From assembly GCA_017539025.1 (NCBI GenBank), contig JAFYHT010000071.1, positions 62,001 to 126,000 on the forward strand: a stretch of DNA of 64,000 bases, read 5' to 3'. The translations under genes were made by a program, and so were the position numbers. The stretch comes from Erysipelotrichaceae bacterium (GTDB lineage: Bacteria > Bacillota_I > Bacilli_A > Erysipelotrichales > Erysipelotrichaceae). Below, in pieces: positions 1-64,000 of this stretch (its first letter is position 1; the number at the start of each line of letters is the position of its first letter). Under the pieces are notes generated by a model. It saw only the letters and a list, made by a program, of their open reading frames with translations, was not told the origin of the DNA and did no database searches.

Positions 1-85
1 CTTTCATATCCAGCAGTTCCTGATAAAGAGGATCATTCTGATCAAGCTTTTTCAGCCATTCTTCATATCTTTCCTGAGCATTCAT
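1..85 (-). CDS. Phosphoglucomutase/phosphomannomutase-like protein, N-terminal fragment
   Basis: Only the first 28 codons lie in the window; the gene runs off the left edge. The start begins MNAQERYEEWL and is followed by an acidic helix ending in QELLDMK. This matches the opening helix typical of Firmicutes alpha-phosphoglucomutases (YxEWL followed by a Glu/Leu-rich stretch), enzymes that interconvert glucose 1- and 6-phosphate. The ATG is preceded by AGAAGGG at a good ribosome-site distance and a TATAAT at 111-116. The catalytic serine region is outside the window, so the family assignment rests on the N-terminus only. Confidence 0.5.
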   Translation of the reverse strand, partial: MNAQERYEEWLKKLDQNDPLYQELLDMK

Positions 86-141
86 TATATTTAACCCTTC
101 TTTCACTTTTATTATAAGATATTTGATACCCAATCTAACCG

Positions 142-3100
142 TTATTCCACCGACTTAAGTGATTCTACCATCTCGATCTGTTCCAGGTGTCTTCTCATGA
201 ACAGCGATACCAGTAATGTAAATACGATCGTGATCACAAAGGCATAAGTAAAACTAAGTATCGAGATATTCATACCAAACATCATCATCTCCATGTTGAT
301 GACATTCATGATGAAGTGGTGTTCCAATACTCCTAACGGAAGCCCGATCAGACCTCCTATGATACTTAACAACAACACTTCCTTAAAGATATAGCTGTTG
401 ACCTCCATATCGTTGAATCCCAACACCTTGAGTGTTGCGATCTCTCGGATACGCTCTGCGATATTGACCTGGATCAGGTTGATCAATACGACCAAGGCCA
501 GTGATCCTGCAGCCAATATGATGACAAAGATGATGATATCCAAAGCCTTGATCATCGTATCAAACTGTGAGATGAAACCTGTGAAGTCGACCATCGAAGA
601 ATAATCCTGCAGCTTCTTGGTGTCGTTTACCAATGACTGTTTATCTTCACTGGATACGGCGATCGCGTTGGCATGAACATTCTCACCGAAAGTATCTTCA
701 TAGTAAGACTGCGACATGAAGATGTAGTGCTGGAAATAGAATTCACAGATCCTGGATACCTTGACTTCTCTCTTTAATCCATTGAGTGATTCTACCGTGA
801 TATAGTCTCCTTCTTTGATCTTGTGGTTGATACAGAACTTCTCGGATAGAATGACACCGCTGTTATCCAGTTCGATATCGGTCTTCCTGTCTGTCTTTCT
901 TAAATTCAGTACATTCTTTGATTCTCTTGCATCGAAAACCTCCATGATCAGAGTATCGTCATCCTTGTCGGAAAGATATGCCTTAGTCGTATACGTCATG
1001 AAAGGAACAACTTCTTTATTGTTGAGGTTGTCTTTCAATATCGATATATTCTCATCCAGATGGTGATCGTTCTCCAGATTGATCTGATAGTCATAACCGA
1101 AGATCCTGCCATACTGTATCGAAACGACATCCTTGATGGAATCCTTGATGCCAAAGCCCACCACCAGCAAGCCCGTACATCCGGCAACGCCGATGACGGT
1201 CATGAAGAAACGTGACTTATATCTGAAGATGTTCCTGGCTGTGATCTTGGATGTGAACGGAAGCCTTCTCCAGATAAATTCGATCTTCTCAAGAAGGACT
1301 CTCTTGGAAGATTTCGGAGCCTTTGGTCTTAATAATGATGAAGGCATCTCCTTGAGAGAATTCCTGACGACAAGGGCCGTTACGATCGACATCAGTAATG
1401 TGAAAGCCAATACACAGATCAAGACATAGATGATCGGGAAGGAGAACTTCATCTGCGGCAGATCATACATCAGTCTCCAGGTATTATAGATGACTGTCGG
1501 GAAAACACACTGCCCAAACACGATACCCAGTGCCGATCCGCCAAGCGCTGCCAGTAAGGCATATAAGACATACTTTCCGATGATCTTTGCTTCCGAGAAG
1601 CCCAAGGCAAGGAAGATACCGATCTGGGATCTCTGCTCATCGACAAGTCTTGTCATCGTCGTCATACACACAAGCGCTGCGACCAGATAGAAAAGGAAAG
1701 GCATCGCATAACCGATCGATGACATCTGTTTGATCGTATTCTTGTACATATAGGAAGAGTAATGGGAATCTCTGTTTAAGATGATCCATTCCGCACCCGG
1801 GAGAGCTTCGAGTTCTTCTTCCGCCTTGTTGAGATCGTTCTGTGCCTTTTCGATCTCATCATTGAAGACCATGAGGTTTTCTTCGTATTCCTTTAAGCCC
1901 TTTTCATAACTTCTTTTTCCGGCATTGAGCTGTGCCTGAGCATCATCCAGAGACTTTGCGCCATCTTCTGCCTGCTTCTTGCCCGCTTCCAGTTCCTGTC
2001 TGGATGTCCTGATCTTTTCTCTTCCCTCATAAAGGGTCTTCAGTTGGATATATGTATTCTCAACGGAACCGCCAAACCTTTCATCCATCGCATCCAACAT
2101 CTCCTGCTTGGACTGCTGTTCATCGTATTCCGTATCTGCGTAATTATTCAATGTCTCATCGATGACGTTGTTGCGGATCGTGAGATTCTGCTTCTCCACT
2201 TCAAGAGCAGTCATCTGTTCGATGTAATCCTCTGCCGTACGATCTAATGCCGCTTCTTCCTTTTCGATCTCGGCGATCCTCTTGAGATTTTCTTCCTTTT
2301 CGTTCTTCAGCTGCGTGACTGCGCTGTTGACATAGGATCCGGTATTGAAGTTTCCTTCCCTGATCATGATGTAACTGGTATAGGCGGCCGATACTTCGTT
2401 ATAAAGCGAATCAAAATCCGTACCGCCTTCTTTTTCTGCCTGAGCGATACCGGCATTGAGCTTGGCTTCGTTCTGATTCAATACCTTTTCTGCCGCATCC
2501 AGTTGCGCCATCGATACCTGTAAGGAAGTCCTGTTGGAATCGATCAGCGACTGATTGACGATCAGCTCGATATTCGCATCATCGAGTTTCTGTTTTGCCT
2601 CCAGCAATTGTTGTTCGCCATCAGCCTTCTTCTCATAGAATTCCTTCTTTCCATCATTGAGCTTTTGAAGATTCTCATCATAGATCTTATCTCTCAGATA
2701 AGCCTGCTGGTGATTCTTCGTCGACTCGATCGAAGATTCCATCATATCGATGTAATCCTGATAACCCTTCGTATAAGACAGTTCCTTGTCTGCATCTTTG
2801 ACAGTCAGATAGATCGTCGTATAGTAATCAAAAACGAAATTCTCATTCGGAATAAACAATATATTTGTCAGATCCTGGTTCTCGCAATTGGAAGCACCCA
2901 TGATCTTGGAAGTATAAGCCGGCGACTTACATGTACCGACGATCGTATAGGAATCATTCTTGAGATAGTCCTTGATATTATCTTCGTTGAGATAGACCCT
3001 GATCCTTTTGCCTACCATGCGGCTGGCTGCTTCTATCGCATCACCCAGGATCAATGCTTCATTCGCTTTTTCCGGCATCCTGCCTTCCACCAGCTCAAAC

Positions 3101-3435
3101 AGGTCGACACTTCTGTTCATCTCTTCCAGACGGTAGACACCGGTGATGTTTCCTGCTGTTCCATAGGCATCGACGACCTTTGAGGCAAAGACGTTCTCCA
3201 CATCTTCGTTCTTCTTTAACGCTCTGACATCTTCATCACAGAAACCATAGGAAGAATAGATCTGGAAATCCTGCAGCTTCAGATCATCGTTATAGGCATC
3301 CATACTTTCACGAAGGATCGTTCCATTGGAAAAAAGGCCCATCATAAAAGCTGATGATACCAGTACGATCATGAATAACGACAAAAAGCGATTGGATGAC
3401 TTCCGTATCAGACGAAAGGTATCTTTATTGAACAT
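142..3435 (-). CDS. FtsX-like ABC transporter permease with long extracytoplasmic coiled coil
   Basis: A 1097-residue permease of the MacB/FtsX superfamily. One membrane segment lies near residues 18-38. A large outside region follows, and its middle part (about 250-560) is rich in Glu, Lys, Gln and Leu heptads and should form long coiled coils. A first membrane bundle starts with AMPFLFYLVAALVC and contains the FtsX-type signature RSQIGIFLALGFS. A second soluble domain follows, and a final bundle contains RIREIATLKVLGF. The duplicated FtsX cores suggest that one chain supplies both permease halves. The start codon overlaps the stop of the ATPase gene upstream (TGATG), so the two are translationally coupled. 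Such pairs export peptides or lipids or act as mechanotransmission devices; the substrate here is unknown. Confidence 0.9.
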   Translation of the reverse strand: MFNKDTFRLIRKSSNRFLSLFMIVLVSSAFMMGLFSNGTILRESMDAYNDDLKLQDFQIYSSYGFCDEDVRALKKNEDVENVFASKVVDAYGTAGNITGVYRLEEMNRSVDLFELVEGRMPEKANEALILGDAIEAASRMVGKRIRVYLNEDNIKDYLKNDSYTIVGTCKSPAYTSKIMGASNCENQDLTNILFIPNENFVFDYYTTIYLTVKDADKELSYTKGYQDYIDMMESSIESTKNHQQAYLRDKIYDENLQKLNDGKKEFYEKKADGEQQLLEAKQKLDDANIELIVNQSLIDSNRTSLQVSMAQLDAAEKVLNQNEAKLNAGIAQAEKEGGTDFDSLYNEVSAAYTSYIMIREGNFNTGSYVNSAVTQLKNEKEENLKRIAEIEKEEAALDRTAEDYIEQMTALEVEKQNLTIRNNVIDETLNNYADTEYDEQQSKQEMLDAMDERFGGSVENTYIQLKTLYEGREKIRTSRQELEAGKKQAEDGAKSLDDAQAQLNAGKRSYEKGLKEYEENLMVFNDEIEKAQNDLNKAEEELEALPGAEWIILNRDSHYSSYMYKNTIKQMSSIGYAMPFLFYLVAALVCMTTMTRLVDEQRSQIGIFLALGFSEAKIIGKYVLYALLAALGGSALGIVFGQCVFPTVIYNTWRLMYDLPQMKFSFPIIYVLICVLAFTLLMSIVTALVVRNSLKEMPSSLLRPKAPKSSKRVLLEKIEFIWRRLPFTSKITARNIFRYKSRFFMTVIGVAGCTGLLVVGFGIKDSIKDVVSIQYGRIFGYDYQINLENDHHLDENISILKDNLNNKEVVPFMTYTTKAYLSDKDDDTLIMEVFDARESKNVLNLRKTDRKTDIELDNSGVILSEKFCINHKIKEGDYITVESLNGLKREVKVSRICEFYFQHYIFMSQSYYEDTFGENVHANAIAVSSEDKQSLVNDTKKLQDYSSMVDFTGFISQFDTMIKALDIIIFVIILAAGSLALVVLINLIQVNIAERIREIATLKVLGFNDMEVNSYIFKEVLLLSIIGGLIGLPLGVLEHHFIMNVINMEMMMFGMNISILSFTYAFVITIVFTLLVSLFMRRHLEQIEMVESLKSVE

Positions 3436-4133
3436 CAGTACTCGATTTCCTCTATATCGACAGGATCATTGCTCCTGATGTCAACGATCTTACCTGATTT
3501 GACCCTGATGATCTTCTGTGCCATCTGCGCCAGAGCCTGGTTGTGAGTGATCATGACCACCGTGATGCCGTTCTTGTAACACATGTCCTGCAACACCTTC
3601 AAGACCTGCTTGCCGGTGACGTAATCCAAAGCACCGGTCGGCTCATCGCACAGTAAAAGTTTCGGGTTCTTGGCAACAGCCCTGGCGATCGCAACTCTTT
3701 GCTGCTCACCGCCGGAAAGCTGACTCGGGAAGTTGTTCATCCTTTCTTCCAGTCCGACCATCTTCAAGACGAAGACCGGATCCAGAGGATCCCTGCATAT
3801 CTGCAAAGCCAGTTCCACATTTTCCTTAGCAGTCAGATTTTGTACCAGGTTGTAGAACTGAAAGACGAAACCGATGTCATAACGGCGATAATCGCAAAGC
3901 TGTTTCCTGTTGAAAGAAGCGATGTCCTTTTCATCGATGATGATGGAACCGCTGGTCGCAGTATCCATTCCTCCCAAGATATTTAAGATCGTGGTCTTGC
4001 CTGCACCGGATTCACCCAGAACTACGACAAACTCACCTTTCTCAATATCAAAAGAAACACCATCCAGGGCTTTGATCTGCACCTCTCCCATCTGATAGAT
4101 CTTTGAAACATCCTTAAAAGAAATAAAACTCAT
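3435..4133 (-). CDS. ABC transporter ATP-binding protein (MacB/LolD type)
   Basis: The 232-residue ATPase that powers the adjacent FtsX-like permease. Visible motifs are Walker [10 protein letters not shown], the Q-loop region [10 protein letters not shown], the signature LSGGEQQR, Walker [12 protein letters not shown] and the H-loop MITHN. The GALD D-loop and the length fit the MacB/LolD/FtsE branch. I chose the ATG at 4133; a TTG six bases upstream is also in frame. No ribosome site precedes the ATG, but a TATAAT sits 10 bases upstream at 4144-4149, so the message is probably leaderless. The gene ends in a one-base overlap with the permease, so the two form a two-gene operon. Confidence 0.93.
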
Positions 4134-4143
4134 AGACAATTAA

Positions 4144-4149
4144 ATTATA
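4144..4149 (-). promoter_or_regulatory. -10 box of probable leaderless promoter for the MacB-type operon
   Basis: TATAAT on the minus strand, 10 bases before the ATG at 4133, with no ribosome-binding sequence between. The transcript should start within about 4 bases of the start codon. No clear -35 box is visible. Confidence 0.55.
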
Positions 4150-4165
4150 TAAGTTCTTTGTACCG

Positions 4166-4199
4166 AAAGAAAAGCGTTCATCACTTCTGATAAACGCTT
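4166..4199 (-). terminator. Rho-independent terminator of the GH2 gene
   Basis: On the minus strand AAGCGTT pairs with AACGCTT around a 14-base loop (arms 4172-4178 and 4193-4199), followed by TTCTTTC. It sits just after the stop of the gene at 4206-6533. Confidence 0.75.
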
Positions 4200-4205
4200 C
4201 ATTTT

Positions 4206-6533
4206 CTATTCGATCGTATAATCGATCTTCACTTCTTCAAGACCTTGTGCCCTGATCACAAGAGAGCCTTTTCCTTTCTTCCCTGTGGTCTTCACATAGG
4301 TTCCGCACATACCGCCCTCTGCTGTACATACAGATGGTCCGACAAGTTCGATATCACCTTCTGTTTCAAAGAAAACAGGAAGCTGGGCATATGGTGCGAT
4401 ATTGCTGTTGGCATCCAGTATCCTGATCCTGACAGCCGCCATATCATAGGTATCACCTTCATGTAAGACACTCGAACTGTTTTTCACTTCCAGGCGAAGA
4501 TCGCAGCTTGGAGAAAGTGTCCTGCTCAGGACAACCTTTCCATCCTTGATCGCATCAAAACGCCAGATAATGGCTTCACCACCCCAGTTGCCGACATACT
4601 TACCATAGAGACCCGTCGCTTCTTCCATAGACAGATGATGCTTCTTCATACAGTAGGCAACCTTGATCTTTTCATTGACAGGGAGGGTGAATGCGCCATA
4701 CTTTGCCATCGCAAGCAATCTGTCGTGGACCATCTTTGCCTTATCGTCATCAAAGCCTTCGTTTTCTTTCAAGAGCTCTCCGATCGTATCATCAATCTTC
4801 AAAGGACCGTGATTCAAAGCCTTGAATTCACTGTCTTTATACTCTTTGACAAAAACTCCATCCTTATAAAGTTTCACACTGTCCGCATTGGAGAAGACAT
4901 AGAAATCACCGATCGAACCACCCGGATAATCGCCGATATCCATCGTCGTTGAAACTTCCAATACAGGAACATCATCCCCTTGCGATGCATAGACATAAGC
5001 GGCAAGCTTCGGATTCCTGAAGACATCCATGACGCCATGGTAACAGATCCTGTCGCCGCTTCCGAAGTCCTTGTGGGTCGCATAGTCAAACATGCACCAC
5101 TGGAAAACACCTGCGTGTTCACCAGAACCTAATGCACCATTCATGACCCTGGCATGTCTTAAGGCGTGTTCCTCTCTTTTTGCCCAATGATCGAAAGGCT
5201 TTGTCGGAAACATATGTCCGTTGGCCTCTGAGATCAGGAATGCCTTACTTTCATCCGTTGTGATATCTTTCTTTCTTCTCACCGGACCGTTGTCTCCCTT
5301 ATGAGAGAAATCATTGAAGGCATAGACATCTTCTAACAGCTGTGACTTTGTCAGATAACGCACACCGGAAGTCGGTCTGGAATAATCCAGTTCATGAGCG
5401 ATCGCGTTTGTCCTGGTATAGAAAGCTTCATCATCCTGACTCTCGTTGATACGAACGCCCCACAAGACGATGGAAGGATGATTGCGATACTGAAGGACCA
5501 TTTCTTTTACATGTTCACAGGCGACGTCTTTCCACTTCTCATCACCGATGTGTTGCCAGCCCGGGATCTCCGTGAATACCAGAAGACCCATCTCGTCACA
5601 GGCATCTATAAACGCCTGAGATTGCGGATAATGGGAAGTTCTCACAGCGTTGCAGCAAAGTTCTTCCTTCAAGATCCTGGCATCTTCTACCTGCAAGGAA
5701 TCAGATACCGCATATCCGACATACGGATAGCACTGATGGCGATCCAATCCTCTCATTACGACACGTTTTCCATTGAGATAGAAACCATCTGACGCAAAGC
5801 GGATCGTACGGAAACCGAATCTTGTTTCTTTCTTTGAACCGTTTGCCAAAGATACTTCACACAGATAGAGATACGGATCGTCGATATCCCACTTCTTTAC
5901 ATCATCCACTTTGAATGTGATATCGTTTTCTATCGTCTTCTTTTCATAGATCACAGAACCATTGAGTTCTTTGATACGAATGATCTTTTCCTGATCCTTG
6001 TCATCTTCGATCGTCGTCATCACTCTGACGCGATCTGTAAAAGGAGTGGAGACAAAGATATCGGAGATATATTCTTCTTCTTCAAATTCCAGGAATACGC
6101 TTCGATAGATCCCTCCATAGGTCAGATAGTCGATGACATAGCCAAACGGCGGAACTTCCTTGTTTTCTGTTGAATCAAGCTTTACCGTAACGACACATTC
6201 TTCTCCAGCCTTGACATAGTCGCTGATCTCAACTCTGAAAGCTGTATATCCTCCCAAATGGGTATACAATTCATTCCCGTTGACATAAACAGTAGCGATA
6301 TGAGCTGCACCATCAAATCTTAAGAAGATCCTTTTTCCTTTCGCTTCCTCAGGGATCAAAAGCTTCTTCCGATATCCGCTGATCATCTGATAAGCATAGT
6401 GATCGATATAATGCAAAGGCAATTCTTTCACGGTATGTGGTATTCTGACTTCGCATGTATTCTCATCATTCCCGTTTAAAAAATCATCTGTCCAGACTTT
6501 CGTAAAACGCCATCCGTTATCGATATTGATCAT
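4206..6533 (-). CDS. Glycoside hydrolase family 2 protein (beta-galactosidase/beta-glucuronidase-like)
   Basis: A 775-residue cytoplasmic enzyme with no signal peptide. It has the GH2 layout: a sugar-binding jelly-roll domain (about 1-170, with FRFDGAAHIATVYVNG), an immunoglobulin-like domain, a TIM barrel (about 250-540) and a C-terminal beta domain. In the barrel, RGLDRHQ, RTSHYPQ, the acid/base Glu364 in GVRINES and the nucleophile Glu436 in ISEANGH are all in place, so it should be active. It would remove beta-linked galactose or glucuronic acid from imported oligosaccharides; the exact sugar cannot be read from the sequence. AAGGGG before the ATG serves as ribosome site. It is a single-gene unit, divergent from the UBA protein gene. 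Confidence 0.9.
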   Translation of the reverse strand: MINIDNGWRFTKVWTDDFLNGNDENTCEVRIPHTVKELPLHYIDHYAYQMISGYRKKLLIPEEAKGKRIFLRFDGAAHIATVYVNGNELYTHLGGYTAFRVEISDYVKAGEECVVTVKLDSTENKEVPPFGYVIDYLTYGGIYRSVFLEFEEEEYISDIFVSTPFTDRVRVMTTIEDDKDQEKIIRIKELNGSVIYEKKTIENDITFKVDDVKKWDIDDPYLYLCEVSLANGSKKETRFGFRTIRFASDGFYLNGKRVVMRGLDRHQCYPYVGYAVSDSLQVEDARILKEELCCNAVRTSHYPQSQAFIDACDEMGLLVFTEIPGWQHIGDEKWKDVACEHVKEMVLQYRNHPSIVLWGVRINESQDDEAFYTRTNAIAHELDYSRPTSGVRYLTKSQLLEDVYAFNDFSHKGDNGPVRRKKDITTDESKAFLISEANGHMFPTKPFDHWAKREEHALRHARVMNGALGSGEHAGVFQWCMFDYATHKDFGSGDRICYHGVMDVFRNPKLAAYVYASQGDDVPVLEVSTTMDIGDYPGGSIGDFYVFSNADSVKLYKDGVFVKEYKDSEFKALNHGPLKIDDTIGELLKENEGFDDDKAKMVHDRLLAMAKYGAFTLPVNEKIKVAYCMKKHHLSMEEATGLYGKYVGNWGGEAIIWRFDAIKDGKVVLSRTLSPSCDLRLEVKNSSSVLHEGDTYDMAAVRIRILDANSNIAPYAQLPVFFETEGDIELVGPSVCTAEGGMCGTYVKTTGKKGKGSLVIRAQGLEEVKIDYTIE

Positions 6534-6597
6534 ATTATTCCCCTTTTAGGTTTCTTTACCGATTTCATTGTATCATCCTCAAATCATATATTTTCTG

Positions 6598-6618
6598 CTG
6601 AAAACGACTCATTTTCAG
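6598..6618. promoter_or_regulatory. Inverted repeat, possible operator between GH2 and UBA genes
   Basis: CTGAAAA and TTTTCAG form a perfect 7-base inverted repeat around a 7-base spacer, about 65 bases upstream of the GH2 start and upstream of its likely -10 (TACAAT on the minus strand at 6567-6572). The position suits an activator or repressor of the GH2 gene. No regulator gene is adjacent. Confidence 0.35.
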
Positions 6619-6656
6619 ATCATTTCAAAGAAAAAACACTTTTTTCATCAAATATC

Positions 6657-6685
6657 TTGACAGTCATATGAACCTCTGATATAAT
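6657..6685 (+). promoter_or_regulatory. Consensus sigma-A promoter for the UBA-DUF4342 gene
   Basis: TTGACA at 6657-6662 and TATAAT at 6680-6685 with exactly 17 bases between: both hexamers match the housekeeping consensus perfectly. The ribosome site AGGAGG and the ATG follow 20-30 bases downstream. Expression is probably high. Confidence 0.9.
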
Positions 6686-6711
6686 CAAAGTACCATAAGG
6701 AGGGCCAAGAA

Positions 6712-7140
6712 ATGAATTTTAACATCAATGATGTCGATCAGGTCATCGAAAGAACAAACTGCAGCTACCAGGAAGCAAAAGAAGCTTTACTGGCAAGTGA
6801 CGGCGATGTCGTCGACGCGATCATCTATCTGGAAAAGAAGGAAAACTCCGGATTCGGCTCTTTCTTCAGAAGCTTTACTCAAGATTCAGAAAGAACAGCC
6901 GATACGATCGTTTCCAAGATCAAAGAACTGATCAATGAAGGAAATGTCAACAAGATAGAAATACGCGATCCGGACGGCAGAAGGATCACTTCTGTTTCCG
7001 TAAATGTCGGAGCAGCAATCGGATCATTCGCACTCTTAGTCAATGCGCCATTGGTTGCGATCTCATCACTGATCGCCAAATATGGCCTGAACTATCAGTT
7101 CGTCGTCGTCAAGAGCGACGGTTCTGAAATCATTCTTTAA
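6712..7140 (+). CDS. UBA-like / DUF4342 domain protein
   Basis: 142 residues. Residues 5-42 form a UBA/TS-N-like three-helix domain (IERTNCSYQEAKEALLAS, then DGDVVDAIIYLEK), as in EF-Ts and NAC-type proteins. The C-terminal part from about residue 70 (IKELINEGNVNKIEIRDPDG, then a Val/Ala/Ile-rich stretch) matches DUF4342, whose end is hydrophobic and may touch the membrane. The function of this family is not established. A strong AGGAGG ribosome site and a perfect consensus promoter suggest an abundant housekeeping protein. It is transcribed alone and ends at a hairpin terminator. Confidence 0.85.
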   Translation: MNFNINDVDQVIERTNCSYQEAKEALLASDGDVVDAIIYLEKKENSGFGSFFRSFTQDSERTADTIVSKIKELINEGNVNKIEIRDPDGRRITSVSVNVGAAIGSFALLVNAPLVAISSLIAKYGLNYQFVVVKSDGSEIIL

Positions 7141-7151
7141 GACCTGAAAGA

Positions 7152-7179
7152 AAAAGGGCAGCGTTGACTGTCCTTTTTT
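7152..7179. terminator. Bidirectional terminator
   Basis: AAAGGGCAG pairs with CTGTCCTTT (one G-T pair) around CGTTGA and is followed by a T-run on the plus strand; the minus strand has the matching T-run. It serves the UBA gene and the convergent M24-like gene. Confidence 0.8.
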
Positions 7180-8008
7180 AGATCAGATCGAATCGATTCA
7201 ATAATGAATCGATATCATTACAGACGATGAAATCATCGTCTTTTTTCTTTACCACGAAGTGATGTGTCACCTTAGGAAGGCTTTCATCTGTCAGCGAGAT
7301 CAGTTGCGGTTCAACCGTAAACTGCATCCCTTCCTCAAAAGACAAGCCGGAAGAACCGTTCAGGAACTTTCTTGATGAACTCAGATGGTTTATCATCTCC
7401 TGATTTAATTCCTCTTTCTCTCTTCCTTCATTGAGATGGGTGAATGTATGACCCAGATTGGAAGGCTTTGGATCGGTGCGGCTGATCACGTTGCTTCGTA
7501 AGCCTCTGTTTTTAAAAGCTTTTAATGAATAGGCATAGAGTTCATCAGGATCTTCAGCAACATTCAGATATTCAAAGATATCCTGTGCTGCTTTTCTGCA
7601 GTTTCTGAAATGTTCCCTGATCTTCTCGTCTTTTCCGAAATACAGCGTGATCGACATGTCGCCGATATAACCGTCGCTTTTTTCGACCGGCGAACAATAG
7701 GCATACAACAATCCGTCTTCCCAATCGATCAGAGTATCATTTGACCAGAATTCTTCATTCCTCAATGAATCGAAGTTGAGTCTTTTACCGCTTAATACCG
7801 CCATACCATAAGGTGGTGGGCAATACCAGCCTTTGCCAAAGATCTCTCCTTTTTCCGACATCTTATCAAGCCATCTTTGCGCGAAAGCTTTTTCTGTGAT
7901 GCCTTTCTTGCCATAGAACTCATCGATCGTTTCTTGAAGAGCCATCACGGCTTTCTGTCTGGCTTTATTGAAGATGAGATCGTTGTCGTTAGAAGTATAT
8001 AAGACCAT
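7178..8008 (-). CDS. M24 (creatinase/aminopeptidase-fold) family protein with incomplete metal site
   Basis: 276 residues. The C-terminal two thirds show the pita-bread fold of M24 metallopeptidases: GDMSITLYFG (Asp117 as second metal Asp), LGHTFTH (His187), and GMQFTVEPQL (Glu233). The first metal Asp is not recognisable (the position reads LLYAYCS), and the last Glu is replaced in KVTHHFVV (His249/250). Two of the five canonical ligands therefore seem lost, as in M24 relatives that act as non-peptidases. It is the last gene of the ECF importer operon, two bases after the BtpA-like gene, which suggests a role in processing the imported compound. Peptidase activity should not be assumed. Confidence 0.7.
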   Translation of the reverse strand: MVLYTSNDNDLIFNKARQKAVMALQETIDEFYGKKGITEKAFAQRWLDKMSEKGEIFGKGWYCPPPYGMAVLSGKRLNFDSLRNEEFWSNDTLIDWEDGLLYAYCSPVEKSDGYIGDMSITLYFGKDEKIREHFRNCRKAAQDIFEYLNVAEDPDELYAYSLKAFKNRGLRSNVISRTDPKPSNLGHTFTHLNEGREKEELNQEMINHLSSSRKFLNGSSGLSFEEGMQFTVEPQLISLTDESLPKVTHHFVVKKKDDDFIVCNDIDSLLNRFDLI

Positions 8009-8010
8009 GT

Positions 8011-8739
8011 TTAAAGTGTTGACCTGAGTTCAAAGACCTTGTCCATGAACTCTCTGACATGTTCAGCACAGACATCTCCGGAATCCTTGCGGGTATCTTT
8101 GAATGTGCTTCCTACGATCGCCGCATCTGCAAGAGACAGTTTTTCAAAAACGGTATCAGCCGTTACGCCTGCCGCAACCACCAGCGGGAAATCGCCGACG
8201 ATCTTGCGGAAATCGATGATCTTCTGGGTCGGTGAATCCATGCCTGTGCCTTCGCCCGTTACAGCCAAAGCGTGACAACGATTCATGCCGATCCTTAAAT
8301 CCGTTTCCAGATCGTTTCCTGATAATACCGGTTTGTATTTGAAACGGACACCGCCAATCACATACATGCCGCCTTCTTTCATATATCTCTCGATCATCTG
8401 TCCATAAGGGATGTCTTCTTCAGGAGTCAGATGTCCGGCTACGGAATCGACCTGGATAAAAGAAGCACCATACTTCTTGGCGTACTCCCAGCTGAGCTGC
8501 CAGTTGTCGAGGATGTTGACGCCGATGGTATATCCGCCTTTCTGAGACAGCAGTTCCAGTCCGGCTTTCACATCTTCCGCGTCGCCGAAATAGTCTTCCA
8601 CGATGACGGCATCTACGCCATTTGCCTTATAGATCTCAGCTTCCCTGAGACATCGTTCCAGTTTCTCCTGCCTGCTGTCACCCTTGAAGTGCAGCATCGC
8701 CAATACCGGTTTTTTTACCGGAAAAAGATCCAGAAACAT
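8011..8739 (-). CDS. BtpA/SgcQ family TIM-barrel protein
   Basis: 242 residues, the full length of the BtpA/SgcQ family. It begins with VKKPVLAMLHFKG and continues with GVDAVIVEDYFGD, TIGVNILDNW, FIQVDSVAGHL, a Lys/Gly strand in the centre, ALAVTGEGTGMDSP and AAGVTADTV...DAAIVGSTFK near the end. This repeating beta-alpha pattern with a terminal phosphate-binding GVT...VGST is typical of a phosphosugar-binding barrel. The family has no firm biochemical role; relatives are linked to photosystem I assembly (BtpA) or sugar operons (SgcQ). It lies between a PfkB-like gene and an M24-like gene behind an ECF importer, which points to carbohydrate or nucleoside catabolism. GGAGGG overlaps the end of the upstream gene. 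Confidence 0.88.
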   Translation of the reverse strand: MFLDLFPVKKPVLAMLHFKGDSRQEKLERCLREAEIYKANGVDAVIVEDYFGDAEDVKAGLELLSQKGGYTIGVNILDNWQLSWEYAKKYGASFIQVDSVAGHLTPEEDIPYGQMIERYMKEGGMYVIGGVRFKYKPVLSGNDLETDLRIGMNRCHALAVTGEGTGMDSPTQKIIDFRKIVGDFPLVVAAGVTADTVFEKLSLADAAIVGSTFKDTRKDSGDVCAEHVREFMDKVFELRSTL

Positions 8740-8741
8740 GT

Positions 8742-9677
8742 TTATTTACCCTCCATGTATTTTCTGTATAATTCTTCAGCCTCTTGTTTCATCTGATTTT
8801 TTATCTCTGCCGTGTAATGCGGGAAAGGACCGTATTGTCTGGCGTTGACTCCTGCCGCCACATTGGCATAACAGGCCGTTTTCAAAGGATTGAATCCTTC
8901 GCAATATCCGTATAAGGATGCACCGGTAGAACAGTTGCCACAGCCGGTCGAATCCACGCTGCTTTCGCTTTCCACCGAAGGCGCAAACCATGCCTTGCCA
9001 TCTTGTATCATGGCAGAACCCTTCTTCCCCATACGGAAGAAACAGGGCTTTCCCAATTCGATGATCGCTTTGATGGAATCTTCTTCGTTATCTGTGCCAA
9101 ACAGATCCATCGCCTCAGTTCGGTTGAGTGAATAAAGATCCAGCTTGTCGATCAGATCGAGCACAAGATCTTTCTTGTCCGGATCCTTTGTCTCGGCTGT
9201 TGAAAGCTCCGCCATGAAGACTGCATTCGGACAGGCTTTTCTCATTTCAGGAAGATCTTTCCAGACATCCTCTGAAGCGCCGGATTCAAAGTAGATCCCT
9301 TTGACATCCTCGCCGCCGTGATCGATCACATACTGTGCCTTTGCCAGAGGATATGGTCCGTACTTCTTTTCGAATTCTTCACCATAGATGGAGTGTTCGA
9401 CCCATTCACCATTTGGAGAATACTCAACAAGAGTGTAATGCGTCTTCGGAAAACAGATGTCGATGCCTTCTTCACTTAATCCGTTCCTTCGGAAATAATC
9501 ACCGAAGATCTCATCGAAATCAGGACCGGCAGCCGAAACAAAAAGCACATCATCCGTATAAGGAAGGATACCGTTGACTGTATAGATGGATCCGCCAAGG
9601 AATCCCTTTACTTCACTGCCGTCGGGATAGCGCATGTCATTGACGATGACACTTCCCGTAACCAGATATCTAGCCAT
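8742..9677 (-). CDS. PfkB-family carbohydrate kinase-like protein lacking the catalytic Asp
   Basis: 311 residues with the ribokinase fold: an N-terminal strand YLVTGSVIVND, the substrate-side GG motif in FLGGSIYTVNG, a central LYSLNRTEAMDLFG region, and the C-terminal anion-hole motif VDSTGCGNCSTGA. In PfkB kinases this last motif reads DTxGAGD, where the final Asp is the base that activates the sugar hydroxyl. Here it is Asn248, while the surrounding glycines and helix are intact. The protein may bind a sugar or nucleoside without phosphorylating it, or use another base. It is abutted by the ECF ATPase gene (no gap) and the BtpA-like gene (two bases), so it belongs to the importer operon. 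Confidence 0.85.
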   Translation of the reverse strand: MARYLVTGSVIVNDMRYPDGSEVKGFLGGSIYTVNGILPYTDDVLFVSAAGPDFDEIFGDYFRRNGLSEEGIDICFPKTHYTLVEYSPNGEWVEHSIYGEEFEKKYGPYPLAKAQYVIDHGGEDVKGIYFESGASEDVWKDLPEMRKACPNAVFMAELSTAETKDPDKKDLVLDLIDKLDLYSLNRTEAMDLFGTDNEEDSIKAIIELGKPCFFRMGKKGSAMIQDGKAWFAPSVESESSVDSTGCGNCSTGASLYGYCEGFNPLKTACYANVAAGVNARQYGPFPHYTAEIKNQMKQEAEELYRKYMEGK

Positions 9678-10466
9678 TTATAACCTTTTTACCAGTTCAT
9701 CTGTAAACAGGATCTTGCCATCGAGCTCCAGCCTCTTGGCCAGCTCACCGATCGCAGGTTTCTTGATCCTGGCATCTGCTACGACATCTTCATTCCAGAA
9801 GACATCCTGAGCGCTGCCGTCACAGATGATATTCTTATGTGCCATGGCAACGATACGGTCAAAATTCCTGACCGCAAACTCCATGTCGTGAGTGATCGTG
9901 ATGACTGTAATGCCATCCTTCGTCAGTCTGTCGACCATCTTACCCAGAACTTGAGTACCATGTAAGTCCTGACCGGCAGTCGGTTCATCCAGAACGATAT
10001 ACTTTGGCCTGGATGCAATGACGGCTGCGATCGCAACGAACTTTCTGATCGGATATGGGATCTCATACGGATTGGTATCCATGTATTTTCCGATATCACA
10101 GATCTCTACCGCATAATCGACTCTCTGTTTCACTTCTTCTTCAGAGAGCTTGTAGTATCTCGGCATGAATTCGATCTCCTTGCGGGCAGTGCTGTTGAAG
10201 ATCTGCTCATCAGGATTCTGGAATACATAACCGACGATACGTGCGACAGTCGCAACAGTTACATCTTTCGTATTGATGCCATCAACGATGACATCACCTT
10301 CAAACGGACGGTTGAGTCCGTTCATCATCTTGACACAGGTGGTCTTGCCGGCACCGTTCTGGCCGACGATCGCAACCTTCTCACCCTCTTTGATAGTGAG
10401 GTCGATATTCTCCAAAGCTGTAAAGCCATTGGGATATCTGAAACTTGCATTCTTGATCTCTATCAT
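9678..10466 (-). CDS. ecfA: ECF transporter ATPase with degenerate signature motif
   Basis: A 262-residue ABC ATPase of the energy-coupling factor type. Walker A GQNGAGKTT (35-43), the Q-loop GYVFQNPDEQIF and Walker B IVLDEPTAGQD (Asp160, Glu161) are intact, and the H-loop is ITHDM. The ABC signature, normally LSGGQ, reads IPYPI at residues 136-140 within YEIPYPIRKF. In the ATPase dimer this signature faces the ATP held by the partner subunit, so one of the two ATP sites is probably weak or inactive. The partner encoded just upstream keeps a perfect LSGGQ. The gene is four bases from its partner and abuts the PfkB-like gene. Confidence 0.9.
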   Translation of the reverse strand: MIEIKNASFRYPNGFTALENIDLTIKEGEKVAIVGQNGAGKTTCVKMMNGLNRPFEGDVIVDGINTKDVTVATVARIVGYVFQNPDEQIFNSTARKEIEFMPRYYKLSEEEVKQRVDYAVEICDIGKYMDTNPYEIPYPIRKFVAIAAVIASRPKYIVLDEPTAGQDLHGTQVLGKMVDRLTKDGITVITITHDMEFAVRNFDRIVAMAHKNIICDGSAQDVFWNEDVVADARIKKPAIGELAKRLELDGKILFTDELVKRL

Positions 10467-10470
10467 GTCA

Positions 10471-11313
10471 TCAGCCTCTCTTCTTTATCAGCTCATAAGC
10501 TTCGTCCATGGTGATCGGGATCTTGTCCAATGGTTTGCCTGCATCTTCCATTGCCAGACCGAATCTGGCAACTTCCGGAATGGAAGCCCTGTGATCCATC
10601 AGTTCCCTGTTGGTCAGCACTTCATGCGTCGGTCCGTCAAAGACGATCGTACCGTTTTCCATAACAAGGATCTCATCGCAAAATTCAGCGATCAGGTCGA
10701 TCTTGTGTTCGACCAGGATGATGGTCTTGTTGGAATATTTGAGCGTATTGATGATACGGAAGACGTTTTCCGTACCTTCCGGGTCAAGCTGGGAAGTCGG
10801 TTCATCAATAACAAGGGTATCTGTATCCATCGCGATGATCGATGCGAACGCAACTCTCTGTCTCTGTCCGCCCGACAACATATTCGGGTTGTTTTTGATC
10901 AGATGACCAATGTCCAGCTGATTGCAGACATCGATGACTCTTTCGATCATCTCGTCTTTTGGAACACCCAGGTTCTCCAAACCGATCGCAACTTCTTCAA
11001 AGACCGTCGACTTGATACCGGAGATCTGTGTGAACGGGTTCTGGAAGACATAGCCGATCTTGGAACACAGTTCAGCTGTATCCCAATCTCTGATGTCTTT
11101 TCCTTCGATCAGACATTCACCGGTCAGCTTTCCCAGGTAGAAGTGAGGGATGAGACCTCTGATCAGATTACACAAAGTGGTCTTGCCGCCGCCGTTTTCA
11201 CCTATGATGCCGTAGAACTTTCCTTTTTCAAAACTGCAGTTCACATCATGTAACGCAAAATCCTTGGTATAGGGATATTTGTAAGATACGTTTTTCAGTT
11301 CTATAAATGCCAT
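10471..11313 (-). CDS. ecfA: ECF transporter ATPase, canonical subunit
   Basis: 280 residues with all ABC motifs: Walker A GENGGGKTT (38-46), Q-loop YVFQNPFTQI, signature LSGGQRQR (146-150), Walker B LVIDEPTSQLD (Asp170, Glu171) and H-loop VEHKID. The Q-helix sequence after the Q-loop and the C-terminal EVLTNRELM region fit ECF importer ATPases, which use a Gln-rich groove to dock EcfT. It pairs with the neighbouring ATPase to drive import of the compound captured by the S component at 12224-12847. The order S, T, A, A' on one strand is a dedicated (group I) ECF arrangement rather than a shared module. Confidence 0.93.
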   Translation of the reverse strand: MAFIELKNVSYKYPYTKDFALHDVNCSFEKGKFYGIIGENGGGKTTLCNLIRGLIPHFYLGKLTGECLIEGKDIRDWDTAELCSKIGYVFQNPFTQISGIKSTVFEEVAIGLENLGVPKDEMIERVIDVCNQLDIGHLIKNNPNMLSGGQRQRVAFASIIAMDTDTLVIDEPTSQLDPEGTENVFRIINTLKYSNKTIILVEHKIDLIAEFCDEILVMENGTIVFDGPTHEVLTNRELMDHRASIPEVARFGLAMEDAGKPLDKIPITMDEAYELIKKRG

Positions 11314-11325
11314 TGTTTTCCCTCC

Positions 11326-12135
11326 CTAGATCACGTGCACGATCTTCATCACGGTGTAGACGATAGATCCAAGGAACACCAGCACAGCCAGTCCATCTAC
11401 CACATATTCCCATGCCGGGATCGGACGCAAGACTCTCAGATAAGTATGACCGCCTTCGTGAGAAAAAGCACGGGCATCCATGGCAATGGCCTTTTCTTCC
11501 GTACCGGACATCGCACTCAAAAGGATTGGACCCAGTGTCGGGAAGAAAGCCTTCATTCTGACGATCAGATTTCCATCCGTCTCAATACCACGAGCCTTTT
11601 GCGATTCCAGGATCGTATCCGCTGATTTCTTCATGTCTATGATCGACTGCATCGAACTTAACATGATATAGCTGGCCACATGAGTGACGCCTCTGTTTTC
11701 CAGCGCCAGCATCAGATCCTTCATTTCCGTATTCAGGAAGTAGATCAGAAGGATGCTGGAAAAACCGATGATGTACCAGGCGATATCCATACTGGCGATG
11801 AAAGGCTCCTTGTACCATTGCCAACCCAGAAGGCTGAATAATGGGGTATTGCCTTCCACATGACCATACTGCAGCTGACGCATAACGGTCGTCAGCAACA
11901 AGAGCGGGATCGCAATGACCAGAAGCGATTTGAAATACTTTTTGAATATCTTCGTATAGAACGCCAGGATCGTTGATAAAACGACCAGGGCAACACCGAA
12001 TTGCCAGCGGTGAATGATACAGGAAGAGATACCCAGACAAAGAGCTATGGTCAGTTTGGAGATCGGATTCATATCCTTGAACCCGTTCCCGTATCTGACA
12101 TAGTCGTTGTATGAGTAAGCAAACTCTTTATCCAT
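11326..12135 (-). CDS. ecfT: ECF transporter transmembrane component T
   Basis: A 269-residue membrane protein with about six hydrophobic segments. These include ISKLTIALCLGISSCII, FGVALVVLSTILAFY, SLLVIAIPLLLLTTV and a final segment near VVDGLAVLVFLGSIVY. The cytoplasmic coupling helices carry the two short motifs typical of EcfT near ESQKARGIE and MDARAF (the family pattern is Ala-Arg-Gly/Ala). It links the two ATPases to the substrate-binding S component. GGAGGAAAC precedes the ATG. A strong hairpin lies between the S-component stop and this start, which may reduce the amount of T and A proteins relative to S. Confidence 0.9.
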   Translation of the reverse strand: MDKEFAYSYNDYVRYGNGFKDMNPISKLTIALCLGISSCIIHRWQFGVALVVLSTILAFYTKIFKKYFKSLLVIAIPLLLLTTVMRQLQYGHVEGNTPLFSLLGWQWYKEPFIASMDIAWYIIGFSSILLIYFLNTEMKDLMLALENRGVTHVASYIMLSSMQSIIDMKKSADTILESQKARGIETDGNLIVRMKAFFPTLGPILLSAMSGTEEKAIAMDARAFSHEGGHTYLRVLRPIPAWEYVVDGLAVLVFLGSIVYTVMKIVHVI

Positions 12136-12151
12136 ATGTTTCCTCCAAGAA

Positions 12152-12187
12152 AATAACGGCAGGGATAGAGAAAAGCCTGCCGTTATT
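12152..12187 (-). terminator. Intra-operon attenuating hairpin between S component and EcfT
   Basis: A perfect 12-base stem (AATAACGGCAGG at 12152-12163 with CCTGCCGTTATT at 12176-12187) with a 12-base loop. On the minus strand it is followed by TTCTTGG and then the ecfT ribosome site. The U-rich end is short, so partial termination with readthrough seems likely. Confidence 0.65.
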
Positions 12188-12223
12188 CAATTCAAAATAA
12201 ATTGTACTGATAACCCGAACGGA

Positions 12224-12847
12224 TTAGTCTTCCAGTGCTTTCTCTTCGTCGCTGATGTAAACAGGTCCCAGAGGGAGCTTAGACAGGAAGCGGGTCGGGA
12301 ATGCCTTCAGGATGAAGTAGCATACGATGATCGTGATCGCCTTGTCCAGCAAGTCGCATGAGAATTCGCCCAGGATCTGGATCAGGAACTTGGTGACCTG
12401 GTTCTCAGGTGAACCAAGAGCTTTCCACAACGGAAGGACAACGATTGCAGTCGTGCCTGAACCGAAGTCAAATCCATACAGAGTCCATGTGATCAGAGCA
12501 CCGATGACACCACCGATGAATGCGAAGCCCAGTGAGCTGATCAGTGTCGGAACGAACTTCTTGAAGACGCCCTTCTTTGACAGGTAAGCAGCGAATACGC
12601 CGAATGCCATGTTCAATGGTGCATAGAAGAGGTTGTTCGGGCTGGTGATCGCAGTGAGGATGTTGGTGACAAGACCAACGATGACACCAGGCCAAGCGCC
12701 GCAAAGAGCACCGACGATGATGGTTCCGATGGAATCAAGATAAATAGGGAGCTTCAACAGAAGGATGATCGTTCCGCCGATGAAGTTGACTGCTACACCA
12801 ATTGGCACTAAAAACCAGGTAAGCTTGCTCATTTCTTTTTTAGCCAT
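12224..12847 (-). CDS. ECF transporter S component (substrate-binding membrane protein)
   Basis: A 207-residue protein with five to six membrane helices. The motif YLDSIGTIIVGALCGAWPG, followed by GLVTNIL and a conserved PLNMAFGV, is typical of the RibU/CD3073-like group of ECF S components, which hold small vitamins or nucleoside-like compounds. It is the promoter-proximal gene of the operon, with a strong GGAGGT ribosome site, so it should be made in excess of the T and A subunits. The substrate is not readable from sequence. The linked PfkB proteins, BtpA-like protein and divergent adenosine deaminase suggest a nucleoside or other ribosyl compound. Confidence 0.85.
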   Translation of the reverse strand: MAKKEMSKLTWFLVPIGVAVNFIGGTIILLLKLPIYLDSIGTIIVGALCGAWPGVIVGLVTNILTAITSPNNLFYAPLNMAFGVFAAYLSKKGVFKKFVPTLISSLGFAFIGGVIGALITWTLYGFDFGSGTTAIVVLPLWKALGSPENQVTKFLIQILGEFSCDLLDKAITIIVCYFILKAFPTRFLSKLPLGPVYISDEEKALED

Positions 12848-12871
12848 TATATATTTACCTCCAAATAGTTA

Positions 12872-12883
12872 CCGTAGTTACGG
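12872..12883. promoter_or_regulatory. Palindrome in the leader of the ECF operon
   Basis: CCGTA-GT-TACGG, a 12-base palindrome just downstream of the predicted transcript start. The two-base centre is too small for a good RNA hairpin, so a repressor operator is more likely than a riboswitch. The leader is only about 43 bases long. Confidence 0.35.
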
Positions 12884-12896
12884 CTTCCTTAATATC

Positions 12897-12925
12897 AATA
12901 TATCACTTTCACATAACTTTGTTAA
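12897..12925 (-). promoter_or_regulatory. Promoter of the ECF importer operon
   Basis: On the minus strand TTAACA (12920-12925) is followed after 17 bases by TATATT (12897-12902), a near-consensus sigma-A promoter. It points toward the S component start at 12847. Confidence 0.75.
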
Positions 12926-12962
12926 TTGTGTATCAGGTTTCTGTGAGACTTCTTTCCTGGTT

Positions 12963-12968
12963 TATAAT
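12963..12968 (+). promoter_or_regulatory. -10 box for the PfkB-adenosine deaminase operon
   Basis: TATAAT 29 bases before the ATG at 12998, divergent from the ECF promoter. No clear -35 hexamer is present at 17 bases. GGTGGAGA follows as the ribosome site. Confidence 0.6.
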
Positions 12969-12997
12969 GAAAAAGAAGATGATGGTGGAGAAAGATC

Positions 12998-13924
12998 ATG
13001 AATAAAGAAAAAAGAGACTATGCGGTATACATCGGAGATGTTGCCCTGGATGAATATTACAAGGCAGACAGATGGCCATCTACTGCGGATAAAGAAACAG
13101 TCAAAACACTTCAAGCAGTACCGGGAGGAATGATCGCCAATGCCGCCTGTGTCAGAGCGGGACTTGGTGAAAAGACCCTCTTCTGGACCTGCATGAATGA
13201 CGGGCCGATCTCAAGACTTCTTTTACAAGATCTCCAAGATAGAGGCATTGATACTTCCCTTTCCGTCGTTGATGATACTTTACCGGATTCCAAGACGATG
13301 ATCTTTCTGGTAGGAGATGAACATACCGTATTCATTCCCGATATTGAGATCGATCACATCGATGTGACGGATGAGATGATGGAAGTCATGAAAGGTGCTT
13401 CCTACATCTATTCCACATCAGGCACTCTGATGCTATTAAGATACAAAGGCAGACACTGGAATGATTTCTCTCAAGAGATCAGAGATGCCGGTACAAGGGT
13501 GATCGTCGACTTTGATGTCGATTATGAAAGAAATCACGATGACAACAGATTCGTCACCGTCGATATCGGCTTTTTCAACGAAACAGGCTACGACAGTGTT
13601 CGACAGGACAGAAGCTATGAGAAACAGGCTGAAAAGCTGCATTCCCTGGGCATGAAACTGGTCGTAGTGACCCTGGCTGAAAAAGGCTGCATCATCTATC
13701 AGGAAGGAAAAGAAGAGATCAGGATCCCTGCAAGAAAGACAGAAGTTGTGGATGTCACCGGAGCCGGAGATACCTTCTGCAGCTGCTTCTCTACGATGAT
13801 GGATGAACTCGGTCTGGTAAAGGCGGCGGAATTTGCGACAGCAGCCGCTTCAATATGCATCTCTTCCATGGGTGCTCGCAGCGGCGTCCATTCCAAGGAA
13901 GAGATCTATCAGATACTGGGATAA
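12998..13924 (+). CDS. PfkB-family carbohydrate or nucleoside kinase
   Basis: A 308-residue ribokinase-fold kinase with intact motifs: VAPGG-type substrate loop (AVPGGMIANAACV), a lid-strand region, and the C-terminal DVTGAGDTFCSCF with the catalytic Asp that is missing in the PfkB-like protein across the promoter region. It should transfer phosphate from ATP to a sugar or nucleoside hydroxyl. It is the first gene of a four-gene run with adenosine deaminase, an unknown protein and an alpha-glucosidase, divergent from the ECF importer. Placing one active and one apparently inactive PfkB protein around the same importer suggests that they act on related compounds. Confidence 0.88.
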   Translation: MNKEKRDYAVYIGDVALDEYYKADRWPSTADKETVKTLQAVPGGMIANAACVRAGLGEKTLFWTCMNDGPISRLLLQDLQDRGIDTSLSVVDDTLPDSKTMIFLVGDEHTVFIPDIEIDHIDVTDEMMEVMKGASYIYSTSGTLMLLRYKGRHWNDFSQEIRDAGTRVIVDFDVDYERNHDDNRFVTVDIGFFNETGYDSVRQDRSYEKQAEKLHSLGMKLVVVTLAEKGCIIYQEGKEEIRIPARKTEVVDVTGAGDTFCSCFSTMMDELGLVKAAEFATAAASICISSMGARSGVHSKEEIYQILG

Positions 13925-13954
13925 GATATAATGAAGAAAAACGGAGGAACGATA

Positions 13955-14965
13955 ATGACATATCCAAAAGTAGAACTGCATTGCCATATGGATGGAGCCA
14001 TCCCTTACAGACTCTTTGTGAAATATTGCCGTGAAGACGGTCTTGTACCGGAGGGCGTCAGCGATGAACAGTGGATCAAAGATCACGTCATGACCGAGAC
14101 GATGTCTCTGTCTGACTGCATGGGAGAATTTGCCTTACTGACAGGCATCTTACAATCGGCTGACAGACTGGAAGAACTCGCCTTTGAACTGCTCAAGGAT
14201 ATGTATGAATCAGGCACGAAACTGGTCGAACTGCGCTTCTCACCGCAGTCTCATCTCAATGAGAATCTTTCCATGGATGAAGCCGTTCAGGCGGCACTGA
14301 GAGGAAGGAAGAGAGCCCTTGAAGTCTATCCGGATCTGGTGTGCGGATTCCTTCTGTGCATGATGAACTTCGGCCTCAATCTGGGCACTCTTGAAAACAA
14401 CAAGGCAACCATCGAACTGGCAGCGAAGTATAAGGATCAAAGCGTCGTCGGCATCGACCTGGCAGGAGATGAAACAGCGACACCGATCGAAAGCTATGCA
14501 CCGATGTTTGAATATGCCAGACAGCTTGGCGTCAACTATACGATCCATGCCGGAGAATCCGGACCTGCATCCAACGTCATGTTTGCGATCTCACAGAAAG
14601 GCGGCAGGATCGGACACGGCATCCATTCGATCGAAGATGAAAATGTCGTCAACGAACTGATCAGAAACAATTTCCTGATCGAAGTCTCCGTCACATCCAA
14701 TTTCTTCTCACGCTGCGTTCCTTCGATTGCCGAGCATCCGATCAGAAAACTCTGGGACAAGGGCGTCATGATCAACATCAACACTGATGATCCGGAACTC
14801 ATGGGCATCGATCTGAAACACGAATATGACGTGATCGCAAAGAATTTCGGATTCACCGAAAGAGAATTCATCCTGTCCAATCTCTATTCCGCAAGGGCAT
14901 CCTTCTGTGAAGGAAGAGAAAAGATCATCTCTGAGCTGACGAAAGCTTTAAAGGAATGTGAATAA
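13955..14965 (+). CDS. Adenosine deaminase family protein
   Basis: A 336-residue metal-dependent deaminase. The zinc motifs are complete: VELHCHMDGA (His9, His11), the catalytic block HAGE after the strand NYTI, GHGIHSIED, and INTDDP near the C-terminus. The VDLAGDE strand is also typical. It should convert adenosine or a related 6-amino purine nucleoside to the 6-oxo form in the cytoplasm. The start at 13955 is preferred over an ATG 24 bases upstream because CGGAGGA lies just before it. It follows the active PfkB kinase by about 30 bases and abuts the next gene, which supports a nucleoside salvage role for this locus. Confidence 0.88.
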   Translation: MTYPKVELHCHMDGAIPYRLFVKYCREDGLVPEGVSDEQWIKDHVMTETMSLSDCMGEFALLTGILQSADRLEELAFELLKDMYESGTKLVELRFSPQSHLNENLSMDEAVQAALRGRKRALEVYPDLVCGFLLCMMNFGLNLGTLENNKATIELAAKYKDQSVVGIDLAGDETATPIESYAPMFEYARQLGVNYTIHAGESGPASNVMFAISQKGGRIGHGIHSIEDENVVNELIRNNFLIEVSVTSNFFSRCVPSIAEHPIRKLWDKGVMININTDDPELMGIDLKHEYDVIAKNFGFTEREFILSNLYSARASFCEGREKIISELTKALKECE

Positions 14966-15409
14966 ATGAAACAGCAGTTTACGATCGAAACGATCCTCAT
15001 TGATACAGAGCTGAACAATGAAGAAAAACTCTTCGTTGAAATCGACACGCTCGCCAATCGGATGAAGATCTATGAAAACCTGAATGATTTTCCTGCTGCC
15101 GATTACCACGTCAAAGTCAAAAGCGACCTGTTGGTAAACCTGGTCGATCAGCTTGGCGGGATCATCGTTGATAATAAGAAACAAAACGGAAAAGATACAC
15201 TGAAACTGTTGAGAGAAAACAGGATCGACGCCATCGTGGAAGCCATCGGAAGAGCCTTCTCAGGAAAGAATCTTCTTCTGACACTTCCGTCGATGTTGTC
15301 ATCATTGAACGAATACTACAGCTCCGATATCCCGTTCATGGATATCGTCAAAACGATACTGAGCGAGGTCAATGACCTCAAAGACTGGAAAGCAGAACTG
15401 ATCAGTTAA
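14966..15409 (+). CDS. Conserved-looking protein of unknown function, mostly helical
   Basis: 147 residues, no signal peptide or membrane segment. The sequence is rich in charged heptads (LNNEEKLFVEIDTLANRMKI) and ends with a helical region containing IPFMDIVKTILSEV. I do not recognise the family. The start directly follows the stop of the adenosine deaminase gene, and the alpha-glucosidase gene starts one base after its stop, so it is certainly co-transcribed with both. The composition resembles that of its neighbours, so it is probably a native gene. Confidence 0.7.
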   Translation: MKQQFTIETILIDTELNNEEKLFVEIDTLANRMKIYENLNDFPAADYHVKVKSDLLVNLVDQLGGIIVDNKKQNGKDTLKLLRENRIDAIVEAIGRAFSGKNLLLTLPSMLSSLNEYYSSDIPFMDIVKTILSEVNDLKDWKAELIS

Positions 15410-15410
15410 T

Positions 15411-17084
15411 ATGAAAACAAAATGGTATAAAGATGCGGTCGTCTATCAGATCTATCCCTTCAGCTTTATGGATTCCAACAATGACGGCTGGGGCGATATC
15501 GAAGGCATCATTTCAAAACTGGACTATATCAAAGATCTCGGAGTAACTGCGATCTGGTTTTCTCCGTTATACAAGTCTCCGGATTATGACTATGGATACG
15601 ACATCTCCGACTACAGAGATATCGATGAGAAATTCGGAACGATGGCCGACTTTGACAGACTCATGGAAGAATGCCACAAGAGAGGGATCAAAGTCATCAT
15701 GGACATGGTCATCAACCACAGTTCCATCGAACATCCATGGTTCAAAAAGGCCATTGAAGATCCTTCTTCCAAACACAGAGACTACTACATCATCCGTAAA
15801 GGAAAGTATAAAGGGAATAAACTCCTTCCTCCGACCAACTGGGCATCGACCTTCACCGGATCTGCCTGGGAACAGATCGGAGATACAGACGAATTCTATC
15901 TCCACCTCTTCTGCAAGGAACAGGCGGATCTCAACTGGGAAAATGAAGTGGTCAGAAAGCAGATCATCGACATCCTGAACTTCTGGCTGGATAAGGGGGT
16001 GGATGGTTTCCGCTTCGATGTCTTCAACATGTTTTCAAAAGTCTATCCTCTGAAAGATGACGATACTTCCTCTTTCCAGAAAGGATCGCCATACTTTGTG
16101 GATGGACCAAGGATGCATGAATTCCTGAAAGAACTCAACAGGAAATCCCTATCTCTCTATGATTCCTATACGGTCGGAGAATCCTATCATCCAAGTCCGG
16201 AAGCCGCAAAACAATACGTCCAGGAGTCAAACAACGAACTCGATTCGATATTCAACTTCGCCCACCTGGATGCGGACAATATCGGCGGTGCCAAGTTCTT
16301 CAAGAAACCTTTCAATATGAAACAGTTCAAGGAAGGTTTATTCAGACCGCAGGTCGATAACTACGAAGACGGATGGAACACGCTGGTTCTGGAAAACCAC
16401 GACAACCCGCGTTGCGTAAATCGTTTCTCCATCGATACAAAGCATTATCGCTATGAAGCCGCAACGATGCTTGCAAGCATCACCTACCTGGGTTTTGGTA
16501 CACCATTCATCTACATGGGACAGGAAGTAGGTCTTGCCAATACCGACTTCAGAAGTATCGACGATATGAAAGACCCGGTCTCTCACTTCGTCTATGATCT
16601 GATGACGTCCTATGGCATGCCAAAGAAACTTGCCTTCTCTTTCATCAGATATGGCGCAAGAGACCATGCCAGAGTTCCGATGCAATGGGACGATTCAATC
16701 AACGGCGGTTTCAACAAGGGACATGAACCATGGCAATGTCTCAATCCTGACTACAAGACGATCAATGTTGAAAAGGATCTCCAGTCAGACAAGTCTGTCT
16801 ATCGCTACTATCAGAAACTTCTGAAACTCAGAAAAGAAGACAAGACATTCATCTCAGGTAAAATGAACGAGATCGATCACGATCACAAGAAGATCGTTGC
16901 CTATGAAAGAGTCCTTGATGATCAAAAGTATCTGATCATCGCCAACTTCTCAAAGAAAAAAGTCTCTTACAGACTTCCTGAAGGATATAAGAATGGCGAG
17001 ATCGTATTAAGCAACTACGATCGGAATCAGGCTGATCTCAATATTCAATTTGAACCATACGAAGCGATCGTAATCAGAGTGTAA
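15411..17084 (+). CDS. GH13 alpha-glucosidase (oligo-1,6-glucosidase type)
   Basis: 557 residues, a typical length for oligo-1,6-glucosidase, trehalose-6-phosphate hydrolase and related GH13 subfamilies. It opens with WYKDAVVYQIYPFSF. The (beta/alpha)8 catalytic residues are Asp203 in GFRFDVFNM (nucleophile), Glu257 in TVGESY (acid/base) and Asp331 in ENHDNPR (transition-state stabiliser). Region I is DMVINHSS. The C-terminal beta domain ends in YEAIVIRV. There is no signal peptide, so it acts on oligosaccharides already imported. The residue after the region II triad is Val (FDVF), which in this group tends to favour alpha-1,6 or alpha-1,2 rather than alpha-1,4 links; this is only a hint. 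It closes the operon at a strong terminator. Confidence 0.92.
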   Translation: MKTKWYKDAVVYQIYPFSFMDSNNDGWGDIEGIISKLDYIKDLGVTAIWFSPLYKSPDYDYGYDISDYRDIDEKFGTMADFDRLMEECHKRGIKVIMDMVINHSSIEHPWFKKAIEDPSSKHRDYYIIRKGKYKGNKLLPPTNWASTFTGSAWEQIGDTDEFYLHLFCKEQADLNWENEVVRKQIIDILNFWLDKGVDGFRFDVFNMFSKVYPLKDDDTSSFQKGSPYFVDGPRMHEFLKELNRKSLSLYDSYTVGESYHPSPEAAKQYVQESNNELDSIFNFAHLDADNIGGAKFFKKPFNMKQFKEGLFRPQVDNYEDGWNTLVLENHDNPRCVNRFSIDTKHYRYEAATMLASITYLGFGTPFIYMGQEVGLANTDFRSIDDMKDPVSHFVYDLMTSYGMPKKLAFSFIRYGARDHARVPMQWDDSINGGFNKGHEPWQCLNPDYKTINVEKDLQSDKSVYRYYQKLLKLRKEDKTFISGKMNEIDHDHKKIVAYERVLDDQKYLIIANFSKKKVSYRLPEGYKNGEIVLSNYDRNQADLNIQFEPYEAIVIRV

Positions 17085-17112
17085 AAGAAGTTCATTGCTG
17101 AACTTCTTTTTT
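17084..17112. terminator. Bidirectional terminator after the alpha-glucosidase and ruvX genes
   Basis: AAAGAAGTTCA (17084-17094) pairs perfectly with TGAACTTCTTT (17099-17109) around TTGC, with T-runs on both strands. It overlaps the stop codons of both convergent genes. Confidence 0.9.
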
Positions 17113-17520
17113 ATTCTTATCCAGATAATACTGCAGGATCCTGACGGCTGCCTGCTGGTCAATGACCTTTTTTCTTTTCTTTCTTGAAACGTTCGCATGG
17201 ATCAGGAATTCCTCGGAATCCTTTGTCGTATTTCTTTCATCCTGCAAGACGACCCTGATCCCCGATTCCTGTTCCAGGATCTCTGCGACTTCCCTTGATA
17301 AAGCAGCTCTAGGGCCTTCATCATCATTCTCCAGTAAAGGATACCCCATGACGACCAGATCAGGGTTTTCTTCCTTGAACAGTTCCAATATGCGATTGAT
17401 CGCGTCATCATAGTCATCTCTTCTGAATCGGATCGTTTTGACCGGCTGTGCCAAAAGGCCGGTGTCCGATCTTGAAACACCGCAAGTCACACTTCCCAGA
17501 TCCAGTCCGATATACTTCAT
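17092..17520 (-). CDS. ruvX: Putative pre-16S rRNA nuclease / Holliday junction resolvase RuvX (YqgF)
   Basis: 142 residues, standard for YqgF/RuvX. It has the RNase H-like fold with the first catalytic Asp in MKYIGLDLGSVTCGVS, the strand LVVMGYPL, the motif LQDERNTT and the C-terminal DQQAAVRILQYYLD. The usual family motif is DERLTT, so the change to DERNTT is minor. Relatives trim the 5' end of 16S rRNA precursor. It is the last gene of the minus-strand run behind the STAS-HAD gene, 17 bases away; the functional link is unclear. Confidence 0.92.
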   Translation of the reverse strand: MKYIGLDLGSVTCGVSRSDTGLLAQPVKTIRFRRDDYDDAINRILELFKEENPDLVVMGYPLLENDDEGPRAALSREVAEILEQESGIRVVLQDERNTTKDSEEFLIHANVSRKKRKKVIDQQAAVRILQYYLDKNKKEVQQ

Positions 17521-17537
17521 CTTTTCTATTCTATCCT

Positions 17538-18629
17538 TTAATCGATCAATCCGAAATGGATCAGTGCTTTTTCAATGCCGTCATTATCGATGTGATCCGT
17601 CACATAATCCGCATTCTGTTTCAGGATATCGCGGGCATTACCCAAGGCAACTCCTGTTCCCGCAAACTTCAACATGGTCAGATCATTCTCTCCGTCACCA
17701 AAGGCCATGGTTTGCGATCTTGAAATGTTTTCCTTATCCAGGAATTTCTGAATACCGGCAGCCTTGCCTCCGGTCTTGGCAATGATATCGATACCCGTAT
17801 CGTTCCAGCTCGTGATGCTGCAATGGTCCAGCATCTTTTCCAGTTTCATCCTGGTTTCACTGTCGACAAAAGCCAGACACTGATAGATCTTTTCGTCCTT
17901 GTATTCACCGATGTCAGGGATCGTTCCATGGGTCGATTCCTGGGTCTTGATGACGACATCATCGACATAGTTGATATATCTGCTTTCTTCACCGATCAGC
18001 ACGAACGGGATCCTTCCCGCTTCGAAGATGGAGACCAGGACTTCCACTTCTCCCGGATCGATCTCATTACCCGCAAACATCTTTTCGTCCTTGTCCAGAC
18101 AGATATTTCCATTAAGTGTCAGATAGCCGTCGAAATCAATTCCATCAAGAGGAAGCTTCTTCATCTCGACGATATCTCTGCCGGTCGCCACGACGACTTT
18201 GATGCCTTTTTCCTGAAGCTTCTTGATTGACCTTATCGTAGACTCGGGAACTGATCCTGTCGTATGCGAAAGTAATGTTCCGTCGATGTCAAAGAAGATG
18301 ACTTTGATGTTGAGATCCTTCTTGTCGTCGTTGTTTTCGATATGGAAGATATCCGTGAAACCGGTCATGTCAAAGACTTCCATGATCTCCCTATTGGCGT
18401 TGATGATCGAGAAGGCGCCGCGGCTTCCCATTTCCTTTTTGACTGTGAGGAAAGCTCTCAGCCCTGAAGAAGAAATGTATTCACACTCTCTTAGGTCGAT
18501 GATGAGGTTGTCGTTTTCATTCAAAGCTGCCAGCAGTTCTTCCCCGAACTCGTTTGCGCTTAGCGCATCGATCCTTCCATACGGAGTCAGTGTCAGCAGT
18601 TCACCTGTTTTCTGTTTGTCGATCTTCAT
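17538..18629 (-). CDS. STAS domain fused to Cof-type HAD phosphatase
   Basis: 363 residues from the ATG at 18629, chosen because TAGGAGA precedes it and it clears the upstream gene. Residues 1-100 are a STAS (anti-anti-sigma) domain with the phospho-acceptor Ser54 in YISSSGLR and the closing motif EVFDMTGFTDIF. Residues from about 108 form a complete Cof-type HAD hydrolase: VIFFDIDGTLL (catalytic Asp pair), VVVATGRD, a C2 cap and the final GDGENDLTML. The enzyme half should dephosphorylate a sugar phosphate or similar small phosphomonoester. The STAS half aligns position by position with the two other STAS proteins of this cluster. A STAS switch joined to a soluble phosphatase is unusual, and its phosphorylation may control the enzyme. 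Confidence 0.9.
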   Translation of the reverse strand: MKIDKQKTGELLTLTPYGRIDALSANEFGEELLAALNENDNLIIDLRECEYISSSGLRAFLTVKKEMGSRGAFSIINANREIMEVFDMTGFTDIFHIENNDDKKDLNIKVIFFDIDGTLLSHTTGSVPESTIRSIKKLQEKGIKVVVATGRDIVEMKKLPLDGIDFDGYLTLNGNICLDKDEKMFAGNEIDPGEVEVLVSIFEAGRIPFVLIGEESRYINYVDDVVIKTQESTHGTIPDIGEYKDEKIYQCLAFVDSETRMKLEKMLDHCSITSWNDTGIDIIAKTGGKAAGIQKFLDKENISRSQTMAFGDGENDLTMLKFAGTGVALGNARDILKQNADYVTDHIDNDGIEKALIHFGLID

Positions 18630-18639
18630 ATCTTTTCTC

Positions 18640-19431
18640 CTACCAGTCATTGCGAAGCAGATTGTCTCTTGTTTCCTGCGCAAACTCATATTGAGTCATG
18701 TATTCTCCCTTGAACAGCCTTCCTGCATTATCGATATCTTCCAGATAACGGTAATAGTCACAATCGATCATCTCTTTATTGATACAGATGCCGTTCTTGT
18801 TTTTGATGATAACATCTTTTACGTCTTTATTCTCCAGATCCCTGATCATCTCTGCCACGACCGTTCTTTCCAGACTTTTGAGCGAATCACTCAAAGGACG
18901 ATCTCCCCAGAGATTGCCGATGATCATATCATTGGTACAGGAAGCACCCTTTCGATCGACCAGATAGGCAAAGAGTTCCTTTGATTTGGAACGGCGGAAG
19001 TTCATCGGCTTATTGTCTACGAATACCTCAAAGGTACCGAAACACTGAACAAAGATCCTCTTTTTTTCTTCGCTTTTCCCATAACGCAGATGCGACAGAG
19101 CCTTTCTGACTTCTTCCTCTTCGATCGGCTTCAGAAGATAACCGCTCGCATAGAGATCAAAAGCCTCCGGCATGTATTCCTTGTATCCGGTCGTGAAGAT
19201 GATATTGATCCTCGGATCGATCTCCTGCAAAGCTTTGGCCAGTTCGATCCCGTTCATCTCCGGCATCTCCACATCCATAAATACGGCATCCGGTTTCTTT
19301 TCCCTGACCGCTTCGATCATCTCATCCACATGGATAAAACCCAGATGATCTCCATCCGGGTCGATCTTTTCAAGTGTCCTTAAGATGATATTGACGATGG
19401 AACGTCTGTCATCGATCGTGATGATCCTCAT
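18640..19431 (-). CDS. Response regulator with REC and SARP-type winged-helix output domain
   Basis: 263 residues. The receiver domain (1-120) has DD at 7-8, the phospho-acceptor Asp53 in FMDVEMPEMNG and the Lys in LLKPIEEEE. The output region starts at about 128 with VQCFGTFEVFVDNKP and includes RRSKSKELFAYLVDRKGA, the winged-helix seen at the start of SARP/BTAD transcription activators, followed by an alpha-helical tail. It overlaps the histidine kinase gene by four bases (ATGA), so the two are a coupled pair. LytS-like kinases normally work with LytTR regulators; the SARP-like output domain here is an uncommon partner. Confidence 0.88.
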   Translation of the reverse strand: MRIITIDDRRSIVNIILRTLEKIDPDGDHLGFIHVDEMIEAVREKKPDAVFMDVEMPEMNGIELAKALQEIDPRINIIFTTGYKEYMPEAFDLYASGYLLKPIEEEEVRKALSHLRYGKSEEKKRIFVQCFGTFEVFVDNKPMNFRRSKSKELFAYLVDRKGASCTNDMIIGNLWGDRPLSDSLKSLERTVVAEMIRDLENKDVKDVIIKNKNGICINKEMIDCDYYRYLEDIDNAGRLFKGEYMTQYEFAQETRDNLLRNDW

Positions 19432-20747
19432 CCGTTTCTGACCTCCATAACCTCATCTATCGGCATGCGGATGATCGCGTTGGTTTCTTCTTCTTCGACA
19501 TTGAGCTCAAATGTTCCGTTGCAGTAATACTTCAGTCTGTCGGAGATATTCTCAATCGCGATACCTCTGTGTTTCTTCTGACCTTCGGTAGTTGAACGCC
19601 TTCCTTCCTTATTGTTCCAGACACGGATGACGATATCGTTTCCTTCAAGATATGTATAAATGACGACCTTCCCTCTTATGTTGCGGCAGGTCAGTGCGCC
19701 ATAGTTGACCGCATTCTCCACTACCGGCTGTATCGTCAGTGTCGGGATGGAGAAGTCGGTGACCTTGAGATCATATTCCACATCAAAATCTCTGTCGGGA
19801 TCCGTCTTTTCAACTTTGATGTATTCCTTGATGAAATCCAGTTCTCTTTCAAAAGACACCATCTTTTTGGCAGTGAGATCTTCGATATTGTGACGCAGAT
19901 AGGAAGCGAAATGGCCGATACTGTCAGCCGCTTCTTCCGGCTTTGAATAACAAAGATCCTGGATGGACATCAATGAATTGAATATGAAGTGCGGTGAGAT
20001 CTGACCCAGCAGCAAAGCTGATCTGATCTCGGCATTTTCCATCTGTGATGAGAAGTAGCGTTCCGTCTGATCAACAACGATCAGCACGAACATCGCAATG
20101 CCCGCAAAGGAAGTTGCCATGACGATGAAGTAAACGCCATAGATCAGTATCTGCAGGATGATGGCGATGATCGGAAGGACCAGGAAGACCCAGAAAGCGA
20201 CCTTCTGTTTCATCGACAACATATCTTTTCTCTTCAGCAACACCACCGCATCGATGATCAGAATGATCCCCGGAAAAAGATAAGACAAAGGATATAAAGG
20301 ACTTCTGACATAAACGTTGAGTTCGTTGATGCGATAGAAAAGTCCCGTAAACTGCGATATCACAAGCAGGATCGTATGTAAGATGATCAGGATGGTCGTT
20401 GTTATGACCAGCCTGTTTTTCAGGTCTGGATCATCGATACTCAGATCGATGAGATATCTGGAAGCGACATAGGATAATATCGCAGAGAAAAAGAACTCTC
20501 CGAAATTCGCCAGATATAAGGCCATCCGATATCCCGCGCCGATCTTTCCCCTCAATACGATGCCCCAGAGATTGCAGAAGACATACAGCAACAACATGAA
20601 AAAGATCACGATAAAATAACGCTTCACATAGTTATTGATACGGGAAGCGATGATCGAAGTCATGATCCCGACGATCGAAACGGCGATACCGAAAAAACCG
20701 ATCGCAATATTGAAGACGTAATAATTGTTGATCACATAGTCTTTCAT
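19428..20747 (-). CDS. LytS/YehU-type membrane sensor histidine kinase
   Basis: 439 residues from the ATG at 20747. About seven membrane helices fill residues 10-230 (for example IAIGFFGIAVSIVGIMTSII and WVFLVLPIIAIILQILIYGVYF). The phospho-His motif SPHFIFNSL follows (His253), and then a HATPase domain with an N-box in QPVVENAVNYGAL and a short G-box near HRGIAIENISDRL. The extended frame upstream begins with a TTG inside the preceding terminator and is unlikely to be used. No ribosome site is visible, but TATAAT lies seven bases before the ATG, so the gene is probably leaderless. It overlaps its response regulator gene. Confidence 0.9.
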   Translation of the reverse strand: MKDYVINNYYVFNIAIGFFGIAVSIVGIMTSIIASRINNYVKRYFIVIFFMLLLYVFCNLWGIVLRGKIGAGYRMALYLANFGEFFFSAILSYVASRYLIDLSIDDPDLKNRLVITTTILIILHTILLVISQFTGLFYRINELNVYVRSPLYPLSYLFPGIILIIDAVVLLKRKDMLSMKQKVAFWVFLVLPIIAIILQILIYGVYFIVMATSFAGIAMFVLIVVDQTERYFSSQMENAEIRSALLLGQISPHFIFNSLMSIQDLCYSKPEEAADSIGHFASYLRHNIEDLTAKKMVSFERELDFIKEYIKVEKTDPDRDFDVEYDLKVTDFSIPTLTIQPVVENAVNYGALTCRNIRGKVVIYTYLEGNDIVIRVWNNKEGRRSTTEGQKKHRGIAIENISDRLKYYCNGTFELNVEEEETNAIIRMPIDEVMEVRNG

Positions 20748-20754
20748 TACTTTT

Positions 20755-20760
20755 ATTATA
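20755..20760 (-). promoter_or_regulatory. -10 box of probable leaderless promoter for the histidine kinase operon
   Basis: TATAAT on the minus strand, seven bases before the ATG at 20747, directly after the terminator of the STAS-kinase gene. It gives the kinase, regulator, STAS-HAD and ruvX genes their own start. Confidence 0.6.
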
Positions 20761-20775
20761 AAATGAAAAACAATG

Positions 20776-20815
20776 TACTGAAAAAACAAAAGGACTGTTT
20801 TTCACAGTCCCTTGT
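20776..20815 (-). terminator. Terminator of the STAS/PP2C operon
   Basis: On the minus strand GGACTG pairs with CAGTCC around TGAAAAA, followed by TTTTGTTTTTT. It ends the unit that starts with the stand-alone STAS gene. Confidence 0.85.
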
Positions 20816-20833
20816 ATATGTTGTTTCTAAGAG

Positions 20834-21994
20834 TTAGTACAGCAGTGTATCGACTTTATCGATCAGTTCAATGAGCTGTTTCTTGTAGTGATCGATCAGC
20901 TCAACGTTATCGGATTCACGCTTGATCGTACGGCGTAAGCCTCTGGTGTATCCGATGACCCTTGCCTTATCCATAACGGAATCGATGAAATCCTTGTCTT
21001 TTCCATCGAAATAGAATTCCATCAGCTTCTCTAAGATGTATCCTGCCAGATCCCACTCGATCTCCAGGAACTTTTCTACCTTGTCGTGATCGAGTTCACC
21101 ATATCCTCTGTAGGCCATGAAGACCGACGCAAACTCGATGATCGGATATCCTTCCGATAAGGTATCCATATCGATCAGGATCGCTTCGTTGTCCGCATAA
21201 TGGACGTTGTTGGTGTGGTAATCGCCATGTAAGACGAAGTGGTGTTCCGGAATTCCTTCCGTCAAAGCTACAAGCTTTCTGAAGCTTTCTTCAGGAAGAT
21301 GCGATTCCAGCCACTTTGCCCAGCCGATAACGGTAGCCCTCGCGTTTGGAAGGACACCTTCCTTGACCGGTGTCGCATGGATCTCCTTCAGCATATCCGC
21401 AAAGATCCTGATGTATTTGTCTTTGTCATCCGGATTATCCTTCACAAGTCTTGTGATGGATTTGGCACTCAACAGTTCAAAGATCGAACCGTATTTATCT
21501 CCTACCTTAACTACATCAAACGGGATCGCGGTATTGATGCCCATGACCAGAGCCGTCCTTGCGAGCTCTCTTTCTCTCTTGATGTCATCCAATGCATCGG
21601 AGTTCTTATAGACCTTGACGATCGTGTCTGGATTGATACGGTATACGATACCGTTTGATCCTTCACCGATCTTTTCGCAGCCCTCTACAGAAACATGGCG
21701 ATAGCCTTTTTCGATATCCATCATCTCTGAAAAGCCCGTCATCGAGAAGACTTCATAGACTTCCGAGGAACAGTTGATGATCTTCAGATCTTTGACCTTT
21801 TTCTTCATCTTCAGGATCTGTCTCAAACCTGCACTGGAGATATAGACGAGGTCTTCGGCATCGATCACCAGCTTGGCATCAGGATACTGGTCTTTCAGTT
21901 CCTGCATTTGCGCACCGATCTGGTCGGAATTGTTGGTATCGAAATTTCCTTCGAGATAGATCGTCAGGATATTGTCTTCACATGTATGTCTCAT
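20834..21994 (-). CDS. STAS domain fused to aminoglycoside-phosphotransferase-like kinase
   Basis: 386 residues. Residues 1-100 are a STAS domain with Ser54 in YISSAGLR and the end motif EVFSMTGFSEMM. From about 108 a small-molecule kinase of the APH/choline-kinase fold follows: a Gly-rich loop GEGSNGIVYR, the Lys strand IVKVYK, the Brenner motif HGDYHTNNV and the metal site LIDMDTLSEG. This matches the kinase group often found in Fibrobacter and Firmicutes genomes (TIGR02172 style). All catalytic residues appear present; the substrate is unknown. It follows the PP2C-kinase gene by 11 bases and precedes a terminator, so it is the last gene of the STAS/PP2C operon. AAGAGGAC is the ribosome site. 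Confidence 0.9.
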   Translation of the reverse strand: MRHTCEDNILTIYLEGNFDTNNSDQIGAQMQELKDQYPDAKLVIDAEDLVYISSAGLRQILKMKKKVKDLKIINCSSEVYEVFSMTGFSEMMDIEKGYRHVSVEGCEKIGEGSNGIVYRINPDTIVKVYKNSDALDDIKRERELARTALVMGINTAIPFDVVKVGDKYGSIFELLSAKSITRLVKDNPDDKDKYIRIFADMLKEIHATPVKEGVLPNARATVIGWAKWLESHLPEESFRKLVALTEGIPEHHFVLHGDYHTNNVHYADNEAILIDMDTLSEGYPIIEFASVFMAYRGYGELDHDKVEKFLEIEWDLAGYILEKLMEFYFDGKDKDFIDSVMDKARVIGYTRGLRRTIKRESDNVELIDHYKKQLIELIDKVDTLLY

Positions 21995-22005
21995 ATTTTG
22001 TCCTC

Positions 22006-23889
22006 TTACGCATTGCGTATCTTCTTCTTCATCGTCAGGATATTCATGTCTCCTCTTCTTTCATAGGAGCAGGAGTCAGTTGATTTCTTGACCATATAGA
22101 TGCCTAAGCCGCCGATATTCCTTTCTTCAGCACCGGCGTTGATATCGGGATCTTCCTGTGCCAGCGGATCAAAAGCCATGCCTGTATCTTTCAGCACGAC
22201 AGTTGCCTCATCGCCATCAAAAGACAGGCTGATCCATGCCTTTCCGTTTTCTTTTCCTTCATAGGCATAATGTGCGACATTCACAAACGCCTCTTCCAGA
22301 GCCAATGTCAGAGCCATCGTCTCTTTCATTCCGGCATCGTGCTTCTCCAGCTCTTCTTCCAGAAAAGCCAGCACATCATGAAGCCTGCGGTCATCCGCTT
22401 CAAATTCTCTTTCCATGGCACCTCCATGTTTATAATCGAATGCCAGCAGCGTCAGGTCATCTGACTGCTGGGCACCGTCAACAAACTTATCGATATCCGC
22501 TCTCACTGCGTGCAGGACCTCATCGATCGGTCTGCCCGATAGTTCCTTCAGACATTCGATCAGTCTGTTTTCTCCATATAGTTCATCGTTTCTGTTGAAC
22601 GCTTCCGTAGCGCCATCTGTATATAAGAAGATACGATCTCCTTCGTGAAGTCTGATCTTTTCATCCTTGTAGACATAATCCTCAATTCCGGCCAGAACGA
22701 ATCCCGCCTTGCATAACAGAGGCTGAATGACTCCATCCAGCTTCACGATCGGCGGATTGTGTCCGGCATTGACATAAGTCAGTTCGCCGCTTACGACATC
22801 CAGGATGCCCATCCACGCCGTGACGAAGTAACCGATCTCGTTTCCTTCACACAGCTTGTTGTTGACTTGCGTAAAGACTTCTGCAGGACTTAATCCCAGC
22901 TGGGCATGGTCCTTGATCAGGGTCTTGGCGATCACCATGAATAACGCTGCCGGAGTTCCCTTTCCCGAAACATCCGCAATGACCATCGCCAGATGATCGT
23001 GATCCACCATGAAATAATCATAGAAGTCGCCGCCAACTTCTTTGGCAGGGGTCATTTGCGCATAGATATCAAATTCATCTCTGTCCGGGAAAGCCGGGAA
23101 GATGTTTGGAAGCATGTTCAGCTGGATATCGCTTGCGATATTCAACTCCGTTCTGATCCTTTCACTCTTTGCGGTCTCATCCTGCTGGGCAAAGATCGCC
23201 AGTCTTCCCCTTCTTGCGATCTCGGCACACACCGATGCGATCATACAAAAGAGAATAAACTTCGGCATGTAGACATGTTGCAGAGTCCTGGTCCACTGAT
23301 TGGCATAATCGATGGTCGCCTGGGACATGACGACATCTCTGAGACTTGTCATCTCATCAAATCTCAATACCGTACCCAAAGGCAGTTCCAGGATATTCAG
23401 ATTCAGTCTGCCCATCTGATACATGACGCCGAAGTAATCTGCTACCCCTGACAGCAAAGCTGTAAAGACCGCCGTAAAAGAAGTAACGGGACGGGAATAG
23501 TAACGGATCGAAAGCACGACCGGAAAAACGATAAGCAGCACGACATTGTGCATCAGCACCGATTCCAGTCTTGCCAGTACGATCGTAAATTCCACCAGCA
23601 TCGCGATCTTCAGCCATTTCTTCCTGCCCTTGAGTTTCAGACAGATCAGTGCCGGGATCACCAGCTCCAGAAAGACATAGATCAGTAAGGGATTGGCTCT
23701 TTCTTTGTTCAGATTTAAGACATTTAAATTGATCAGCAACAGAAAGATCAGATCCACGACCGCCGTCTGCAAGAGCACATTGGCTACGTAGATATTTGCC
23801 TTGACCTCGTTTTCCCAGAGCGTATCGGTCGTTCTGATGAACTCTTCTTCGATCCTTTTCAGGATCCCTTCCTTCGCTCTTTGTACCAT
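22006..23889 (-). CDS. Membrane PP2C (RsbU/SpoIIE) phosphatase fused to RsbW-like kinase domain
   Basis: 627 residues. About six membrane helices occupy residues 40-250. A short linker (TELNIASDIQLNMLPNIFPAF) leads into a PP2C domain with the metal motifs VGGDFYDYF, VIADVSGKG, NAGHNPP, IFLYTDGATEA and QSDDLTLL. The last 130 residues are a GHKL kinase of the RsbW/SpoIIAB group: LALEEAFVNVAHYAY (N-box), KDTGMAFDP and IGGLGIYMVKK. One chain therefore holds both the phosphatase and the kinase activities that set the phosphorylation of STAS proteins. The stand-alone STAS gene ends four bases upstream, and the STAS-APH gene follows 11 bases downstream. I prefer the ATG at 23889 to an in-frame TTG twelve bases upstream. 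Confidence 0.92.
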   Translation of the reverse strand: MVQRAKEGILKRIEEEFIRTTDTLWENEVKANIYVANVLLQTAVVDLIFLLLINLNVLNLNKERANPLLIYVFLELVIPALICLKLKGRKKWLKIAMLVEFTIVLARLESVLMHNVVLLIVFPVVLSIRYYSRPVTSFTAVFTALLSGVADYFGVMYQMGRLNLNILELPLGTVLRFDEMTSLRDVVMSQATIDYANQWTRTLQHVYMPKFILFCMIASVCAEIARRGRLAIFAQQDETAKSERIRTELNIASDIQLNMLPNIFPAFPDRDEFDIYAQMTPAKEVGGDFYDYFMVDHDHLAMVIADVSGKGTPAALFMVIAKTLIKDHAQLGLSPAEVFTQVNNKLCEGNEIGYFVTAWMGILDVVSGELTYVNAGHNPPIVKLDGVIQPLLCKAGFVLAGIEDYVYKDEKIRLHEGDRIFLYTDGATEAFNRNDELYGENRLIECLKELSGRPIDEVLHAVRADIDKFVDGAQQSDDLTLLAFDYKHGGAMEREFEADDRRLHDVLAFLEEELEKHDAGMKETMALTLALEEAFVNVAHYAYEGKENGKAWISLSFDGDEATVVLKDTGMAFDPLAQEDPDINAGAEERNIGGLGIYMVKKSTDSCSYERRGDMNILTMKKKIRNA

Positions 23890-23893
23890 AAGA

Positions 23894-24190
23894 CTATTCA
23901 ATAGTTAAGATCTGAGTGAAACCTGTCATATCAAGGACTTCCATGATCTCGTCGTTGACATTGCGAAGGATCATCTTGCCCTTGTCTGCCATCTGCTTCT
24001 GCGCATTCAGGAAAACACGCAGTCCGGCAGAAGAGACGTAGTCCAGTTCTTTCAGATCGAGGATCAGTTCTTCCGCATCTGCCGGAACCTCGTTGAGTGC
24101 TTCTTCCAGCTGAGGAGAAGTGATCGTATCAAGCCTTCCGGAAAGCTCGATCTTGCAGCTTTTATCTTTAAAAGTCTTGTTGATTTCCAT
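23894..24190 (-). CDS. Stand-alone STAS protein (anti-sigma factor antagonist, RsbV/SpoIIAA type)
   Basis: 98 residues, a complete single STAS domain. The phospho-acceptor is Ser54 in YVSSAGLR, and the C-terminal EVLDMTGFTQIL is shared almost exactly with the two STAS fusion proteins of the cluster. It should be phosphorylated by the RsbW-like domain and dephosphorylated by the PP2C domain of the next gene. The ATG at 24190 is used because AGGAGG lies seven to eight bases upstream; a TTG two codons earlier is too close. It is the first gene of the operon. No sigma factor gene is adjacent, so the downstream target is not obvious. Confidence 0.92.
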   Translation of the reverse strand: MEINKTFKDKSCKIELSGRLDTITSPQLEEALNEVPADAEELILDLKELDYVSSAGLRVFLNAQKQMADKGKMILRNVNDEIMEVLDMTGFTQILTIE

Positions 24191-24233
24191 ATACAAACCT
24201 CCTGAAATGATTTTTCTTTATTTATCTAATGTA

Positions 24234-24239
24234 ATTATA
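24234..24239 (-). promoter_or_regulatory. -10 box for the STAS/PP2C operon
   Basis: TATAAT on the minus strand about 44 bases before the STAS start codon; no matching -35 is visible, so the assignment is tentative. Confidence 0.4.
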
Positions 24240-24268
24240 TTATGAATCACGCAACAGAAACGCAAAGA

Positions 24269-25045
24269 CTAGAGCGGCCTGAGACCGTCTTTCTTCATTT
24301 CCTCGTAACAGATCTTGTATATCAGATCCTTTACCTCTTCTGCCTTATGTGCTGCCGCATTGTAACGGATGTCATAACAGACACCCTTTGAATCGATCAC
24401 ATTGATGCCGTCATACTTGATGTCTTTCAGACGCTTTGACTCTTCCTTTGCACGGGCTACGACTCTTTCAAAACAGCTGTCGATCTTTTCCTTGTCATCA
24501 TCCATCTTGAAATAGAAAGCGATGATCCTCTTATCCTTGATCTTCTCGATCGATTTGATCATCGAGTTACATACCGTATAAGTCGAACCGGTCTTGACCG
24601 ACTGGAACTTCGTCACTCTGGCATTGAAGTATTTGACATCGCATTCTTCGTTGTTGTAACGGACCAGGTCACCGACCTTGTAGAAGTTGTTGTTGTAGAT
24701 ATTGATACCCGAGAACAGATCCTTCAATGTATCCTGCAGAGAAAGACCGACGATAGTGGCCATGATACCTAAACCTGCGAGGATCCTGGTGATATCCACA
24801 CCATGCAGCTGCAGGACCATGATGATCGCCACAATGACGACGAAATACTGCAAGATAGAGAATACAACACCGATGAATGTGTTCTTGTGCTGGGTATTCT
24901 TTGATGTATAAGCTACCTTCTTGATCAGATAATTCTTGATCAGATACAGCAACATCACAGTTACCGCAGCGATCAGGATGCTGTAGAGAAATGCTTCCGA
25001 AATGAAATACTTTAATATCTTATTCATGCCGCCGGCTTGGTTCAT
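24269..25045 (-). CDS. Small-conductance mechanosensitive channel (MscS) family protein
   Basis: 258 residues with three hydrophobic segments (about 10-30, 55-80 and 88-110). The pore-lining segment is DITRILAGLGIMATIVGLSLQDTLKDLFSGI, quoted here in outline only by its ends DITRI and LFSGI. A beta domain starting at YKVGDLVRYN follows, and an alpha/beta tail. This is the standard MscS core that opens under membrane tension to release solutes. AAGGAGG precedes the ATG. It lies between the STAS operon and a metallophosphoesterase gene on the same strand. Confidence 0.9.
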   Translation of the reverse strand: MNQAGGMNKILKYFISEAFLYSILIAAVTVMLLYLIKNYLIKKVAYTSKNTQHKNTFIGVVFSILQYFVVIVAIIMVLQLHGVDITRILAGLGIMATIVGLSLQDTLKDLFSGINIYNNNFYKVGDLVRYNNEECDVKYFNARVTKFQSVKTGSTYTVCNSMIKSIEKIKDKRIIAFYFKMDDDKEKIDSCFERVVARAKEESKRLKDIKYDGINVIDSKGVCYDIRYNAAAHKAEEVKDLIYKICYEEMKKDGLRPL

Positions 25046-25091
25046 GATGATCCTCCTTCATTCTTATTTATTTTAACAGACAGTGCCTGTT

Positions 25092-26192
25092 TCATCGTGG
25101 AGATAATTCAAATACTTCATAGTAACAATGCGATTCATTACGCAAAGGCAGATACCAGCCGGAAACACCCGGCGAAACATAGAGATCGAAGTCACCGATA
25201 TGATAGTCTCCGACGACATTCAGACCGGCTAACGCATAAAGTGTTTTTAAAGGAAACAGCTGTCCGGCATGGGTATGTCCTGAAAGCTGAAGGTCGGCAC
25301 CGACCTCTTTGATCTCGTCGTTCTGATAAGGGGTGTGATCCATACAGATCACATAGCGATCTTTTGGCCAGACGGGCAGATCTTTCACTGCCTTTCTTTC
25401 TTTCGGATGAGATGGGTCCTCTCTTCCAAGCAGGATGAGATCATCATTGATCATTTCAAAGTTTTCATAGAGGATCTGGATCCCGTGATTAATGATCGCA
25501 TCCTCCAGCTGTTTCTCACTCATCCTTTTCGATCCGAGGTATTCTCCTCTTTCCTGACGGTCGTGATTGCCATAGATGAAATAGACAGGTACCCCGATCT
25601 TTGAGATCTGTTCATAGAGATATTCCGCCTCATCGGGATAGGTGTGTTCGTCGGTGATGTCTCCTCCCAGCAGCAGAAAATCGGGTTTCTCTTCGCTGAT
25701 CTTTTTCAGAGTCTTATCAACAGTAGCCTTGCTTTGAGAAGAACCGTAATGAAGATCGGAAATGAAAACGAATCTATAATCGTTCTTCAGCTTATCCGAA
25801 ATGATCTCATGCCTGTTTGCACTGACCACCTGCATATTGATGATACTGTAAGACGATATTACAGTTAACAGGATCATCGTCAGGATCACCTTGACCTTGT
25901 ATCCCTTTTTCTTCAACAGAATTGCGCTTAACAGATACAGGATATCTGCACTCAGATCTGCCAGTAAGGCCAGATAAACAGCCGAGATCGGAAAATCGTA
26001 TTTCCAGACGAAAGGACTCGCATCGGCGATCAGTTCATAGGCGATCCCTGTCAACAGGAAAAACTTCACCAGGAACAGTAAAACATGAATGATCTTATTT
26101 GTGATCTTCCTTAACGGAAACTGTATTGTACAAACCGCAAGTCCTGCAAGTACGATCTCTGCGATCAGGATGAAGTATTTACTTAATGTCAT
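25092..26192 (-). CDS. Membrane-anchored metallophosphoesterase (YkuE/YaeI-like)
   Basis: 366 residues. Four hydrophobic segments in residues 5-130 form a membrane anchor, and a calcineurin-like phosphoesterase domain follows. Its metal motifs are complete: FISDLHYG, LLGGDITDE, YGNHD, an internal MDHTPY and SGHTHAGQ. Relatives (YkuE, YaeI) hydrolyse nucleotides or the pyrophosphate of UDP-diacylglucosamine-like lipids near the membrane. It is upstream of the mscS gene by 46 bases on the same strand. A TATAAT at 26222-26227 on the minus strand and AAAGG before the ATG support the start. Confidence 0.9.
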   Translation of the reverse strand: MTLSKYFILIAEIVLAGLAVCTIQFPLRKITNKIIHVLLFLVKFFLLTGIAYELIADASPFVWKYDFPISAVYLALLADLSADILYLLSAILLKKKGYKVKVILTMILLTVISSYSIINMQVVSANRHEIISDKLKNDYRFVFISDLHYGSSQSKATVDKTLKKISEEKPDFLLLGGDITDEHTYPDEAEYLYEQISKIGVPVYFIYGNHDRQERGEYLGSKRMSEKQLEDAIINHGIQILYENFEMINDDLILLGREDPSHPKERKAVKDLPVWPKDRYVICMDHTPYQNDEIKEVGADLQLSGHTHAGQLFPLKTLYALAGLNVVGDYHIGDFDLYVSPGVSGWYLPLRNESHCYYEVFELSPR

Positions 26193-26263
26193 AAAAAACC
26201 TTTGCTTTGTATATCAATCAAATTATAACATCTGTACCCTTTCGAGTACTTCTTTCATTAAGA

Positions 26264-26269
26264 TATAAT
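26264..26269 (+). promoter_or_regulatory. -10 box of probable leaderless promoter for cca
   Basis: TATAAT ending 10 bases before the ATG at 26280. No ribosome site separates them, so the transcript probably starts 3-4 bases before the start codon. Confidence 0.55.
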
Positions 26270-26279
26270 AATAGTGCTT

Positions 26280-27614
26280 ATGGATAAGAAACAACTTGCA
26301 GAAAATATCGCACGATCTGTATATGAAACCGGAGGCAGAGTCTTTTATGTCGGCGGCTGCGTCAGAGATAAACTTCTGAATATTGAAAACAAAGACATCG
26401 ACATCGAAGTCCACGGGATCTCTCCTTCAACATTAAAAGAGATACTGGAACAATATGGTACCGTGAAAGCCTTCGGTAAGAGTTTTGGTGTCTATCAGAT
26501 CGCAGGCTATGACATCGACATCGCTATGCCAAGAAGAGAAAGAGCCATCGGTAAGGGACACAGAGACTTTGAGATCGATGTCGATCCTTTCATCGGCTAT
26601 GAAGAAGCAGCCAGAAGAAGAGACTTCACGATCAATGCGCTGATGGAAGATGTGCTGACCGGACAGATCATCGATTCCTTCGGCGGTCTTGAAGATCTGA
26701 AAAACAAAGTCATCCGCTGTGTCGATCCTGTTACCTTTATCGAAGATCCACTCAGAGTCTTACGGGCAGCACAGTTTGCCTCAAGATTTGAATTTGAGAT
26801 CGACAAAGATACGATCGAACTATGCAAGAGTATCGATCTTTCAACGCTTTCGGAAGAAAGGATCGAAGAAGAACTCAAGAAAGCTCTGCTCAAGGCAGAA
26901 AGACCTTCGATCTTCTTTGAATCATTAAGAAAAATGGAACAGCTCGATACCTGGTTCCCGATGCTGAAAGATCTGATCGGATTGAAACAGGATCCGATCT
27001 ATCATCCGGAAGGCGATGTGTGGAACCATACGATGGATGTCTTAGACAGGTGCACGAAGTATTTAGATCGCGTTTCAAACCCTTACGCATTCATGTTGCT
27101 GGGACTGTGCCACGACTTAGGAAAGATCATCACTACTGAAGAGATCAACGGACGCATCCACAGCTATTCCCACGAGATCAAGGGACTGCCGCTGATCAAG
27201 ACTTTCATCAGACGTTTTTCCAACGAAAAAGACATCATAAAATACGTCCTCAATCTAACGAGCCTTCACATGCGTCCTTTCTCTCTTGCGAAGGATCATT
27301 CAGGCATCAAATCCACAAACAAAGTCTTCGACAAGTGTATCGCTCCATACGATCTGATATTGTTCTCCATTGCCGACAAGGGAGACAAGGCAAAGAAAGA
27401 AGACATCGACTTCCTGCTTGAACGCTATGCCGTATTTGAAGAATACATGTCGAGACCTTATGTCAGCGGAGACGATCTGATCGCTGCCGGATTAAAGCCG
27501 GATACATCTTTTTCTCAGATCCTGGAATATGCCCACAAACTCAGACTGGCAGGTGTCAATAAGGACCATGCACTGAAACAATCTCTTGCTTACGCCGATA
27601 AACTGAAAAAATAA
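26280..27614 (+). CDS. cca: CCA-adding enzyme / tRNA nucleotidyltransferase with HD domain
   Basis: 444 residues. The class II nucleotidyltransferase head carries YVGGCVRDKLL and the metal pair in DIDIEV, followed by AMPRRE, RRDFTINAL and the D-R-motif EDPLRVLRAAQFASRF. A C-terminal HD phosphohydrolase domain follows (GDVWNHTMDVLD, LLGLCHDLGK, SHEIKG). It adds or repairs the CCA end of tRNAs; the HD part is seen in several bacterial family members. An in-frame GTG lies six bases upstream of the ATG, but no ribosome site favours it. The stop overlaps the next gene by one base (TAATG). Confidence 0.92.
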   Translation: MDKKQLAENIARSVYETGGRVFYVGGCVRDKLLNIENKDIDIEVHGISPSTLKEILEQYGTVKAFGKSFGVYQIAGYDIDIAMPRRERAIGKGHRDFEIDVDPFIGYEEAARRRDFTINALMEDVLTGQIIDSFGGLEDLKNKVIRCVDPVTFIEDPLRVLRAAQFASRFEFEIDKDTIELCKSIDLSTLSEERIEEELKKALLKAERPSIFFESLRKMEQLDTWFPMLKDLIGLKQDPIYHPEGDVWNHTMDVLDRCTKYLDRVSNPYAFMLLGLCHDLGKIITTEEINGRIHSYSHEIKGLPLIKTFIRRFSNEKDIIKYVLNLTSLHMRPFSLAKDHSGIKSTNKVFDKCIAPYDLILFSIADKGDKAKKEDIDFLLERYAVFEEYMSRPYVSGDDLIAAGLKPDTSFSQILEYAHKLRLAGVNKDHALKQSLAYADKLKK

Positions 27615-29077
27615 TGGATATCAGAAAACTCACACTCTTACATTCCAACGATCCTTACGGTGCCTTTGATCCCAAAGAAAAAGACGGAAGACAAGTCGGC
27701 GGCATCGCACTTTTGGGCGGATATCTGGATCAGATCAGGAAAGAAAATCCAAACACACTCTACGCTCTTGCGGGAGATCTTTTCAAAGGTTCTCTGATCG
27801 ACTCCCACTACAAAGGGATCTCCACGATCGAACTGATCAATCTCCTGAAACCGGATGTCGCGACCATCGGCAATCATGAAGCCGACTATGGTCTGGCACA
27901 TCTCCTCTTCTTGGAGAAATGCGCGTGTTTTGATCTGATCAACGCCAACATGTATATCTCTTCTTCCAGAAAGAGACTGTTTGAACCATATAAGATCATT
28001 GAGATCGACGGGATGAAGATATTGTTCATCGGGATTATCACCAACGAGATCCTTCAATCTGCAGGAAAGCAGGACCTCATCGGCGTCTATCTCGATGTCG
28101 ATGATGCACAAAGGCAGATCGAAACGATCATCGACTCCTACAGGACTGTCGATATCGATCTGACTGTCCTATTGACACACATCGGCTACGATCAGGATAA
28201 GAGACTTGCGGAAAGACTGGATCCGAAACTCGGAGTCGACCTGATCATCGGTGCTCATTCCCATACGAAGCTGTATAAACCGAAGATCATCAACGACATT
28301 CAGATCGTTCAGGTCGGATCAGGCTTTGACAATCTCGGAAGATTTGACATCAACATTGATATCGACTCCCATCAGATCAAAGACATCAGATGGCAACTCC
28401 TGGATGTCGATTCCGATCACTGTAAGCCTGACTATCTGATCAACGAAGCATTAAAAGCCTATCGCATGCAGATCGAAGAAGACGCATCCCGCATCCTGAC
28501 GACATTCAAACGGGAACTGAGTCATCCAAACCGCCACGAGGAATCAGAACTGGGAAATCTCTTTGCGGACATGATGCAGGAAAACTCCAGTTTTGACATC
28601 TTCCTTTTTGGAAGCGGAAGCTTCAGAGGAAAGAAGCTCGGCCCTGTCGTCGACTATCTCTCCTTCAAAGGGATCTATCCCTTCAGCAACACCATATACA
28701 TGATCACCATCGCCGGTAATCAATTCAAGAAGATGTGTCATCACTATCTGAAAGAAACTTTCCTCAGCAAGGGGTCTGCAGAATTCTATGATGTCTCCAA
28801 AGGTGTCAGACTGGTATACGATTCAAAAACAGATGAACTCAGTACCTGTTCCTTCAAAGGCAAAGAAATAAGAGATGATCAGATCCTGAAAGTCGCATTA
28901 CAGGAATTCCACTTCAACAACATCGAAGAATTCCTGGGCTTAGACAAAGAAGAGATCTCTCAGATAGAAAAACCGAAACTCATCGTCAACGATGATACTT
29001 CGGTCTACGAAGAGATATTGAGCAGAAGTTTCGAACTTGACTCTCATGTCGAAAACAGGATCACGATCCTGAAATAA
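27614..29077 (+). CDS. Bifunctional metallophosphatase / 5'-nucleotidase family protein, cytoplasmic
   Basis: 487 residues with an N-terminal metallophosphatase domain (SNDPYGAFD, LAGDLFKG, TIGNHEADYG, LTHIG, IGAHSHTK) and a C-terminal 5'-nucleotidase substrate domain beginning near GNLFADMMQE. There is no signal peptide, unlike the UshA-type periplasmic or wall-attached enzymes. The first metal motif normally reads ND-x-H-G; here a Tyr replaces the His (NDPYG), which may weaken one metal site. It should act on nucleotides or sugar nucleotides. Translation is coupled to cca through a TAATG overlap, and the pair ends at a terminator. Confidence 0.88.
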   Translation: MDIRKLTLLHSNDPYGAFDPKEKDGRQVGGIALLGGYLDQIRKENPNTLYALAGDLFKGSLIDSHYKGISTIELINLLKPDVATIGNHEADYGLAHLLFLEKCACFDLINANMYISSSRKRLFEPYKIIEIDGMKILFIGIITNEILQSAGKQDLIGVYLDVDDAQRQIETIIDSYRTVDIDLTVLLTHIGYDQDKRLAERLDPKLGVDLIIGAHSHTKLYKPKIINDIQIVQVGSGFDNLGRFDINIDIDSHQIKDIRWQLLDVDSDHCKPDYLINEALKAYRMQIEEDASRILTTFKRELSHPNRHEESELGNLFADMMQENSSFDIFLFGSGSFRGKKLGPVVDYLSFKGIYPFSNTIYMITIAGNQFKKMCHHYLKETFLSKGSAEFYDVSKGVRLVYDSKTDELSTCSFKGKEIRDDQILKVALQEFHFNNIEEFLGLDKEEISQIEKPKLIVNDDTSVYEEILSRSFELDSHVENRITILK

Positions 29078-29086
29078 TGACCACAC

Positions 29087-29116
29087 AAAAGATCAGCTGT
29101 AACGCTGATCTTTTTC
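29087..29116. terminator. Bidirectional terminator between the nucleotidase and pheA genes
   Basis: AAAAGATCAGC pairs with GCTGATCTTTT around TGTAAC, followed by a T-run on both strands. Confidence 0.88.
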
Positions 29117-29118
29117 AA

Positions 29119-29943
29119 CTAAATCGTCTTGCTGTCAGCCTTGTAGGATCCAAAGACCTTCAGATCATGACAGTCATATTCAAGCCTTCTCAAGACTTCC
29201 TTCACATCCGGATCGTTGAGGTTGCCGGAGAAGTCAAGATAGAAACAGTATTCAAACAGTTTGCCGAAGATCGGTCTGCTTTCCAGTTTCACGACATTGA
29301 TGTTCTTGGATGCGAAAACGCCCAGTGCATGATACAAGGCGCCCGGTGTATGAGACAGCACCATGCGGATCGATATCTTATCGGCATCTTCAGGATATTC
29401 TTCTTTATTGCCTGTGACCAGGAATCTCGTCATGTTGGCATCGTTGTCATTCACACCTTCGATCAGTATCTCCATATCATAGATCTTTGCGGCCAGATGA
29501 GAAGCGATGGCAGCTTTGTGTCTTTCATTACACTCTTTTACGTATTTGACACTTAAGGCTGTATCTTCATAGACGACTGGATTCATCTGCGGATATTTTC
29601 TGAAGAGACCTTCGCATTGCGAGATCGCTTCCGGATGGGAATAGACTTCTGTGATCTGCTCGATCTTCGTGCCTTTCAAAGCGATCAGATCCTGTCTGAT
29701 CGGAATGACGATCTCACCGACTGCGTAGACCTGATAATGCTGAAACAGATCGTAGGTCCTGGCGATGATCCCGGTCGTTGTGTTCTCTACCGGAAACAAG
29801 GCATAATCCAGCACACCTTTCTGAAGATCCTCAAACATATCCGTAAAACTGCTGTAGCCGACTTCCTCACACTCTTGCTTGAAATAGGAACGTAAGGCCA
29901 TCTGTGAAAAAGCTCCATTCACTCCCTGATATCCGACTCTCAT
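29119..29943 (-). CDS. pheA: Prephenate dehydratase
   Basis: 274 residues. The catalytic domain opens with VGYQGVNGAFSQMAL and contains LFPVENTTTG and the TRF signature (ANMTRFLVTG). A C-terminal ACT regulatory domain follows, with HTPGALYHALGVFASKNIN and ESRPI, so phenylalanine feedback control is expected. It converts prephenate to phenylpyruvate in phenylalanine synthesis. The stop of the acetyltransferase gene overlaps the start of this one by four bases, so the two are co-translated. No other aromatic pathway gene is nearby. Confidence 0.94.
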   Translation of the reverse strand: MRVGYQGVNGAFSQMALRSYFKQECEEVGYSSFTDMFEDLQKGVLDYALFPVENTTTGIIARTYDLFQHYQVYAVGEIVIPIRQDLIALKGTKIEQITEVYSHPEAISQCEGLFRKYPQMNPVVYEDTALSVKYVKECNERHKAAIASHLAAKIYDMEILIEGVNDNDANMTRFLVTGNKEEYPEDADKISIRMVLSHTPGALYHALGVFASKNINVVKLESRPIFGKLFEYCFYLDFSGNLNDPDVKEVLRRLEYDCHDLKVFGSYKADSKTI

Positions 29944-30359
29944 ATCTTCACCCTCTTAAAAAATCTGTATCCGGTATTCTCATACCCATTGCTCTCATAG
30001 AAATGATGTGCCTTCTTTCTCCAGTTTGAAGACAGCACTTCGATCAGTTCGATCTGATTCTCTCTGGCATATCCTTCGGCCTGATCCAAGAGAAGCTTTC
30101 CATAACCCTTATTTCTGTATCCTTCCTTTACGACGAGTTCCAGGATCTCCATGATCCTTGATGCCCGACATAACTGATGAGAGATCCTGAAATGGATATA
30201 GCCAAGGACTTCATCTTCTTCAAGAAGATATACGACATCGTTTCTGACCGCATCTTCATAAGCCAAAACAAAACCTTCCCTATCAAGGATCGTACCCTCA
30301 AGAAGGTTACTTAAGGAATAGACTGTTTCCAGATCGTTCATATCTGCTTTTCTGATCAT
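29940..30359 (-). CDS. GNAT family N-acetyltransferase
   Basis: 139 residues, a single GNAT domain. The acetyl-CoA-binding loop is KEGYRNKGYGKLLL, a version of the family motif Q/R-x-x-G-x-G/A, and the C-terminal strand HHFYESNGYENTGYRFFK is also typical. The target amine is unknown. A TAGAAT sits six bases before the ATG without a separate ribosome site, so the transcript is probably leaderless. It overlaps pheA by four bases. Confidence 0.88.
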   Translation of the reverse strand: MIRKADMNDLETVYSLSNLLEGTILDREGFVLAYEDAVRNDVVYLLEEDEVLGYIHFRISHQLCRASRIMEILELVVKEGYRNKGYGKLLLDQAEGYARENQIELIEVLSSNWRKKAHHFYESNGYENTGYRFFKRVKI

Positions 30360-30365
30360 ACCTTT

Positions 30366-30371
30366 ATTCTA
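30366..30371 (-). promoter_or_regulatory. -10 box of probable leaderless promoter for the GNAT-pheA operon
   Basis: TAGAAT on the minus strand, six bases before the ATG at 30359. Confidence 0.45.
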
Positions 30372-30395
30372 ATAGAAAAAGATCCTGATCGGATC

Positions 30396-31886
30396 TCATT
30401 CATTACATAATTCATCGATCCAGGCGAAGAGTTCGTCCAGATCATAATCGCCGCTGTGTGGCAGACCCCAAGGCAATGCGAAGTCGACATCACAGCCTTT
30501 GTTTTTCAAAATTGTCGCAAGGATCACCGGGATCGCCAGAGAAGTATCTCTGTCAAACGATCCATGTCTGATACGCCAGTGTTTTGTGATCGTATGATCA
30601 TCGTGGTCCAGATGACAGATCGGATTCATCAGCGAGATGATCTTCGGATCAGCCATCTCGTTGTTTTCTGCTTCATTGTTTTCATAAGAGAAAGCAGTGA
30701 AGTGTCTGGCATCGATGTTCTCATCACCGAACTCTTCGTTCTCGGGACTTTTCATCATCAGATCGTCAAATGCAGGTGTCTGCTTCATACGGGTGATCTG
30801 ATTCACATATCTTTCGAAATCAAGATCAATGATCTTTCCTTCTTCGATCTTCAGATATTCCTGATCATCGATATGTGCTTTTTCATTCATCAGATAAGAT
30901 AGTTCTTTTTCATTTGAATGAGAATCATATTCTTTCTGCGCAGAAGCGATCAGATATCTCTTGACCAACTTTTTGAAAGAACCGTTGCCTTCTTCATCCA
31001 GACTTAAAGTATTATCTTCATCTTTCAGTTCAAGGCAGTTCAGATAGGCAGGGAAGAGGTCCTTCAGTTTCTTTGATAAAGCGATCTGTTTCTCGCTCAT
31101 CATTCCTTCATCCGGAACTCTGATGATGCCTGTTTCAGTTCTCTGGTGCTTTGTGCGGTGATAGTCATTGAGACCGCAGAATTGCCACTCATAGGCACTG
31201 TCGGCATTTTCCAGATTATGGATCGGGCAATAACAACTTGATGCGAAGACATCGTCTCTTTCATCTGCTGCGCCGATCTGTTTCAGATACGGTTCAAATT
31301 CTTTCTCGTTACCGCTTGATCCGGCCAGTGCAGACAGTGCACCTCCGGCACTGGTACCGTTGGTGATGATCCTTTCATAGTTTCCCGGAAGCAGGTCACT
31401 GTTGTGTCTCAGGAAACGGATCGCTGCTTTATAGTCCACGATGAATGCCGGAGCTCTTCCGACCATCCTTCCTGTTTCCTTACCCAGTTTTCCTTCCTTG
31501 CTTCCTTCGAAAAATTCCGTAGCGATCTTTCCGGAGGTCCTTCCTCTGACACCGGCTGATACGGCGATGTATCCGTGTTCCAGTGCTTCAAACAGAGAAT
31601 TGATCTTTTTGTTGTGGGAATCGATACCCGGTTCATCAGCAGGACCCGGCATATAGCCGCCTACTGTATTGGGCAGAAAGACCGGTACATTATTCCTGTC
31701 ATATCTTCCGATCTTTTCATCGTGATAATATGCTTCCGGAACGAAGATATTGATCTTCTGTATCTCATCCAGAGGATTTTCACAATATAAGAGATCGCGA
31801 TATGCACGATATCTGATCTTTCTGTTTTCGATTTCTTTTTCATCGACCTGATACAGATCTGTATTGATGCGAAGCAGATCTTTCAT
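30396..31886 (-). CDS. Tannase-like / feruloyl-esterase-type alpha/beta hydrolase
   Basis: 496 residues, cytoplasmic. The nucleophile Ser179 is in [12 protein letters not shown], preceded by [13 protein letters not shown], a pattern shared with subtype B tannases and related esterases. The oxyanion-side motifs [10 protein letters not shown] and AVSAGVRGR also fit. The acid and His come from the C-terminal end ([14 protein letters not shown]), which again matches the tannase layout with a large lid insertion (about 225-430). It would cleave gallate or hydroxycinnamate esters of plant origin; activity on another ester is possible. AGGAGG precedes the ATG. It follows the PTS gene on the same strand after a hairpin. 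Confidence 0.75.
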
Positions 31887-31907
31887 AAGGGCCTCCTTTC
31901 ATATTGA

Positions 31908-31930
31908 AGGCAGAGCCAGGAGCTCTGCCT
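31908..31930 (-). terminator. Hairpin after the PTS gene
   Basis: AGGCAGAGC pairs perfectly with GCTCTGCCT around CAGGA, between the PTS stop codon and the esterase start. The following T-run is weak, so some readthrough into the esterase gene is likely. Confidence 0.6.
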
Positions 31931-31941
31931 ATATTATTTCA

Positions 31942-33396
31942 TTATTTACCTAAGATTCTGGTAGCTTCTTCGTCGTTATATGCCATCAGAGTTGCTACGA
32001 TCGCAAACAGACCGCCAGCCGCAACACCGACACAATACTTGATGATATCAGCAGAACTGCCGCCACCGGCATAGTTGAAGATACCGAAGAGGCCGCTGCC
32101 GCCGAACATATACATCTTAGTCTTGAGCATACCGATGATCGCACCACCGACGCAACCGCCGAGGATGTTGATCGCAAAGAGCTTCTTGATCGGAACAAGG
32201 ATCGAATACATCAGAGGTTCACCGACACCGCAGATCTGAGAGATCGTAGCCGGGATCGCGAGGTCTCTGACCTTCTTGTTCTTACGGCAAGCCCAGCAGA
32301 TCGCAAGACCCTGGAACATACCGACCATAGGACCGATACCGCCGCAAGCCATGATGTAGTCGTAACCGTTCTGGGCGATCAGGCTGAGAGCCAGACCGAT
32401 GATGACCCAGTGCATACCAAACAGGACCAGGACACCGAAGCCACCGCCTAATAAAGCACCGGCAACAAGACCGCCAACGACAGGGATATTGAATAATGCT
32501 TCAACAAGGATCTGGATGCATACTGCAACAGAGTTGAGGACCGGTCCGATGACGACATATGCCGCAACAACAGAAACGACAAGAGCGATGATCGGAGTCA
32601 GAATACCTTTGAGGTTGTCATTGATATGATCCTTGCACCACTTCTCCAGCTTGGAAGCGAGATATACGGAAACGATGACCGGGAAGACACTTGAAGTGTA
32701 GCCAGCACCCGGCATGACGATTGGGATACCAAGGAACTTATTGTAATAAGTCATCGCAAACTTTGTTCCCTCAAACAGAGTTCCGGCAACCGGCAGAGTC
32801 TGAGCGATATTGACCATGGAAGGATATACCAGCGCAGCACCGATCGCAGCACCGATGAATTCATTGCATCTGAACTTGCGGGCAGCTGTGAAACCTAACA
32901 TGATAGGTAAGAAATAGAAGAATCCATCACCTACCGCATTCAGCAGCATATATAATCCGCTTGTCGGATCAAGTACGCCGATATTGTCTAAAGCCAGGAA
33001 TGAAGAAACACCTTTGATGATACCTGCTGCCGTCAAGACACCAAGCGTCGGGACCAGGATACCTGAGATCGTATCCATCAGCGTGTTCAGCAAGCCCTTC
33101 TTGCCATCGGCAGAGTCGTCTGCAGAAACTTCACCTGCACCGGCGATGCCCTGTGTTTCGACGATCGTGTCATAGATCGCATCGACCTTGTTGCCGACGA
33201 CGACCTGAAGCTGATTGCCGACTTCCTGGACCTTGATCACGTATTCGGTCTCGGATAAAGTTTTCTGATCAGCCTTTGCGCTGTCTTTTAATACGAAACG
33301 AAGTCTTGTGATGCAGTGTGTCAGGGAAACGACGTTGTCTTTTCCGCCTACTGCCTCAACGATCTTAGCTGCTACATTGTTATACTTTTCAGCCAT
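31942..33396 (-). CDS. PTS transporter subunit EIIBC (glucoside/amino-sugar family)
   Basis: 484 residues. The N-terminal EIIB domain has the phospho-Cys28 in LTHCITRLRFVLKD; the EIIC domain from about 110 has roughly ten membrane segments and the motifs GFTAARKF, GIGPMVGMFQG and GVGEPLMY. No EIIA domain is fused, so it must borrow a separate EIIA. Family members of this B-C order carry beta-glucosides, sucrose, trehalose or N-acetylmuramate. The RpiR-type regulator across the promoter region recalls MurR/MurP and GlvR systems. I chose the start at MAEKYNN because AAGGAGG lies just before it; ten extra upstream codons lack a ribosome site. Confidence 0.9.
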   Translation of the reverse strand: MAEKYNNVAAKIVEAVGGKDNVVSLTHCITRLRFVLKDSAKADQKTLSETEYVIKVQEVGNQLQVVVGNKVDAIYDTIVETQGIAGAGEVSADDSADGKKGLLNTLMDTISGILVPTLGVLTAAGIIKGVSSFLALDNIGVLDPTSGLYMLLNAVGDGFFYFLPIMLGFTAARKFRCNEFIGAAIGAALVYPSMVNIAQTLPVAGTLFEGTKFAMTYYNKFLGIPIVMPGAGYTSSVFPVIVSVYLASKLEKWCKDHINDNLKGILTPIIALVVSVVAAYVVIGPVLNSVAVCIQILVEALFNIPVVGGLVAGALLGGGFGVLVLFGMHWVIIGLALSLIAQNGYDYIMACGGIGPMVGMFQGLAICWACRKNKKVRDLAIPATISQICGVGEPLMYSILVPIKKLFAINILGGCVGGAIIGMLKTKMYMFGGSGLFGIFNYAGGGSSADIIKYCVGVAAGGLFAIVATLMAYNDEEATRILGK

Positions 33397-33442
33397 CTTT
33401 CTTTCCTCCTTAAATATTTGTTTCATTGAAGATTGCTTACAT

Positions 33443-33455
33443 GAATATAATATTC
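33443..33455. promoter_or_regulatory. Palindromic operator overlapping the PTS promoter
   Basis: GAATAT-A-ATATTC, matching the second site at 33568-33580 in the form GAATAnnnTATTC. It overlaps the -10 of the PTS promoter, which is where a repressor would act. Confidence 0.6.
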
Positions 33456-33476
33456 AAAAGATGGCATATTTGTCAA
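33447..33476 (-). promoter_or_regulatory. Promoter of the PTS gene
   Basis: On the minus strand TTGACA (33471-33476) is followed after 18 bases by TATTAT (33447-33452). Confidence 0.65.
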
Positions 33477-33548
33477 TAAATATTTTATTTATTTTTCAAA
33501 AAACTTCATTTTTCGCACTTTTTTGCCATTTTTTACCCATTTTTTGCA

Positions 33549-33554
33549 TATAAT
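33549..33554 (+). promoter_or_regulatory. -10 box for the RpiR regulator gene
   Basis: TATAAT about 44 bases before the regulator start codon; the operator at 33568-33580 lies just downstream of the expected transcript start. Confidence 0.5.
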
Positions 33555-33567
33555 ATATATAGGAAAT

Positions 33568-33580
33568 GAATATTTTATTC
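33568..33580. promoter_or_regulatory. Second palindromic operator, in the RpiR gene leader
   Basis: GAATA-TTT-TATTC, the same pattern as the site in the PTS promoter, 125 bases away. The pair suggests control of both divergent genes by one dimeric regulator, probably the RpiR protein itself. Confidence 0.6.
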
Positions 33581-33597
33581 AAATTGAAGGAGGAAAT

Positions 33598-34341
33598 ATG
33601 AATCCCTTTCTGAATATGGAACAGCACAAAGCTGAATTTACACAGAACGACATGAAGATCTATCAGGCGATCATGGAACAGCCGGAAAAGGTCATCTCTT
33701 TATCTACCAGTGATTTTGCGAAAGAAGCCGATGTTTCCCAACCTGCTCTGACCAGATTCATCAAGATGCTTGGCTATCTCAAGTACAACGACTTCCGTTC
33801 GGACATCACCGCCTGGTCGGCACAGCTCAATTCCAACTCGCAGAGCGATTCTCTTCCTTATTTTGAAAGACTGAAGCTGCTGATCAGTGAAGCAGAAAAA
33901 GTGCTGGATGATAAATATATGGAAGAGCTGGCACAATATGTCCTGAGTTTCCAACGTATTTTTACCTCAGGTATCGGCAAAAGCAGTGAAGGTGCTCATC
34001 TGCTTCATGCTTTATTAAGAAAGTATGGCATCTTCGTTCATCTGGTCTCGACAGACGAACTCAGAGATACCGCCGACAACATCAATGAAGACGATCTGCT
34101 GATCCTCTTCTCGGTTTCTGCCAACCCGGAGCTCATGGACAAGGTCGTCAACACCCAGGCAAAAGTCCTGCTGGTATCGACGAGCGCAGCTGATCCATAC
34201 AAGCAGATCATCGACAGGCTCGTCTTACTTCCTTATCTGCCGCCGCATCCGGAGACCTGTTCAGTATCTCCGGTCCTCTTCCAGATCCTGGTAGAGCTTC
34301 TGGATTCCTATATTGCCAAGAGACTTGCGAAAGGAGAATGA
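33598..34341 (+). CDS. RpiR/MurR-family transcriptional regulator
   Basis: 247 residues from the ATG preceded by GAAGGAGGAAAT. Residues 10-85 form the RpiR helix-turn-helix domain (SLSTSDFAKEADVSQPALTRFIKMLGYLKYNDFR). Residues from about 105 form a SIS phosphosugar-binding domain (FTSGIGKSSEGAHLLHALL, LLILFSVSANPELM). It should sense a sugar phosphate made by the divergent PTS and control that operon. Two matching palindromes, one in each promoter, support this and suggest autoregulation. It overlaps the next gene. Confidence 0.9.
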   Translation: MNPFLNMEQHKAEFTQNDMKIYQAIMEQPEKVISLSTSDFAKEADVSQPALTRFIKMLGYLKYNDFRSDITAWSAQLNSNSQSDSLPYFERLKLLISEAEKVLDDKYMEELAQYVLSFQRIFTSGIGKSSEGAHLLHALLRKYGIFVHLVSTDELRDTADNINEDDLLILFSVSANPELMDKVVNTQAKVLLVSTSAADPYKQIIDRLVLLPYLPPHPETCSVSPVLFQILVELLDSYIAKRLAKGE

Positions 34342-35009
34342 TGATGAAAGTGACAGGTAAAAAGCTTATCGTCTATCTGATCGGTACGATCATCCTGGCC
34401 ATCGGACTCACTCTCAACTCCAAAGTCACATTGGGAGTTTCTCCGATCCTTTCATCGCCATATGCGATCTCTGAGATCTTTGGCCTCAACTATCCTGATG
34501 TGATCTTTTTCTTCTATTGCATCCTGATCGCGTTGCAGCTGTTCATCCATATCTGTATCATCAAGACAAAAGAAAAAGAAGTTCTGATCGGTGATGTATT
34601 ACAGATCGTCGTTTCTCTTATATTCACCAGGATCATGAATGTCGTATCCATGATCATTCCTATCTTTGAGATAGAATGTCAGGGATTTTTCTCTACCATA
34701 TATTTCCGACTGATCATGTTGGCGCTGGCGATCGTACTGATCGGCCTGGGAGCTTCACTCACTTTGAATATGCATCTCATACCAAACCCGGGAGACGGCA
34801 TCGTCGCAACACTTGCCCAAGCAATGAAGAAACCGCTGGGTACAGCCAAAAACATCGTCGACTTCAGCTGTGTCTTCCTTGCGCTATGTATCTCATTGAT
34901 ATCCGCACACAAGATCGTCGGTGTAGGATTAGGAACACTGATCGCGATGTTGGGTGTGGGAAGAGTCATCAACATCGTCAATCACATATTTGACTTCTCA
35001 AAGTTTTGA
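34338..35009 (+). CDS. YczE/YyaS-type integral membrane protein (DUF6198)
   Basis: 223 residues with five or six membrane helices. The sequence IGTIILAIGLTLNSKVTLGVSPILSSPYAIS, outlined by IGTI and PYAIS, and a later LIPNPGDGIVATLAQ are typical of the YczE/YitT-like family of unknown function. Members are often next to regulators and may carry small molecules. Three consecutive ATG codons (34338, 34341, 34344) overlap the stop of the regulator gene; AAAGGAG is best spaced for the last one. It closes a two-gene operon at a bidirectional terminator. Confidence 0.85.
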   Translation: MMMKVTGKKLIVYLIGTIILAIGLTLNSKVTLGVSPILSSPYAISEIFGLNYPDVIFFFYCILIALQLFIHICIIKTKEKEVLIGDVLQIVVSLIFTRIMNVVSMIIPIFEIECQGFFSTIYFRLIMLALAIVLIGLGASLTLNMHLIPNPGDGIVATLAQAMKKPLGTAKNIVDFSCVFLALCISLISAHKIVGVGLGTLIAMLGVGRVINIVNHIFDFSKF

Positions 35010-35037
35010 AAGACACTCTTGCGAGTGCCTTTTATTT
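35009..35037. terminator. Bidirectional terminator
   Basis: AAAGACACTC pairs with GAGTGCCTTT (one G-T pair) around TTGC, with TTTATTTTT on the plus side. It separates the YczE-like and glycosyltransferase genes. Confidence 0.82.
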
Positions 35038-36279
35038 TTCAATTGCCTTTTTGTATAAGGAGTCGAGCTCTTCGATGATCTTATCCTGTGCGTAATGATT
35101 TCTGGCATAGGATGCGATCTGTTTCTTCCACTGCACTCTTTCTTCTCCGTCTTTCCTTGTCAGGACTTCCAGGATCTTGTTTGCCAGATCGACAGGATCT
35201 TCCGGCTCTACCAGACCGCCGACACTTTCATTGACGAAGTCAGGCAGTCCTCCCTGATTGGTCGCAATGACCGGTGCGCCGCATCCCATCGCTTCAATGG
35301 CTACCAGTCCAAACGGTTCTCTTCTGGAAGGGACCAGGTTGACATCGGCGATATTGTATACGCTTCTTAATTCCTGTTGGGCAACATTGCCGAAGAATCT
35401 GACGGTCTTTAATTCAAGATCCTTTGCCTGCTTGTGCAGTTTATCTCTTTCATCTCCATCACCAACGATCAGCGTGATCGTTTCAGGCTTTTTCTCTTCG
35501 TATATTTTGATCGCATCCAACAGGACATCAACACCCTTGAAGTTGGCGAGCTTGCCGGCAAAGGTGACGATCTTTTTACCTTCGTAATCTTCTTTCGCAA
35601 CATCATGTCTTGCCATGACGGCATCAAGATCCTGTGGCTCAGGATAGAAGATCGTCGGATCATAGCCGTTCCTCATCATGACGATCTTGTCCTTGTTTTC
35701 CGGGAATCTCTCTTCGATCAGTAAGCAGTTATCCTTAGAGATGGAGATGACAGCCTTGCAGGCATCCATTGCCTTTTGCGCATAGGGTCTGAGATCCGGC
35801 CACTTGTCAAAACCCATCAGGTCTGTGCCATGGGCAGTCAATACCAGCGGAACGCCATAACCGACTGCCAGAGAAGGAAGGATCCAGACGTGCTGGCCAT
35901 GGACGATATCCGGCTTCCAGTTTTCGATCTCTTCTTCGATCGCTTCTCTGAAAGCTTTTGTATACATTTCTAACTTTTCCTCATCCAGGTCAGCGAAAGT
36001 CGTAATGCTGCGGGGATGAGAAGTGAAACACGGAAAATTGAAAGGAAGAGGATCATCCATCGATCTTCCGGTACCCGCTTTCTCACTGACCTCGTTGCCC
36101 GGTGTGAAATATACCGGATGAAGTCTCACTCCCTCGGGCTCAGTGATCTCGTCGGTGTTTTCCGGCAAGATGATACATACCTCATGTCCAAGTTCTTTCA
36201 GATGAACAGCCAGGTTGCGGGTATAGGTCCCGCTTCCCGATCCAGCCAAAGGAAAATGATTGATCATCAGTACTTTCAT
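35032..36279 (-). CDS. Family 4 glycosyltransferase
   Basis: 415 residues with the GT-B fold: an N-terminal Rossmann half starting VLMINHFPLAGSGSGTYTRNLA with the Gly-rich acceptor loop, and a C-terminal half with VTFAGKLANFKGVDVLLDAI, VGDGDERDKLH and the EX7E-type motif PSRREPFGLVAIEAMGCGAPV. Gram-positive relatives make diglucosyl-diacylglycerol or poly-glycosyl lipids; others build capsule or mycothiol-like compounds. The acceptor is not readable here. AAGGAGAAA precedes the ATG. A TATAAT on the minus strand at 36313-36318 gives it its own promoter, just after the terminator of the upstream gene. Confidence 0.9.
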   Translation of the reverse strand: MKVLMINHFPLAGSGSGTYTRNLAVHLKELGHEVCIILPENTDEITEPEGVRLHPVYFTPGNEVSEKAGTGRSMDDPLPFNFPCFTSHPRSITTFADLDEEKLEMYTKAFREAIEEEIENWKPDIVHGQHVWILPSLAVGYGVPLVLTAHGTDLMGFDKWPDLRPYAQKAMDACKAVISISKDNCLLIEERFPENKDKIVMMRNGYDPTIFYPEPQDLDAVMARHDVAKEDYEGKKIVTFAGKLANFKGVDVLLDAIKIYEEKKPETITLIVGDGDERDKLHKQAKDLELKTVRFFGNVAQQELRSVYNIADVNLVPSRREPFGLVAIEAMGCGAPVIATNQGGLPDFVNESVGGLVEPEDPVDLANKILEVLTRKDGEERVQWKKQIASYARNHYAQDKIIEELDSLYKKAIEK

Positions 36280-36331
36280 ATTTTTCTCCTTTTTGTGTTA
36301 CTTGTTGATTACATTATACAATGTTAACCCA

Positions 36332-36363
36332 GATAAAAAATGAGACATATTCCTACGTCTCAT
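36332..36363 (-). terminator. Terminator of the YwaF-like gene
   Basis: On the minus strand ATGAGAC pairs with GTCTCAT around ten bases and is followed by TTTTTTATC; the stem covers the stop codon. Confidence 0.78.
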
Positions 36364-37168
36364 CACATTTTTTCGTTTTTTTCATCAATAACGGCGAGTA
36401 TACCACCGGGATCAGCAGGATCGCGATCCCTATCCTGACCAGCAGATACAAGAGCCACTTCCATTTTTCATCGAATACGATGCCCAACGGATTGTTGTAG
36501 GAAGAGAAGTAATTGATGTCGTAGGCAATGCCCATCAGTTCGTCTCCGTTATAGAACGGGACCGACATTATCGAATTCATATAGAAACTCACGCAATCCA
36601 GGACAAGTGTCAGGATGATCATCCACTTCATATCTTTGAAATGCATATCCGCTTCTTCGCTCATTCCGATATAGACTCCCTGTACGATGATCATCGCATG
36701 ATACAGGAAAAACTGCCAGGCACGCGGCGCTGTAAGGAAAGAGATCGTATCCGTAAACTCCGGAGCGATCGAAGAAAGGAAGACCGCCATCGTTCCGCCG
36801 ATGATGCTGGTACCATACATCAATGACCAGATCCTTTTTCTCCACTTGTCATCCTTTACGATCAGAGAAAGAAACATGAACGGGATCTGCAGGGAACACA
36901 GTTCAAACGGCATATGTTCCGCCTGCAGATATGGCGCATATTTTCCAGTCTCCTGATACACGAGAACTCCGTTCTCTACGACCTGTTCCACGATCGGAAC
37001 GATCTCGATGACCGAAAGGAACTTGATCACTTCCGATATGATTGCCAGAAGCAGACACAGAGAAGTCATCCTTCTCATCGTCGGCTTTTTCTTTTTACAT
37101 AGAAAGATCCCTGCAACGATCAGCACGATACTGATCGCGATCCAGATCAGATGTCCTGTAGAAAACAT
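36353..37168 (-). CDS. YwaF/TMEM164-like integral membrane protein
   Basis: 271 residues with seven membrane segments. The motif EHMPFELCSLQIP has the His and Cys, and LYHAMIIVQ the second His, that mark the YwaF/TMEM164 family. Human TMEM164 uses the Cys in acyl transfer to ether lipids; the bacterial role is unknown. AAGGAGATG precedes the ATG. It is divergent from a second multi-helix protein whose C-terminal half resembles the AIG1/ADTRP lipid-hydrolase family. Confidence 0.8.
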   Translation of the reverse strand: MFSTGHLIWIAISIVLIVAGIFLCKKKKPTMRRMTSLCLLLAIISEVIKFLSVIEIVPIVEQVVENGVLVYQETGKYAPYLQAEHMPFELCSLQIPFMFLSLIVKDDKWRKRIWSLMYGTSIIGGTMAVFLSSIAPEFTDTISFLTAPRAWQFFLYHAMIIVQGVYIGMSEEADMHFKDMKWMIILTLVLDCVSFYMNSIMSVPFYNGDELMGIAYDINYFSSYNNPLGIVFDEKWKWLLYLLVRIGIAILLIPVVYSPLLMKKTKKCDET

Positions 37169-37227
37169 AAGTTCATCTCCTTGTCTGTTCTTATTATTAT
37201 GATACTCTTCTTTTCGTGGGAAGGCTT

Positions 37228-37233
37228 TATAAT
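37228..37233 (+). promoter_or_regulatory. -10 box of probable leaderless promoter for the DUF5684/AIG1-like gene
   Basis: TATAAT followed by only GTAGGT and then the ATG at 37240, so the transcript should start at the start codon itself. Confidence 0.6.
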
Positions 37234-37239
37234 GTAGGT

Positions 37240-38748
37240 ATGGATCTCAATCTATTCATCTATCACATCTATAAAGCAATCATGGATTCTAAGATCAATA
37301 CGATCGCAGCGATCGCTCTGGTGCTCATATACCTCTTCCTTTCGATCTTCGGCATGTGGAAGGTCTTTGAGAAAGCGGGAAGGAAAGGGTGGTATGCCTG
37401 TATCCCGTTCTTCAACTACTATCAGCTCTTTGATATTGCCTGGGAAGGAAAATACGGCATCATTTTCAGCGTGATCGAAGTGCTGTACATGTTGTTGTCA
37501 TCCGGTCAGGGAAAACTCCTGACCAAAGGCTTTACCGGCTTCTTTTGCATGGCTTTGTTCATCGCTTCTTTCATCTTCCTGTCCTTTGCCAAGATCAAGC
37601 TGGCTTTCTCATTCAAAAAGGGATCGATCTTCTGTTACGGACTGATCTTTTTAGAGATCGCTTTCCTGATCGTCCTGGGTCTTGATGAGAGCCGTTATCT
37701 TGGTCCGACTTTAAGAAGATACAACAGTGAGACAAAACAGATCCACATCAGACCCGGATCCTCCCTGCTGTCTCAGCGCAGATACATGATCAATCTGTAC
37801 AAGAGAAGAAGTGCAGTTGCGCTTTTTGCGGGATCGATCGTCTTTGTCGTTTCTCTTGCAGCCATCGCCGGTGGACTACAGAGGACATATATCTATCAGG
37901 AAAATGAACCGACCTATTCTCTTTTCCATTACTTCACGATCAATTCCAATCTGCTTTCCGCAACCGGTGCTGCCTTTATGATCCCGTATGCAGTTGAAGG
38001 CGTCCGCAAGAAACGATTTGCCTTCCCTAAGTGGGTCTCGCTCTTCCAGTATTCCGGAGCGATCTGTACGACTTTGACGATGATCTTTTCGATCATCTTC
38101 ATCTTCCCGACTCAAGGTCCGGAGATGGCCTTTGGCGGAATGAACTTCTGGCTGCACATCATTTGTCCGATCATGGCGCTGGTCCTGCTGTTCATGGTGG
38201 AGATCGATATCCAGTTCTCCCTGAGTGATACCATGACCTGTCTTGTGCCGTTCTTCCTCTACTCCCTTGTCTATATCGTCAATGTCGTATTGCTTGGGGA
38301 AGAAAACGGCGGATGGAGAGACATCTACATGATCAACACCTATGTGCCTGCTGCAGTCTCTGCACCACTGATATTCATGTTGGGGTTTGCGATCGCCTAT
38401 GTGATCAGATTCTTCTACAACAGACTGTCCGCTTTCAGACAGAAACAGCTCGTTTCTCTCTGGAAAGACGACGCATCGGAAGTCGAGATCAACATCGAAG
38501 TCTACGGCCTTGGAAGATACAATGGCAAGCACACAGGCCACAACAACATCGCCATGCCGATCGACATCCTGGAGATGCTGGCAGAAAAGTATTCTCTTGA
38601 TCTTTCAAGACTCTGTTCCATCTACAACAAAGGCCTCATCGACGGCTTAAAAGAACAGGGCGATCCTGATGAAACTCTCAGAGAAAATCTCGCCTACCTG
38701 ATCGGTACGCCAAGAGATCTGTCCACACAGAAAAGCGAGGAAGCATAA
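37240..38748 (+). CDS. Membrane protein: DUF5684-like N-terminus joined to AIG1/Pr6Pr-like domain
   Basis: 502 residues. The N-terminal 150 residues (MWKVFEKAGRKGWYACIPFFNYYQLFDIAW) match the DUF5684/signal-peptidase-I-associated membrane domain with the pattern KAG-x-x-GW-x-x-x-IPF-N. The middle part from about 190 has six membrane segments with FHYFTINSNLLSA and FWLHIICPIMAL, which fit the Thr and His of the FAR-17a/AIG1 (Pr6Pr) family, threonine hydrolases of branched fatty-acid esters in animals. A soluble C-terminal tail of about 90 residues follows. The start at 37240 is favoured by the TATAAT six bases upstream; a GTG-like extension lacks support. It overlaps the phosphatase gene (TAATG). 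Confidence 0.72.
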   Translation: MDLNLFIYHIYKAIMDSKINTIAAIALVLIYLFLSIFGMWKVFEKAGRKGWYACIPFFNYYQLFDIAWEGKYGIIFSVIEVLYMLLSSGQGKLLTKGFTGFFCMALFIASFIFLSFAKIKLAFSFKKGSIFCYGLIFLEIAFLIVLGLDESRYLGPTLRRYNSETKQIHIRPGSSLLSQRRYMINLYKRRSAVALFAGSIVFVVSLAAIAGGLQRTYIYQENEPTYSLFHYFTINSNLLSATGAAFMIPYAVEGVRKKRFAFPKWVSLFQYSGAICTTLTMIFSIIFIFPTQGPEMAFGGMNFWLHIICPIMALVLLFMVEIDIQFSLSDTMTCLVPFFLYSLVYIVNVVLLGEENGGWRDIYMINTYVPAAVSAPLIFMLGFAIAYVIRFFYNRLSAFRQKQLVSLWKDDASEVEINIEVYGLGRYNGKHTGHNNIAMPIDILEMLAEKYSLDLSRLCSIYNKGLIDGLKEQGDPDETLRENLAYLIGTPRDLSTQKSEEA

Positions 38749-39266
38749 TGTTCTATCTGATCAGACATGGAGAAGCCGATTATGATCTGGCAGGCCAGAA
38801 GATCTATCAGGGCTTTGGCATCGATCTTTGTCCCTTATCAAAGAAAGGGATCGAACAGATCGAAGAAGCAGCAAACGATGAACGACTGAAAGACGCTGAT
38901 CTGATTTTAAGTTCTCCTTATACCAGAGCCTTACAGACAGCAGCCATCCTTTCCAGAAAACTGAATGTCCCGATCATCGTTGAGACCGATCTTCATGAAT
39001 GGGTCGCAAACAAAGACTATGTTTATGAAGATGATGAAACAGCTGAAGAAGCTTTCCTGGAATATCAATCCAATCACGGCCATTATCCAAAAGGTGAAAC
39101 AAGAAAGTGGGAATCTTCAGATCACATCAAAGAAAGAGTCGACAACGTATTAAAGAAATACACTTCATATAAAAAAGTGATCATCGCATGTCATGGAATG
39201 ACGATGCAGGCATTGACTGACATCAGACATCCCGACAACGGGCAGATCGTCGAATACAAATTGTAA
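38748..39266 (+). CDS. Histidine phosphatase family protein
   Basis: 172 residues. The RHG motif LIRHGEADYD opens the sequence, LSSPYTRALQTA provides the second Arg, ETDLHEW the acid, and ACHGMTMQAL the second His. This is a complete small branch-1 histidine phosphatase related to phosphoglycerate mutase. Substrates in this family range from sugar phosphates to cobalamin intermediates. It is translationally coupled to the membrane protein gene upstream and ends at a hairpin. Confidence 0.9.
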   Translation: MFYLIRHGEADYDLAGQKIYQGFGIDLCPLSKKGIEQIEEAANDERLKDADLILSSPYTRALQTAAILSRKLNVPIIVETDLHEWVANKDYVYEDDETAEEAFLEYQSNHGHYPKGETRKWESSDHIKERVDNVLKKYTSYKKVIIACHGMTMQALTDIRHPDNGQIVEYKL

Positions 39267-39269
39267 AAC

Positions 39270-39293
39270 ATAAGGCAGCAGACGCTGCCTTAT
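39270..39293. terminator. Bidirectional hairpin terminator
   Basis: ATAAGGCAGC pairs perfectly with GCTGCCTTAT around AGAC between two convergent genes; T-runs are short. Confidence 0.65.
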
Positions 39294-39760
39294 TCATTGA
39301 TCAGTTTTATCATTCCTACTTGTGAAAGCTCGAAGTGAGTCCTGCCGTTTTCCGTTTCTGCCCCGATCTTCAGATAGAGAGAAACAGCCGGGATATTCCA
39401 GTTTTGCGAACCCCAGGCCATTGCTTGACATCCTCTTTCGATCCCAAGCTTTGCCATATGCTTCAGAAAATCTCTTCCTCTTCCCTTGCCTCTGTATCCT
39501 TCATCGATATAGAGGTCTTCCAGATAGATCTTCTTCTTGCCGGAAAAAGAAGAAAAGATCGTATAAAAGAAACAATATCCAATGATGCGATCATCTTCCA
39601 TCATGAACACCACTTCACCAAGGTGATCCTCAAACATCGCTTTCTTCAAAGTTTCTTCATCAACTTTGACTTCATCCGATCTGCTTTCATAATCGGCCAG
39701 TTTTCTGATATAAGTCAGAACCGTTGAAACATCTTCTTTTTTCGCAAGCCTGTATTCCAT
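39290..39760 (-). CDS. GNAT family N-acetyltransferase (diamine-acetyltransferase-like)
   Basis: 156 residues. The acetyl-CoA loop is EGYRGKGRGRDFLKHM, preceded by the strand IYLEDLYID, a pairing typical of the spermidine/diamine acetyltransferase branch (YLEDLYV in that group). The C-terminal segment WNIPAVSLYLKIGAE also fits. A TATAAT lies six bases before the ATG with no ribosome site, so the message is probably leaderless. It is transcribed alone. Confidence 0.88.
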   Translation of the reverse strand: MEYRLAKKEDVSTVLTYIRKLADYESRSDEVKVDEETLKKAMFEDHLGEVVFMMEDDRIIGYCFFYTIFSSFSGKKKIYLEDLYIDEGYRGKGRGRDFLKHMAKLGIERGCQAMAWGSQNWNIPAVSLYLKIGAETENGRTHFELSQVGMIKLINE

Positions 39761-39766
39761 GAAACC

Positions 39767-39772
39767 ATTATA
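39767..39772 (-). promoter_or_regulatory. -10 box of probable leaderless promoter for the GNAT gene
   Basis: TATAAT on the minus strand, followed by GGTTTC and the ATG at 39760. Confidence 0.6.
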
Positions 39773-39799
39773 AAACAGATCCTCATCTGAGGATCCGTC

Positions 39800-40255
39800 T
39801 TACTCGATCATGATCGTATTCTTGTGAGCGATCTTTTCATATTCCTTTTTCGGAATATCAAGCTTCAGCACACCGTTTTCGAATTTCGCATGAACTTCTT
39901 CATTTGTGATGCCTTCACCAACATAGAAGCTCCTTGACATCATACCGGAATATCTTTCCTGACGTACGATCTTTCCCTTGTGGTCCTTTTCATCTTCATC
40001 AAGACCCTTGGAAGCAGATACTGTCATATATCCGTCATTGAGCTCGATATTGATGTCTTCTTTCCTGAATCCCGGAAGATCGATCTCTACTTCGTAGTGA
40101 TCTTCGTGATCCTTAACATCCATCAACATTTCTCTGTTCGTATGTTTTCCATACAGTTTGCGGTCGACCCTGTTCATTTCCTTCATCATACCGAAAGGAT
40201 CAAACCAGTCATCAAATACATTATCCGTAAAAATCTTAGGTGTTAACATAGTCAT
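39800..40255 (-). CDS. Hsp20/alpha-crystallin family small heat-shock protein
   Basis: 151 residues. The alpha-crystallin domain runs from about 45 to 145: YEVEIDLPGFRKEDINIELNDGYMTVSA, RSFYVGEGI, and the closing FENGVLKLDIPK with the C-terminal I-x-I-like tail. It is an ATP-independent holdase that binds unfolding proteins. Control by heat is supported by a CIRCE element overlapping its promoter. The leader is about 100 bases long. GGAGG lies only four bases before the first ATG, so the second Met (40249) could be used instead. Confidence 0.93.
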   Translation of the reverse strand: MTMLTPKIFTDNVFDDWFDPFGMMKEMNRVDRKLYGKHTNREMLMDVKDHEDHYEVEIDLPGFRKEDINIELNDGYMTVSASKGLDEDEKDHKGKIVRQERYSGMMSRSFYVGEGITNEEVHAKFENGVLKLDIPKKEYEKIAHKNTIMIE

Positions 40256-40357
40256 TTACCTCCTTTACTTTTCATCATTGTTCACAGAATGAACTATGTT
40301 TCCAAGCAAGGGAATGGAGGGTTTGGATCTATGTGATCTTCTCTGATTTCCTTGTAC

Positions 40358-40372
40358 AACTATGTTATAGTT
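40358..40372. promoter_or_regulatory. Palindrome overlapping the hsp20 -10 box
   Basis: AACTAT-GTT-ATAGTT, a perfect 6-base inverted repeat. Half of it (AACTATGTT) recurs at 40292-40300 in the leader. It could be a second regulator site in addition to CIRCE. Confidence 0.4.
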
Positions 40373-40392
40373 CTCTTTTTTAGCAATGTCAA
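40364..40392 (-). promoter_or_regulatory. Sigma-A promoter of hsp20
   Basis: On the minus strand TTGACA (40387-40392) and TATAAC (40364-40369) with 17 bases between. Confidence 0.85.
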
Positions 40393-40406
40393 TAGGTGAG
40401 TGCTAA
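40380..40406. promoter_or_regulatory. CIRCE element (HrcA operator)
   Basis: On the minus strand TTAGCACTC, nine bases, then CATTGCTAA. The first arm matches the CIRCE consensus exactly; the second matches at seven of nine positions. It overlaps the -35 box of hsp20, so HrcA would block transcription until heat stress. Confidence 0.85.
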
Positions 40407-40417
40407 TTTCTTAAAAA

Positions 40418-41017
40418 TTATTTCGTCAGAAAATAAGCGATCACCGCAAACATTGCCATGATCTGAAAGTGATCGAAAAAGAAACGGAATAATGATTCAT
40501 CAAAATCAAAAAACGCAAAAGATGTTCTCAGAAACATGTAGTCTATGAATCTTCTTCTCATGAAGGCATAGACACCGTTTGCTCCTAAAGCAAGGAAAGC
40601 GATCTGAATGATCTTAGGGATGTGATATCTTCGTATCATCGTACTTAAATGTGTTCCGATATGTAAACTCAGCAAGACAAAACCCCAGTAAGCCAGGAAG
40701 AGATGAATGCTTCTGGCATAGGAAGTGAACAGATTCAGTTTAAAAAGATATCTCGACATCATGATGCCTGTGATCGGCTGTAAGACCATGAACACCAGTA
40801 ATAAGATATCGATGACATTGCAGAAGATCCTGACAGGATCCTTCTTCCTTCTCTTCAGGCTCTTATACCACCAGCGATTCAGGTAGTGATGGATGATGAA
40901 CAGGATAAAGACAGCGATGCCGAAAAACTCATGATACTTCTCTGAAGTCAGAGAATAACTCATGAGCACATGCATCAGCACCGTCATCAGGATATCGATA
41001 ATGATCCTTTTATCCAT
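40418..41017 (-). CDS. DUF4405 membrane protein, probable b-type haem protein
   Basis: 199 residues with four or five membrane helices. Histidines cluster in the helices as in cytochrome b561 folds: KYHEFFGIAVFILFIIHHY, RSIHLFLAYWG and LHIGTHL. This spacing fits DUF4405, a family often found beside flavoproteins. It would move electrons through the membrane. It directly abuts the flavodoxin lipoprotein gene, and that pairing suggests an electron route to or from the outside. Confidence 0.85.
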   Translation of the reverse strand: MDKRIIIDILMTVLMHVLMSYSLTSEKYHEFFGIAVFILFIIHHYLNRWWYKSLKRRKKDPVRIFCNVIDILLLVFMVLQPITGIMMSRYLFKLNLFTSYARSIHLFLAYWGFVLLSLHIGTHLSTMIRRYHIPKIIQIAFLALGANGVYAFMRRRFIDYMFLRTSFAFFDFDESLFRFFFDHFQIMAMFAVIAYFLTK

Positions 41018-41662
41018 TTAATAACCCGATTCTTTCAAGAAATCCTCAACGACCTTCTTTGTATCATCACGCTTGTTCTGGGCATCCGATCCTCTGATCG
41101 CAAGACCCTTCAATACAGTTGAATCAGGGCAGGCATCCTGCAGCTTCTTATCAAAACCGGAAAGTCCGCTTCCTTCGTGTGTGCAGAAAGGGACCAGGGT
41201 CTTTCCTGAAAAATCATTGTTTTCAAAAACGGTATACATGATCATCGGCCAGTCTCCCCACCAGACAGGTGCACCGATGAAGATCAGATCGTAACTCTGC
41301 GGATCAGGGATCGGATTCCAATAGGTAGGACGGGCATTTTCATTCTGTTCTTCTTTTGCCACCTCTGTTAATTCCTTATATGTATCCGGATATTCCTTGT
41401 TTGGCTGGATCAGAACATAGTCTGCATCAAAATGATCTGCGATCATAAGAGACACGATATAAGTGTTTCCCTCATCGATCACGCCGACATTGTACTGTTC
41501 TCCCTTAAGAGAAAAACAGATGACCAGGACTTTGAAATCATCCGCATCTTCTTCCTCAATAACGTTTTCCGTTTCTTCTTTAACGATGGTTTCCGTTTCT
41601 TCCTTTTTTGTGCATCCGCTGATGCACAATAAGAAGATCAGAAATATAACAAGTTTCTTCAT
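41018..41662 (-). CDS. Surface flavodoxin-like lipoprotein
   Basis: 214 residues. The signal peptide ends in the lipobox CISGC (Cys17), followed by an acidic linker. The flavodoxin domain has VLVICFSLKGEQYNVGVI in place of the classical SxTGxT phosphate loop, then IFIGAPVWWGDWPM and FCTHEGSGLSGF, which are typical of FMN-binding flavodoxins of the LLM/WrbA-like group. It should sit on the outer face of the membrane holding FMN, next to the DUF4405 haem protein. It overlaps the ygjV gene by four bases. Confidence 0.87.
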   Translation of the reverse strand: MKKLVIFLIFLLCISGCTKKEETETIVKEETENVIEEEDADDFKVLVICFSLKGEQYNVGVIDEGNTYIVSLMIADHFDADYVLIQPNKEYPDTYKELTEVAKEEQNENARPTYWNPIPDPQSYDLIFIGAPVWWGDWPMIMYTVFENNDFSGKTLVPFCTHEGSGLSGFDKKLQDACPDSTVLKGLAIRGSDAQNKRDDTKKVVEDFLKESGY

Positions 41663-42168
41663 GATCTGTCTTCCTCCTTCATCCTGATCGCGTGATAGAG
41701 ATAAGAGATACTGTTGACAAGATTGGTAATCACACCCGCATATCCCTTGATCGCAAAGTTATAGATCGCCCAGCAGAAAGAAGAGAAAGCACAGACGAAA
41801 CGGATCTGTCTGGCCGTTGACTTCCTGTTGATGATGATCAGTGACTGAGATACGTTTGCAACGATCGGCAGATAACCTAAGAGTCCCTTGTTATTGAAAA
41901 GGATACCGAATATGATCGCTGCCGAAATAAAGAGATAGGTCAGCCATCTGGAAGCGATGCCATTGATGGAAAGCAGATTCCTGGTGATCCCTATGACATC
42001 CATGACGATAGCTCCGTATCCTTTAAGAAGATAGGAAGCAACCGTCATCACCAGCATCGATACGATCTGATAGATCAGGATCGTTTTCTTGTTTTTCCTG
42101 GATGATGCGATAAACAGTATCGCTTCGCCGATGATCATCAGGATATTTGCGATCAGTACTTCATTCAT
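41659..42168 (-). CDS. YgjV-family inner membrane protein
   Basis: 169 residues with five or six short hydrophobic helices and the YgjV patterns DVIGITRNLLS and FCWAIYNFAIKGYAGVITN. The function of the family is unknown; it resembles small SWEET/PQ-loop-like membrane proteins. It is the first gene of the flavodoxin-DUF4405 operon. TATGAT lies 11 bases before the ATG and no ribosome site is visible. Confidence 0.83.
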   Translation of the reverse strand: MNEVLIANILMIIGEAILFIASSRKNKKTILIYQIVSMLVMTVASYLLKGYGAIVMDVIGITRNLLSINGIASRWLTYLFISAAIIFGILFNNKGLLGYLPIVANVSQSLIIINRKSTARQIRFVCAFSSFCWAIYNFAIKGYAGVITNLVNSISYLYHAIRMKEEDRS

Positions 42169-42179
42169 GGATTCACTAT

Positions 42180-42185
42180 ATCATA
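42180..42185 (-). promoter_or_regulatory. -10 box for the ygjV-flavodoxin operon
   Basis: TATGAT on the minus strand, 11 bases before the ATG at 42168; the transcript leader would be about five bases. Confidence 0.45.
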
Positions 42186-42206
42186 TCTGATCGATGAATT
42201 CCGTTT

Positions 42207-42212
42207 TATGAT
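42207..42212 (+). promoter_or_regulatory. -10 box for the serine-hydrolase lipoprotein gene
   Basis: TATGAT 11 bases before the ATG at 42224. It faces the promoter at 42180-42185, and the two overlap within a 55-base gap, so polymerase probably occupies only one at a time. Confidence 0.45.
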
Positions 42213-42223
42213 AGAGTAAGTTT

Positions 42224-44137
42224 ATGAAGAATTTAACCAAGCTCATCATGATCCTTCTTTTGTCAGTCACCCTTTTCTCATGTAAAGAAGAAAAAGAAGA
42301 AGTGATACAGGAAGAAGAAATACAGGAAACAAAACAGATCTATGTCACGATAACCGATTCCATCCCAACGCAAGAATGGCAGAAGAAAGTCACATTCCCT
42401 GACCGTCTGGGAAAGGCAGATGACACTCTGGCGATGAACAGTATCATCGGTTTTGAATACTTTGAAGATCAGGGAGAACTCTACATCCAAAGCAATGCCG
42501 ACTCTTTCGATCTTTTCATCAATTCCCATAAAGCAGATACTTCTTTTGGAAAAGGGATCTGTCAGATCGACTTCTCTGAGGTCTCTGTCAACGGGATCAA
42601 CTCTCTGCAGCTGTCTTCTATAGAAAACGGAACAGTCGATGTCTATATCCCATATCCGTTCGTCATTGAAGGAGATCTGAAAGAAGAAGGCTTCCATGAG
42701 GAAACATTCAAACTGATCTCTGACATCATCTCAAGCGACGTGGAATATGGCTTCCCCGGTGCCCAGCTTGCGGTCATCAGAAACAACAGGCTCATCTATT
42801 CCAATCACTGGGGATATCTGAACTCCTATGAGAAAGACGGTTCAAGGATAAGCGACCCTGTTCCTGTCAATAACGAGACTCTTTTTGATCTGGCGTCTGT
42901 CACCAAGATGTTTTCTGCCAACTACGCAATACAGAAACTGGTCAGCGAAGGAAAGATCTCTTTAGATGATAAGGTATATGAATATCTGGGAGATCGCTTC
43001 TATGAAGATACGATGGACTTCGTCTATGACTTTGGCGCCGATCCCGGTCTCTATGAGATGAAAAAGTGGAAGGCATCGATCACCATTGAAGATCTTCTCA
43101 AACATCAGGCGGGTTTCCCTCCTTCTCCGCGCTACTTCAATCTCCATGTGGACGGCCCAAGCCAAGAGTATCTGGATGATGGATACAACATCCTCTACGC
43201 AGGAAGTGAGCACTCTAAAGAAACAAAAGAAAACACGGTCGAAGCGATCTGTCAGACACCGCTTCAGTATGAACCAGGAAGCAGGTCTCTTTATTCCGAT
43301 GTCGACTACATGATCCTGGGTCTCATCGTGGAAGAAGTATCACAAACAGATCTTGATAGCTACCTCAAGGAAAACTTCTTCGACCCGATGGAACTCAAAC
43401 ACATCACCTACAATCCTTTGGAAAATGGTTTCACAAAAGAAGATTGCGCAGCCACCGAACTAAACGGCAACACAAGAGACGGCGTCATCGATTTCCCGGG
43501 AATCCGTACAGAAACGATACAGGGAGAAGCCCATGATGAAATGGCCTGGTACTCGATGAACGGGATCTCGGGACATGCGGGCTTGTTCGCCAATGCGGAA
43601 GATCTCGCAAAACTGGCGTCCGTCATGTTTACAGGCGGATATGGAAAACATCATTTCTTTGACCGCAACATCATCGATACTTTCATCTCTCCAAACGGGA
43701 TCAACAATTCCAATTCCGGACTTGGCTGGGCAAGACAAGGAGATGATCAAAGAAGCTGGTACTTTGGTTCTACGACAGCTTCCGATACGATCGGCCATCA
43801 GGGCTGGACGGGAACACTTGTCATGATCGACTTTGAAAGAAACATCGTCATGGTCTATCTGACAAATCTGAGGAATACTCCTTTACCTGATCCTGAAGCC
43901 AACGCCAACGACTTCAGCGGTTTATATTACACTGCTTCCACTTTAGGTTTTGTCCCGGAACTCTTCTCGATCGGACTTGATCAGGATGAAGATGTTCACG
44001 AACAGTTATTGTCGTTGTTGAAATCGATGTGTGAAGACAGCGAAAAACTTGTATCGATCGATGCAGATGAAAAAGATCCTGCCTACCTCAGTTATCTGAG
44101 CAAGCAGGACGTCTATCGCAAATGGATCAGTGAATAA
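42224..44137 (+). CDS. Beta-lactamase-fold serine hydrolase lipoprotein
   Basis: 637 residues. The signal peptide ends in the lipobox TLFSC (Cys20). A beta-rich N-terminal region (40-150) precedes the class C beta-lactamase/PBP4*-like domain: FPGAQLAVIRNNRL, the SxxK motif in LASVTKMFSA (Ser225, Lys228), YSDVDYMILG as the Tyr motif and GHQGWTGT in place of KTG. Family members cut peptidoglycan stem peptides, D-amino acid peptides or esters. The His-x-Gly third motif is common in the esterase and D-aminopeptidase branches. It is a single gene ending at a strong terminator. Confidence 0.88.
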   Translation: MKNLTKLIMILLLSVTLFSCKEEKEEVIQEEEIQETKQIYVTITDSIPTQEWQKKVTFPDRLGKADDTLAMNSIIGFEYFEDQGELYIQSNADSFDLFINSHKADTSFGKGICQIDFSEVSVNGINSLQLSSIENGTVDVYIPYPFVIEGDLKEEGFHEETFKLISDIISSDVEYGFPGAQLAVIRNNRLIYSNHWGYLNSYEKDGSRISDPVPVNNETLFDLASVTKMFSANYAIQKLVSEGKISLDDKVYEYLGDRFYEDTMDFVYDFGADPGLYEMKKWKASITIEDLLKHQAGFPPSPRYFNLHVDGPSQEYLDDGYNILYAGSEHSKETKENTVEAICQTPLQYEPGSRSLYSDVDYMILGLIVEEVSQTDLDSYLKENFFDPMELKHITYNPLENGFTKEDCAATELNGNTRDGVIDFPGIRTETIQGEAHDEMAWYSMNGISGHAGLFANAEDLAKLASVMFTGGYGKHHFFDRNIIDTFISPNGINNSNSGLGWARQGDDQRSWYFGSTTASDTIGHQGWTGTLVMIDFERNIVMVYLTNLRNTPLPDPEANANDFSGLYYTASTLGFVPELFSIGLDQDEDVHEQLLSLLKSMCEDSEKLVSIDADEKDPAYLSYLSKQDVYRKWISE

Positions 44138-44140
44138 ACG

Positions 44141-44167
44141 AAAAGACCTCGCGGTCTTTTTATTTTT
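44141..44167. terminator. Bidirectional terminator
   Basis: AAAAGACC pairs with GGTCTTTT around TCGC, followed by TATTTTTC on the plus strand; it also ends the convergent PHP gene. Confidence 0.87.
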
Positions 44168-45017
44168 CTTCTTCGTAAGAATCGGCGCACTTTCGCATCT
44201 CTTCATAGAACTCGTAAGGGACTTCAAGATCTCCTCTTCCTGTTCCCATCTCAATGCCCGGCTTGGCACTGCCATGAAAATCGGAACCGCCGCTCTGTTT
44301 CAGATCAAACAGTTCTGCCAGAGCTCTTGCCGCATTTCTCATCTCTTCATCGAATTCCGTATATCTGGTCTCGATCGCATCGAGGCCTTCGTTTTTGGCC
44401 AGAGGCAAGAACCTCATCATTTCATCATAGGAAAGATTCAGTAAAGGATGGGCCATGATCGCTGTTGCGCCGAATGTCTTGATGAAACGGATCGTCACCA
44501 GCGAACTCAGACGCTTGGCAGGCACATAGAATCCGTTGCCTTCTTTCAACAATGTATCGAATGCTTCCTTGACACTGGAAACATAACCTTTAGCCATCAG
44601 TACCCTTGCGACATGGGAACGGTTGAAGTCGCCCTGTGCCAGAGCCTTTGCCTCTTCTTCGGAAACATCGTATCCGGCTTCCTGCAGTTTTGTGATCATC
44701 TGGAAATTGCTGTTGTGCTTGGCGATCTTTGTCATTTCAAGGAAGTCTGCGATCTCAGGCCAGTATTCTCTCTTGAAGAAAAGACCGACGATGTGGATCT
44801 CTTTCTTTTCCCATTCCGTTGTGAATTCACAACCCGGTACCGTGATCACATCACTGTGCTTTCCGGCTTCCATGAATTCCCACAAACCGTCAGCCGTGTT
44901 GTGATCTGTCAGAGCCACAGCAGAAAGACCTTGCTTCTCGGCAAGTTTTACAAGCTGTGTTGGGGTCATAGTCCCATCCGAGAAATTGGAATGGGTGTGC
45001 AGATCACATCTCTTCAT
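44160..45017 (-). CDS. PHP-domain phosphoesterase (TrpH/RNase AM-like)
   Basis: 285 residues. The PHP metal motifs are all visible: DLHTHSNFSDG, LTDHNT, a CEFTTEWEKKEIHIVG strand, HVARVL, and AHPLLNL followed by GSDFHG near the end. This is the TrpH/YciV layout, whose members are 5'-to-3' exoribonucleases on RNA fragments or nucleotide phosphatases. The start is set by the first Met, before which AGTAGAGA could serve as a weak ribosome site. It is transcribed alone. Confidence 0.9.
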   Translation of the reverse strand: MKRCDLHTHSNFSDGTMTPTQLVKLAEKQGLSAVALTDHNTADGLWEFMEAGKHSDVITVPGCEFTTEWEKKEIHIVGLFFKREYWPEIADFLEMTKIAKHNSNFQMITKLQEAGYDVSEEEAKALAQGDFNRSHVARVLMAKGYVSSVKEAFDTLLKEGNGFYVPAKRLSSLVTIRFIKTFGATAIMAHPLLNLSYDEMMRFLPLAKNEGLDAIETRYTEFDEEMRNAARALAELFDLKQSGGSDFHGSAKPGIEMGTGRGDLEVPYEFYEEMRKCADSYEEEK

Positions 45018-45066
45018 ATCTGTCTCTACTTTGTTATTATTTCACATTTTCATTCTGATTGAACAA

Positions 45067-46155
45067 TCAGAGGATCTCATAGGACTGCAAAGCCTCTTCA
45101 GCGATCGGCAGTTTTTCTCTGTTTTCACTGTCCGCGTTTTTCAGATAGCGATCAAAGAAAGAAAGGTGTGCATCGTTTATTGCTTTCATTGCCACTTTCG
45201 CATCCAGCTTACCGACAAGCATCTTCTTATCGGTCAGAAGTTTCAGATCGGTGAAGCCCATGTGTGTCATATCTCTGAAAGTCAGGAAATGTACAGGTTT
45301 GTCATGACAGACAAGTGCTCTTGCGACATAGTGCGGGTTACTTTTGTTTATCATCTGCATGAAAGGTTTGTGGTTGATCTTGTCTTTGTGATCTCCAAAC
45401 AGAGCTCCATCCATGTTGACTCCGCAGCTGATCTCATCATCATTCAGGCAATGGCCATATGCAGCGGCACCGCCGAAAGAATGACCGGTAGCACCTACGC
45501 CGTGAGAGAAATCGATCTTGCGATACAGGAAAGATCCTTCTTCTTCATTCATCTCATGAATGAATCTCAGGATGTGGCGATCATCCTCAAGCCACTGATG
45601 AGCTCTTTCCACCATGTATTTCTCATATTTCTTCTGATGAGAGTCAAATCTTTTTACGGCTTCCTCATAAGTCATCTTCTTTTTTCCCATCAGGATCAGA
45701 TCCAGATAAGCCGGTATGAGGGGTTTTGTCATCTTCTTGTATGTCTTCTGATCAAAGGGGACGATCTCTCCATCAGAAAAACGTGTTTCCAGTTCTTCAT
45801 AGGTATGGGAGATCGATGCGACGATATATCCGTTTTCTGCCAGGTGTCGACACAGATCGCTGTTTGCTTCCGCAACCCATCCATATCCATGAGAATAAAG
45901 GATCAAAGGAAAAATGCCGTCTTCCATCTCGAGATCCTCATAGATGCTTTCTCTTTGACGATAGGCATTCAGATCTGCCTTCACCTTAACTTCTTTTAAA
46001 ACTTTTTCGTCATTAAGATCGCAGAGCTTTTTTGTCGGGTCTTCTTTTCCCGGATAATAGAAACGCACTTTCAGACGACGAAAAGAATCTTTCCCGTCTT
46101 TAAAGAATTCTTTCCTGCTTTTATCTTCTGTTTCAAAACATCTTGTTCCAACCAT
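45067..46155 (-). CDS. Platelet-activating-factor-acetylhydrolase-like alpha/beta hydrolase
   Basis: 362 residues without signal peptide. The oxyanion strand is FPLILYSHGYG, the nucleophile Ser226 lies in GATGHSFGGAAA, the acid in VNMDGALFGD and the catalytic His in FRDMTHMGF. These three motifs and their spacing fit the PAF-AH/dienelactone hydrolase group, which removes short acyl chains from phospholipids or other esters. It starts four bases after the GH25 gene stop and is probably co-transcribed with it. Confidence 0.85.
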   Translation of the reverse strand: MVGTRCFETEDKSRKEFFKDGKDSFRRLKVRFYYPGKEDPTKKLCDLNDEKVLKEVKVKADLNAYRQRESIYEDLEMEDGIFPLILYSHGYGWVAEANSDLCRHLAENGYIVASISHTYEELETRFSDGEIVPFDQKTYKKMTKPLIPAYLDLILMGKKKMTYEEAVKRFDSHQKKYEKYMVERAHQWLEDDRHILRFIHEMNEEEGSFLYRKIDFSHGVGATGHSFGGAAAYGHCLNDDEISCGVNMDGALFGDHKDKINHKPFMQMINKSNPHYVARALVCHDKPVHFLTFRDMTHMGFTDLKLLTDKKMLVGKLDAKVAMKAINDAHLSFFDRYLKNADSENREKLPIAEEALQSYEIL

Positions 46156-46159
46156 GTTT

Positions 46160-47566
46160 TTACTCTGTGATCATGACATCGAAATCGACCCGCTCATCAA
46201 CTCCGTCGACTACACCCCAGGCACAGATCTGCCAGAGCTGGTATGGCCATCTGTAGCTGGAATGACGGGTGTAGTGTGCCAGCCAGACCGGATGATTTTC
46301 CGCATTCCTCCAGACGTTCTCCAGATAGTACTTGCTGCCATACAACATCGGACGATATCCGTGCTTCAGCACTTCTTCTTCAAACGTTTCATACAGCTGT
46401 TCCAGACCCTGGAAGCTGATCTCGTATTCCTGGAACTCCGAGAAGTTCTCCCAGTCAAACACGATCGGCAACTGAAGAGGGATGTCATCCAGTTCTTCAA
46501 AGATCTGTTTCACTACCCAACGAACTTCATCACTGTTTTTATCGTGGCTGTAATAATAGATGCCTGCAGGCATCCCTGCTTTTACAGCACCTTCCAGATT
46601 GTCTCTGAACGACTTATCCAGATTCAGTTTCCCATCATAAGAGAAACCGATCCTCATCATGATGAACTCACAGCCCGCATCCTTGAGCTTTTTGAAATCG
46701 ATATCTCCCTGCCATTCGGAAACATCGATGCCCGCTATCCTTCCTTCTTCGATATAATCTTCGAGGAAATCGGAGAACAGATAATCCTCTTCTTCCTCTT
46801 CATCGTCATCATAAGTGATCTTGTTTACAACGCTCACTGTCAGCTTCCAGGAAGTCTCGTTTCCTGAAGCGTCCGTCAGGGTTGCTTGCAAAGTATAGTC
46901 ACCGAGTTTATTGGTATCCACTTTTCCATCCACTTTCAGTATTGGCTTTGGATCGGCGTTATCGCCATAGCTGATGATCTTCTCAATATCAAAATCATCA
47001 CCCTTTTTGATCTTACATCCATCGCCTGTGACAAAGACGATCGGAGCTTCCAGATCCTTTACGATGACTTCATAGGAATCAGAAGAACGATTGCCGAATT
47101 CGTCGACTGCTTCGATCTTTACCGTATATGTTCCCGATAAGGACGTATTGAGATCTGTTTCCAGCATCATCACGCCTTCATCAACGCTGACATTTTCCAG
47201 TTTATCTTCTATCGTATATGTTTCGTTCGGATCGATTTCCACTTTTCTTGATGCGATCTGAATCTTTGGAGGAGTCGTATCGACGACTTCATAATGAAGG
47301 ACTTGATTTCTGCTTAAGAATCCTTTTCTGATCGTATAGACATATTCGTGTTCACCGACTGTCCTTGTATCAAGATAAGGGCCTTCCGTTTCGTATTCGC
47401 CATTATGGCTCATAACGAATTCTTCCACCATGTATTCACGGCCTCTTTCCAGAACCGGTTTTTCTTCAGGAAAACGGACATTTGGCCACATCAGAAAACC
47501 CGTCAGAAGAAGTACTCCCAACAGCAGTACAGAGATGATCACGCTTTTCTTTTTATTGAATCCCAT
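46160..47566 (-). CDS. GH25 muramidase with extracellular Ig-like domains
   Basis: 468 residues. An N-terminal signal anchor (about 8-26) precedes two beta-sandwich domains of the bacterial Ig/cadherin type (about 90-240; DEFGNRSSDSYEV and DASGNETSWKLTV are the typical ends). An acidic linker (DDDEEEEED) leads to a GH25 lysozyme domain with GIDVSEWQGDIDF (Asp281) and VFDWENFSE, the usual catalytic acids. It would cut peptidoglycan from the outer face, for growth or wall turnover. The start at 47566 has TATCAT six bases upstream and no ribosome site; an in-frame TTG five codons earlier is unlikely. Confidence 0.9.
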   Translation of the reverse strand: MGFNKKKSVIISVLLLGVLLLTGFLMWPNVRFPEEKPVLERGREYMVEEFVMSHNGEYETEGPYLDTRTVGEHEYVYTIRKGFLSRNQVLHYEVVDTTPPKIQIASRKVEIDPNETYTIEDKLENVSVDEGVMMLETDLNTSLSGTYTVKIEAVDEFGNRSSDSYEVIVKDLEAPIVFVTGDGCKIKKGDDFDIEKIISYGDNADPKPILKVDGKVDTNKLGDYTLQATLTDASGNETSWKLTVSVVNKITYDDDEEEEEDYLFSDFLEDYIEEGRIAGIDVSEWQGDIDFKKLKDAGCEFIMMRIGFSYDGKLNLDKSFRDNLEGAVKAGMPAGIYYYSHDKNSDEVRWVVKQIFEELDDIPLQLPIVFDWENFSEFQEYEISFQGLEQLYETFEEEVLKHGYRPMLYGSKYYLENVWRNAENHPVWLAHYTRHSSYRWPYQLWQICAWGVVDGVDERVDFDVMITE

Positions 47567-47572
47567 ATATAC

Positions 47573-47578
47573 ATGATA
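47573..47578 (-). promoter_or_regulatory. -10 box of probable leaderless promoter for the GH25 operon
   Basis: TATCAT on the minus strand, followed by GTATAT and the ATG at 47566. Confidence 0.45.
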
Positions 47579-47602
47579 CAACGTATTTCATCTTCCATAG
47601 AA

Positions 47603-47626
47603 AAGACAACCTTTTCAGGTCGTCTT
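47603..47626 (-). terminator. Terminator of the GH4 gene
   Basis: AAGACAACCT pairs with AGGTCGTCTT (one G-T pair) around TTTC; the minus strand continues with TTTTC. Confidence 0.75.
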
Positions 47627-47651
47627 CTTACGTTATAAATTTTGAATCGAT

Positions 47652-48989
47652 CTATTTCAGCTCAGGCCAGTAATCTTTGTTTGCCTCGATGTAATCATCA
47701 AGTAAAGCCTTGGCAGTAGGCATATCATTGACGCATCTGTTTAATGTCAGAGCCTGCCATGCCTTGTGATAGCTTCCTTCAAGACAGGCATCGACAGTCA
47801 GCTTCTCATAGGCATACTGGTTTTCCAATAAACCCTTATAGAATGTACCGATCTCGCCAAACGTCAAAGGCTCAACACCCTGGCCATTGGCGATGCAGAC
47901 GACCTCGACCATCGCACCTTCAGGCAGGTTTGGGATCGTGCCGTGATTCTCACACATCGCAATGAACTTCTCGCTCGTATTGAAGGCGATCGCATAAGCC
48001 AGATCGACGATATAACCCGCATGGCCATCCGTGATCTGTTCCTTACCGATCTCTGTTCCCTCAAGACTTCCTTTTTCAATGACCTCATCCAGCATCTCAA
48101 AAGTCTTTTTCTCCATGCCGTCCATGACTTCATTGGCTCTGGTATAGTTTGGATCTTCGATAGAGAAACATCTCTTCGGATAGAGATAGTATTGCAGGTA
48201 ATTGTTTGGCAGATACTCATCGGAATCCTTGACCATCGTCCTTAAGAAGTTGAATGTCTCAACCCAGCTCTTATCGATATCAAATCCCTTGCCGTCGAAT
48301 TCCGGCATGTTGGAAACGACTTTCCTGATATAAGGCAGAAGATCCTCTCCGGTCTTCTTGTCATAGATGTGAGTGAACCAGCCGAAGTGATTGAGTCCGA
48401 AGTATCTCGGTTCCAGCTGCTTTGATTCCTTCTGACAGACATAGGCATAGATCCCTAACAATCCGATCGGCATATCGCAGATATTGATGATGCGATGATC
48501 TCCTTTAAAGACTCTCTTTGTCGCTTCCGCAACGATGGCAGCCGGATTGGAATAATTCAAAATCCAGGCTTCAGGAGAATACTTCCTGACATCTTCTATG
48601 ATCTTACAAACCGCAGGGATGGAACGCATGCCATAGGCAAAGCCACCAGGGCCGCAGGTCTCCTGCCCGATACATCCGTGCTTCATCGCGATCTTTTCAT
48701 CCATCTCACGCATCTTTAATCTTCCTGCCCTGATCTGCATGAAAACAAAATCGATATCAGTAAAAGCTTCTTTGGCATCGGTCGTATAGACCACTTCACA
48801 CTCCGGATAGTATTCCTTCATCAGGATCTGCCCGTATTTGCCAACCTTCTCCTGCCTTTCCGCTTCGTTGTCATAAAGAACGACTTTAGATATCGGGAAT
48901 CTCTCTTTCCTGTTTACCAACATCCTCAGAATACCCGGAGTATACCTTGAACCACCTCCGGCAATAGCGATCCTGAATTTTCTTTCCAT
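47652..48989 (-). CDS. glvA: GH4 6-phospho-alpha-glucosidase (maltose-6'-phosphate glucosidase, GlvA/MalH-like)
   Basis: 445 residues. The NAD site is IAGGGSRYTPGI; GQETCGPGGFAYGMRSIP and YTRANEVMDG are hallmarks of the GlvA/MalH branch rather than the beta-glucosidase branch. The Mn ligands are Cys171 in NICDMPIG and His201 in GLNHFGW, with Asp172 as general acid; they fall within two residues of the known GlvA positions. The enzyme uses NAD and Mn in a redox-elimination reaction to split 6-phospho-alpha-glucosides imported by a PTS. No PTS gene is adjacent; the nearest is at 31942-33396. A GTTAAC-type operator overlaps its promoter. Confidence 0.9.
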   Translation of the reverse strand: MERKFRIAIAGGGSRYTPGILRMLVNRKERFPISKVVLYDNEAERQEKVGKYGQILMKEYYPECEVVYTTDAKEAFTDIDFVFMQIRAGRLKMREMDEKIAMKHGCIGQETCGPGGFAYGMRSIPAVCKIIEDVRKYSPEAWILNYSNPAAIVAEATKRVFKGDHRIINICDMPIGLLGIYAYVCQKESKQLEPRYFGLNHFGWFTHIYDKKTGEDLLPYIRKVVSNMPEFDGKGFDIDKSWVETFNFLRTMVKDSDEYLPNNYLQYYLYPKRCFSIEDPNYTRANEVMDGMEKKTFEMLDEVIEKGSLEGTEIGKEQITDGHAGYIVDLAYAIAFNTSEKFIAMCENHGTIPNLPEGAMVEVVCIANGQGVEPLTFGEIGTFYKGLLENQYAYEKLTVDACLEGSYHKAWQALTLNRCVNDMPTAKALLDDYIEANKDYWPELK

Positions 48990-49019
48990 AAGATTATCCT
49001 TTCATATCTCTTTAAGAAA

Positions 49020-49047
49020 ATTATATATGAGATCCTTTCAGTTAACC
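49020..49047 (-). promoter_or_regulatory. Promoter of the GH4 gene
   Basis: On the minus strand a weak -35 GGTTAA (49042-49047) and TATAAT (49020-49025) with 16 bases between; AAAGGA precedes the ATG. Confidence 0.5.
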
Positions 49048-49075
49048 TATAGGAACATGTTAAAAACAGGTTAAC
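49041..49075. promoter_or_regulatory. Palindromic operator of the GH4 gene
   Basis: GTTAACCT (49041-49048) and AGGTTAAC (49068-49075) are perfect inverted arms, with a further palindrome AACATGTT at the centre (49054-49061). It overlaps the -35, so repression by a sugar-responsive dimer is likely. It differs from the GAATAnnnTATTC sites of the PTS. Confidence 0.6.
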
Positions 49076-49097
49076 TTCGTTTTATTGATCATCATAT

Positions 49098-49120
49098 TAA
49101 AAGCCTCGACCAGAGGCTTT
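49098..49120 (-). terminator. Terminator of the propeller-PP2C gene
   Basis: AAAGCCTC pairs with GAGGCTTT around GACCA; the minus strand continues with TTTTAAT. Confidence 0.75.
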
Positions 49121-49129
49121 CAATCATAT

Positions 49130-52100
49130 TTATTCTTTTCCCTTGTATTCCAGACACATCATCGTCAGATCATCGAACTGTTCCGCTTCCTTGACGAAAC
49201 CATCGACTGCCTTTCTGACGTTGATCGTCAGCTGTTCAGGCCCGGCATCCGGATCTTCGTTCAGTGCCTTCAGAAGATTCTCCATGCCAAAGAGCCTTTC
49301 CTTGCTGTCGGTAGCTTCAGGGATGCCATCGGTATACAAGAAGATCTTTGAACCGGGTTCCAGATCCATTTCGTACTCGTGGTAGACGAAGTTGTCCAGT
49401 CCGCCGATGACGAAGTCGTGTTTGTCTTTGAAGATCTCAAATCCGCCTTGTGGCTTCCTGATGATCGGATATTCATGTCCGGCATTGGCAGCCTTCAGCT
49501 TTCCTGTTGAAACTTCAAGGATACCCAACCATACCGTGACAAACATCTTTGCCCTGTTGTTGGCACAGATCGCTTCGTTGGCCTTAGTCAGGATCTTGGC
49601 TGGCGAATCATAGATCATCGCCGAGTTGTTCAAGATCGCCTTTGAGACCATCATGAACAGAGCGCCCGGGATACCCTTGCCGGAAACATCCGCCATGATC
49701 AGACAGAGGTGATCGTCATCGATGAAGAAGAAATCATAGAAGTCTCCGCCAACCTCTCTTGCCGGATCCATGCTGGCAAAGAGTTCAAATTCTGTCCTGT
49801 CAGGGAACGGCGGGAAGACATGAGGCAGAGTACTTTGCTGGATATCGTTACCCATCTTCATCTCATTGGCGATCTGCTGTTTTTCACTTTCTTCCTTGTG
49901 CTTTCTTTCCAGTTTCTTTTCTCTTCCGTCAATGTACAGACCGATCAGAGCGTATAAGACAAGAAGGGCAGACAGGAACGAGTAGAGATAGAACCACACC
50001 GATTCATACAAGGCCAGTTCCTTTTCGATGCGGATGACGGTACCGACAGATTCTCCTGTTAAAGACTGCTGCAGTTCCACGATAAAGTGATAGGTTCCGC
50101 CGCGCAGATTCGTATAGTAGACCGGGAAGACTTCTGCTGCCGTTCCGGTCGTGTTTTCTTCATCAAAACCATCCAGTCTGTATGAGATCAGCGGTTCAGT
50201 CAGTGAATAGGTATAGACATAGCCATAGATCGTCAGTTTCCTTGTGTTGTATGTAACGAAGAACACACCATCCTTATCCGGATAGATCTTCTTTCCGTCT
50301 GCTTCAAGATACGGGATCGCAAACTTCAGATCCTTCATCTCCTCGAACGGATCTTCGATGTTGACCTTGGCAACGCCTGTCGTACCCGCAATATAAAGAT
50401 CTCCATCATCCGTCAGCTCACTGTAGGAGTTGGCGGTCGCAATACAAGGAAGACCATCGGACATCGAATAATGAACGGTATTGATCTCTTCACCGCTTAA
50501 GATATCTTCCGCCTTGGCGATATAGATGCCGTTGCTGGAAAGGACCCAGAGTTCTCCCTTGGAATTGAAATAGATATCGAAGTTGTTGGAATATGGGAAC
50601 AAGTCTGCCTTATGCAGTTCATAATCTCTGCTCAGATAAGAAAGAGAATTGCCGGTGACGATCCAGTAGACATCATTCCTCTCATCAAACTTGATACGCA
50701 TCACGGCATCTGAACTGAGTCCGTTGTTGTGGTCGAAATGTTTCATCCCGTTTTTTGAAAGGATGAAGATGCCGGCGCCATCCGATCCAACGATGATGTC
50801 ATCGCCTTCTCCTTCCACAACGCAAAGGACATCGGTATTGGTGATCCCGTCTTTTTCGGTATATGTTGCGACGACTCTGTCGTCTTTGATGATACTGACA
50901 CCGCCGTTCCCGGCAACCAGTATCCTTCCATCGATACACTCATCGACCATTCGGATCGCATCTGAAGCCAGGCCTTCTTCTTTCCTGAATGATCTCAGAT
51001 CTCCGTGGTCGTAGCACAGAAGCCCATATTTTCTCCATGTGGAGATCCATAAACGATCCTTGGAATCGCGGATGATCGAACGGATACGGCAATTGTCCAG
51101 CAGTTCCAGAAGATCATCGGTTTTTCTTTCTTCACCATAGATCTGAATACTTTCATTCAGCTTAACCTTTTCAAGAGGACCGTTCTCATCGATCACGATC
51201 AGCCCGGTATCGGTAGCAATGAACAGATCGCCATCATACATACATGTGGAATTGACGACTCTGTCAGATAATTCATAACGTTCAAAAAGATCGGAGAACC
51301 TGTTCTTGACGATCTTCATGACACCTTCACGCGTTGATGTGAACCAGAGATTTCCCTCGTAGTCGCTCATGACGTGACCGATGGAGTTCTTCATCGGGAT
51401 GTTTTTCAGTACGTGGAATCCCTCTTCATCCAATACACCGATGCCGTTTCTTGTGGTGAACCAGATCTTTCCGCCCAGGTATTCCATGGACTGCACCTGG
51501 TCAAGTGGAGAGATATCGATCGGCGTGCTGTTTTCAAAACCGCCCTTTAGAGTATCGTGATATACTCTTCCATCCTGCGTTTCCACATAGATCTTTGAAG
51601 GATCGTGTGGATCCGGAAGGATGCAATTGATGCCGCCGAAGGAACTTTGGGAAAGACGATGATATTCATCGACCTTTCCATTTTTCAGAACCACGATATC
51701 ACCGGAATTGGTGACTCCATAGATCCTTCCGTCAACGCCCATCCTGAGTTCATGGATAAACGCATCGACCACTCTGAGATCTTCCACATAAGACATCTTG
51801 AAGTTCTGATCGATACTCAGAAGGCCTTCGGTCGTAGCCACATAGATCTTGCCGTCTTCTCCTTCCAGCATGGAACGTACTGAAACAGACTTCATGCCGT
51901 CATGCAGACCCCAATGGTATGTAGCATCGTTGTGGATCAGGACGACACCGCTGTCGTTGGTACCGACCCACAACCTGTTCAAACTGTCGACATAGAGACA
52001 CTTTACGCTTGTGATTCCCGCCGTGGAGTCCTGTCTCTCAAAACGGCTTCCATCATATCTTATGAGACCCGCATAGCTGCCGATCCAGATGAAACCCTCC

Positions 52101-52345
52101 TGCGTCTGTACGATATCGTTTGCTTCCGATGTCGGAAGACCGTTCGTATTGTTGTATAAGACGGCTGAATAGCCATCTTCTCCGCCAAGAGGATCGACAG
52201 AGACCGGTCCGTTATGTTTCCCTCCTGCTTCATAAGACGATCCATCTTCACTGTAGACGCTTCTGTATTGCAACACAAAAATAAGCATCATCACACAAAG
52301 GATGCACTTGAGGATCTTATGGAACGTCAGGTCATATTTTTTCAT
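49130..52345 (-). CDS. Large sensor protein: beta-propeller, Y_Y_Y domain, membrane helix and PP2C phosphatase
   Basis: 1071 residues from the ATG at 52345. A signal anchor (about 8-30) is followed by two stretches of two-component-regulator propeller repeats (for example NDIVQTQEGFIWIGSYAGLIRYDG and the IWFTTRNGIGVLD and LWFTSTREGVMKI repeats) up to about residue 670. A Y_Y_Y-type Ig domain (KLTIYGYVYTYSL, YRLDGFDE) and one membrane helix (VWFYLYSFLSALLVLYALIG) follow. The cytoplasmic PP2C domain has VGGDFYDFF, IMADVSGKG, NAGHEYP and FLYTDGIPEA. The outside half is the sensor seen in Bacteroides hybrid two-component systems for glycans; here the output is an RsbU-like phosphatase acting on STAS proteins. 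TATAAT lies seven bases before the ATG. Confidence 0.92.
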   Translation of the reverse strand: MKKYDLTFHKILKCILCVMMLIFVLQYRSVYSEDGSSYEAGGKHNGPVSVDPLGGEDGYSAVLYNNTNGLPTSEANDIVQTQEGFIWIGSYAGLIRYDGSRFERQDSTAGITSVKCLYVDSLNRLWVGTNDSGVVLIHNDATYHWGLHDGMKSVSVRSMLEGEDGKIYVATTEGLLSIDQNFKMSYVEDLRVVDAFIHELRMGVDGRIYGVTNSGDIVVLKNGKVDEYHRLSQSSFGGINCILPDPHDPSKIYVETQDGRVYHDTLKGGFENSTPIDISPLDQVQSMEYLGGKIWFTTRNGIGVLDEEGFHVLKNIPMKNSIGHVMSDYEGNLWFTSTREGVMKIVKNRFSDLFERYELSDRVVNSTCMYDGDLFIATDTGLIVIDENGPLEKVKLNESIQIYGEERKTDDLLELLDNCRIRSIIRDSKDRLWISTWRKYGLLCYDHGDLRSFRKEEGLASDAIRMVDECIDGRILVAGNGGVSIIKDDRVVATYTEKDGITNTDVLCVVEGEGDDIIVGSDGAGIFILSKNGMKHFDHNNGLSSDAVMRIKFDERNDVYWIVTGNSLSYLSRDYELHKADLFPYSNNFDIYFNSKGELWVLSSNGIYIAKAEDILSGEEINTVHYSMSDGLPCIATANSYSELTDDGDLYIAGTTGVAKVNIEDPFEEMKDLKFAIPYLEADGKKIYPDKDGVFFVTYNTRKLTIYGYVYTYSLTEPLISYRLDGFDEENTTGTAAEVFPVYYTNLRGGTYHFIVELQQSLTGESVGTVIRIEKELALYESVWFYLYSFLSALLVLYALIGLYIDGREKKLERKHKEESEKQQIANEMKMGNDIQQSTLPHVFPPFPDRTEFELFASMDPAREVGGDFYDFFFIDDDHLCLIMADVSGKGIPGALFMMVSKAILNNSAMIYDSPAKILTKANEAICANNRAKMFVTVWLGILEVSTGKLKAANAGHEYPIIRKPQGGFEIFKDKHDFVIGGLDNFVYHEYEMDLEPGSKIFLYTDGIPEATDSKERLFGMENLLKALNEDPDAGPEQLTINVRKAVDGFVKEAEQFDDLTMMCLEYKGKE

Positions 52346-52352
52346 CACTATT

Positions 52353-52358
52353 ATTATA
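52353..52358 (-). promoter_or_regulatory. -10 box of probable leaderless promoter for the propeller-PP2C gene
   Basis: TATAAT on the minus strand, seven bases before the ATG at 52345. Confidence 0.6.
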
Positions 52359-52384
52359 CTGTAAGATCTTTCAGAAACGGACAG

Positions 52385-52933
52385 CTACAGGATGGAAAGG
52401 ACATCATCGATCGTCGGCATGTCCATGATGTTTTTCGCATAGTTTACATAAGAAACTCTGCCGTCTTCTTCCACGATAAACAAAGCAGGCAGCTGCTGTT
52501 CGTTCCCTTCATAATCGCCATGGGAGAATCCCGCTTCTCTTGCCTTCATACCTTTTTCTTTCAGCTGATCCATGACACCATCAGCCAGCTCTTCCATTGA
52601 AGAAGCAGGAAAGATATCCAGCAGCTCATAGATCTTCTGCTTTGGATCGGAAATGATCTCAAAAGGAAGAATCGTGTTTGTAGAATTTAAATCCTTCTGT
52701 AAATGTTCCCTGTCACTCTGCATGACCACGAAGACCTGCGCGTTTTTCTTTATAAACTCATCGTAGCGCTTTGCGATCATGTGGACATCATACCGGCACA
52801 CCGTACATCCGATATATCGCAAGACCCAGAAGATCGTCTTTCCTTTCAAGATCTTCAGGCTGTTCAATCCGTCTTTGTATGCCGTATCAAATTCAAATTC
52901 AGGGAAACTGTCCCCAACATTGATCCTTGTCAT
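52385..52933 (-). CDS. Peroxiredoxin-like (AhpC/TSA) redoxin
   Basis: 182 residues with a thioredoxin fold. The active-site region is RYIGCTVCRYDV: a Cys-x-x-Cys in the place where peroxiredoxins carry their peroxidatic Cys. The opening GDSFPEFEFDTAYKDG and the cis-Pro region QLPALFIVEEDGRVSYVNYAKN are family-typical. It probably reduces peroxides or disulfides in the cytoplasm. It lies ten bases after the alpha/beta hydrolase gene on the same strand. Confidence 0.85.
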   Translation of the reverse strand: MTRINVGDSFPEFEFDTAYKDGLNSLKILKGKTIFWVLRYIGCTVCRYDVHMIAKRYDEFIKKNAQVFVVMQSDREHLQKDLNSTNTILPFEIISDPKQKIYELLDIFPASSMEELADGVMDQLKEKGMKAREAGFSHGDYEGNEQQLPALFIVEEDGRVSYVNYAKNIMDMPTIDDVLSIL

Positions 52934-52942
52934 ATTCGCTCC

Positions 52943-53971
52943 TTACTTTCTTACGATCCTTCTGATCACTGTTCTTTCAATACCGACAGGATCAGGCATC
53001 TTTTCTCTTTCCAGCAGCTTTTCTTTTAAAGTCGTGCCCCATAATTCGCATTCCTCGTTGATCGGAGAATGTGCAGATTCATGGAACGGCATATATTCCT
53101 TGTACGGTGCTTCCAGATCATCGAACCACTTCCTTGCCAAGACGGTCGGCGTGTTCTTATCGTGATCTCCCTGGAAGAGATAGACCGGTACATCAAGCTT
53201 CTTCACGCTCTTGTCAAACTCCAGTCTGGCGATATCTTCCCACAGCTGTTCCAGGCAATAGAAACAGCCCTTGTAGTATCGATACAGATCAGGGATGACC
53301 TTGTATTCACCGCTCTTGAAGAAAGGTTTTAACAAAGAATCATAGATGTTATCTCTTCCCTTATAAGTACCACCACCGAACTTGGTCATGTAGTTTCTCT
53401 GTACCATCAGCGCATCAATGCCGCCCTTGTATAATCCACCGACAGGTCTGCCGATCTTTTGAAGATCCTTTATCGCCTTTTTGTTTTCATGTTGCTTCGC
53501 GTAATCCATGACGAAATCGTAACTCAACTGCTCGTTCTCGGGTCCGTTGACGAACTGTCCCATGCCGATATAAGCCTTGATGTGTTCCGGATGTTTCGGA
53601 AGGAAAAGACAGGACAACACAGAACCCCAGCTGTGACCGACGATATAGATCTTTTCTTTTTTAAATCTCTCACATAGATAATTGACGACGCAATTGAGGT
53701 CTTCGACCTGCTGATCCAGCGTCATCTTTTCTTTCGCTTTCTTTCTGCGATAGTTCTTTCCCGCCATACGCTGATCCCAACAGACCATCGTAAAATCATC
53801 AACGAGATATTTCGACTGATTCGGGATGACCATGGAACGGTCACACACTCCCGGTCCGCCGTGGACAAAAAGGATGACAGGATTGTTTTCATCTGTCGAC
53901 AGGATGCGGATATTCTGCCTGTCATTATTCACGTCAATGTCATAATTGGTATCGATCACAAAGCTTTTCAT
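52943..53971 (-). CDS. Alpha/beta hydrolase (proline-iminopeptidase-like)
   Basis: 342 residues from the ATG at 53971, which follows AGGAGATC; a 70-codon upstream extension has no ribosome site and overlaps the divergent gene. The oxyanion motif is FVHGGPGV (37-41), the nucleophile Ser114 is in VGHSWGSVLS, and the acid and base fall in QGDHDKNTP and HESAHSP. HGGPG with GHSWGS is the pattern of proline iminopeptidase and related acyl hydrolases. It probably cleaves N-terminal Pro or another small amide or ester. It is co-directional with the redoxin gene. Confidence 0.85.
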   Translation of the reverse strand: MKSFVIDTNYDIDVNNDRQNIRILSTDENNPVILFVHGGPGVCDRSMVIPNQSKYLVDDFTMVCWDQRMAGKNYRRKKAKEKMTLDQQVEDLNCVVNYLCERFKKEKIYIVGHSWGSVLSCLFLPKHPEHIKAYIGMGQFVNGPENEQLSYDFVMDYAKQHENKKAIKDLQKIGRPVGGLYKGGIDALMVQRNYMTKFGGGTYKGRDNIYDSLLKPFFKSGEYKVIPDLYRYYKGCFYCLEQLWEDIARLEFDKSVKKLDVPVYLFQGDHDKNTPTVLARKWFDDLEAPYKEYMPFHESAHSPINEECELWGTTLKEKLLEREKMPDPVGIERTVIRRIVRK

Positions 53972-54058
53972 GATTCTGATCTCCTGTTTCTTTATATCTA
54001 TTTTAGTGTATCCTGATACTATACGCATATATATCATTTTCATAAGGAGACACTTTTC

Positions 54059-56113
54059 ATGAAAAAGGAATATGAGGTACTGCTCACACCCTGGAAGATA
54101 GGAAACCTTGATATCAAAAACCGCATCGTCATGGCCCCGATGGGAGGCACATCGATCTTCGGCTGGACGGAACCCAATCACTTTGACAAGGAAGCCGCAA
54201 AGCTTCTAAAAACGGTTGCTGAAAACAACTGCGGACTGATATTCCCGGGTGTTGCGACACTCAAGGACATCATCGGACCTTTATGGCTCTATCAGAACAA
54301 GGCAAAATTCAGACAGTTAAAGAACTTCATGGACGAGCTTCACAAGACCGGTGCCAAAATGTTCATCCAGATGACAGCCGGATGCGGAAGATCTTTTGCG
54401 CTGAACGATCTGATGGTGACCTTGCTGGAAAACAAAGCCCTTGGTACGATCGCCAAGCCGATCTTAAATCCGGAATTTCATTCTCTTGCCCCATCCGAAA
54501 CGCCAAACCGCTGGGCAGATCACATCACATCCAAAGCCATCACCAAGGAACAGATCGAACAAATCATCTATGCTTTTGGTGAGACCGCCAGACTGTGCAA
54601 GGAAGCAGGAGTCGATGGTGTAGAAGTCCACGCAGTACATGAAGGATATCTTTTGGATCAGTTCACGCTTCCATATGTCAACTCCAGAACGGATGAATAC
54701 GGCGGATCTTTTGAAAACAGATATCGCTTTGCGGTAGAGATCGTGAAGCAGATCAAGAAGACTTGCGGCCAAGACTATCCGGTATCCGTCAGATATTCCG
54801 TCGTCTCCAAGACAAAAGGATTCAATGAAGGTGCTGTGCCAGGCGAAGAATATATCGAAGCAGGACGCACGATGGAAGAATCGGAAAAAGCAGCGAAATA
54901 CCTGCAGGATGCAGGATACGATATGTTGAACTGCGATAACGGTACATATGACGCCTGGTACTGGCCTCATCCACCTGTCTACATGCCGGAAAACTGCAAT
55001 CTTGAAGATGTTGCCCACATCAGAAAGTTTGTCGATATCCCGGTCGTCTGTGCCGGCAGGATGACATTAGACGCCGGAGCCAAGGCAATCGAAAACGGAA
55101 ACATCGACGCCATCGGTATCGGAAGACAGTTTTTAACAGATCCTGCCTGGTTTGAAAAAGTCATCGAAGACAAAGAAGAAGACATCAAACCGTGTATCTC
55201 TTGCCAGACGGCTTGTCTGACCATGTCAAAGTCCAAAGGCACCAACAACTCCCAATCCATGGAAGATGCCATGAACATGTGCCGCTGTGCCCTCAACCCT
55301 GAAACGATGCAGTCACACAAGTTCTATGTCAGACCGGCAAAACAAAAGAAAACTGTTGCCATCATCGGTGCAGGTGTCGCCGGAATGGAAGCTGCATTAC
55401 TGTTAAAGAAACGCGGACATACCCCGATCATCTATGAAAGAAGTGATCAGCTTGGCGGTGTGTTCGTCGCGGCGGCAGCTCCTGATTTCAAGTCACATGA
55501 CAAAAAACTGCTCAAGTGGTATGAGACACAGTTAAAGAAAGAAGACATCAAAGTATACTTCAATCACGAAGTCAAAGATCTAAGTGAGATCAAAGCCGAT
55601 GCTTACATCGTTGCGACCGGATCGGTTCCAAAGAAACTTTCTGTCACAGGTGCAGAAAAAGGGATCAGTGCGATTGATTATCTCCTGGGCAATAAGGAAG
55701 TCGGAAAGAAAGTCGTCATCATCGGAGGCGGACTCACAGGCTGTGAGATCGCCTATGACTTACACAGAAAAGGCAAGGAACCGGTCATCGTTGAAATGTT
55801 GAACGACCTGATCACAACGCCAAACCTCTGTCTTGCGAACTCATCCTATCTGAGAGATTACTTCAAAGCCTTCAATGTCCCGGTATACCTGGAACACGGA
55901 TGTAAAGAAATTCAGGATGACTGTGTCATCATCGCAGACAAAAAAGGAGATCTTAAGCAGATCCCTTGCGACAATATCATCATTTCCACAGGATATAATT
56001 CCGCTCCTTTATCAAAAGAAGGGAAAAACATCTATGTCATCGGAGATGCCAGTAAAGTAGGCAATCTCAGATCAGCCGTCTGGGGTGCCTGGGCAGTTGC
56101 GATGAAGATCTGA
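54059..56113 (+). CDS. Old-Yellow-Enzyme-type FMN reductase fused to FAD/NAD domain (2,4-dienoyl-CoA/enoate reductase family)
   Basis: 684 residues. The N-terminal FMN barrel (1-360) has NRIVMAPMGG, GVDGVEVHAVHEGYLLDQF and NGNIDAIGIGRQF. The linker binds a 4Fe-4S cluster through Cys379, Cys382, Cys386 and a later Cys (408 or 410, in NMCRCALNP). The C-terminal half has two nucleotide folds: AIIGAGVAGMEAALLL for FAD and IIGGGLTGCEIAYDL for NAD. The same layout is found in FadH, enoate reductase and the BaiCD/BaiH bile-acid enzymes; the substrate is a conjugated enone or enoyl compound. The last cluster Cys is spaced farther than the usual 11-12 residues. AAGGAGA precedes the ATG. Confidence 0.9.
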   Translation: MKKEYEVLLTPWKIGNLDIKNRIVMAPMGGTSIFGWTEPNHFDKEAAKLLKTVAENNCGLIFPGVATLKDIIGPLWLYQNKAKFRQLKNFMDELHKTGAKMFIQMTAGCGRSFALNDLMVTLLENKALGTIAKPILNPEFHSLAPSETPNRWADHITSKAITKEQIEQIIYAFGETARLCKEAGVDGVEVHAVHEGYLLDQFTLPYVNSRTDEYGGSFENRYRFAVEIVKQIKKTCGQDYPVSVRYSVVSKTKGFNEGAVPGEEYIEAGRTMEESEKAAKYLQDAGYDMLNCDNGTYDAWYWPHPPVYMPENCNLEDVAHIRKFVDIPVVCAGRMTLDAGAKAIENGNIDAIGIGRQFLTDPAWFEKVIEDKEEDIKPCISCQTACLTMSKSKGTNNSQSMEDAMNMCRCALNPETMQSHKFYVRPAKQKKTVAIIGAGVAGMEAALLLKKRGHTPIIYERSDQLGGVFVAAAAPDFKSHDKKLLKWYETQLKKEDIKVYFNHEVKDLSEIKADAYIVATGSVPKKLSVTGAEKGISAIDYLLGNKEVGKKVVIIGGGLTGCEIAYDLHRKGKEPVIVEMLNDLITTPNLCLANSSYLRDYFKAFNVPVYLEHGCKEIQDDCVIIADKKGDLKQIPCDNIIISTGYNSAPLSKEGKNIYVIGDASKVGNLRSAVWGAWAVAMKI

Positions 56114-56120
56114 CCATACG

Positions 56121-56154
56121 AAAAGCCTTGTTGAAATACACAAGGCTTTTTTCT
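56121..56154. terminator. Bidirectional terminator
   Basis: AAAAGCCTTG pairs perfectly with CAAGGCTTTT around ten bases, with TTTTTTC on the plus strand. Confidence 0.87.
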
Positions 56155-57161
56155 TAAACTGTCAGTTCTCCTCTGAGATCTTCTTCCATCAGCTTCTTGA
56201 TCTGAGAAGTATCATCATATCTGTTGAAGAGATAGTAGAGCTTGGTAACGGCTGTTTCGGATGTCATATCTCTTCCTGAAACTGCACCGGCTTTGCGAAG
56301 TGCGCTGCCCGCTTCATAGGCAGACATATCGACGGTTGCCTGCAGGCATTGCGAACAGACAACGATGACGACGCCTCTTTCCTTTGCCTTGCTTAACAGG
56401 GAGATCAGTACGCCGTTGTCATCCGGAACATTTCCCGATCCGAATGTTTCAATGACGACTCCCTTCAGATTCTCTGTCAGGATCGATTCAAACAGATCGA
56501 AACGGATGCCCGGGAAGACACGGATGACACCGATCGGAACATCTTTGAAAGTCCTGAAATGAAATTCTCCTTCGCTCTGTTTCAGGAAAGCAGATCTGTG
56601 ATATTTGATGGAAAGTCCTGCATTGGCAAGGATCGGATAATTCGGAGAGATGAATGCCTGCATATCCTGGGCAGAATATTTGGTTGCCCTGTTTCCTCTT
56701 ACCAGTAAGCCGCCAAAGTAGATACAGACTTCTTTGACCTTTCCCTCTCCGGCAATGATCATCGATGTGATCAGATTATCTCTGCCGTCGCTTCTTGTCT
56801 CGCACAGCGGGATCTGCGATCCCGTCAGGATGACCGGCTTATTGAGGTTCTCCAGCATGAACGAAAGGGCAGATGCGCTGTAAGCCATCGTATCCGTTCC
56901 ATGAAGCACGACAAAACCATCATAGCTCTCGTAGTTTTCAGAGATCAGCTTGCCCATGATGTTCCACTCTTTTACACTCATCTGGCTGGAATCCAGCAAA
57001 GGATCACATTCTATGAAGTCCCATTCCGGCATACCTTTTGCCCTTAAAGAATCCATATGAAAGATCGCTTCTCTGAAATAAAGTCCGTCCGGCTTGTATC
57101 CGTCAGCTGTCCTTGTCATGCCGATGGTACCGCCTGTATGAATGATCAGTATTTTACTCAT
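56154..57161 (-). CDS. ansA: L-asparaginase (type I, cytoplasmic)
   Basis: 335 residues from the ATG at 57161. The first catalytic Thr is in IIHTGGTIGM, the second in VVLHGTDTMAYSASAL, and ILTGSQIP and the cleft region GNVPDD follow, all as in the type I AnsA group. There is no signal peptide. It hydrolyses asparagine to aspartate and ammonia. A 45-codon upstream extension exists but has no ribosome site; TATAAT lies nine bases before the chosen ATG, so the message is probably leaderless. Confidence 0.92.
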   Translation of the reverse strand: MSKILIIHTGGTIGMTRTADGYKPDGLYFREAIFHMDSLRAKGMPEWDFIECDPLLDSSQMSVKEWNIMGKLISENYESYDGFVVLHGTDTMAYSASALSFMLENLNKPVILTGSQIPLCETRSDGRDNLITSMIIAGEGKVKEVCIYFGGLLVRGNRATKYSAQDMQAFISPNYPILANAGLSIKYHRSAFLKQSEGEFHFRTFKDVPIGVIRVFPGIRFDLFESILTENLKGVVIETFGSGNVPDDNGVLISLLSKAKERGVVIVVCSQCLQATVDMSAYEAGSALRKAGAVSGRDMTSETAVTKLYYLFNRYDDTSQIKKLMEEDLRGELTV

Positions 57162-57170
57162 ATCAACTAT

Positions 57171-57176
57171 ATTATA
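57171..57176 (-). promoter_or_regulatory. -10 box of probable leaderless promoter for ansA
   Basis: TATAAT on the minus strand, nine bases before the ATG at 57161. Confidence 0.5.
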
Positions 57177-57267
57177 TTCCATTTCGCCTGAATGAAACCG
57201 CTTTCCAAAGTCCTGTGTATTTTCTTTTTTCATTTGACTGTTATAAACTTGATTAGAAGGGATTTTA

Positions 57268-58950
57268 ATGGAAGACTTCAACATTATGATCGGCATACTT
57301 CAATTGCTTGCGGGCGTCGGTATCTTCCTGACGGGATGCGACATCATGTCCAGCAACCTTGAAGCTGCCAGTTCTGATAAATTAAAAGGATTGTTGTCAA
57401 AAGTATCCAACAATAAGATCGTTGGCGTTTTGATCGGTGCTGCAGCCACGATCGCGATCCAGTCATCCAGCGCGACGACTGTCATGGCGATCGGTTTTGT
57501 CAACGCCAGGATCATCTCGCTTTTACAAGGCGCAACGATCATTTTCGGTGGCGAGATCGGTACGACCATCACCGGCCAGCTGGTTGCCTTGGGAATGCTT
57601 GGAAGCAGTGAAGTCAGTATGAATGTCATATTCTCTGCTTTGGCAGGGTTGGGTGCTTTTGTTGCCATGTTTGCCAAGCGTGAAAACGTCAAACTGACCG
57701 GCAATGTCATGACAGGTCTGGGCTTACTGTTTGCGGGACTGGATACGATGTCAGGGGCAATGTCCGGATTTGCCCAATATCCGCAGCTCAAGGACTTTAT
57801 TGCGACACTCAATTCTTCCTTGTTGCTGATCATCATCGGCGCAATATTAACAGCGATCATTCAATCTTCTTCGGCAATGACTTCCATCTCCATCACGATG
57901 GTCGCAGCCGGACTGATCAATATCTCTCAGGGTATCTACCTGACACTCGGCGCAAATGTCGGTACCTGTCTGACAGGCATGCTGGCAGGCGCAAAGGCCG
58001 AAAGCGTCAATGCCAAGAGGACTTCTCTGATCCAGCTCATCTTCAACATCGGAGGCGTCGTGCTGGTCTATCTCAGCGATCTGCTTCTGACACTTTTCTC
58101 CGGAGGAAGGATCTCCTATGGCATCCTCTTTGCCAGGATGTTCCCGGGAGTCCCTCATACCCAGCTTGCGATGTTCCACACGATATTCAATATCGCATCG
58201 GTCGTGATCGTGCTTCCTTTTACCGACAGGCTGGTTGCCTTGACGGAAAGACTGATCGAAGACAAACTCAACGACAACAGCATCGAACACTTCTATTACG
58301 TCAACGAAAACATGATCTCTACTCCTTCTGTTGCGGTCGAACAGATCAAACAGGAGATCGTAAACATGTCCAACATCGCCATACAGAATTTCAATATTTC
58401 TGTCGATATGATCAAGACATTAAACTTCGATCGGGAAGAAGACTTTGGCAGAAACGAAAGAGAACTCAACTTCCTGAACGAAAATCTCGTCGATCTTGTC
58501 CTGAAGATCGCACAGTCGGGCAAGGTAAACAAAAAAGACCTGAGCTATCTGTCTACTACATACAGAGCGATCTCCGATCTGGAAAGGATCGGCGATTATG
58601 CGGAAAACATCTGTGGATATGCCCACAACCTGGCGGATAACGAATCTCCATTGGCACCAAAGCTTCTGGCAGAAATGGAAGCCATGAGACAGCTCATCAA
58701 CAAACTCTATCTGCTTGTGCTGGAATCCTATAAAGACGGAAAAAAGAAACTCTCCAAAGACATCAAAGGACTGGAAGCGAATATCGACGCCTTATCCAGC
58801 CACATGGTCAATATCTACATTACAAGACTGAATCAGAATGAACTGACCGGTACTTCCGGAACAGATTATCTGAAGTTCTACAATGACACGGAAAGGATCG
58901 GAGATCACCTCATCAACCTGATCGACAGAGACTACATCCTTTCTCATTGA
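57268..58950 (+). CDS. Na/Pi cotransporter family protein with C-terminal PhoU-like domain
   Basis: 560 residues. Two inverted membrane repeats (about 8-150 and 170-330) carry the phosphate-binding QSSSAT and QSSSAM motifs (near residues 65 and 195). A helical PhoU-like domain follows from about 350 (NFNISVDMIKTLNFDREED, YRAISDLERIGDYAENI, NDTERIGDHLINLID). It takes up phosphate driven by sodium, with the PhoU part probably adjusting activity. AGAAGGG precedes the ATG. It is divergent from ansA and ends at a terminator. Confidence 0.92.
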   Translation: MEDFNIMIGILQLLAGVGIFLTGCDIMSSNLEAASSDKLKGLLSKVSNNKIVGVLIGAAATIAIQSSSATTVMAIGFVNARIISLLQGATIIFGGEIGTTITGQLVALGMLGSSEVSMNVIFSALAGLGAFVAMFAKRENVKLTGNVMTGLGLLFAGLDTMSGAMSGFAQYPQLKDFIATLNSSLLLIIIGAILTAIIQSSSAMTSISITMVAAGLINISQGIYLTLGANVGTCLTGMLAGAKAESVNAKRTSLIQLIFNIGGVVLVYLSDLLLTLFSGGRISYGILFARMFPGVPHTQLAMFHTIFNIASVVIVLPFTDRLVALTERLIEDKLNDNSIEHFYYVNENMISTPSVAVEQIKQEIVNMSNIAIQNFNISVDMIKTLNFDREEDFGRNERELNFLNENLVDLVLKIAQSGKVNKKDLSYLSTTYRAISDLERIGDYAENICGYAHNLADNESPLAPKLLAEMEAMRQLINKLYLLVLESYKDGKKKLSKDIKGLEANIDALSSHMVNIYITRLNQNELTGTSGTDYLKFYNDTERIGDHLINLIDRDYILSH

Positions 58951-58977
58951 TAATCTATAAACATACAGCTCATATAA

Positions 58978-59004
58978 AAACCATCTCGCAAAGAGATGGT
59001 TTAT
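58978..59004. terminator. Bidirectional terminator
   Basis: AAACCATCTC pairs perfectly with GAGATGGTTT around GCAAA, between the phosphate transporter and pyrophosphatase genes. Confidence 0.82.
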
Positions 59005-59017
59005 TTCATATAGGATA

Positions 59018-60169
59018 CTACTCGTGAGGATGAGCAGCCAGATAATCATTGAGACCAGGAACGAATTTCGTCTTTCTTCCCAAGCCTCCGTCTCTGAAGA
59101 TATAAGCTGTTCCGTTAAACTCGCTGTAATTTGGGAACGCATTCTTCAGTATCGATTCCGACAGTTCATTACAAGGAACGATGAAATCGATCTTGATATC
59201 GCCTTCCCTGATCCCTACCGAAGCATACATCAGATCGACATCTCTTGTCTTGAAACCATCAGGAAGAACGGCTTTCATCCTTTCTGACAGATCGCTTGCG
59301 ACATCTTCATCGATCGCATTCACTAATCCGATACCATATTTCACTCCGGATGCTTCGTACTCTTTGTAGTCCAGGAAGAGGATCTCTTCATCACTCATAC
59401 CTTCATAAGAAAGCTGTTTTTGACGTAATGCTTTGTATAGTTCATCGACATCGTTTACACCTGCGATCTCAGATAATGATCTGACCGCAATTCTGTCTGC
59501 CTCACAAGTCGTTGAACCACTCAGGTTACTCGTATCTGACAATACTGCTCCAAGAAGCAGATACGCGGTCGTCTGATCGATCTCCAGACCATAGTTGAGA
59601 TAATCAAGCCAGATGATGGTAGCAGTGGAACCGATCGGCCTTCCTTCATAGACGACCTGATTACCAGTACTTAAAGTACCAACACCGTGATGATCGATGA
59701 CACCGACGACATGGGCATCTGTCAGTCCTTCGACCGCCTGGGCATATTCACTGTGATCTACTAAGAAGATGTTTTCTCCGGATGCATCATATAATACCTC
59801 AGGCACTTCAACACCCGCCTGCTTCAGGATATAGGCCGTTTCATTGTTGACGGGAGCTGTGATGACCGGCTTGGCTTCATGTCCAAGCAGGTTCAGAAGT
59901 CTTGCATAAGCGATCGCGCTGCAGACCGTATCGGAATCCGGACTCTTATGTCCGATGACATAGATGATCCGATCATCTTCAACGATCATGTTTTCGATAC
60001 TGCTTTGATTCAGCATCCGCAGCTCTTCCTGCTTCTCTATATATGCGCTCAGCAGTTCATCCTTTTCTGCGATCTGATCAGCCGTGCTCTTTCTTCCGGC
60101 AGAATAAGATAGAAAGACAAGACATATAGCCAGTAACAACGTGATCAGTTTTGTGAATTTCTGATTCAT
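59018..60169 (-). CDS. Membrane-anchored family II inorganic pyrophosphatase (DHH family)
   Basis: 383 residues. Residues 7-24 are a hydrophobic signal anchor (LITLLLAICLVFLSYSAG) followed by a short charged helix (about 28-60). The rest is a full family II, Mn-dependent pyrophosphatase: YVIGHKSPDSDTV (His74, Asp78, Asp80), FLVDHSE (Asp138), VIDHHGVGTLS (His160, His161), and the C-terminal DHHA2 domain ending in GGLGRKTKFVPGL. Family II enzymes are normally cytoplasmic and about 310 residues long, so an N-terminal anchor that would place the enzyme outside is unusual. The lipoprotein gene 19 bases upstream is co-transcribed. Confidence 0.9.
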   Translation of the reverse strand: MNQKFTKLITLLLAICLVFLSYSAGRKSTADQIAEKDELLSAYIEKQEELRMLNQSSIENMIVEDDRIIYVIGHKSPDSDTVCSAIAYARLLNLLGHEAKPVITAPVNNETAYILKQAGVEVPEVLYDASGENIFLVDHSEYAQAVEGLTDAHVVGVIDHHGVGTLSTGNQVVYEGRPIGSTATIIWLDYLNYGLEIDQTTAYLLLGAVLSDTSNLSGSTTCEADRIAVRSLSEIAGVNDVDELYKALRQKQLSYEGMSDEEILFLDYKEYEASGVKYGIGLVNAIDEDVASDLSERMKAVLPDGFKTRDVDLMYASVGIREGDIKIDFIVPCNELSESILKNAFPNYSEFNGTAYIFRDGGLGRKTKFVPGLNDYLAAHPHE

Positions 60170-60188
60170 ATTCTCTTCGGTCCCAATA

Positions 60189-60602
60189 CTAATTGATCTT
60201 GATCTCTACTGTTCCTTCGCTCTGTTCGATCGTTGTCAGCTGTACGAAATATCTGTCGGGATCAAGTTCCAATTCGACGTTTTCTCCAGGAATGACTTCT
60301 GCTGTTTCCAGGATAGCTCCTGCTACAAACTCTTCTGTTTCGCCGGCAGCTGAAGTTTTAACAGCTTCACAGAACTCGATCTTCACTTTTCCGCTGTTTA
60401 AGGAAGATTCGATATGAACCTTCTTTCCGCTGTTTACGGTCATGGTCCCTATTTCCGCAAAGGCTCCTTCTTCTGCGTCGTTGATCTTGATCTTGGCATT
60501 TTTGGAAGATGCCGTGATCTCAAAATTGATCTTGCCGCCGCATCCGCTCAACAGTAAAGCGATCAGTGACAACAATGTTATGGCAATTCTGACTTTCTTC
60601 AT
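60189..60602 (-). CDS. Small lipoprotein of unknown function
   Basis: 137 residues. The signal peptide ends in the lipobox LLSGC (Cys21). The mature part is beta-rich and alternates polar and hydrophobic residues (INFEITASSKNAKIKIND, YFVQLTTIEQSEGTVEIKIN), which suggests a small sandwich domain. I do not recognise the family. It lies 19 bases upstream of the membrane-anchored pyrophosphatase gene on the same strand, so both products should meet on the outer membrane face. A TATAAT on the minus strand at 60633-60638 is its likely -10. Confidence 0.75.
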   Translation of the reverse strand: MKKVRIAITLLSLIALLLSGCGGKINFEITASSKNAKIKINDAEEGAFAEIGTMTVNSGKKVHIESSLNSGKVKIEFCEAVKTSAAGETEEFVAGAILETAEVIPGENVELELDPDRYFVQLTTIEQSEGTVEIKIN

Positions 60603-60632
60603 AAGATATTCTCTCTTTCTCTTTTCTGTTCT

Positions 60633-60638
60633 ATTATA
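60633..60638 (-). promoter_or_regulatory. -10 box for the lipoprotein-pyrophosphatase operon
   Basis: TATAAT on the minus strand 30 bases before the ATG at 60602; no clear -35. Confidence 0.5.
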
Positions 60639-60714
60639 CGATATTAGGCTTTCTCCTGCTTCGTTGTATAATGCGAGCCATACAGGTTCTTTATTGATGT
60701 GACTTTGTGATTCA

Positions 60715-60720
60715 TATAAA
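60715..60720 (+). promoter_or_regulatory. -10 box of probable leaderless promoter for the acyltransferase operon
   Basis: TATAAA, nine bases before the ATG at 60730, with no ribosome site between. Confidence 0.45.
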
Positions 60721-60729
60721 ATAACTTTG

Positions 60730-61320
60730 ATGTCTCAGAATCATACCTATCAGATCTGCCGATTCATATTCACGCCTCTTTTTAAAGCGCTCTTTTCTCC
60801 GCAGATCGTCAACGCCGAGACGATACCGGAAAGCGGTCCGATCATTCTTGCCGGAAATCATAAACATGCCCTGGATCCTTTGCTGGTGGATATATCAACC
60901 AGACGCACCGTTCATGCCTTAGCGAAAAGCGAACTGTTTGAAGGACTCTTTGCTTTCTTTTTCAAAGCGATCGGAGCCATTCCGGTCGTTCTTGATGCAC
61001 CAAGCAATCCTGAAGCTTTTACTGCTGCGAAACAGATCCTGCTGAACGACGAAGTGATCAACATCTCTCCGGAAGCTGCGAGAAACTACACAAAGCAGAT
61101 ACTTCTTCCATTTAAAACAGGTGCTGTCCGCCTGGCAAAAGAGACTCAATGCAGTATTATTCCTTACAGTATTACGGGTGATTATCGTTTTCGATCCAAG
61201 GATCTTAAAATCGTCTTTGGCGATCCGATCGACGTTCGTGAGGAAGAAGAGATCGAAGAAGCAAACGCACGCCTGTACAAAGCGATAGAAACGCTTCTAT
61301 TGGAGAACAGGAATGACTAA
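60730..61320 (+). CDS. 1-acyl-glycerol-3-phosphate acyltransferase-like protein (PlsC family)
   Basis: 196 residues. The catalytic motif NHKHALD (Asn43, His44, Asp49) is intact. The second motif, usually FPEGTR, reads ISPEAARNY, keeping the Glu but losing the Gly-Thr. The hydrophobic IPFV-type strand is AIGAIPVVLDA. It should move an acyl chain to a lysophospholipid or related acceptor; the altered second motif may change the acceptor. An in-frame TTG precedes the ATG but has no support. It overlaps the radical SAM gene by eight bases, the first of two such overlaps in this operon. Confidence 0.85.
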   Translation: MSQNHTYQICRFIFTPLFKALFSPQIVNAETIPESGPIILAGNHKHALDPLLVDISTRRTVHALAKSELFEGLFAFFFKAIGAIPVVLDAPSNPEAFTAAKQILLNDEVINISPEAARNYTKQILLPFKTGAVRLAKETQCSIIPYSITGDYRFRSKDLKIVFGDPIDVREEEEIEEANARLYKAIETLLLENRND

Positions 61321-62641
61321 GGTGTTACTGGTACATCCGGAAGAATCACGGACGAAATATGACTTTCAAGGCATCATCGAAAACGAATGTCTCGATCTGG
61401 AATGGATACAGGCCATCCTGAAAGAACACGGCTATGATGTCACGATTTTTGATAAGCAGGTAGAATCACGATCGTTTCAGCAGTTCATCGCTGACAAACA
61501 GTTCGACGTCTTTTATGGCGAAGCGAGGTGTTTTCAGGAAAGCTTTATCATTGAGTACGCGTTCGCTTTCAAGCAGCGTTTTGATGGATTGGTCATCCTC
61601 TCCGGGCCGCATGCGCAGGTGAATAAGGAACGCTTCTTCATCGATCAGGCAGATCTGGTACTGAGCGGATACAACTACTATGATCTTCCCGATATCATCG
61701 AAGGAAAAAGAGATGCATACAATCTCTCTTATCGCAAAGACGGACGGTGGTTCTCCAACCCCGTCAAGGCAACAGATATACGAAAGATGCCTTTTCCCGA
61801 CAGGAGCTATTTCTATGCACATCCTGACCGCTATCAGTATCTAGATATGAAACATGCGATGTGGTTAAGAAGCAGTTTCTGCTGTCCGTATCGCTGCCGC
61901 TTCTGTTTACGCAATCACATGAACGATTCTGTTTACTCCCGCAGGGATGTGATGGATCTGGTCGATGAGATTGAAAGAAACGACAACGAAAATGTCTATC
62001 TGGTGGATGATGATTTCCTTTATGACGAAGAATATGTCAGGTCATTTATCAATGAGATCCGCAAAAGGAATATCAAAAGAAACTACATCTGTTACGGCAG
62101 AGCGGACTTCATCGCAAAACACGAAGACATCATTTCCGATTTCCGAAAGATCGGTCTGACCTATGTGCTGGTAGGACTGGAAGACATCCGCAACGATAGG
62201 CTGGATTCCTATAACAAAAGAAACAGTATAGAAAACAACGAAAAATGTATTGAGATCTGCCAAAAAAACGATGTGCGCCTGATGGTGATGTTTATCCTGG
62301 GATTAGACTATACCGGGAAAGATTTCAGAGACTTATTTTCTTATATCAAAAAACACCGTCTGAAACACGTAGCCGTTTCCATCTATACGCCGGAACTGGG
62401 GCTTCAAACCGAAGAAGAATACATCACGAAAGATCCATCCAGATTCGATTATCTGCACCTTGTTGCGAAACCGAAATACCTGAGTGTATCCATGTGGTAT
62501 TTACATTACTATGTATTACTGATAAAACTGTTCATCAAAGCACAAAGAGAAGGGGTCTATGATTTTATTGATTATCGTTCGTATATCCTCTCTTTCCTGA
62601 GAAATATTCTGAAACACGAAAACGGAGAAAGACATGCCTGA
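61313..62641 (+). CDS. Radical SAM protein with B12-binding-like N-terminal domain
   Basis: 442 residues. The N-terminal 150 residues have the Rossmann-like fold of cobalamin-binding domains (VLLVHPE, GYDVTIFD, VILSGPHA), but the DxHxxG cobalamin ligand motif is absent. The radical SAM core has the cluster motif CCPYRCRFC (Cys191, Cys195, Cys198), then YLVDDDFLYDEEYV and the GLED/GxIxGxP-type strands (VLVGLEDIRNDRLDSYNK, MFILGLDYTGKD). This is the B12-binding-domain radical SAM subgroup that includes HpnJ and other lipid and Mg-protoporphyrin enzymes. It overlaps both neighbours by eight bases, so it works with the acyltransferase and the papain-like protein. Confidence 0.9.
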   Translation: MTKVLLVHPEESRTKYDFQGIIENECLDLEWIQAILKEHGYDVTIFDKQVESRSFQQFIADKQFDVFYGEARCFQESFIIEYAFAFKQRFDGLVILSGPHAQVNKERFFIDQADLVLSGYNYYDLPDIIEGKRDAYNLSYRKDGRWFSNPVKATDIRKMPFPDRSYFYAHPDRYQYLDMKHAMWLRSSFCCPYRCRFCLRNHMNDSVYSRRDVMDLVDEIERNDNENVYLVDDDFLYDEEYVRSFINEIRKRNIKRNYICYGRADFIAKHEDIISDFRKIGLTYVLVGLEDIRNDRLDSYNKRNSIENNEKCIEICQKNDVRLMVMFILGLDYTGKDFRDLFSYIKKHRLKHVAVSIYTPELGLQTEEEYITKDPSRFDYLHLVAKPKYLSVSMWYLHYYVLLIKLFIKAQREGVYDFIDYRSYILSFLRNILKHENGERHA

Positions 62642-63224
62642 TCTGTATATCCTGTTCGAGAAATCCAATTCCATTGTAGGAAAACTCGGACGTCTGTTTA
62701 TTCCTTATCCATACACCCATGTGACCATCAGCTTCGATGGAGAAGTCTATCACTCTTTTTCCAGAAGAAAACTGCATGATCCTTTTGACGCAGGCCTGAC
62801 AGAAGAAAAACTTGCCTATTTTGCTTACGAAGAAGTGGAAGTCAAGATCTATAAAACGCAGATCACAGAAGAAGAAAAAGAAAAGATCCTGTCATTCATG
62901 GAAAAGATCAAAGATGATCCTTTCGATGTGATGGATATGATCACGATGCCCATCCTGCATGGTCATAAAAACAAGAATGCCTATAACTGCATGAGTTTTG
63001 TAGCGGAAGTTCTATCCCTCTTAAACTATCCTTTGCCTCACGAATTGTATAAGAACAATATCGAAGACATTGAAAAAGCCCTGATCGATCAGGGTCTGAA
63101 AGGAGAGATCGTTCATCTTCCAAAACAGACAGATGAACAGTACATGAAAGATGTCAGCATCAAAGATCGTTTCCTGTCTATGATCCGCTTATTCAGAAAA
63201 CTGTACGGGAAAAGAAACGTTTAA
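62634..63224 (+). CDS. Permuted NlpC/P60 (LRAT/YiiX-like) papain-fold protein
   Basis: 196 residues without a signal peptide. The order is His first (YTHVTISFDG, His29), Cys later (YNCMSFVAEVL, Cys119), which is the circularly permuted NlpC/P60 arrangement of LRAT, HRASLS and YiiX proteins. Many such proteins move or remove acyl chains from lipids, although some cut peptides. The length fits a single-domain protein with a helical C-terminus. Its position as third gene after an acyltransferase and a radical SAM protein supports a lipid role. It overlaps the radical SAM gene by eight bases. Confidence 0.75.
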   Translation: MPDLYILFEKSNSIVGKLGRLFIPYPYTHVTISFDGEVYHSFSRRKLHDPFDAGLTEEKLAYFAYEEVEVKIYKTQITEEEKEKILSFMEKIKDDPFDVMDMITMPILHGHKNKNAYNCMSFVAEVLSLLNYPLPHELYKNNIEDIEKALIDQGLKGEIVHLPKQTDEQYMKDVSIKDRFLSMIRLFRKLYGKRNV

Positions 63225-63266
63225 TATCTCAAATTTAGTCATTAAATCGTTGTTTATTTCAAACAA

Positions 63267-63290
63267 AAGCATCAGCCTTGACTGATGCTT
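63267..63290 (-). terminator. Terminator of the MazG-side transcript
   Basis: AAGCATCAG pairs perfectly with CTGATGCTT around CCTTGA; the minus strand continues with TTTTGTTTG, while the plus strand has no T-run. Confidence 0.72.
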
Positions 63291-63291
63291 A

Positions 63292-63330
63292 ATCGGACAT
63301 ATTTGAGTTTATTTATCGGACATATTTGAG
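63292..63330. repeat. 16-base direct repeat pair
   Basis: ATCGGACATATTTGAG occurs at 63292-63307 and again at 63315-63330, with a 7-base spacer. A partial inverted match (CTCAAATTTAGTC) lies near 63227-63239. Closely spaced repeats of this kind are found at the ends of some insertion sequences, for example IS21-like ones, but no transposase gene is present. Confidence 0.7.
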
Positions 63331-63331
63331 A

Positions 63332-63358
63332 TTATTCCCACTCAATAATTACCACAAC
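63332..63358 (-). other. Possible attachment-site remnant resembling the 3' end of guaA
   Basis: Read on the minus strand it codes V-V-V-I-I-E-W-E-stop. GMP synthetases end in the conserved TIEWE, and the 3' end of guaA is a known integration target of genomic islands. Eight codons are weak evidence, so this is only a suggestion. Confidence 0.25.
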
Positions 63359-63441
63359 ACGCTAAACGGGCTAAAATAGGCTTTATTTCAATTTTTATTC
63401 TTATTTGCCGACATCAATTTACCGACAAGGCGTTGTTGATT

Positions 63442-63768
63442 TTACCATCGATTCATGTTCTTTTTGAACTTCTCTGTATATGACCTCTTCAGTTCGTCTG
63501 GAGTTATTCCGTAGCAGAGCATAACATCGTTGTAATACATCAGAACATCCGCTAATTCTTCAACGAGGCTGGCTCGCAGATTCACATCCTGACATACAGA
63601 TTCTCCACCGTGTTTCTTGATGATATCTATAACTTCTCCTATTTCCCCTATCATCCAAAGCAGTTTATTCTGTCCGATTTCAGGAGATATCGTTTCCCAT
63701 ATATCTTTATATTTATCTTGTAATGCTCTCTGCATTTCCTGCATTTCGTTTATTGTAAAATTTTCCAT
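63442..63768 (-). CDS. MazG-like nucleotide pyrophosphohydrolase
   Basis: 108 residues, all helical. The MazG metal pattern is visible as WMIGEIGEVIDIIKKHGG (Glu-x2-Glu) and later LVEELADVLMYYNDVM (Glu-x2-Asp). It should hydrolyse nucleoside triphosphates to monophosphates. Such short MazG proteins are common on phages and mobile islands. The codon choice is more AT-rich than in the neighbours to the left, with a weak ribosome site, and it lies past the repeat border. It shares its strand with the ATPase fragment to the right. Confidence 0.85.
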   Translation of the reverse strand: MENFTINEMQEMQRALQDKYKDIWETISPEIGQNKLLWMIGEIGEVIDIIKKHGGESVCQDVNLRASLVEELADVLMYYNDVMLCYGITPDELKRSYTEKFKKNMNRW

Positions 63769-63790
63769 ATTTCGTGCCTTTCAACTGATC

Positions 63791-64000
63791 TTAGTCTTTT
63801 AAGCATCCTAAAGGAACAACATACACACCGTCTTCTCTCTTGTACCCATACTGTGTCCCTGTTATTACTATTTTTAAATCAGGGAGTCTTAAAGGAACCT
63901 GCTTTTCTTCTTTGTTGTGCTCTTTTATAAGTCTTTCTATTTCTAACAGATGTTTAGCGCCTTCATCAACTTCGTTTTGACCAAGTTTAATTTCAATCAA
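63791..64000 (-). CDS. AAA ATPase with DUF4143 domain, C-terminal fragment
   Basis: 69 residues are visible; the gene continues past the right edge, so its true start lies outside the window. The fragment IEIKLGQNEVDEGAKHLLEI, then VITGTQYGYKREDGVYVVPLGCLKD, matches the very end of the DUF4143-type AAA ATPases, in which the restriction-nuclease-like domain closes with this sequence. Such proteins are abundant on mobile islands and of uncertain role. It lies 22 bases upstream of the MazG-like gene. Confidence 0.78.
   Translation of the reverse strand: MIEIKLGQNEVDEGAKHLLEIERLIKEHNKEEKQVPLRLPDLKIVITGTQYGYKREDGVYVVPLGCLKD

Follow-up and report, generated by a model that had tools for sequence, protein, structure and literature searches.

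A putative partner-switching module with STAS domains built into a small-molecule kinase and a phosphatase in Erysipelotrichaceae

The window analysed here is a stretch of 64,000 nucleotides from an Erysipelotrichaceae bacterium, whose minus strand encodes, in this order, an MscS-like channel, a free STAS protein, a membrane protein joining PP2C and HATPase_c_2 domains (PP2C-RsbW), a STAS-APH fusion, a LytS-like histidine kinase, a response regulator, a STAS-HAD fusion and RuvX (Table 1). The four proteins on which a sequence-only reading of this DNA had been built, namely the three STAS proteins and the membrane protein described as an RsbU-like PP2C with an RsbW-like kinase, are all present where it placed them, with complete domains. 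That reading left out the histidine kinase and the response regulator, which separate STAS-APH from STAS-HAD.

Table 1. Features of the STAS region, in window coordinates
Feature	Coordinates	Strand	Evidence and remarks
MscS-like mechanosensitive channel	24269..25045	-	Pfam MS_channel_2nd 3.6e-8; optional part
Free STAS protein, acceptor Ser54	23894..24190	-	Pfam STAS 3.1e-16; AGGAGG precedes ATG 24190
Membrane PP2C-RsbW: N-terminal membrane region, SpoIIE-type PP2C, C-terminal RsbW-type kinase	22006..23901	-	SpoIIE 2.3e-47; HATPase_c_2 2.9e-23
STAS-APH: STAS (Ser54) and APH-fold small-molecule kinase	20834..21994	-	Pfam STAS 6.4e-12; APH 1.9e-14
Terminator-like hairpin 3' of STAS-APH	20789..20813	-	Consensus match only
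Promoter-like site after the hairpin	20784-20755		Consensus match only
LytS-like membrane histidine kinase	19428..20747	-	Pfam His_kinase 3.3e-17; ORF opens at 20789, ATG 20747 likelier start
Response regulator, SARP/winged-helix-like C-terminus (fold judged by eye)	18640..19431	-	Pfam Response_reg 2.5e-20
STAS-HAD: STAS (Ser54) and Cof-type HAD-IIB phosphatase	17538..18629	-	STAS 6e-17; Hydrolase_3 2.5e-54; GGAGAA precedes ATG 18629
RuvX, final gene of the probable second operon	17092..17520	-	Pfam RuvX 6.8e-35

The genes had been taken as a single cluster, but they probably form two operons, (MscS) STAS / PP2C-RsbW / STAS-APH and histidine kinase / response regulator / STAS-HAD / RuvX, because a terminator-like site followed by a promoter-like site lies between STAS-APH and the histidine kinase. 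In agreement with two units, the second block is found on a different contig from the PP2C-RsbW/STAS-APH block in genomes G136 and G184; in G666 it lies about 10 kb from STAS-APH. Within the genus, RuvX is conserved next to STAS-HAD, with the same order at five further loci (L072, L101, L250, L251 and L252), and is probably not part of the switch. The MscS-like channel adjoins the STAS/PP2C block at L071, L078, L079, L103, L104, L110 and others, and is found at 5 of the 80 STAS-APH loci of the wider set described below. Between RuvX and a convergent amylase-type gene there is a 12-pair inverted repeat (window 17083-17110), probably a two-way terminator.

The region contains the parts that characterise an RsbU/V/W-type module, which are a STAS domain with an acceptor serine, an HATPase_c_2 domain with N and G boxes and a SpoIIE-type PP2C, but no B/F-type σ factor as partner of the kinase. 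Judged by these parts, it appears to work like a partner switch and is not classed as an anti-σ system. With translation from ATG 24190 and ATG 18629, both preceded by good ribosome-binding sites, each of the three STAS domains has its acceptor at Ser54, as had been read from the letters. The acceptor serine is conserved in each of the 145 fused STAS domains compared (94 STAS-APH, 21 triple fusions and 30 HAD fusions) and in 98 of 101 free ones. The closing motif EV-x-x-MTGF, also pointed out earlier, does occur in all three proteins, although it was dropped as a special signature and is weak evidence of special kinship, because many members of these STAS families end in a TGF-like motif. The nearest solved structures to the free STAS protein are 4hyl and RsbV 6m36. 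In PP2C-RsbW, the kinase domain scores 82.7 bits (cut-off 27.4) and aligns to RsbW 6m36, while the phosphatase domain scores 161.9 bits (cut-off 25) and aligns to 3es2, Rv1364c 3ke6 and the SiaA-type 6k4e. Kinase motifs are intact in the short, PP2C-fused and triple-fused forms, with the N box kept in 43/43, 46/46 and 21/21 sequences, respectively; they are altered in a fusion of the kinase-like domain to a MATE transporter.

The fusion of STAS domains to enzymes is borne out in both chains. The APH domain exceeds its Pfam cut-off (54.4 against 23.2 bits) and has the APH/choline-kinase-like fold and the HGDxxxxN/ID motifs; at 104.4 bits, the protein falls below the curated cut-off of NCBIfam TIGR02172 (228.2) and is not assigned to that family. 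Ser53, Ser54 and HGDxHxxN/IDMD are invariant across 49 STAS-APH sequences. A confident structural model of the window's STAS-APH (pLDDT 93.8, pTM 0.79) overlays its STAS domain on SpoIIAA at 1.6 Å over 97 residues, with Ser54 at the N-terminal end of a helix, as in SpoIIAA. Aminoglycoside resistance is not claimed as the role of the APH domain, because the solved folds that it matches with similar Z (up to 17) comprise, among others, a protein of the choline/ethanolamine kinase family, APH(4), APH(2''), FN3K and homoserine kinase. The junction between STAS and APH is 22 residues long in 49 of 49 sequences and equals the domain cores in conservation (column identity 0.78).

STAS-HAD belongs to the Cof-type HAD-IIB phosphatases (TIGR00099, 182.6 bits against a cut-off of 137), and its nearest solved structure is BT4131 (1ymq, 8.8e-42). 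The acceptor serine and the HAD motifs DxDGT and GDxxND are invariant in 14 STAS-HAD sequences, and the linker is poorly conserved (column identity 0.41). About 30 genomes of the family encode full-length STAS-HAD, as does one Atopobiaceae MAG (L198), where a single cluster holds STAS-HAD, STAS, RsbW, HD_4 and STAS-APH; within or beside a STAS/PP2C/STAS-APH block it is also found in G122, G193, G176, G664 and G652. The order is reversed to HAD-STAS in G141 and G154, which fall outside the branch containing all STAS-HAD rows (SH-aLRT 98, in a quick tree with some long branches). Reversed fusions with the acceptor serine retained are seen at L076:4947-6035 and L106:6888-8006. In G624, G680, G661 and G682, an unfused HAD relative lies between RsbW and MATE-HATPase, and the unfused HADs of G677 and G675, which nest among STAS-HAD rows in the quick tree, look like losses of STAS. 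The occurrence of unfused relatives means that STAS is not essential to the HAD protein; with STAS at either end or absent, and the HAD inside such clusters, the HAD is a recurring part of the module.

Scanning of named genomes found at least 573 STAS-APH loci, mostly in Bacillota and some in spirochaetes and Actinomycetota, and the best 80 of these were examined for neighbours up to 6 kb away. They belong to Erysipelotrichaceae, Oscillospiraceae, Lachnospiraceae, Mogibacterium, spirochaetes and Atopobiaceae. Most are gut or rumen MAGs, but isolates such as Flavonifractor sp. An82 and Coprococcus catus (L197 and L207) also carry the module. An RsbW-type HATPase_c_2 domain lies within this distance at 67 of the 80 best loci, leaving 13 with no kinase; a free STAS is present at 58, a PP2C at 35, a PP2C-HATPase fusion at 25 and an HD_4 gene at 37. 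At 21 of the 80, the kinase domain forms the C-terminus of STAS-APH itself, a triple fusion checked against Pfam (for example L147:10308-11912), and because it joins an RsbW-type domain to STAS-APH, wiring of the kinase onto the STAS domain is strongly supported. In a model of moderate quality (pTM 0.56), the kinase domain of the triple fusion overlays RsbW and SpoIIAB at Z 16-17.6 (RsbW 17.6); the APH-HATPase linker has a column identity of 0.50 and occurs in two lengths. HATPase_c_2 was found in all 50 STAS-APH genomes checked, in 49 of them over the cut-off, including some with none nearby. Within the family, a strong match (E < 1e-14) is present in 32 of 32 fusion-bearing genomes versus 40 of 164 without a fusion (Fisher 5e-17, uncorrected for phylogeny), and in three genomes of the same genus without STAS (G060, G116 and G187) the matches are weak, as if the module had been lost as a whole. 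Fusions in genomes that lack the kinase would have counted against the circuit proposed earlier; the sole genome without an HATPase_c_2 match is that of G675, a STAS-HAD-bearing MAG with a completeness of 72%.

The circuit as first drawn gave one bifunctional enzyme control over several STAS outputs. Its tie between RsbW-type kinase and STAS-APH is upheld by these counts, but the PP2C-kinase fusion is not a universal regulator, since many relatives encode the kinase and the phosphatase in separate genes. The window's genome (2.35 Mb, estimated completeness 94.5%) has no STAS domains other than these three, and the chance of three random positions all falling inside 6.65 kb is about 2e-5. It does encode two more PP2C proteins (one of the 5TM-LYT type, one of the Reg_prop type) as well as a second, divergent RsbW-like HATPase_c_2 domain with altered G boxes, which is fused to a MATE transporter, so that PP2C-RsbW is not the sole candidate regulator, and several regulators could share the STAS domains. 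The Reg_prop protein (window 49130-52348, minus strand, 1072 residues), with Reg_prop repeats and a SpoIIE-type PP2C, is a possible further phosphatase for the STAS proteins. Fusions of MATE to HATPase_c_2 are located at G000:C65:33055-33408, L093:1942-3687 and L142:2142-3896, and in some relatives within the same cluster. Searches of six proteins against PADLOC defence models gave no match at 1e-4, a result that does not exclude such a role, and plasmid records gave partial matches of the PP2C type, none spanning 80% of the PP2C-RsbW protein.

The region is probably a partner-switching module in which enzymes in cis take the place of a σ factor as outputs: with the switch domain built into a small-molecule kinase and a phosphatase, phosphate on one serine would probably control enzymes, not genes. 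From the parts, their intact motifs, the wiring by fusion and gene order, and conservation, we infer phosphorylation, a direction of control and substrates along the following lines. The RsbW-type kinase domain would phosphorylate Ser54 of the free STAS, STAS-APH and STAS-HAD, and the SpoIIE-type PP2C of the same membrane protein, perhaps with the two others in the genome, would remove the phosphate. As in known switches, the unphosphorylated STAS domain would bind the kinase and the phosphorylated one would be released, with the free STAS competing for the kinase and setting a threshold. The two fusions are likely to differ in their coupling. In STAS-APH, where STAS continues into the N-lobe of APH, binding or phosphorylation would most likely alter APH activity directly, because the 22-residue stretch is fixed in length and highly conserved. 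In STAS-HAD, because the linker is poorly conserved, the more likely role of STAS is to tether or sequester the phosphatase at the regulator in the membrane. Points against the reading as a whole are the 13 loci with no kinase inside 6 kb, the missing HATPase_c_2 match in G675, the unfused HADs and the presence of further candidate regulators in the window's genome.

Tethering of this kind might be all that happens, with STAS as a reversible docking tag to a membrane-bound kinase (PP2C-RsbW or MATE-HATPase), phosphorylation as the release and turnover unchanged. The membrane location of the kinase in both proteins agrees with this, as do the loose STAS-HAD linker and the placement of STAS at either end of the HAD; it is nevertheless unlikely, given the rigid STAS-APH junction and the many relatives in which the kinase either is short and lacks a membrane part or is joined to APH itself. 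Less likely still is an ordinary anti-σ circuit, in which the RsbW-type domain holds an unlinked σ factor, the STAS proteins are merely antagonists and the enzymes are sensors or passengers. The homology of the kinase to RsbW/SpoIIAB and of the STAS domains to RsbV/SpoIIAA would fit, and there are four genes with σ70 region 2 in the genome, all on contigs other than that of the window, comprising RpoD and three short genes that might supply the partner. One of the short genes, however, lies among smpB/nusG-type genes and, of the other two, both ECF-sized, one is adjoined by its own anti-σ-like gene (neighbours named by eye). As had been noted earlier for the surroundings of the cluster, no σ gene was found in the window, and no σB/σF-type factor in the window or the genome; a σ-like ORF is present at just 2 of the 80 best STAS-APH loci, so that no σ factor was found as a conserved partner of the module. 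Two g31 genomes do have an ECF-type σ gene, related to the ECF-sized gene at G000:C13, some 1.2 kb away from the cluster (L242:10568-11128 and L243:1460-2020), which is a point for an anti-σ circuit, but such a circuit leaves the repeated fusion of STAS to APH and HAD unexplained. Finally, it is very improbable that the fused STAS domains escape the switch and dimerise or bind nucleotide or lipid, with the free STAS alone regulated: STAS domains do serve other purposes elsewhere, SulP transporters being one example (PMC8256260), but here every fused STAS keeps the acceptor serine and its surrounding helix (145/145), and the kinase is fused to STAS-APH at 21 of 80 loci.

The product of the HD_4 gene is similar to small alarmone hydrolases, with 7qoe and Lmo0812 4yf1 as its nearest solved structures, and has an intact HDxxED motif. 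Genes of this MESH1-like type stand beside the kinase and STAS-APH at L071:8368-8943, at L155:9406-9975 and at 37 of 80 loci (L128-L207). The window's genome has no separate copy, just a long RelA/SpoT-family match, which makes the gene an optional part. A doubtful extension of the enzyme-output reading is that STAS-APH and STAS-HAD act as opposed kinase and phosphatase on one metabolite, often with the (p)ppGpp-hydrolase-like enzyme as a third member, and with the balance set by one Ser54 switch. If true, gut anaerobes would use a phosphoprotein switch to set directly how much of a small signalling molecule they contain.

Partner switching has been described chiefly as a means of freeing σ factors, with a few cases acting in trans on enzymes or biofilm factors. 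The RsbU/RsbV/RsbW and SpoIIE/SpoIIAA/SpoIIAB systems of Bacillus subtilis have a homologous phosphatase, STAS protein with acceptor serine, and kinase, but they release σB or σF, neither of which accompanies the present module. In the SiaA/SiaB/SiaC/SiaD system of Pseudomonas aeruginosa, a PP2C and a kinase likewise govern the phosphorylation state of a small switch protein, whose output is an enzyme, not a σ factor; there, however, SiaC controls a diguanylate cyclase in trans, whereas here STAS lies within the chain of an APH-fold kinase or a HAD phosphatase (PMC8457831). BgrV and HsbA, as cited in the same paper, are further examples of STAS control of enzymes in trans. SypE of Vibrio fischeri combines serine kinase and phosphatase domains in one protein and targets a STAS protein, SypA (Ser56), which is itself the downstream output, but SypE has a receiver domain and SypA is a bare STAS with no enzyme fusion (PMC10120452). 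SiaC (PMC8457831) and SypA (PMC10120452) are both active when unphosphorylated. Rv1364c of Mycobacterium tuberculosis (3ke6) also carries PP2C and RsbW-type domains in one chain, together with an N-terminal PAS and a C-terminal anti-anti-σ domain, and has no enzyme output (PMC12143880). Anabaena all4160 is a STAS fused to an enzyme, in that case a glycosyltransferase, for which the passage that mentions it describes no PP2C/RsbW linkage (PMC8256260). The union of PP2C and RsbW in one chain is already known from Rv1364c and SypE. In the literature searched, which covered few subscription journals, no report was found of STAS-APH, STAS-HAD or STAS-APH-RsbW with PP2C, and no papers on TIGR02172, on STAS with aminoglycoside phosphotransferase or on STAS with SpoIIE/HATPase/HAD; wider searching yielded just the precedents named above.

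Switch domains built into enzymes are common across gut anaerobes, and roughly one in four of the loci studied also has the kinase joined to the enzyme. If the enzyme-output reading is true, a partner switch free of σ factors could be tested with a single purified protein. A likely role would also be gained by hundreds of genes that are probably annotated automatically as anti-σ factor antagonist or aminoglycoside phosphotransferase.
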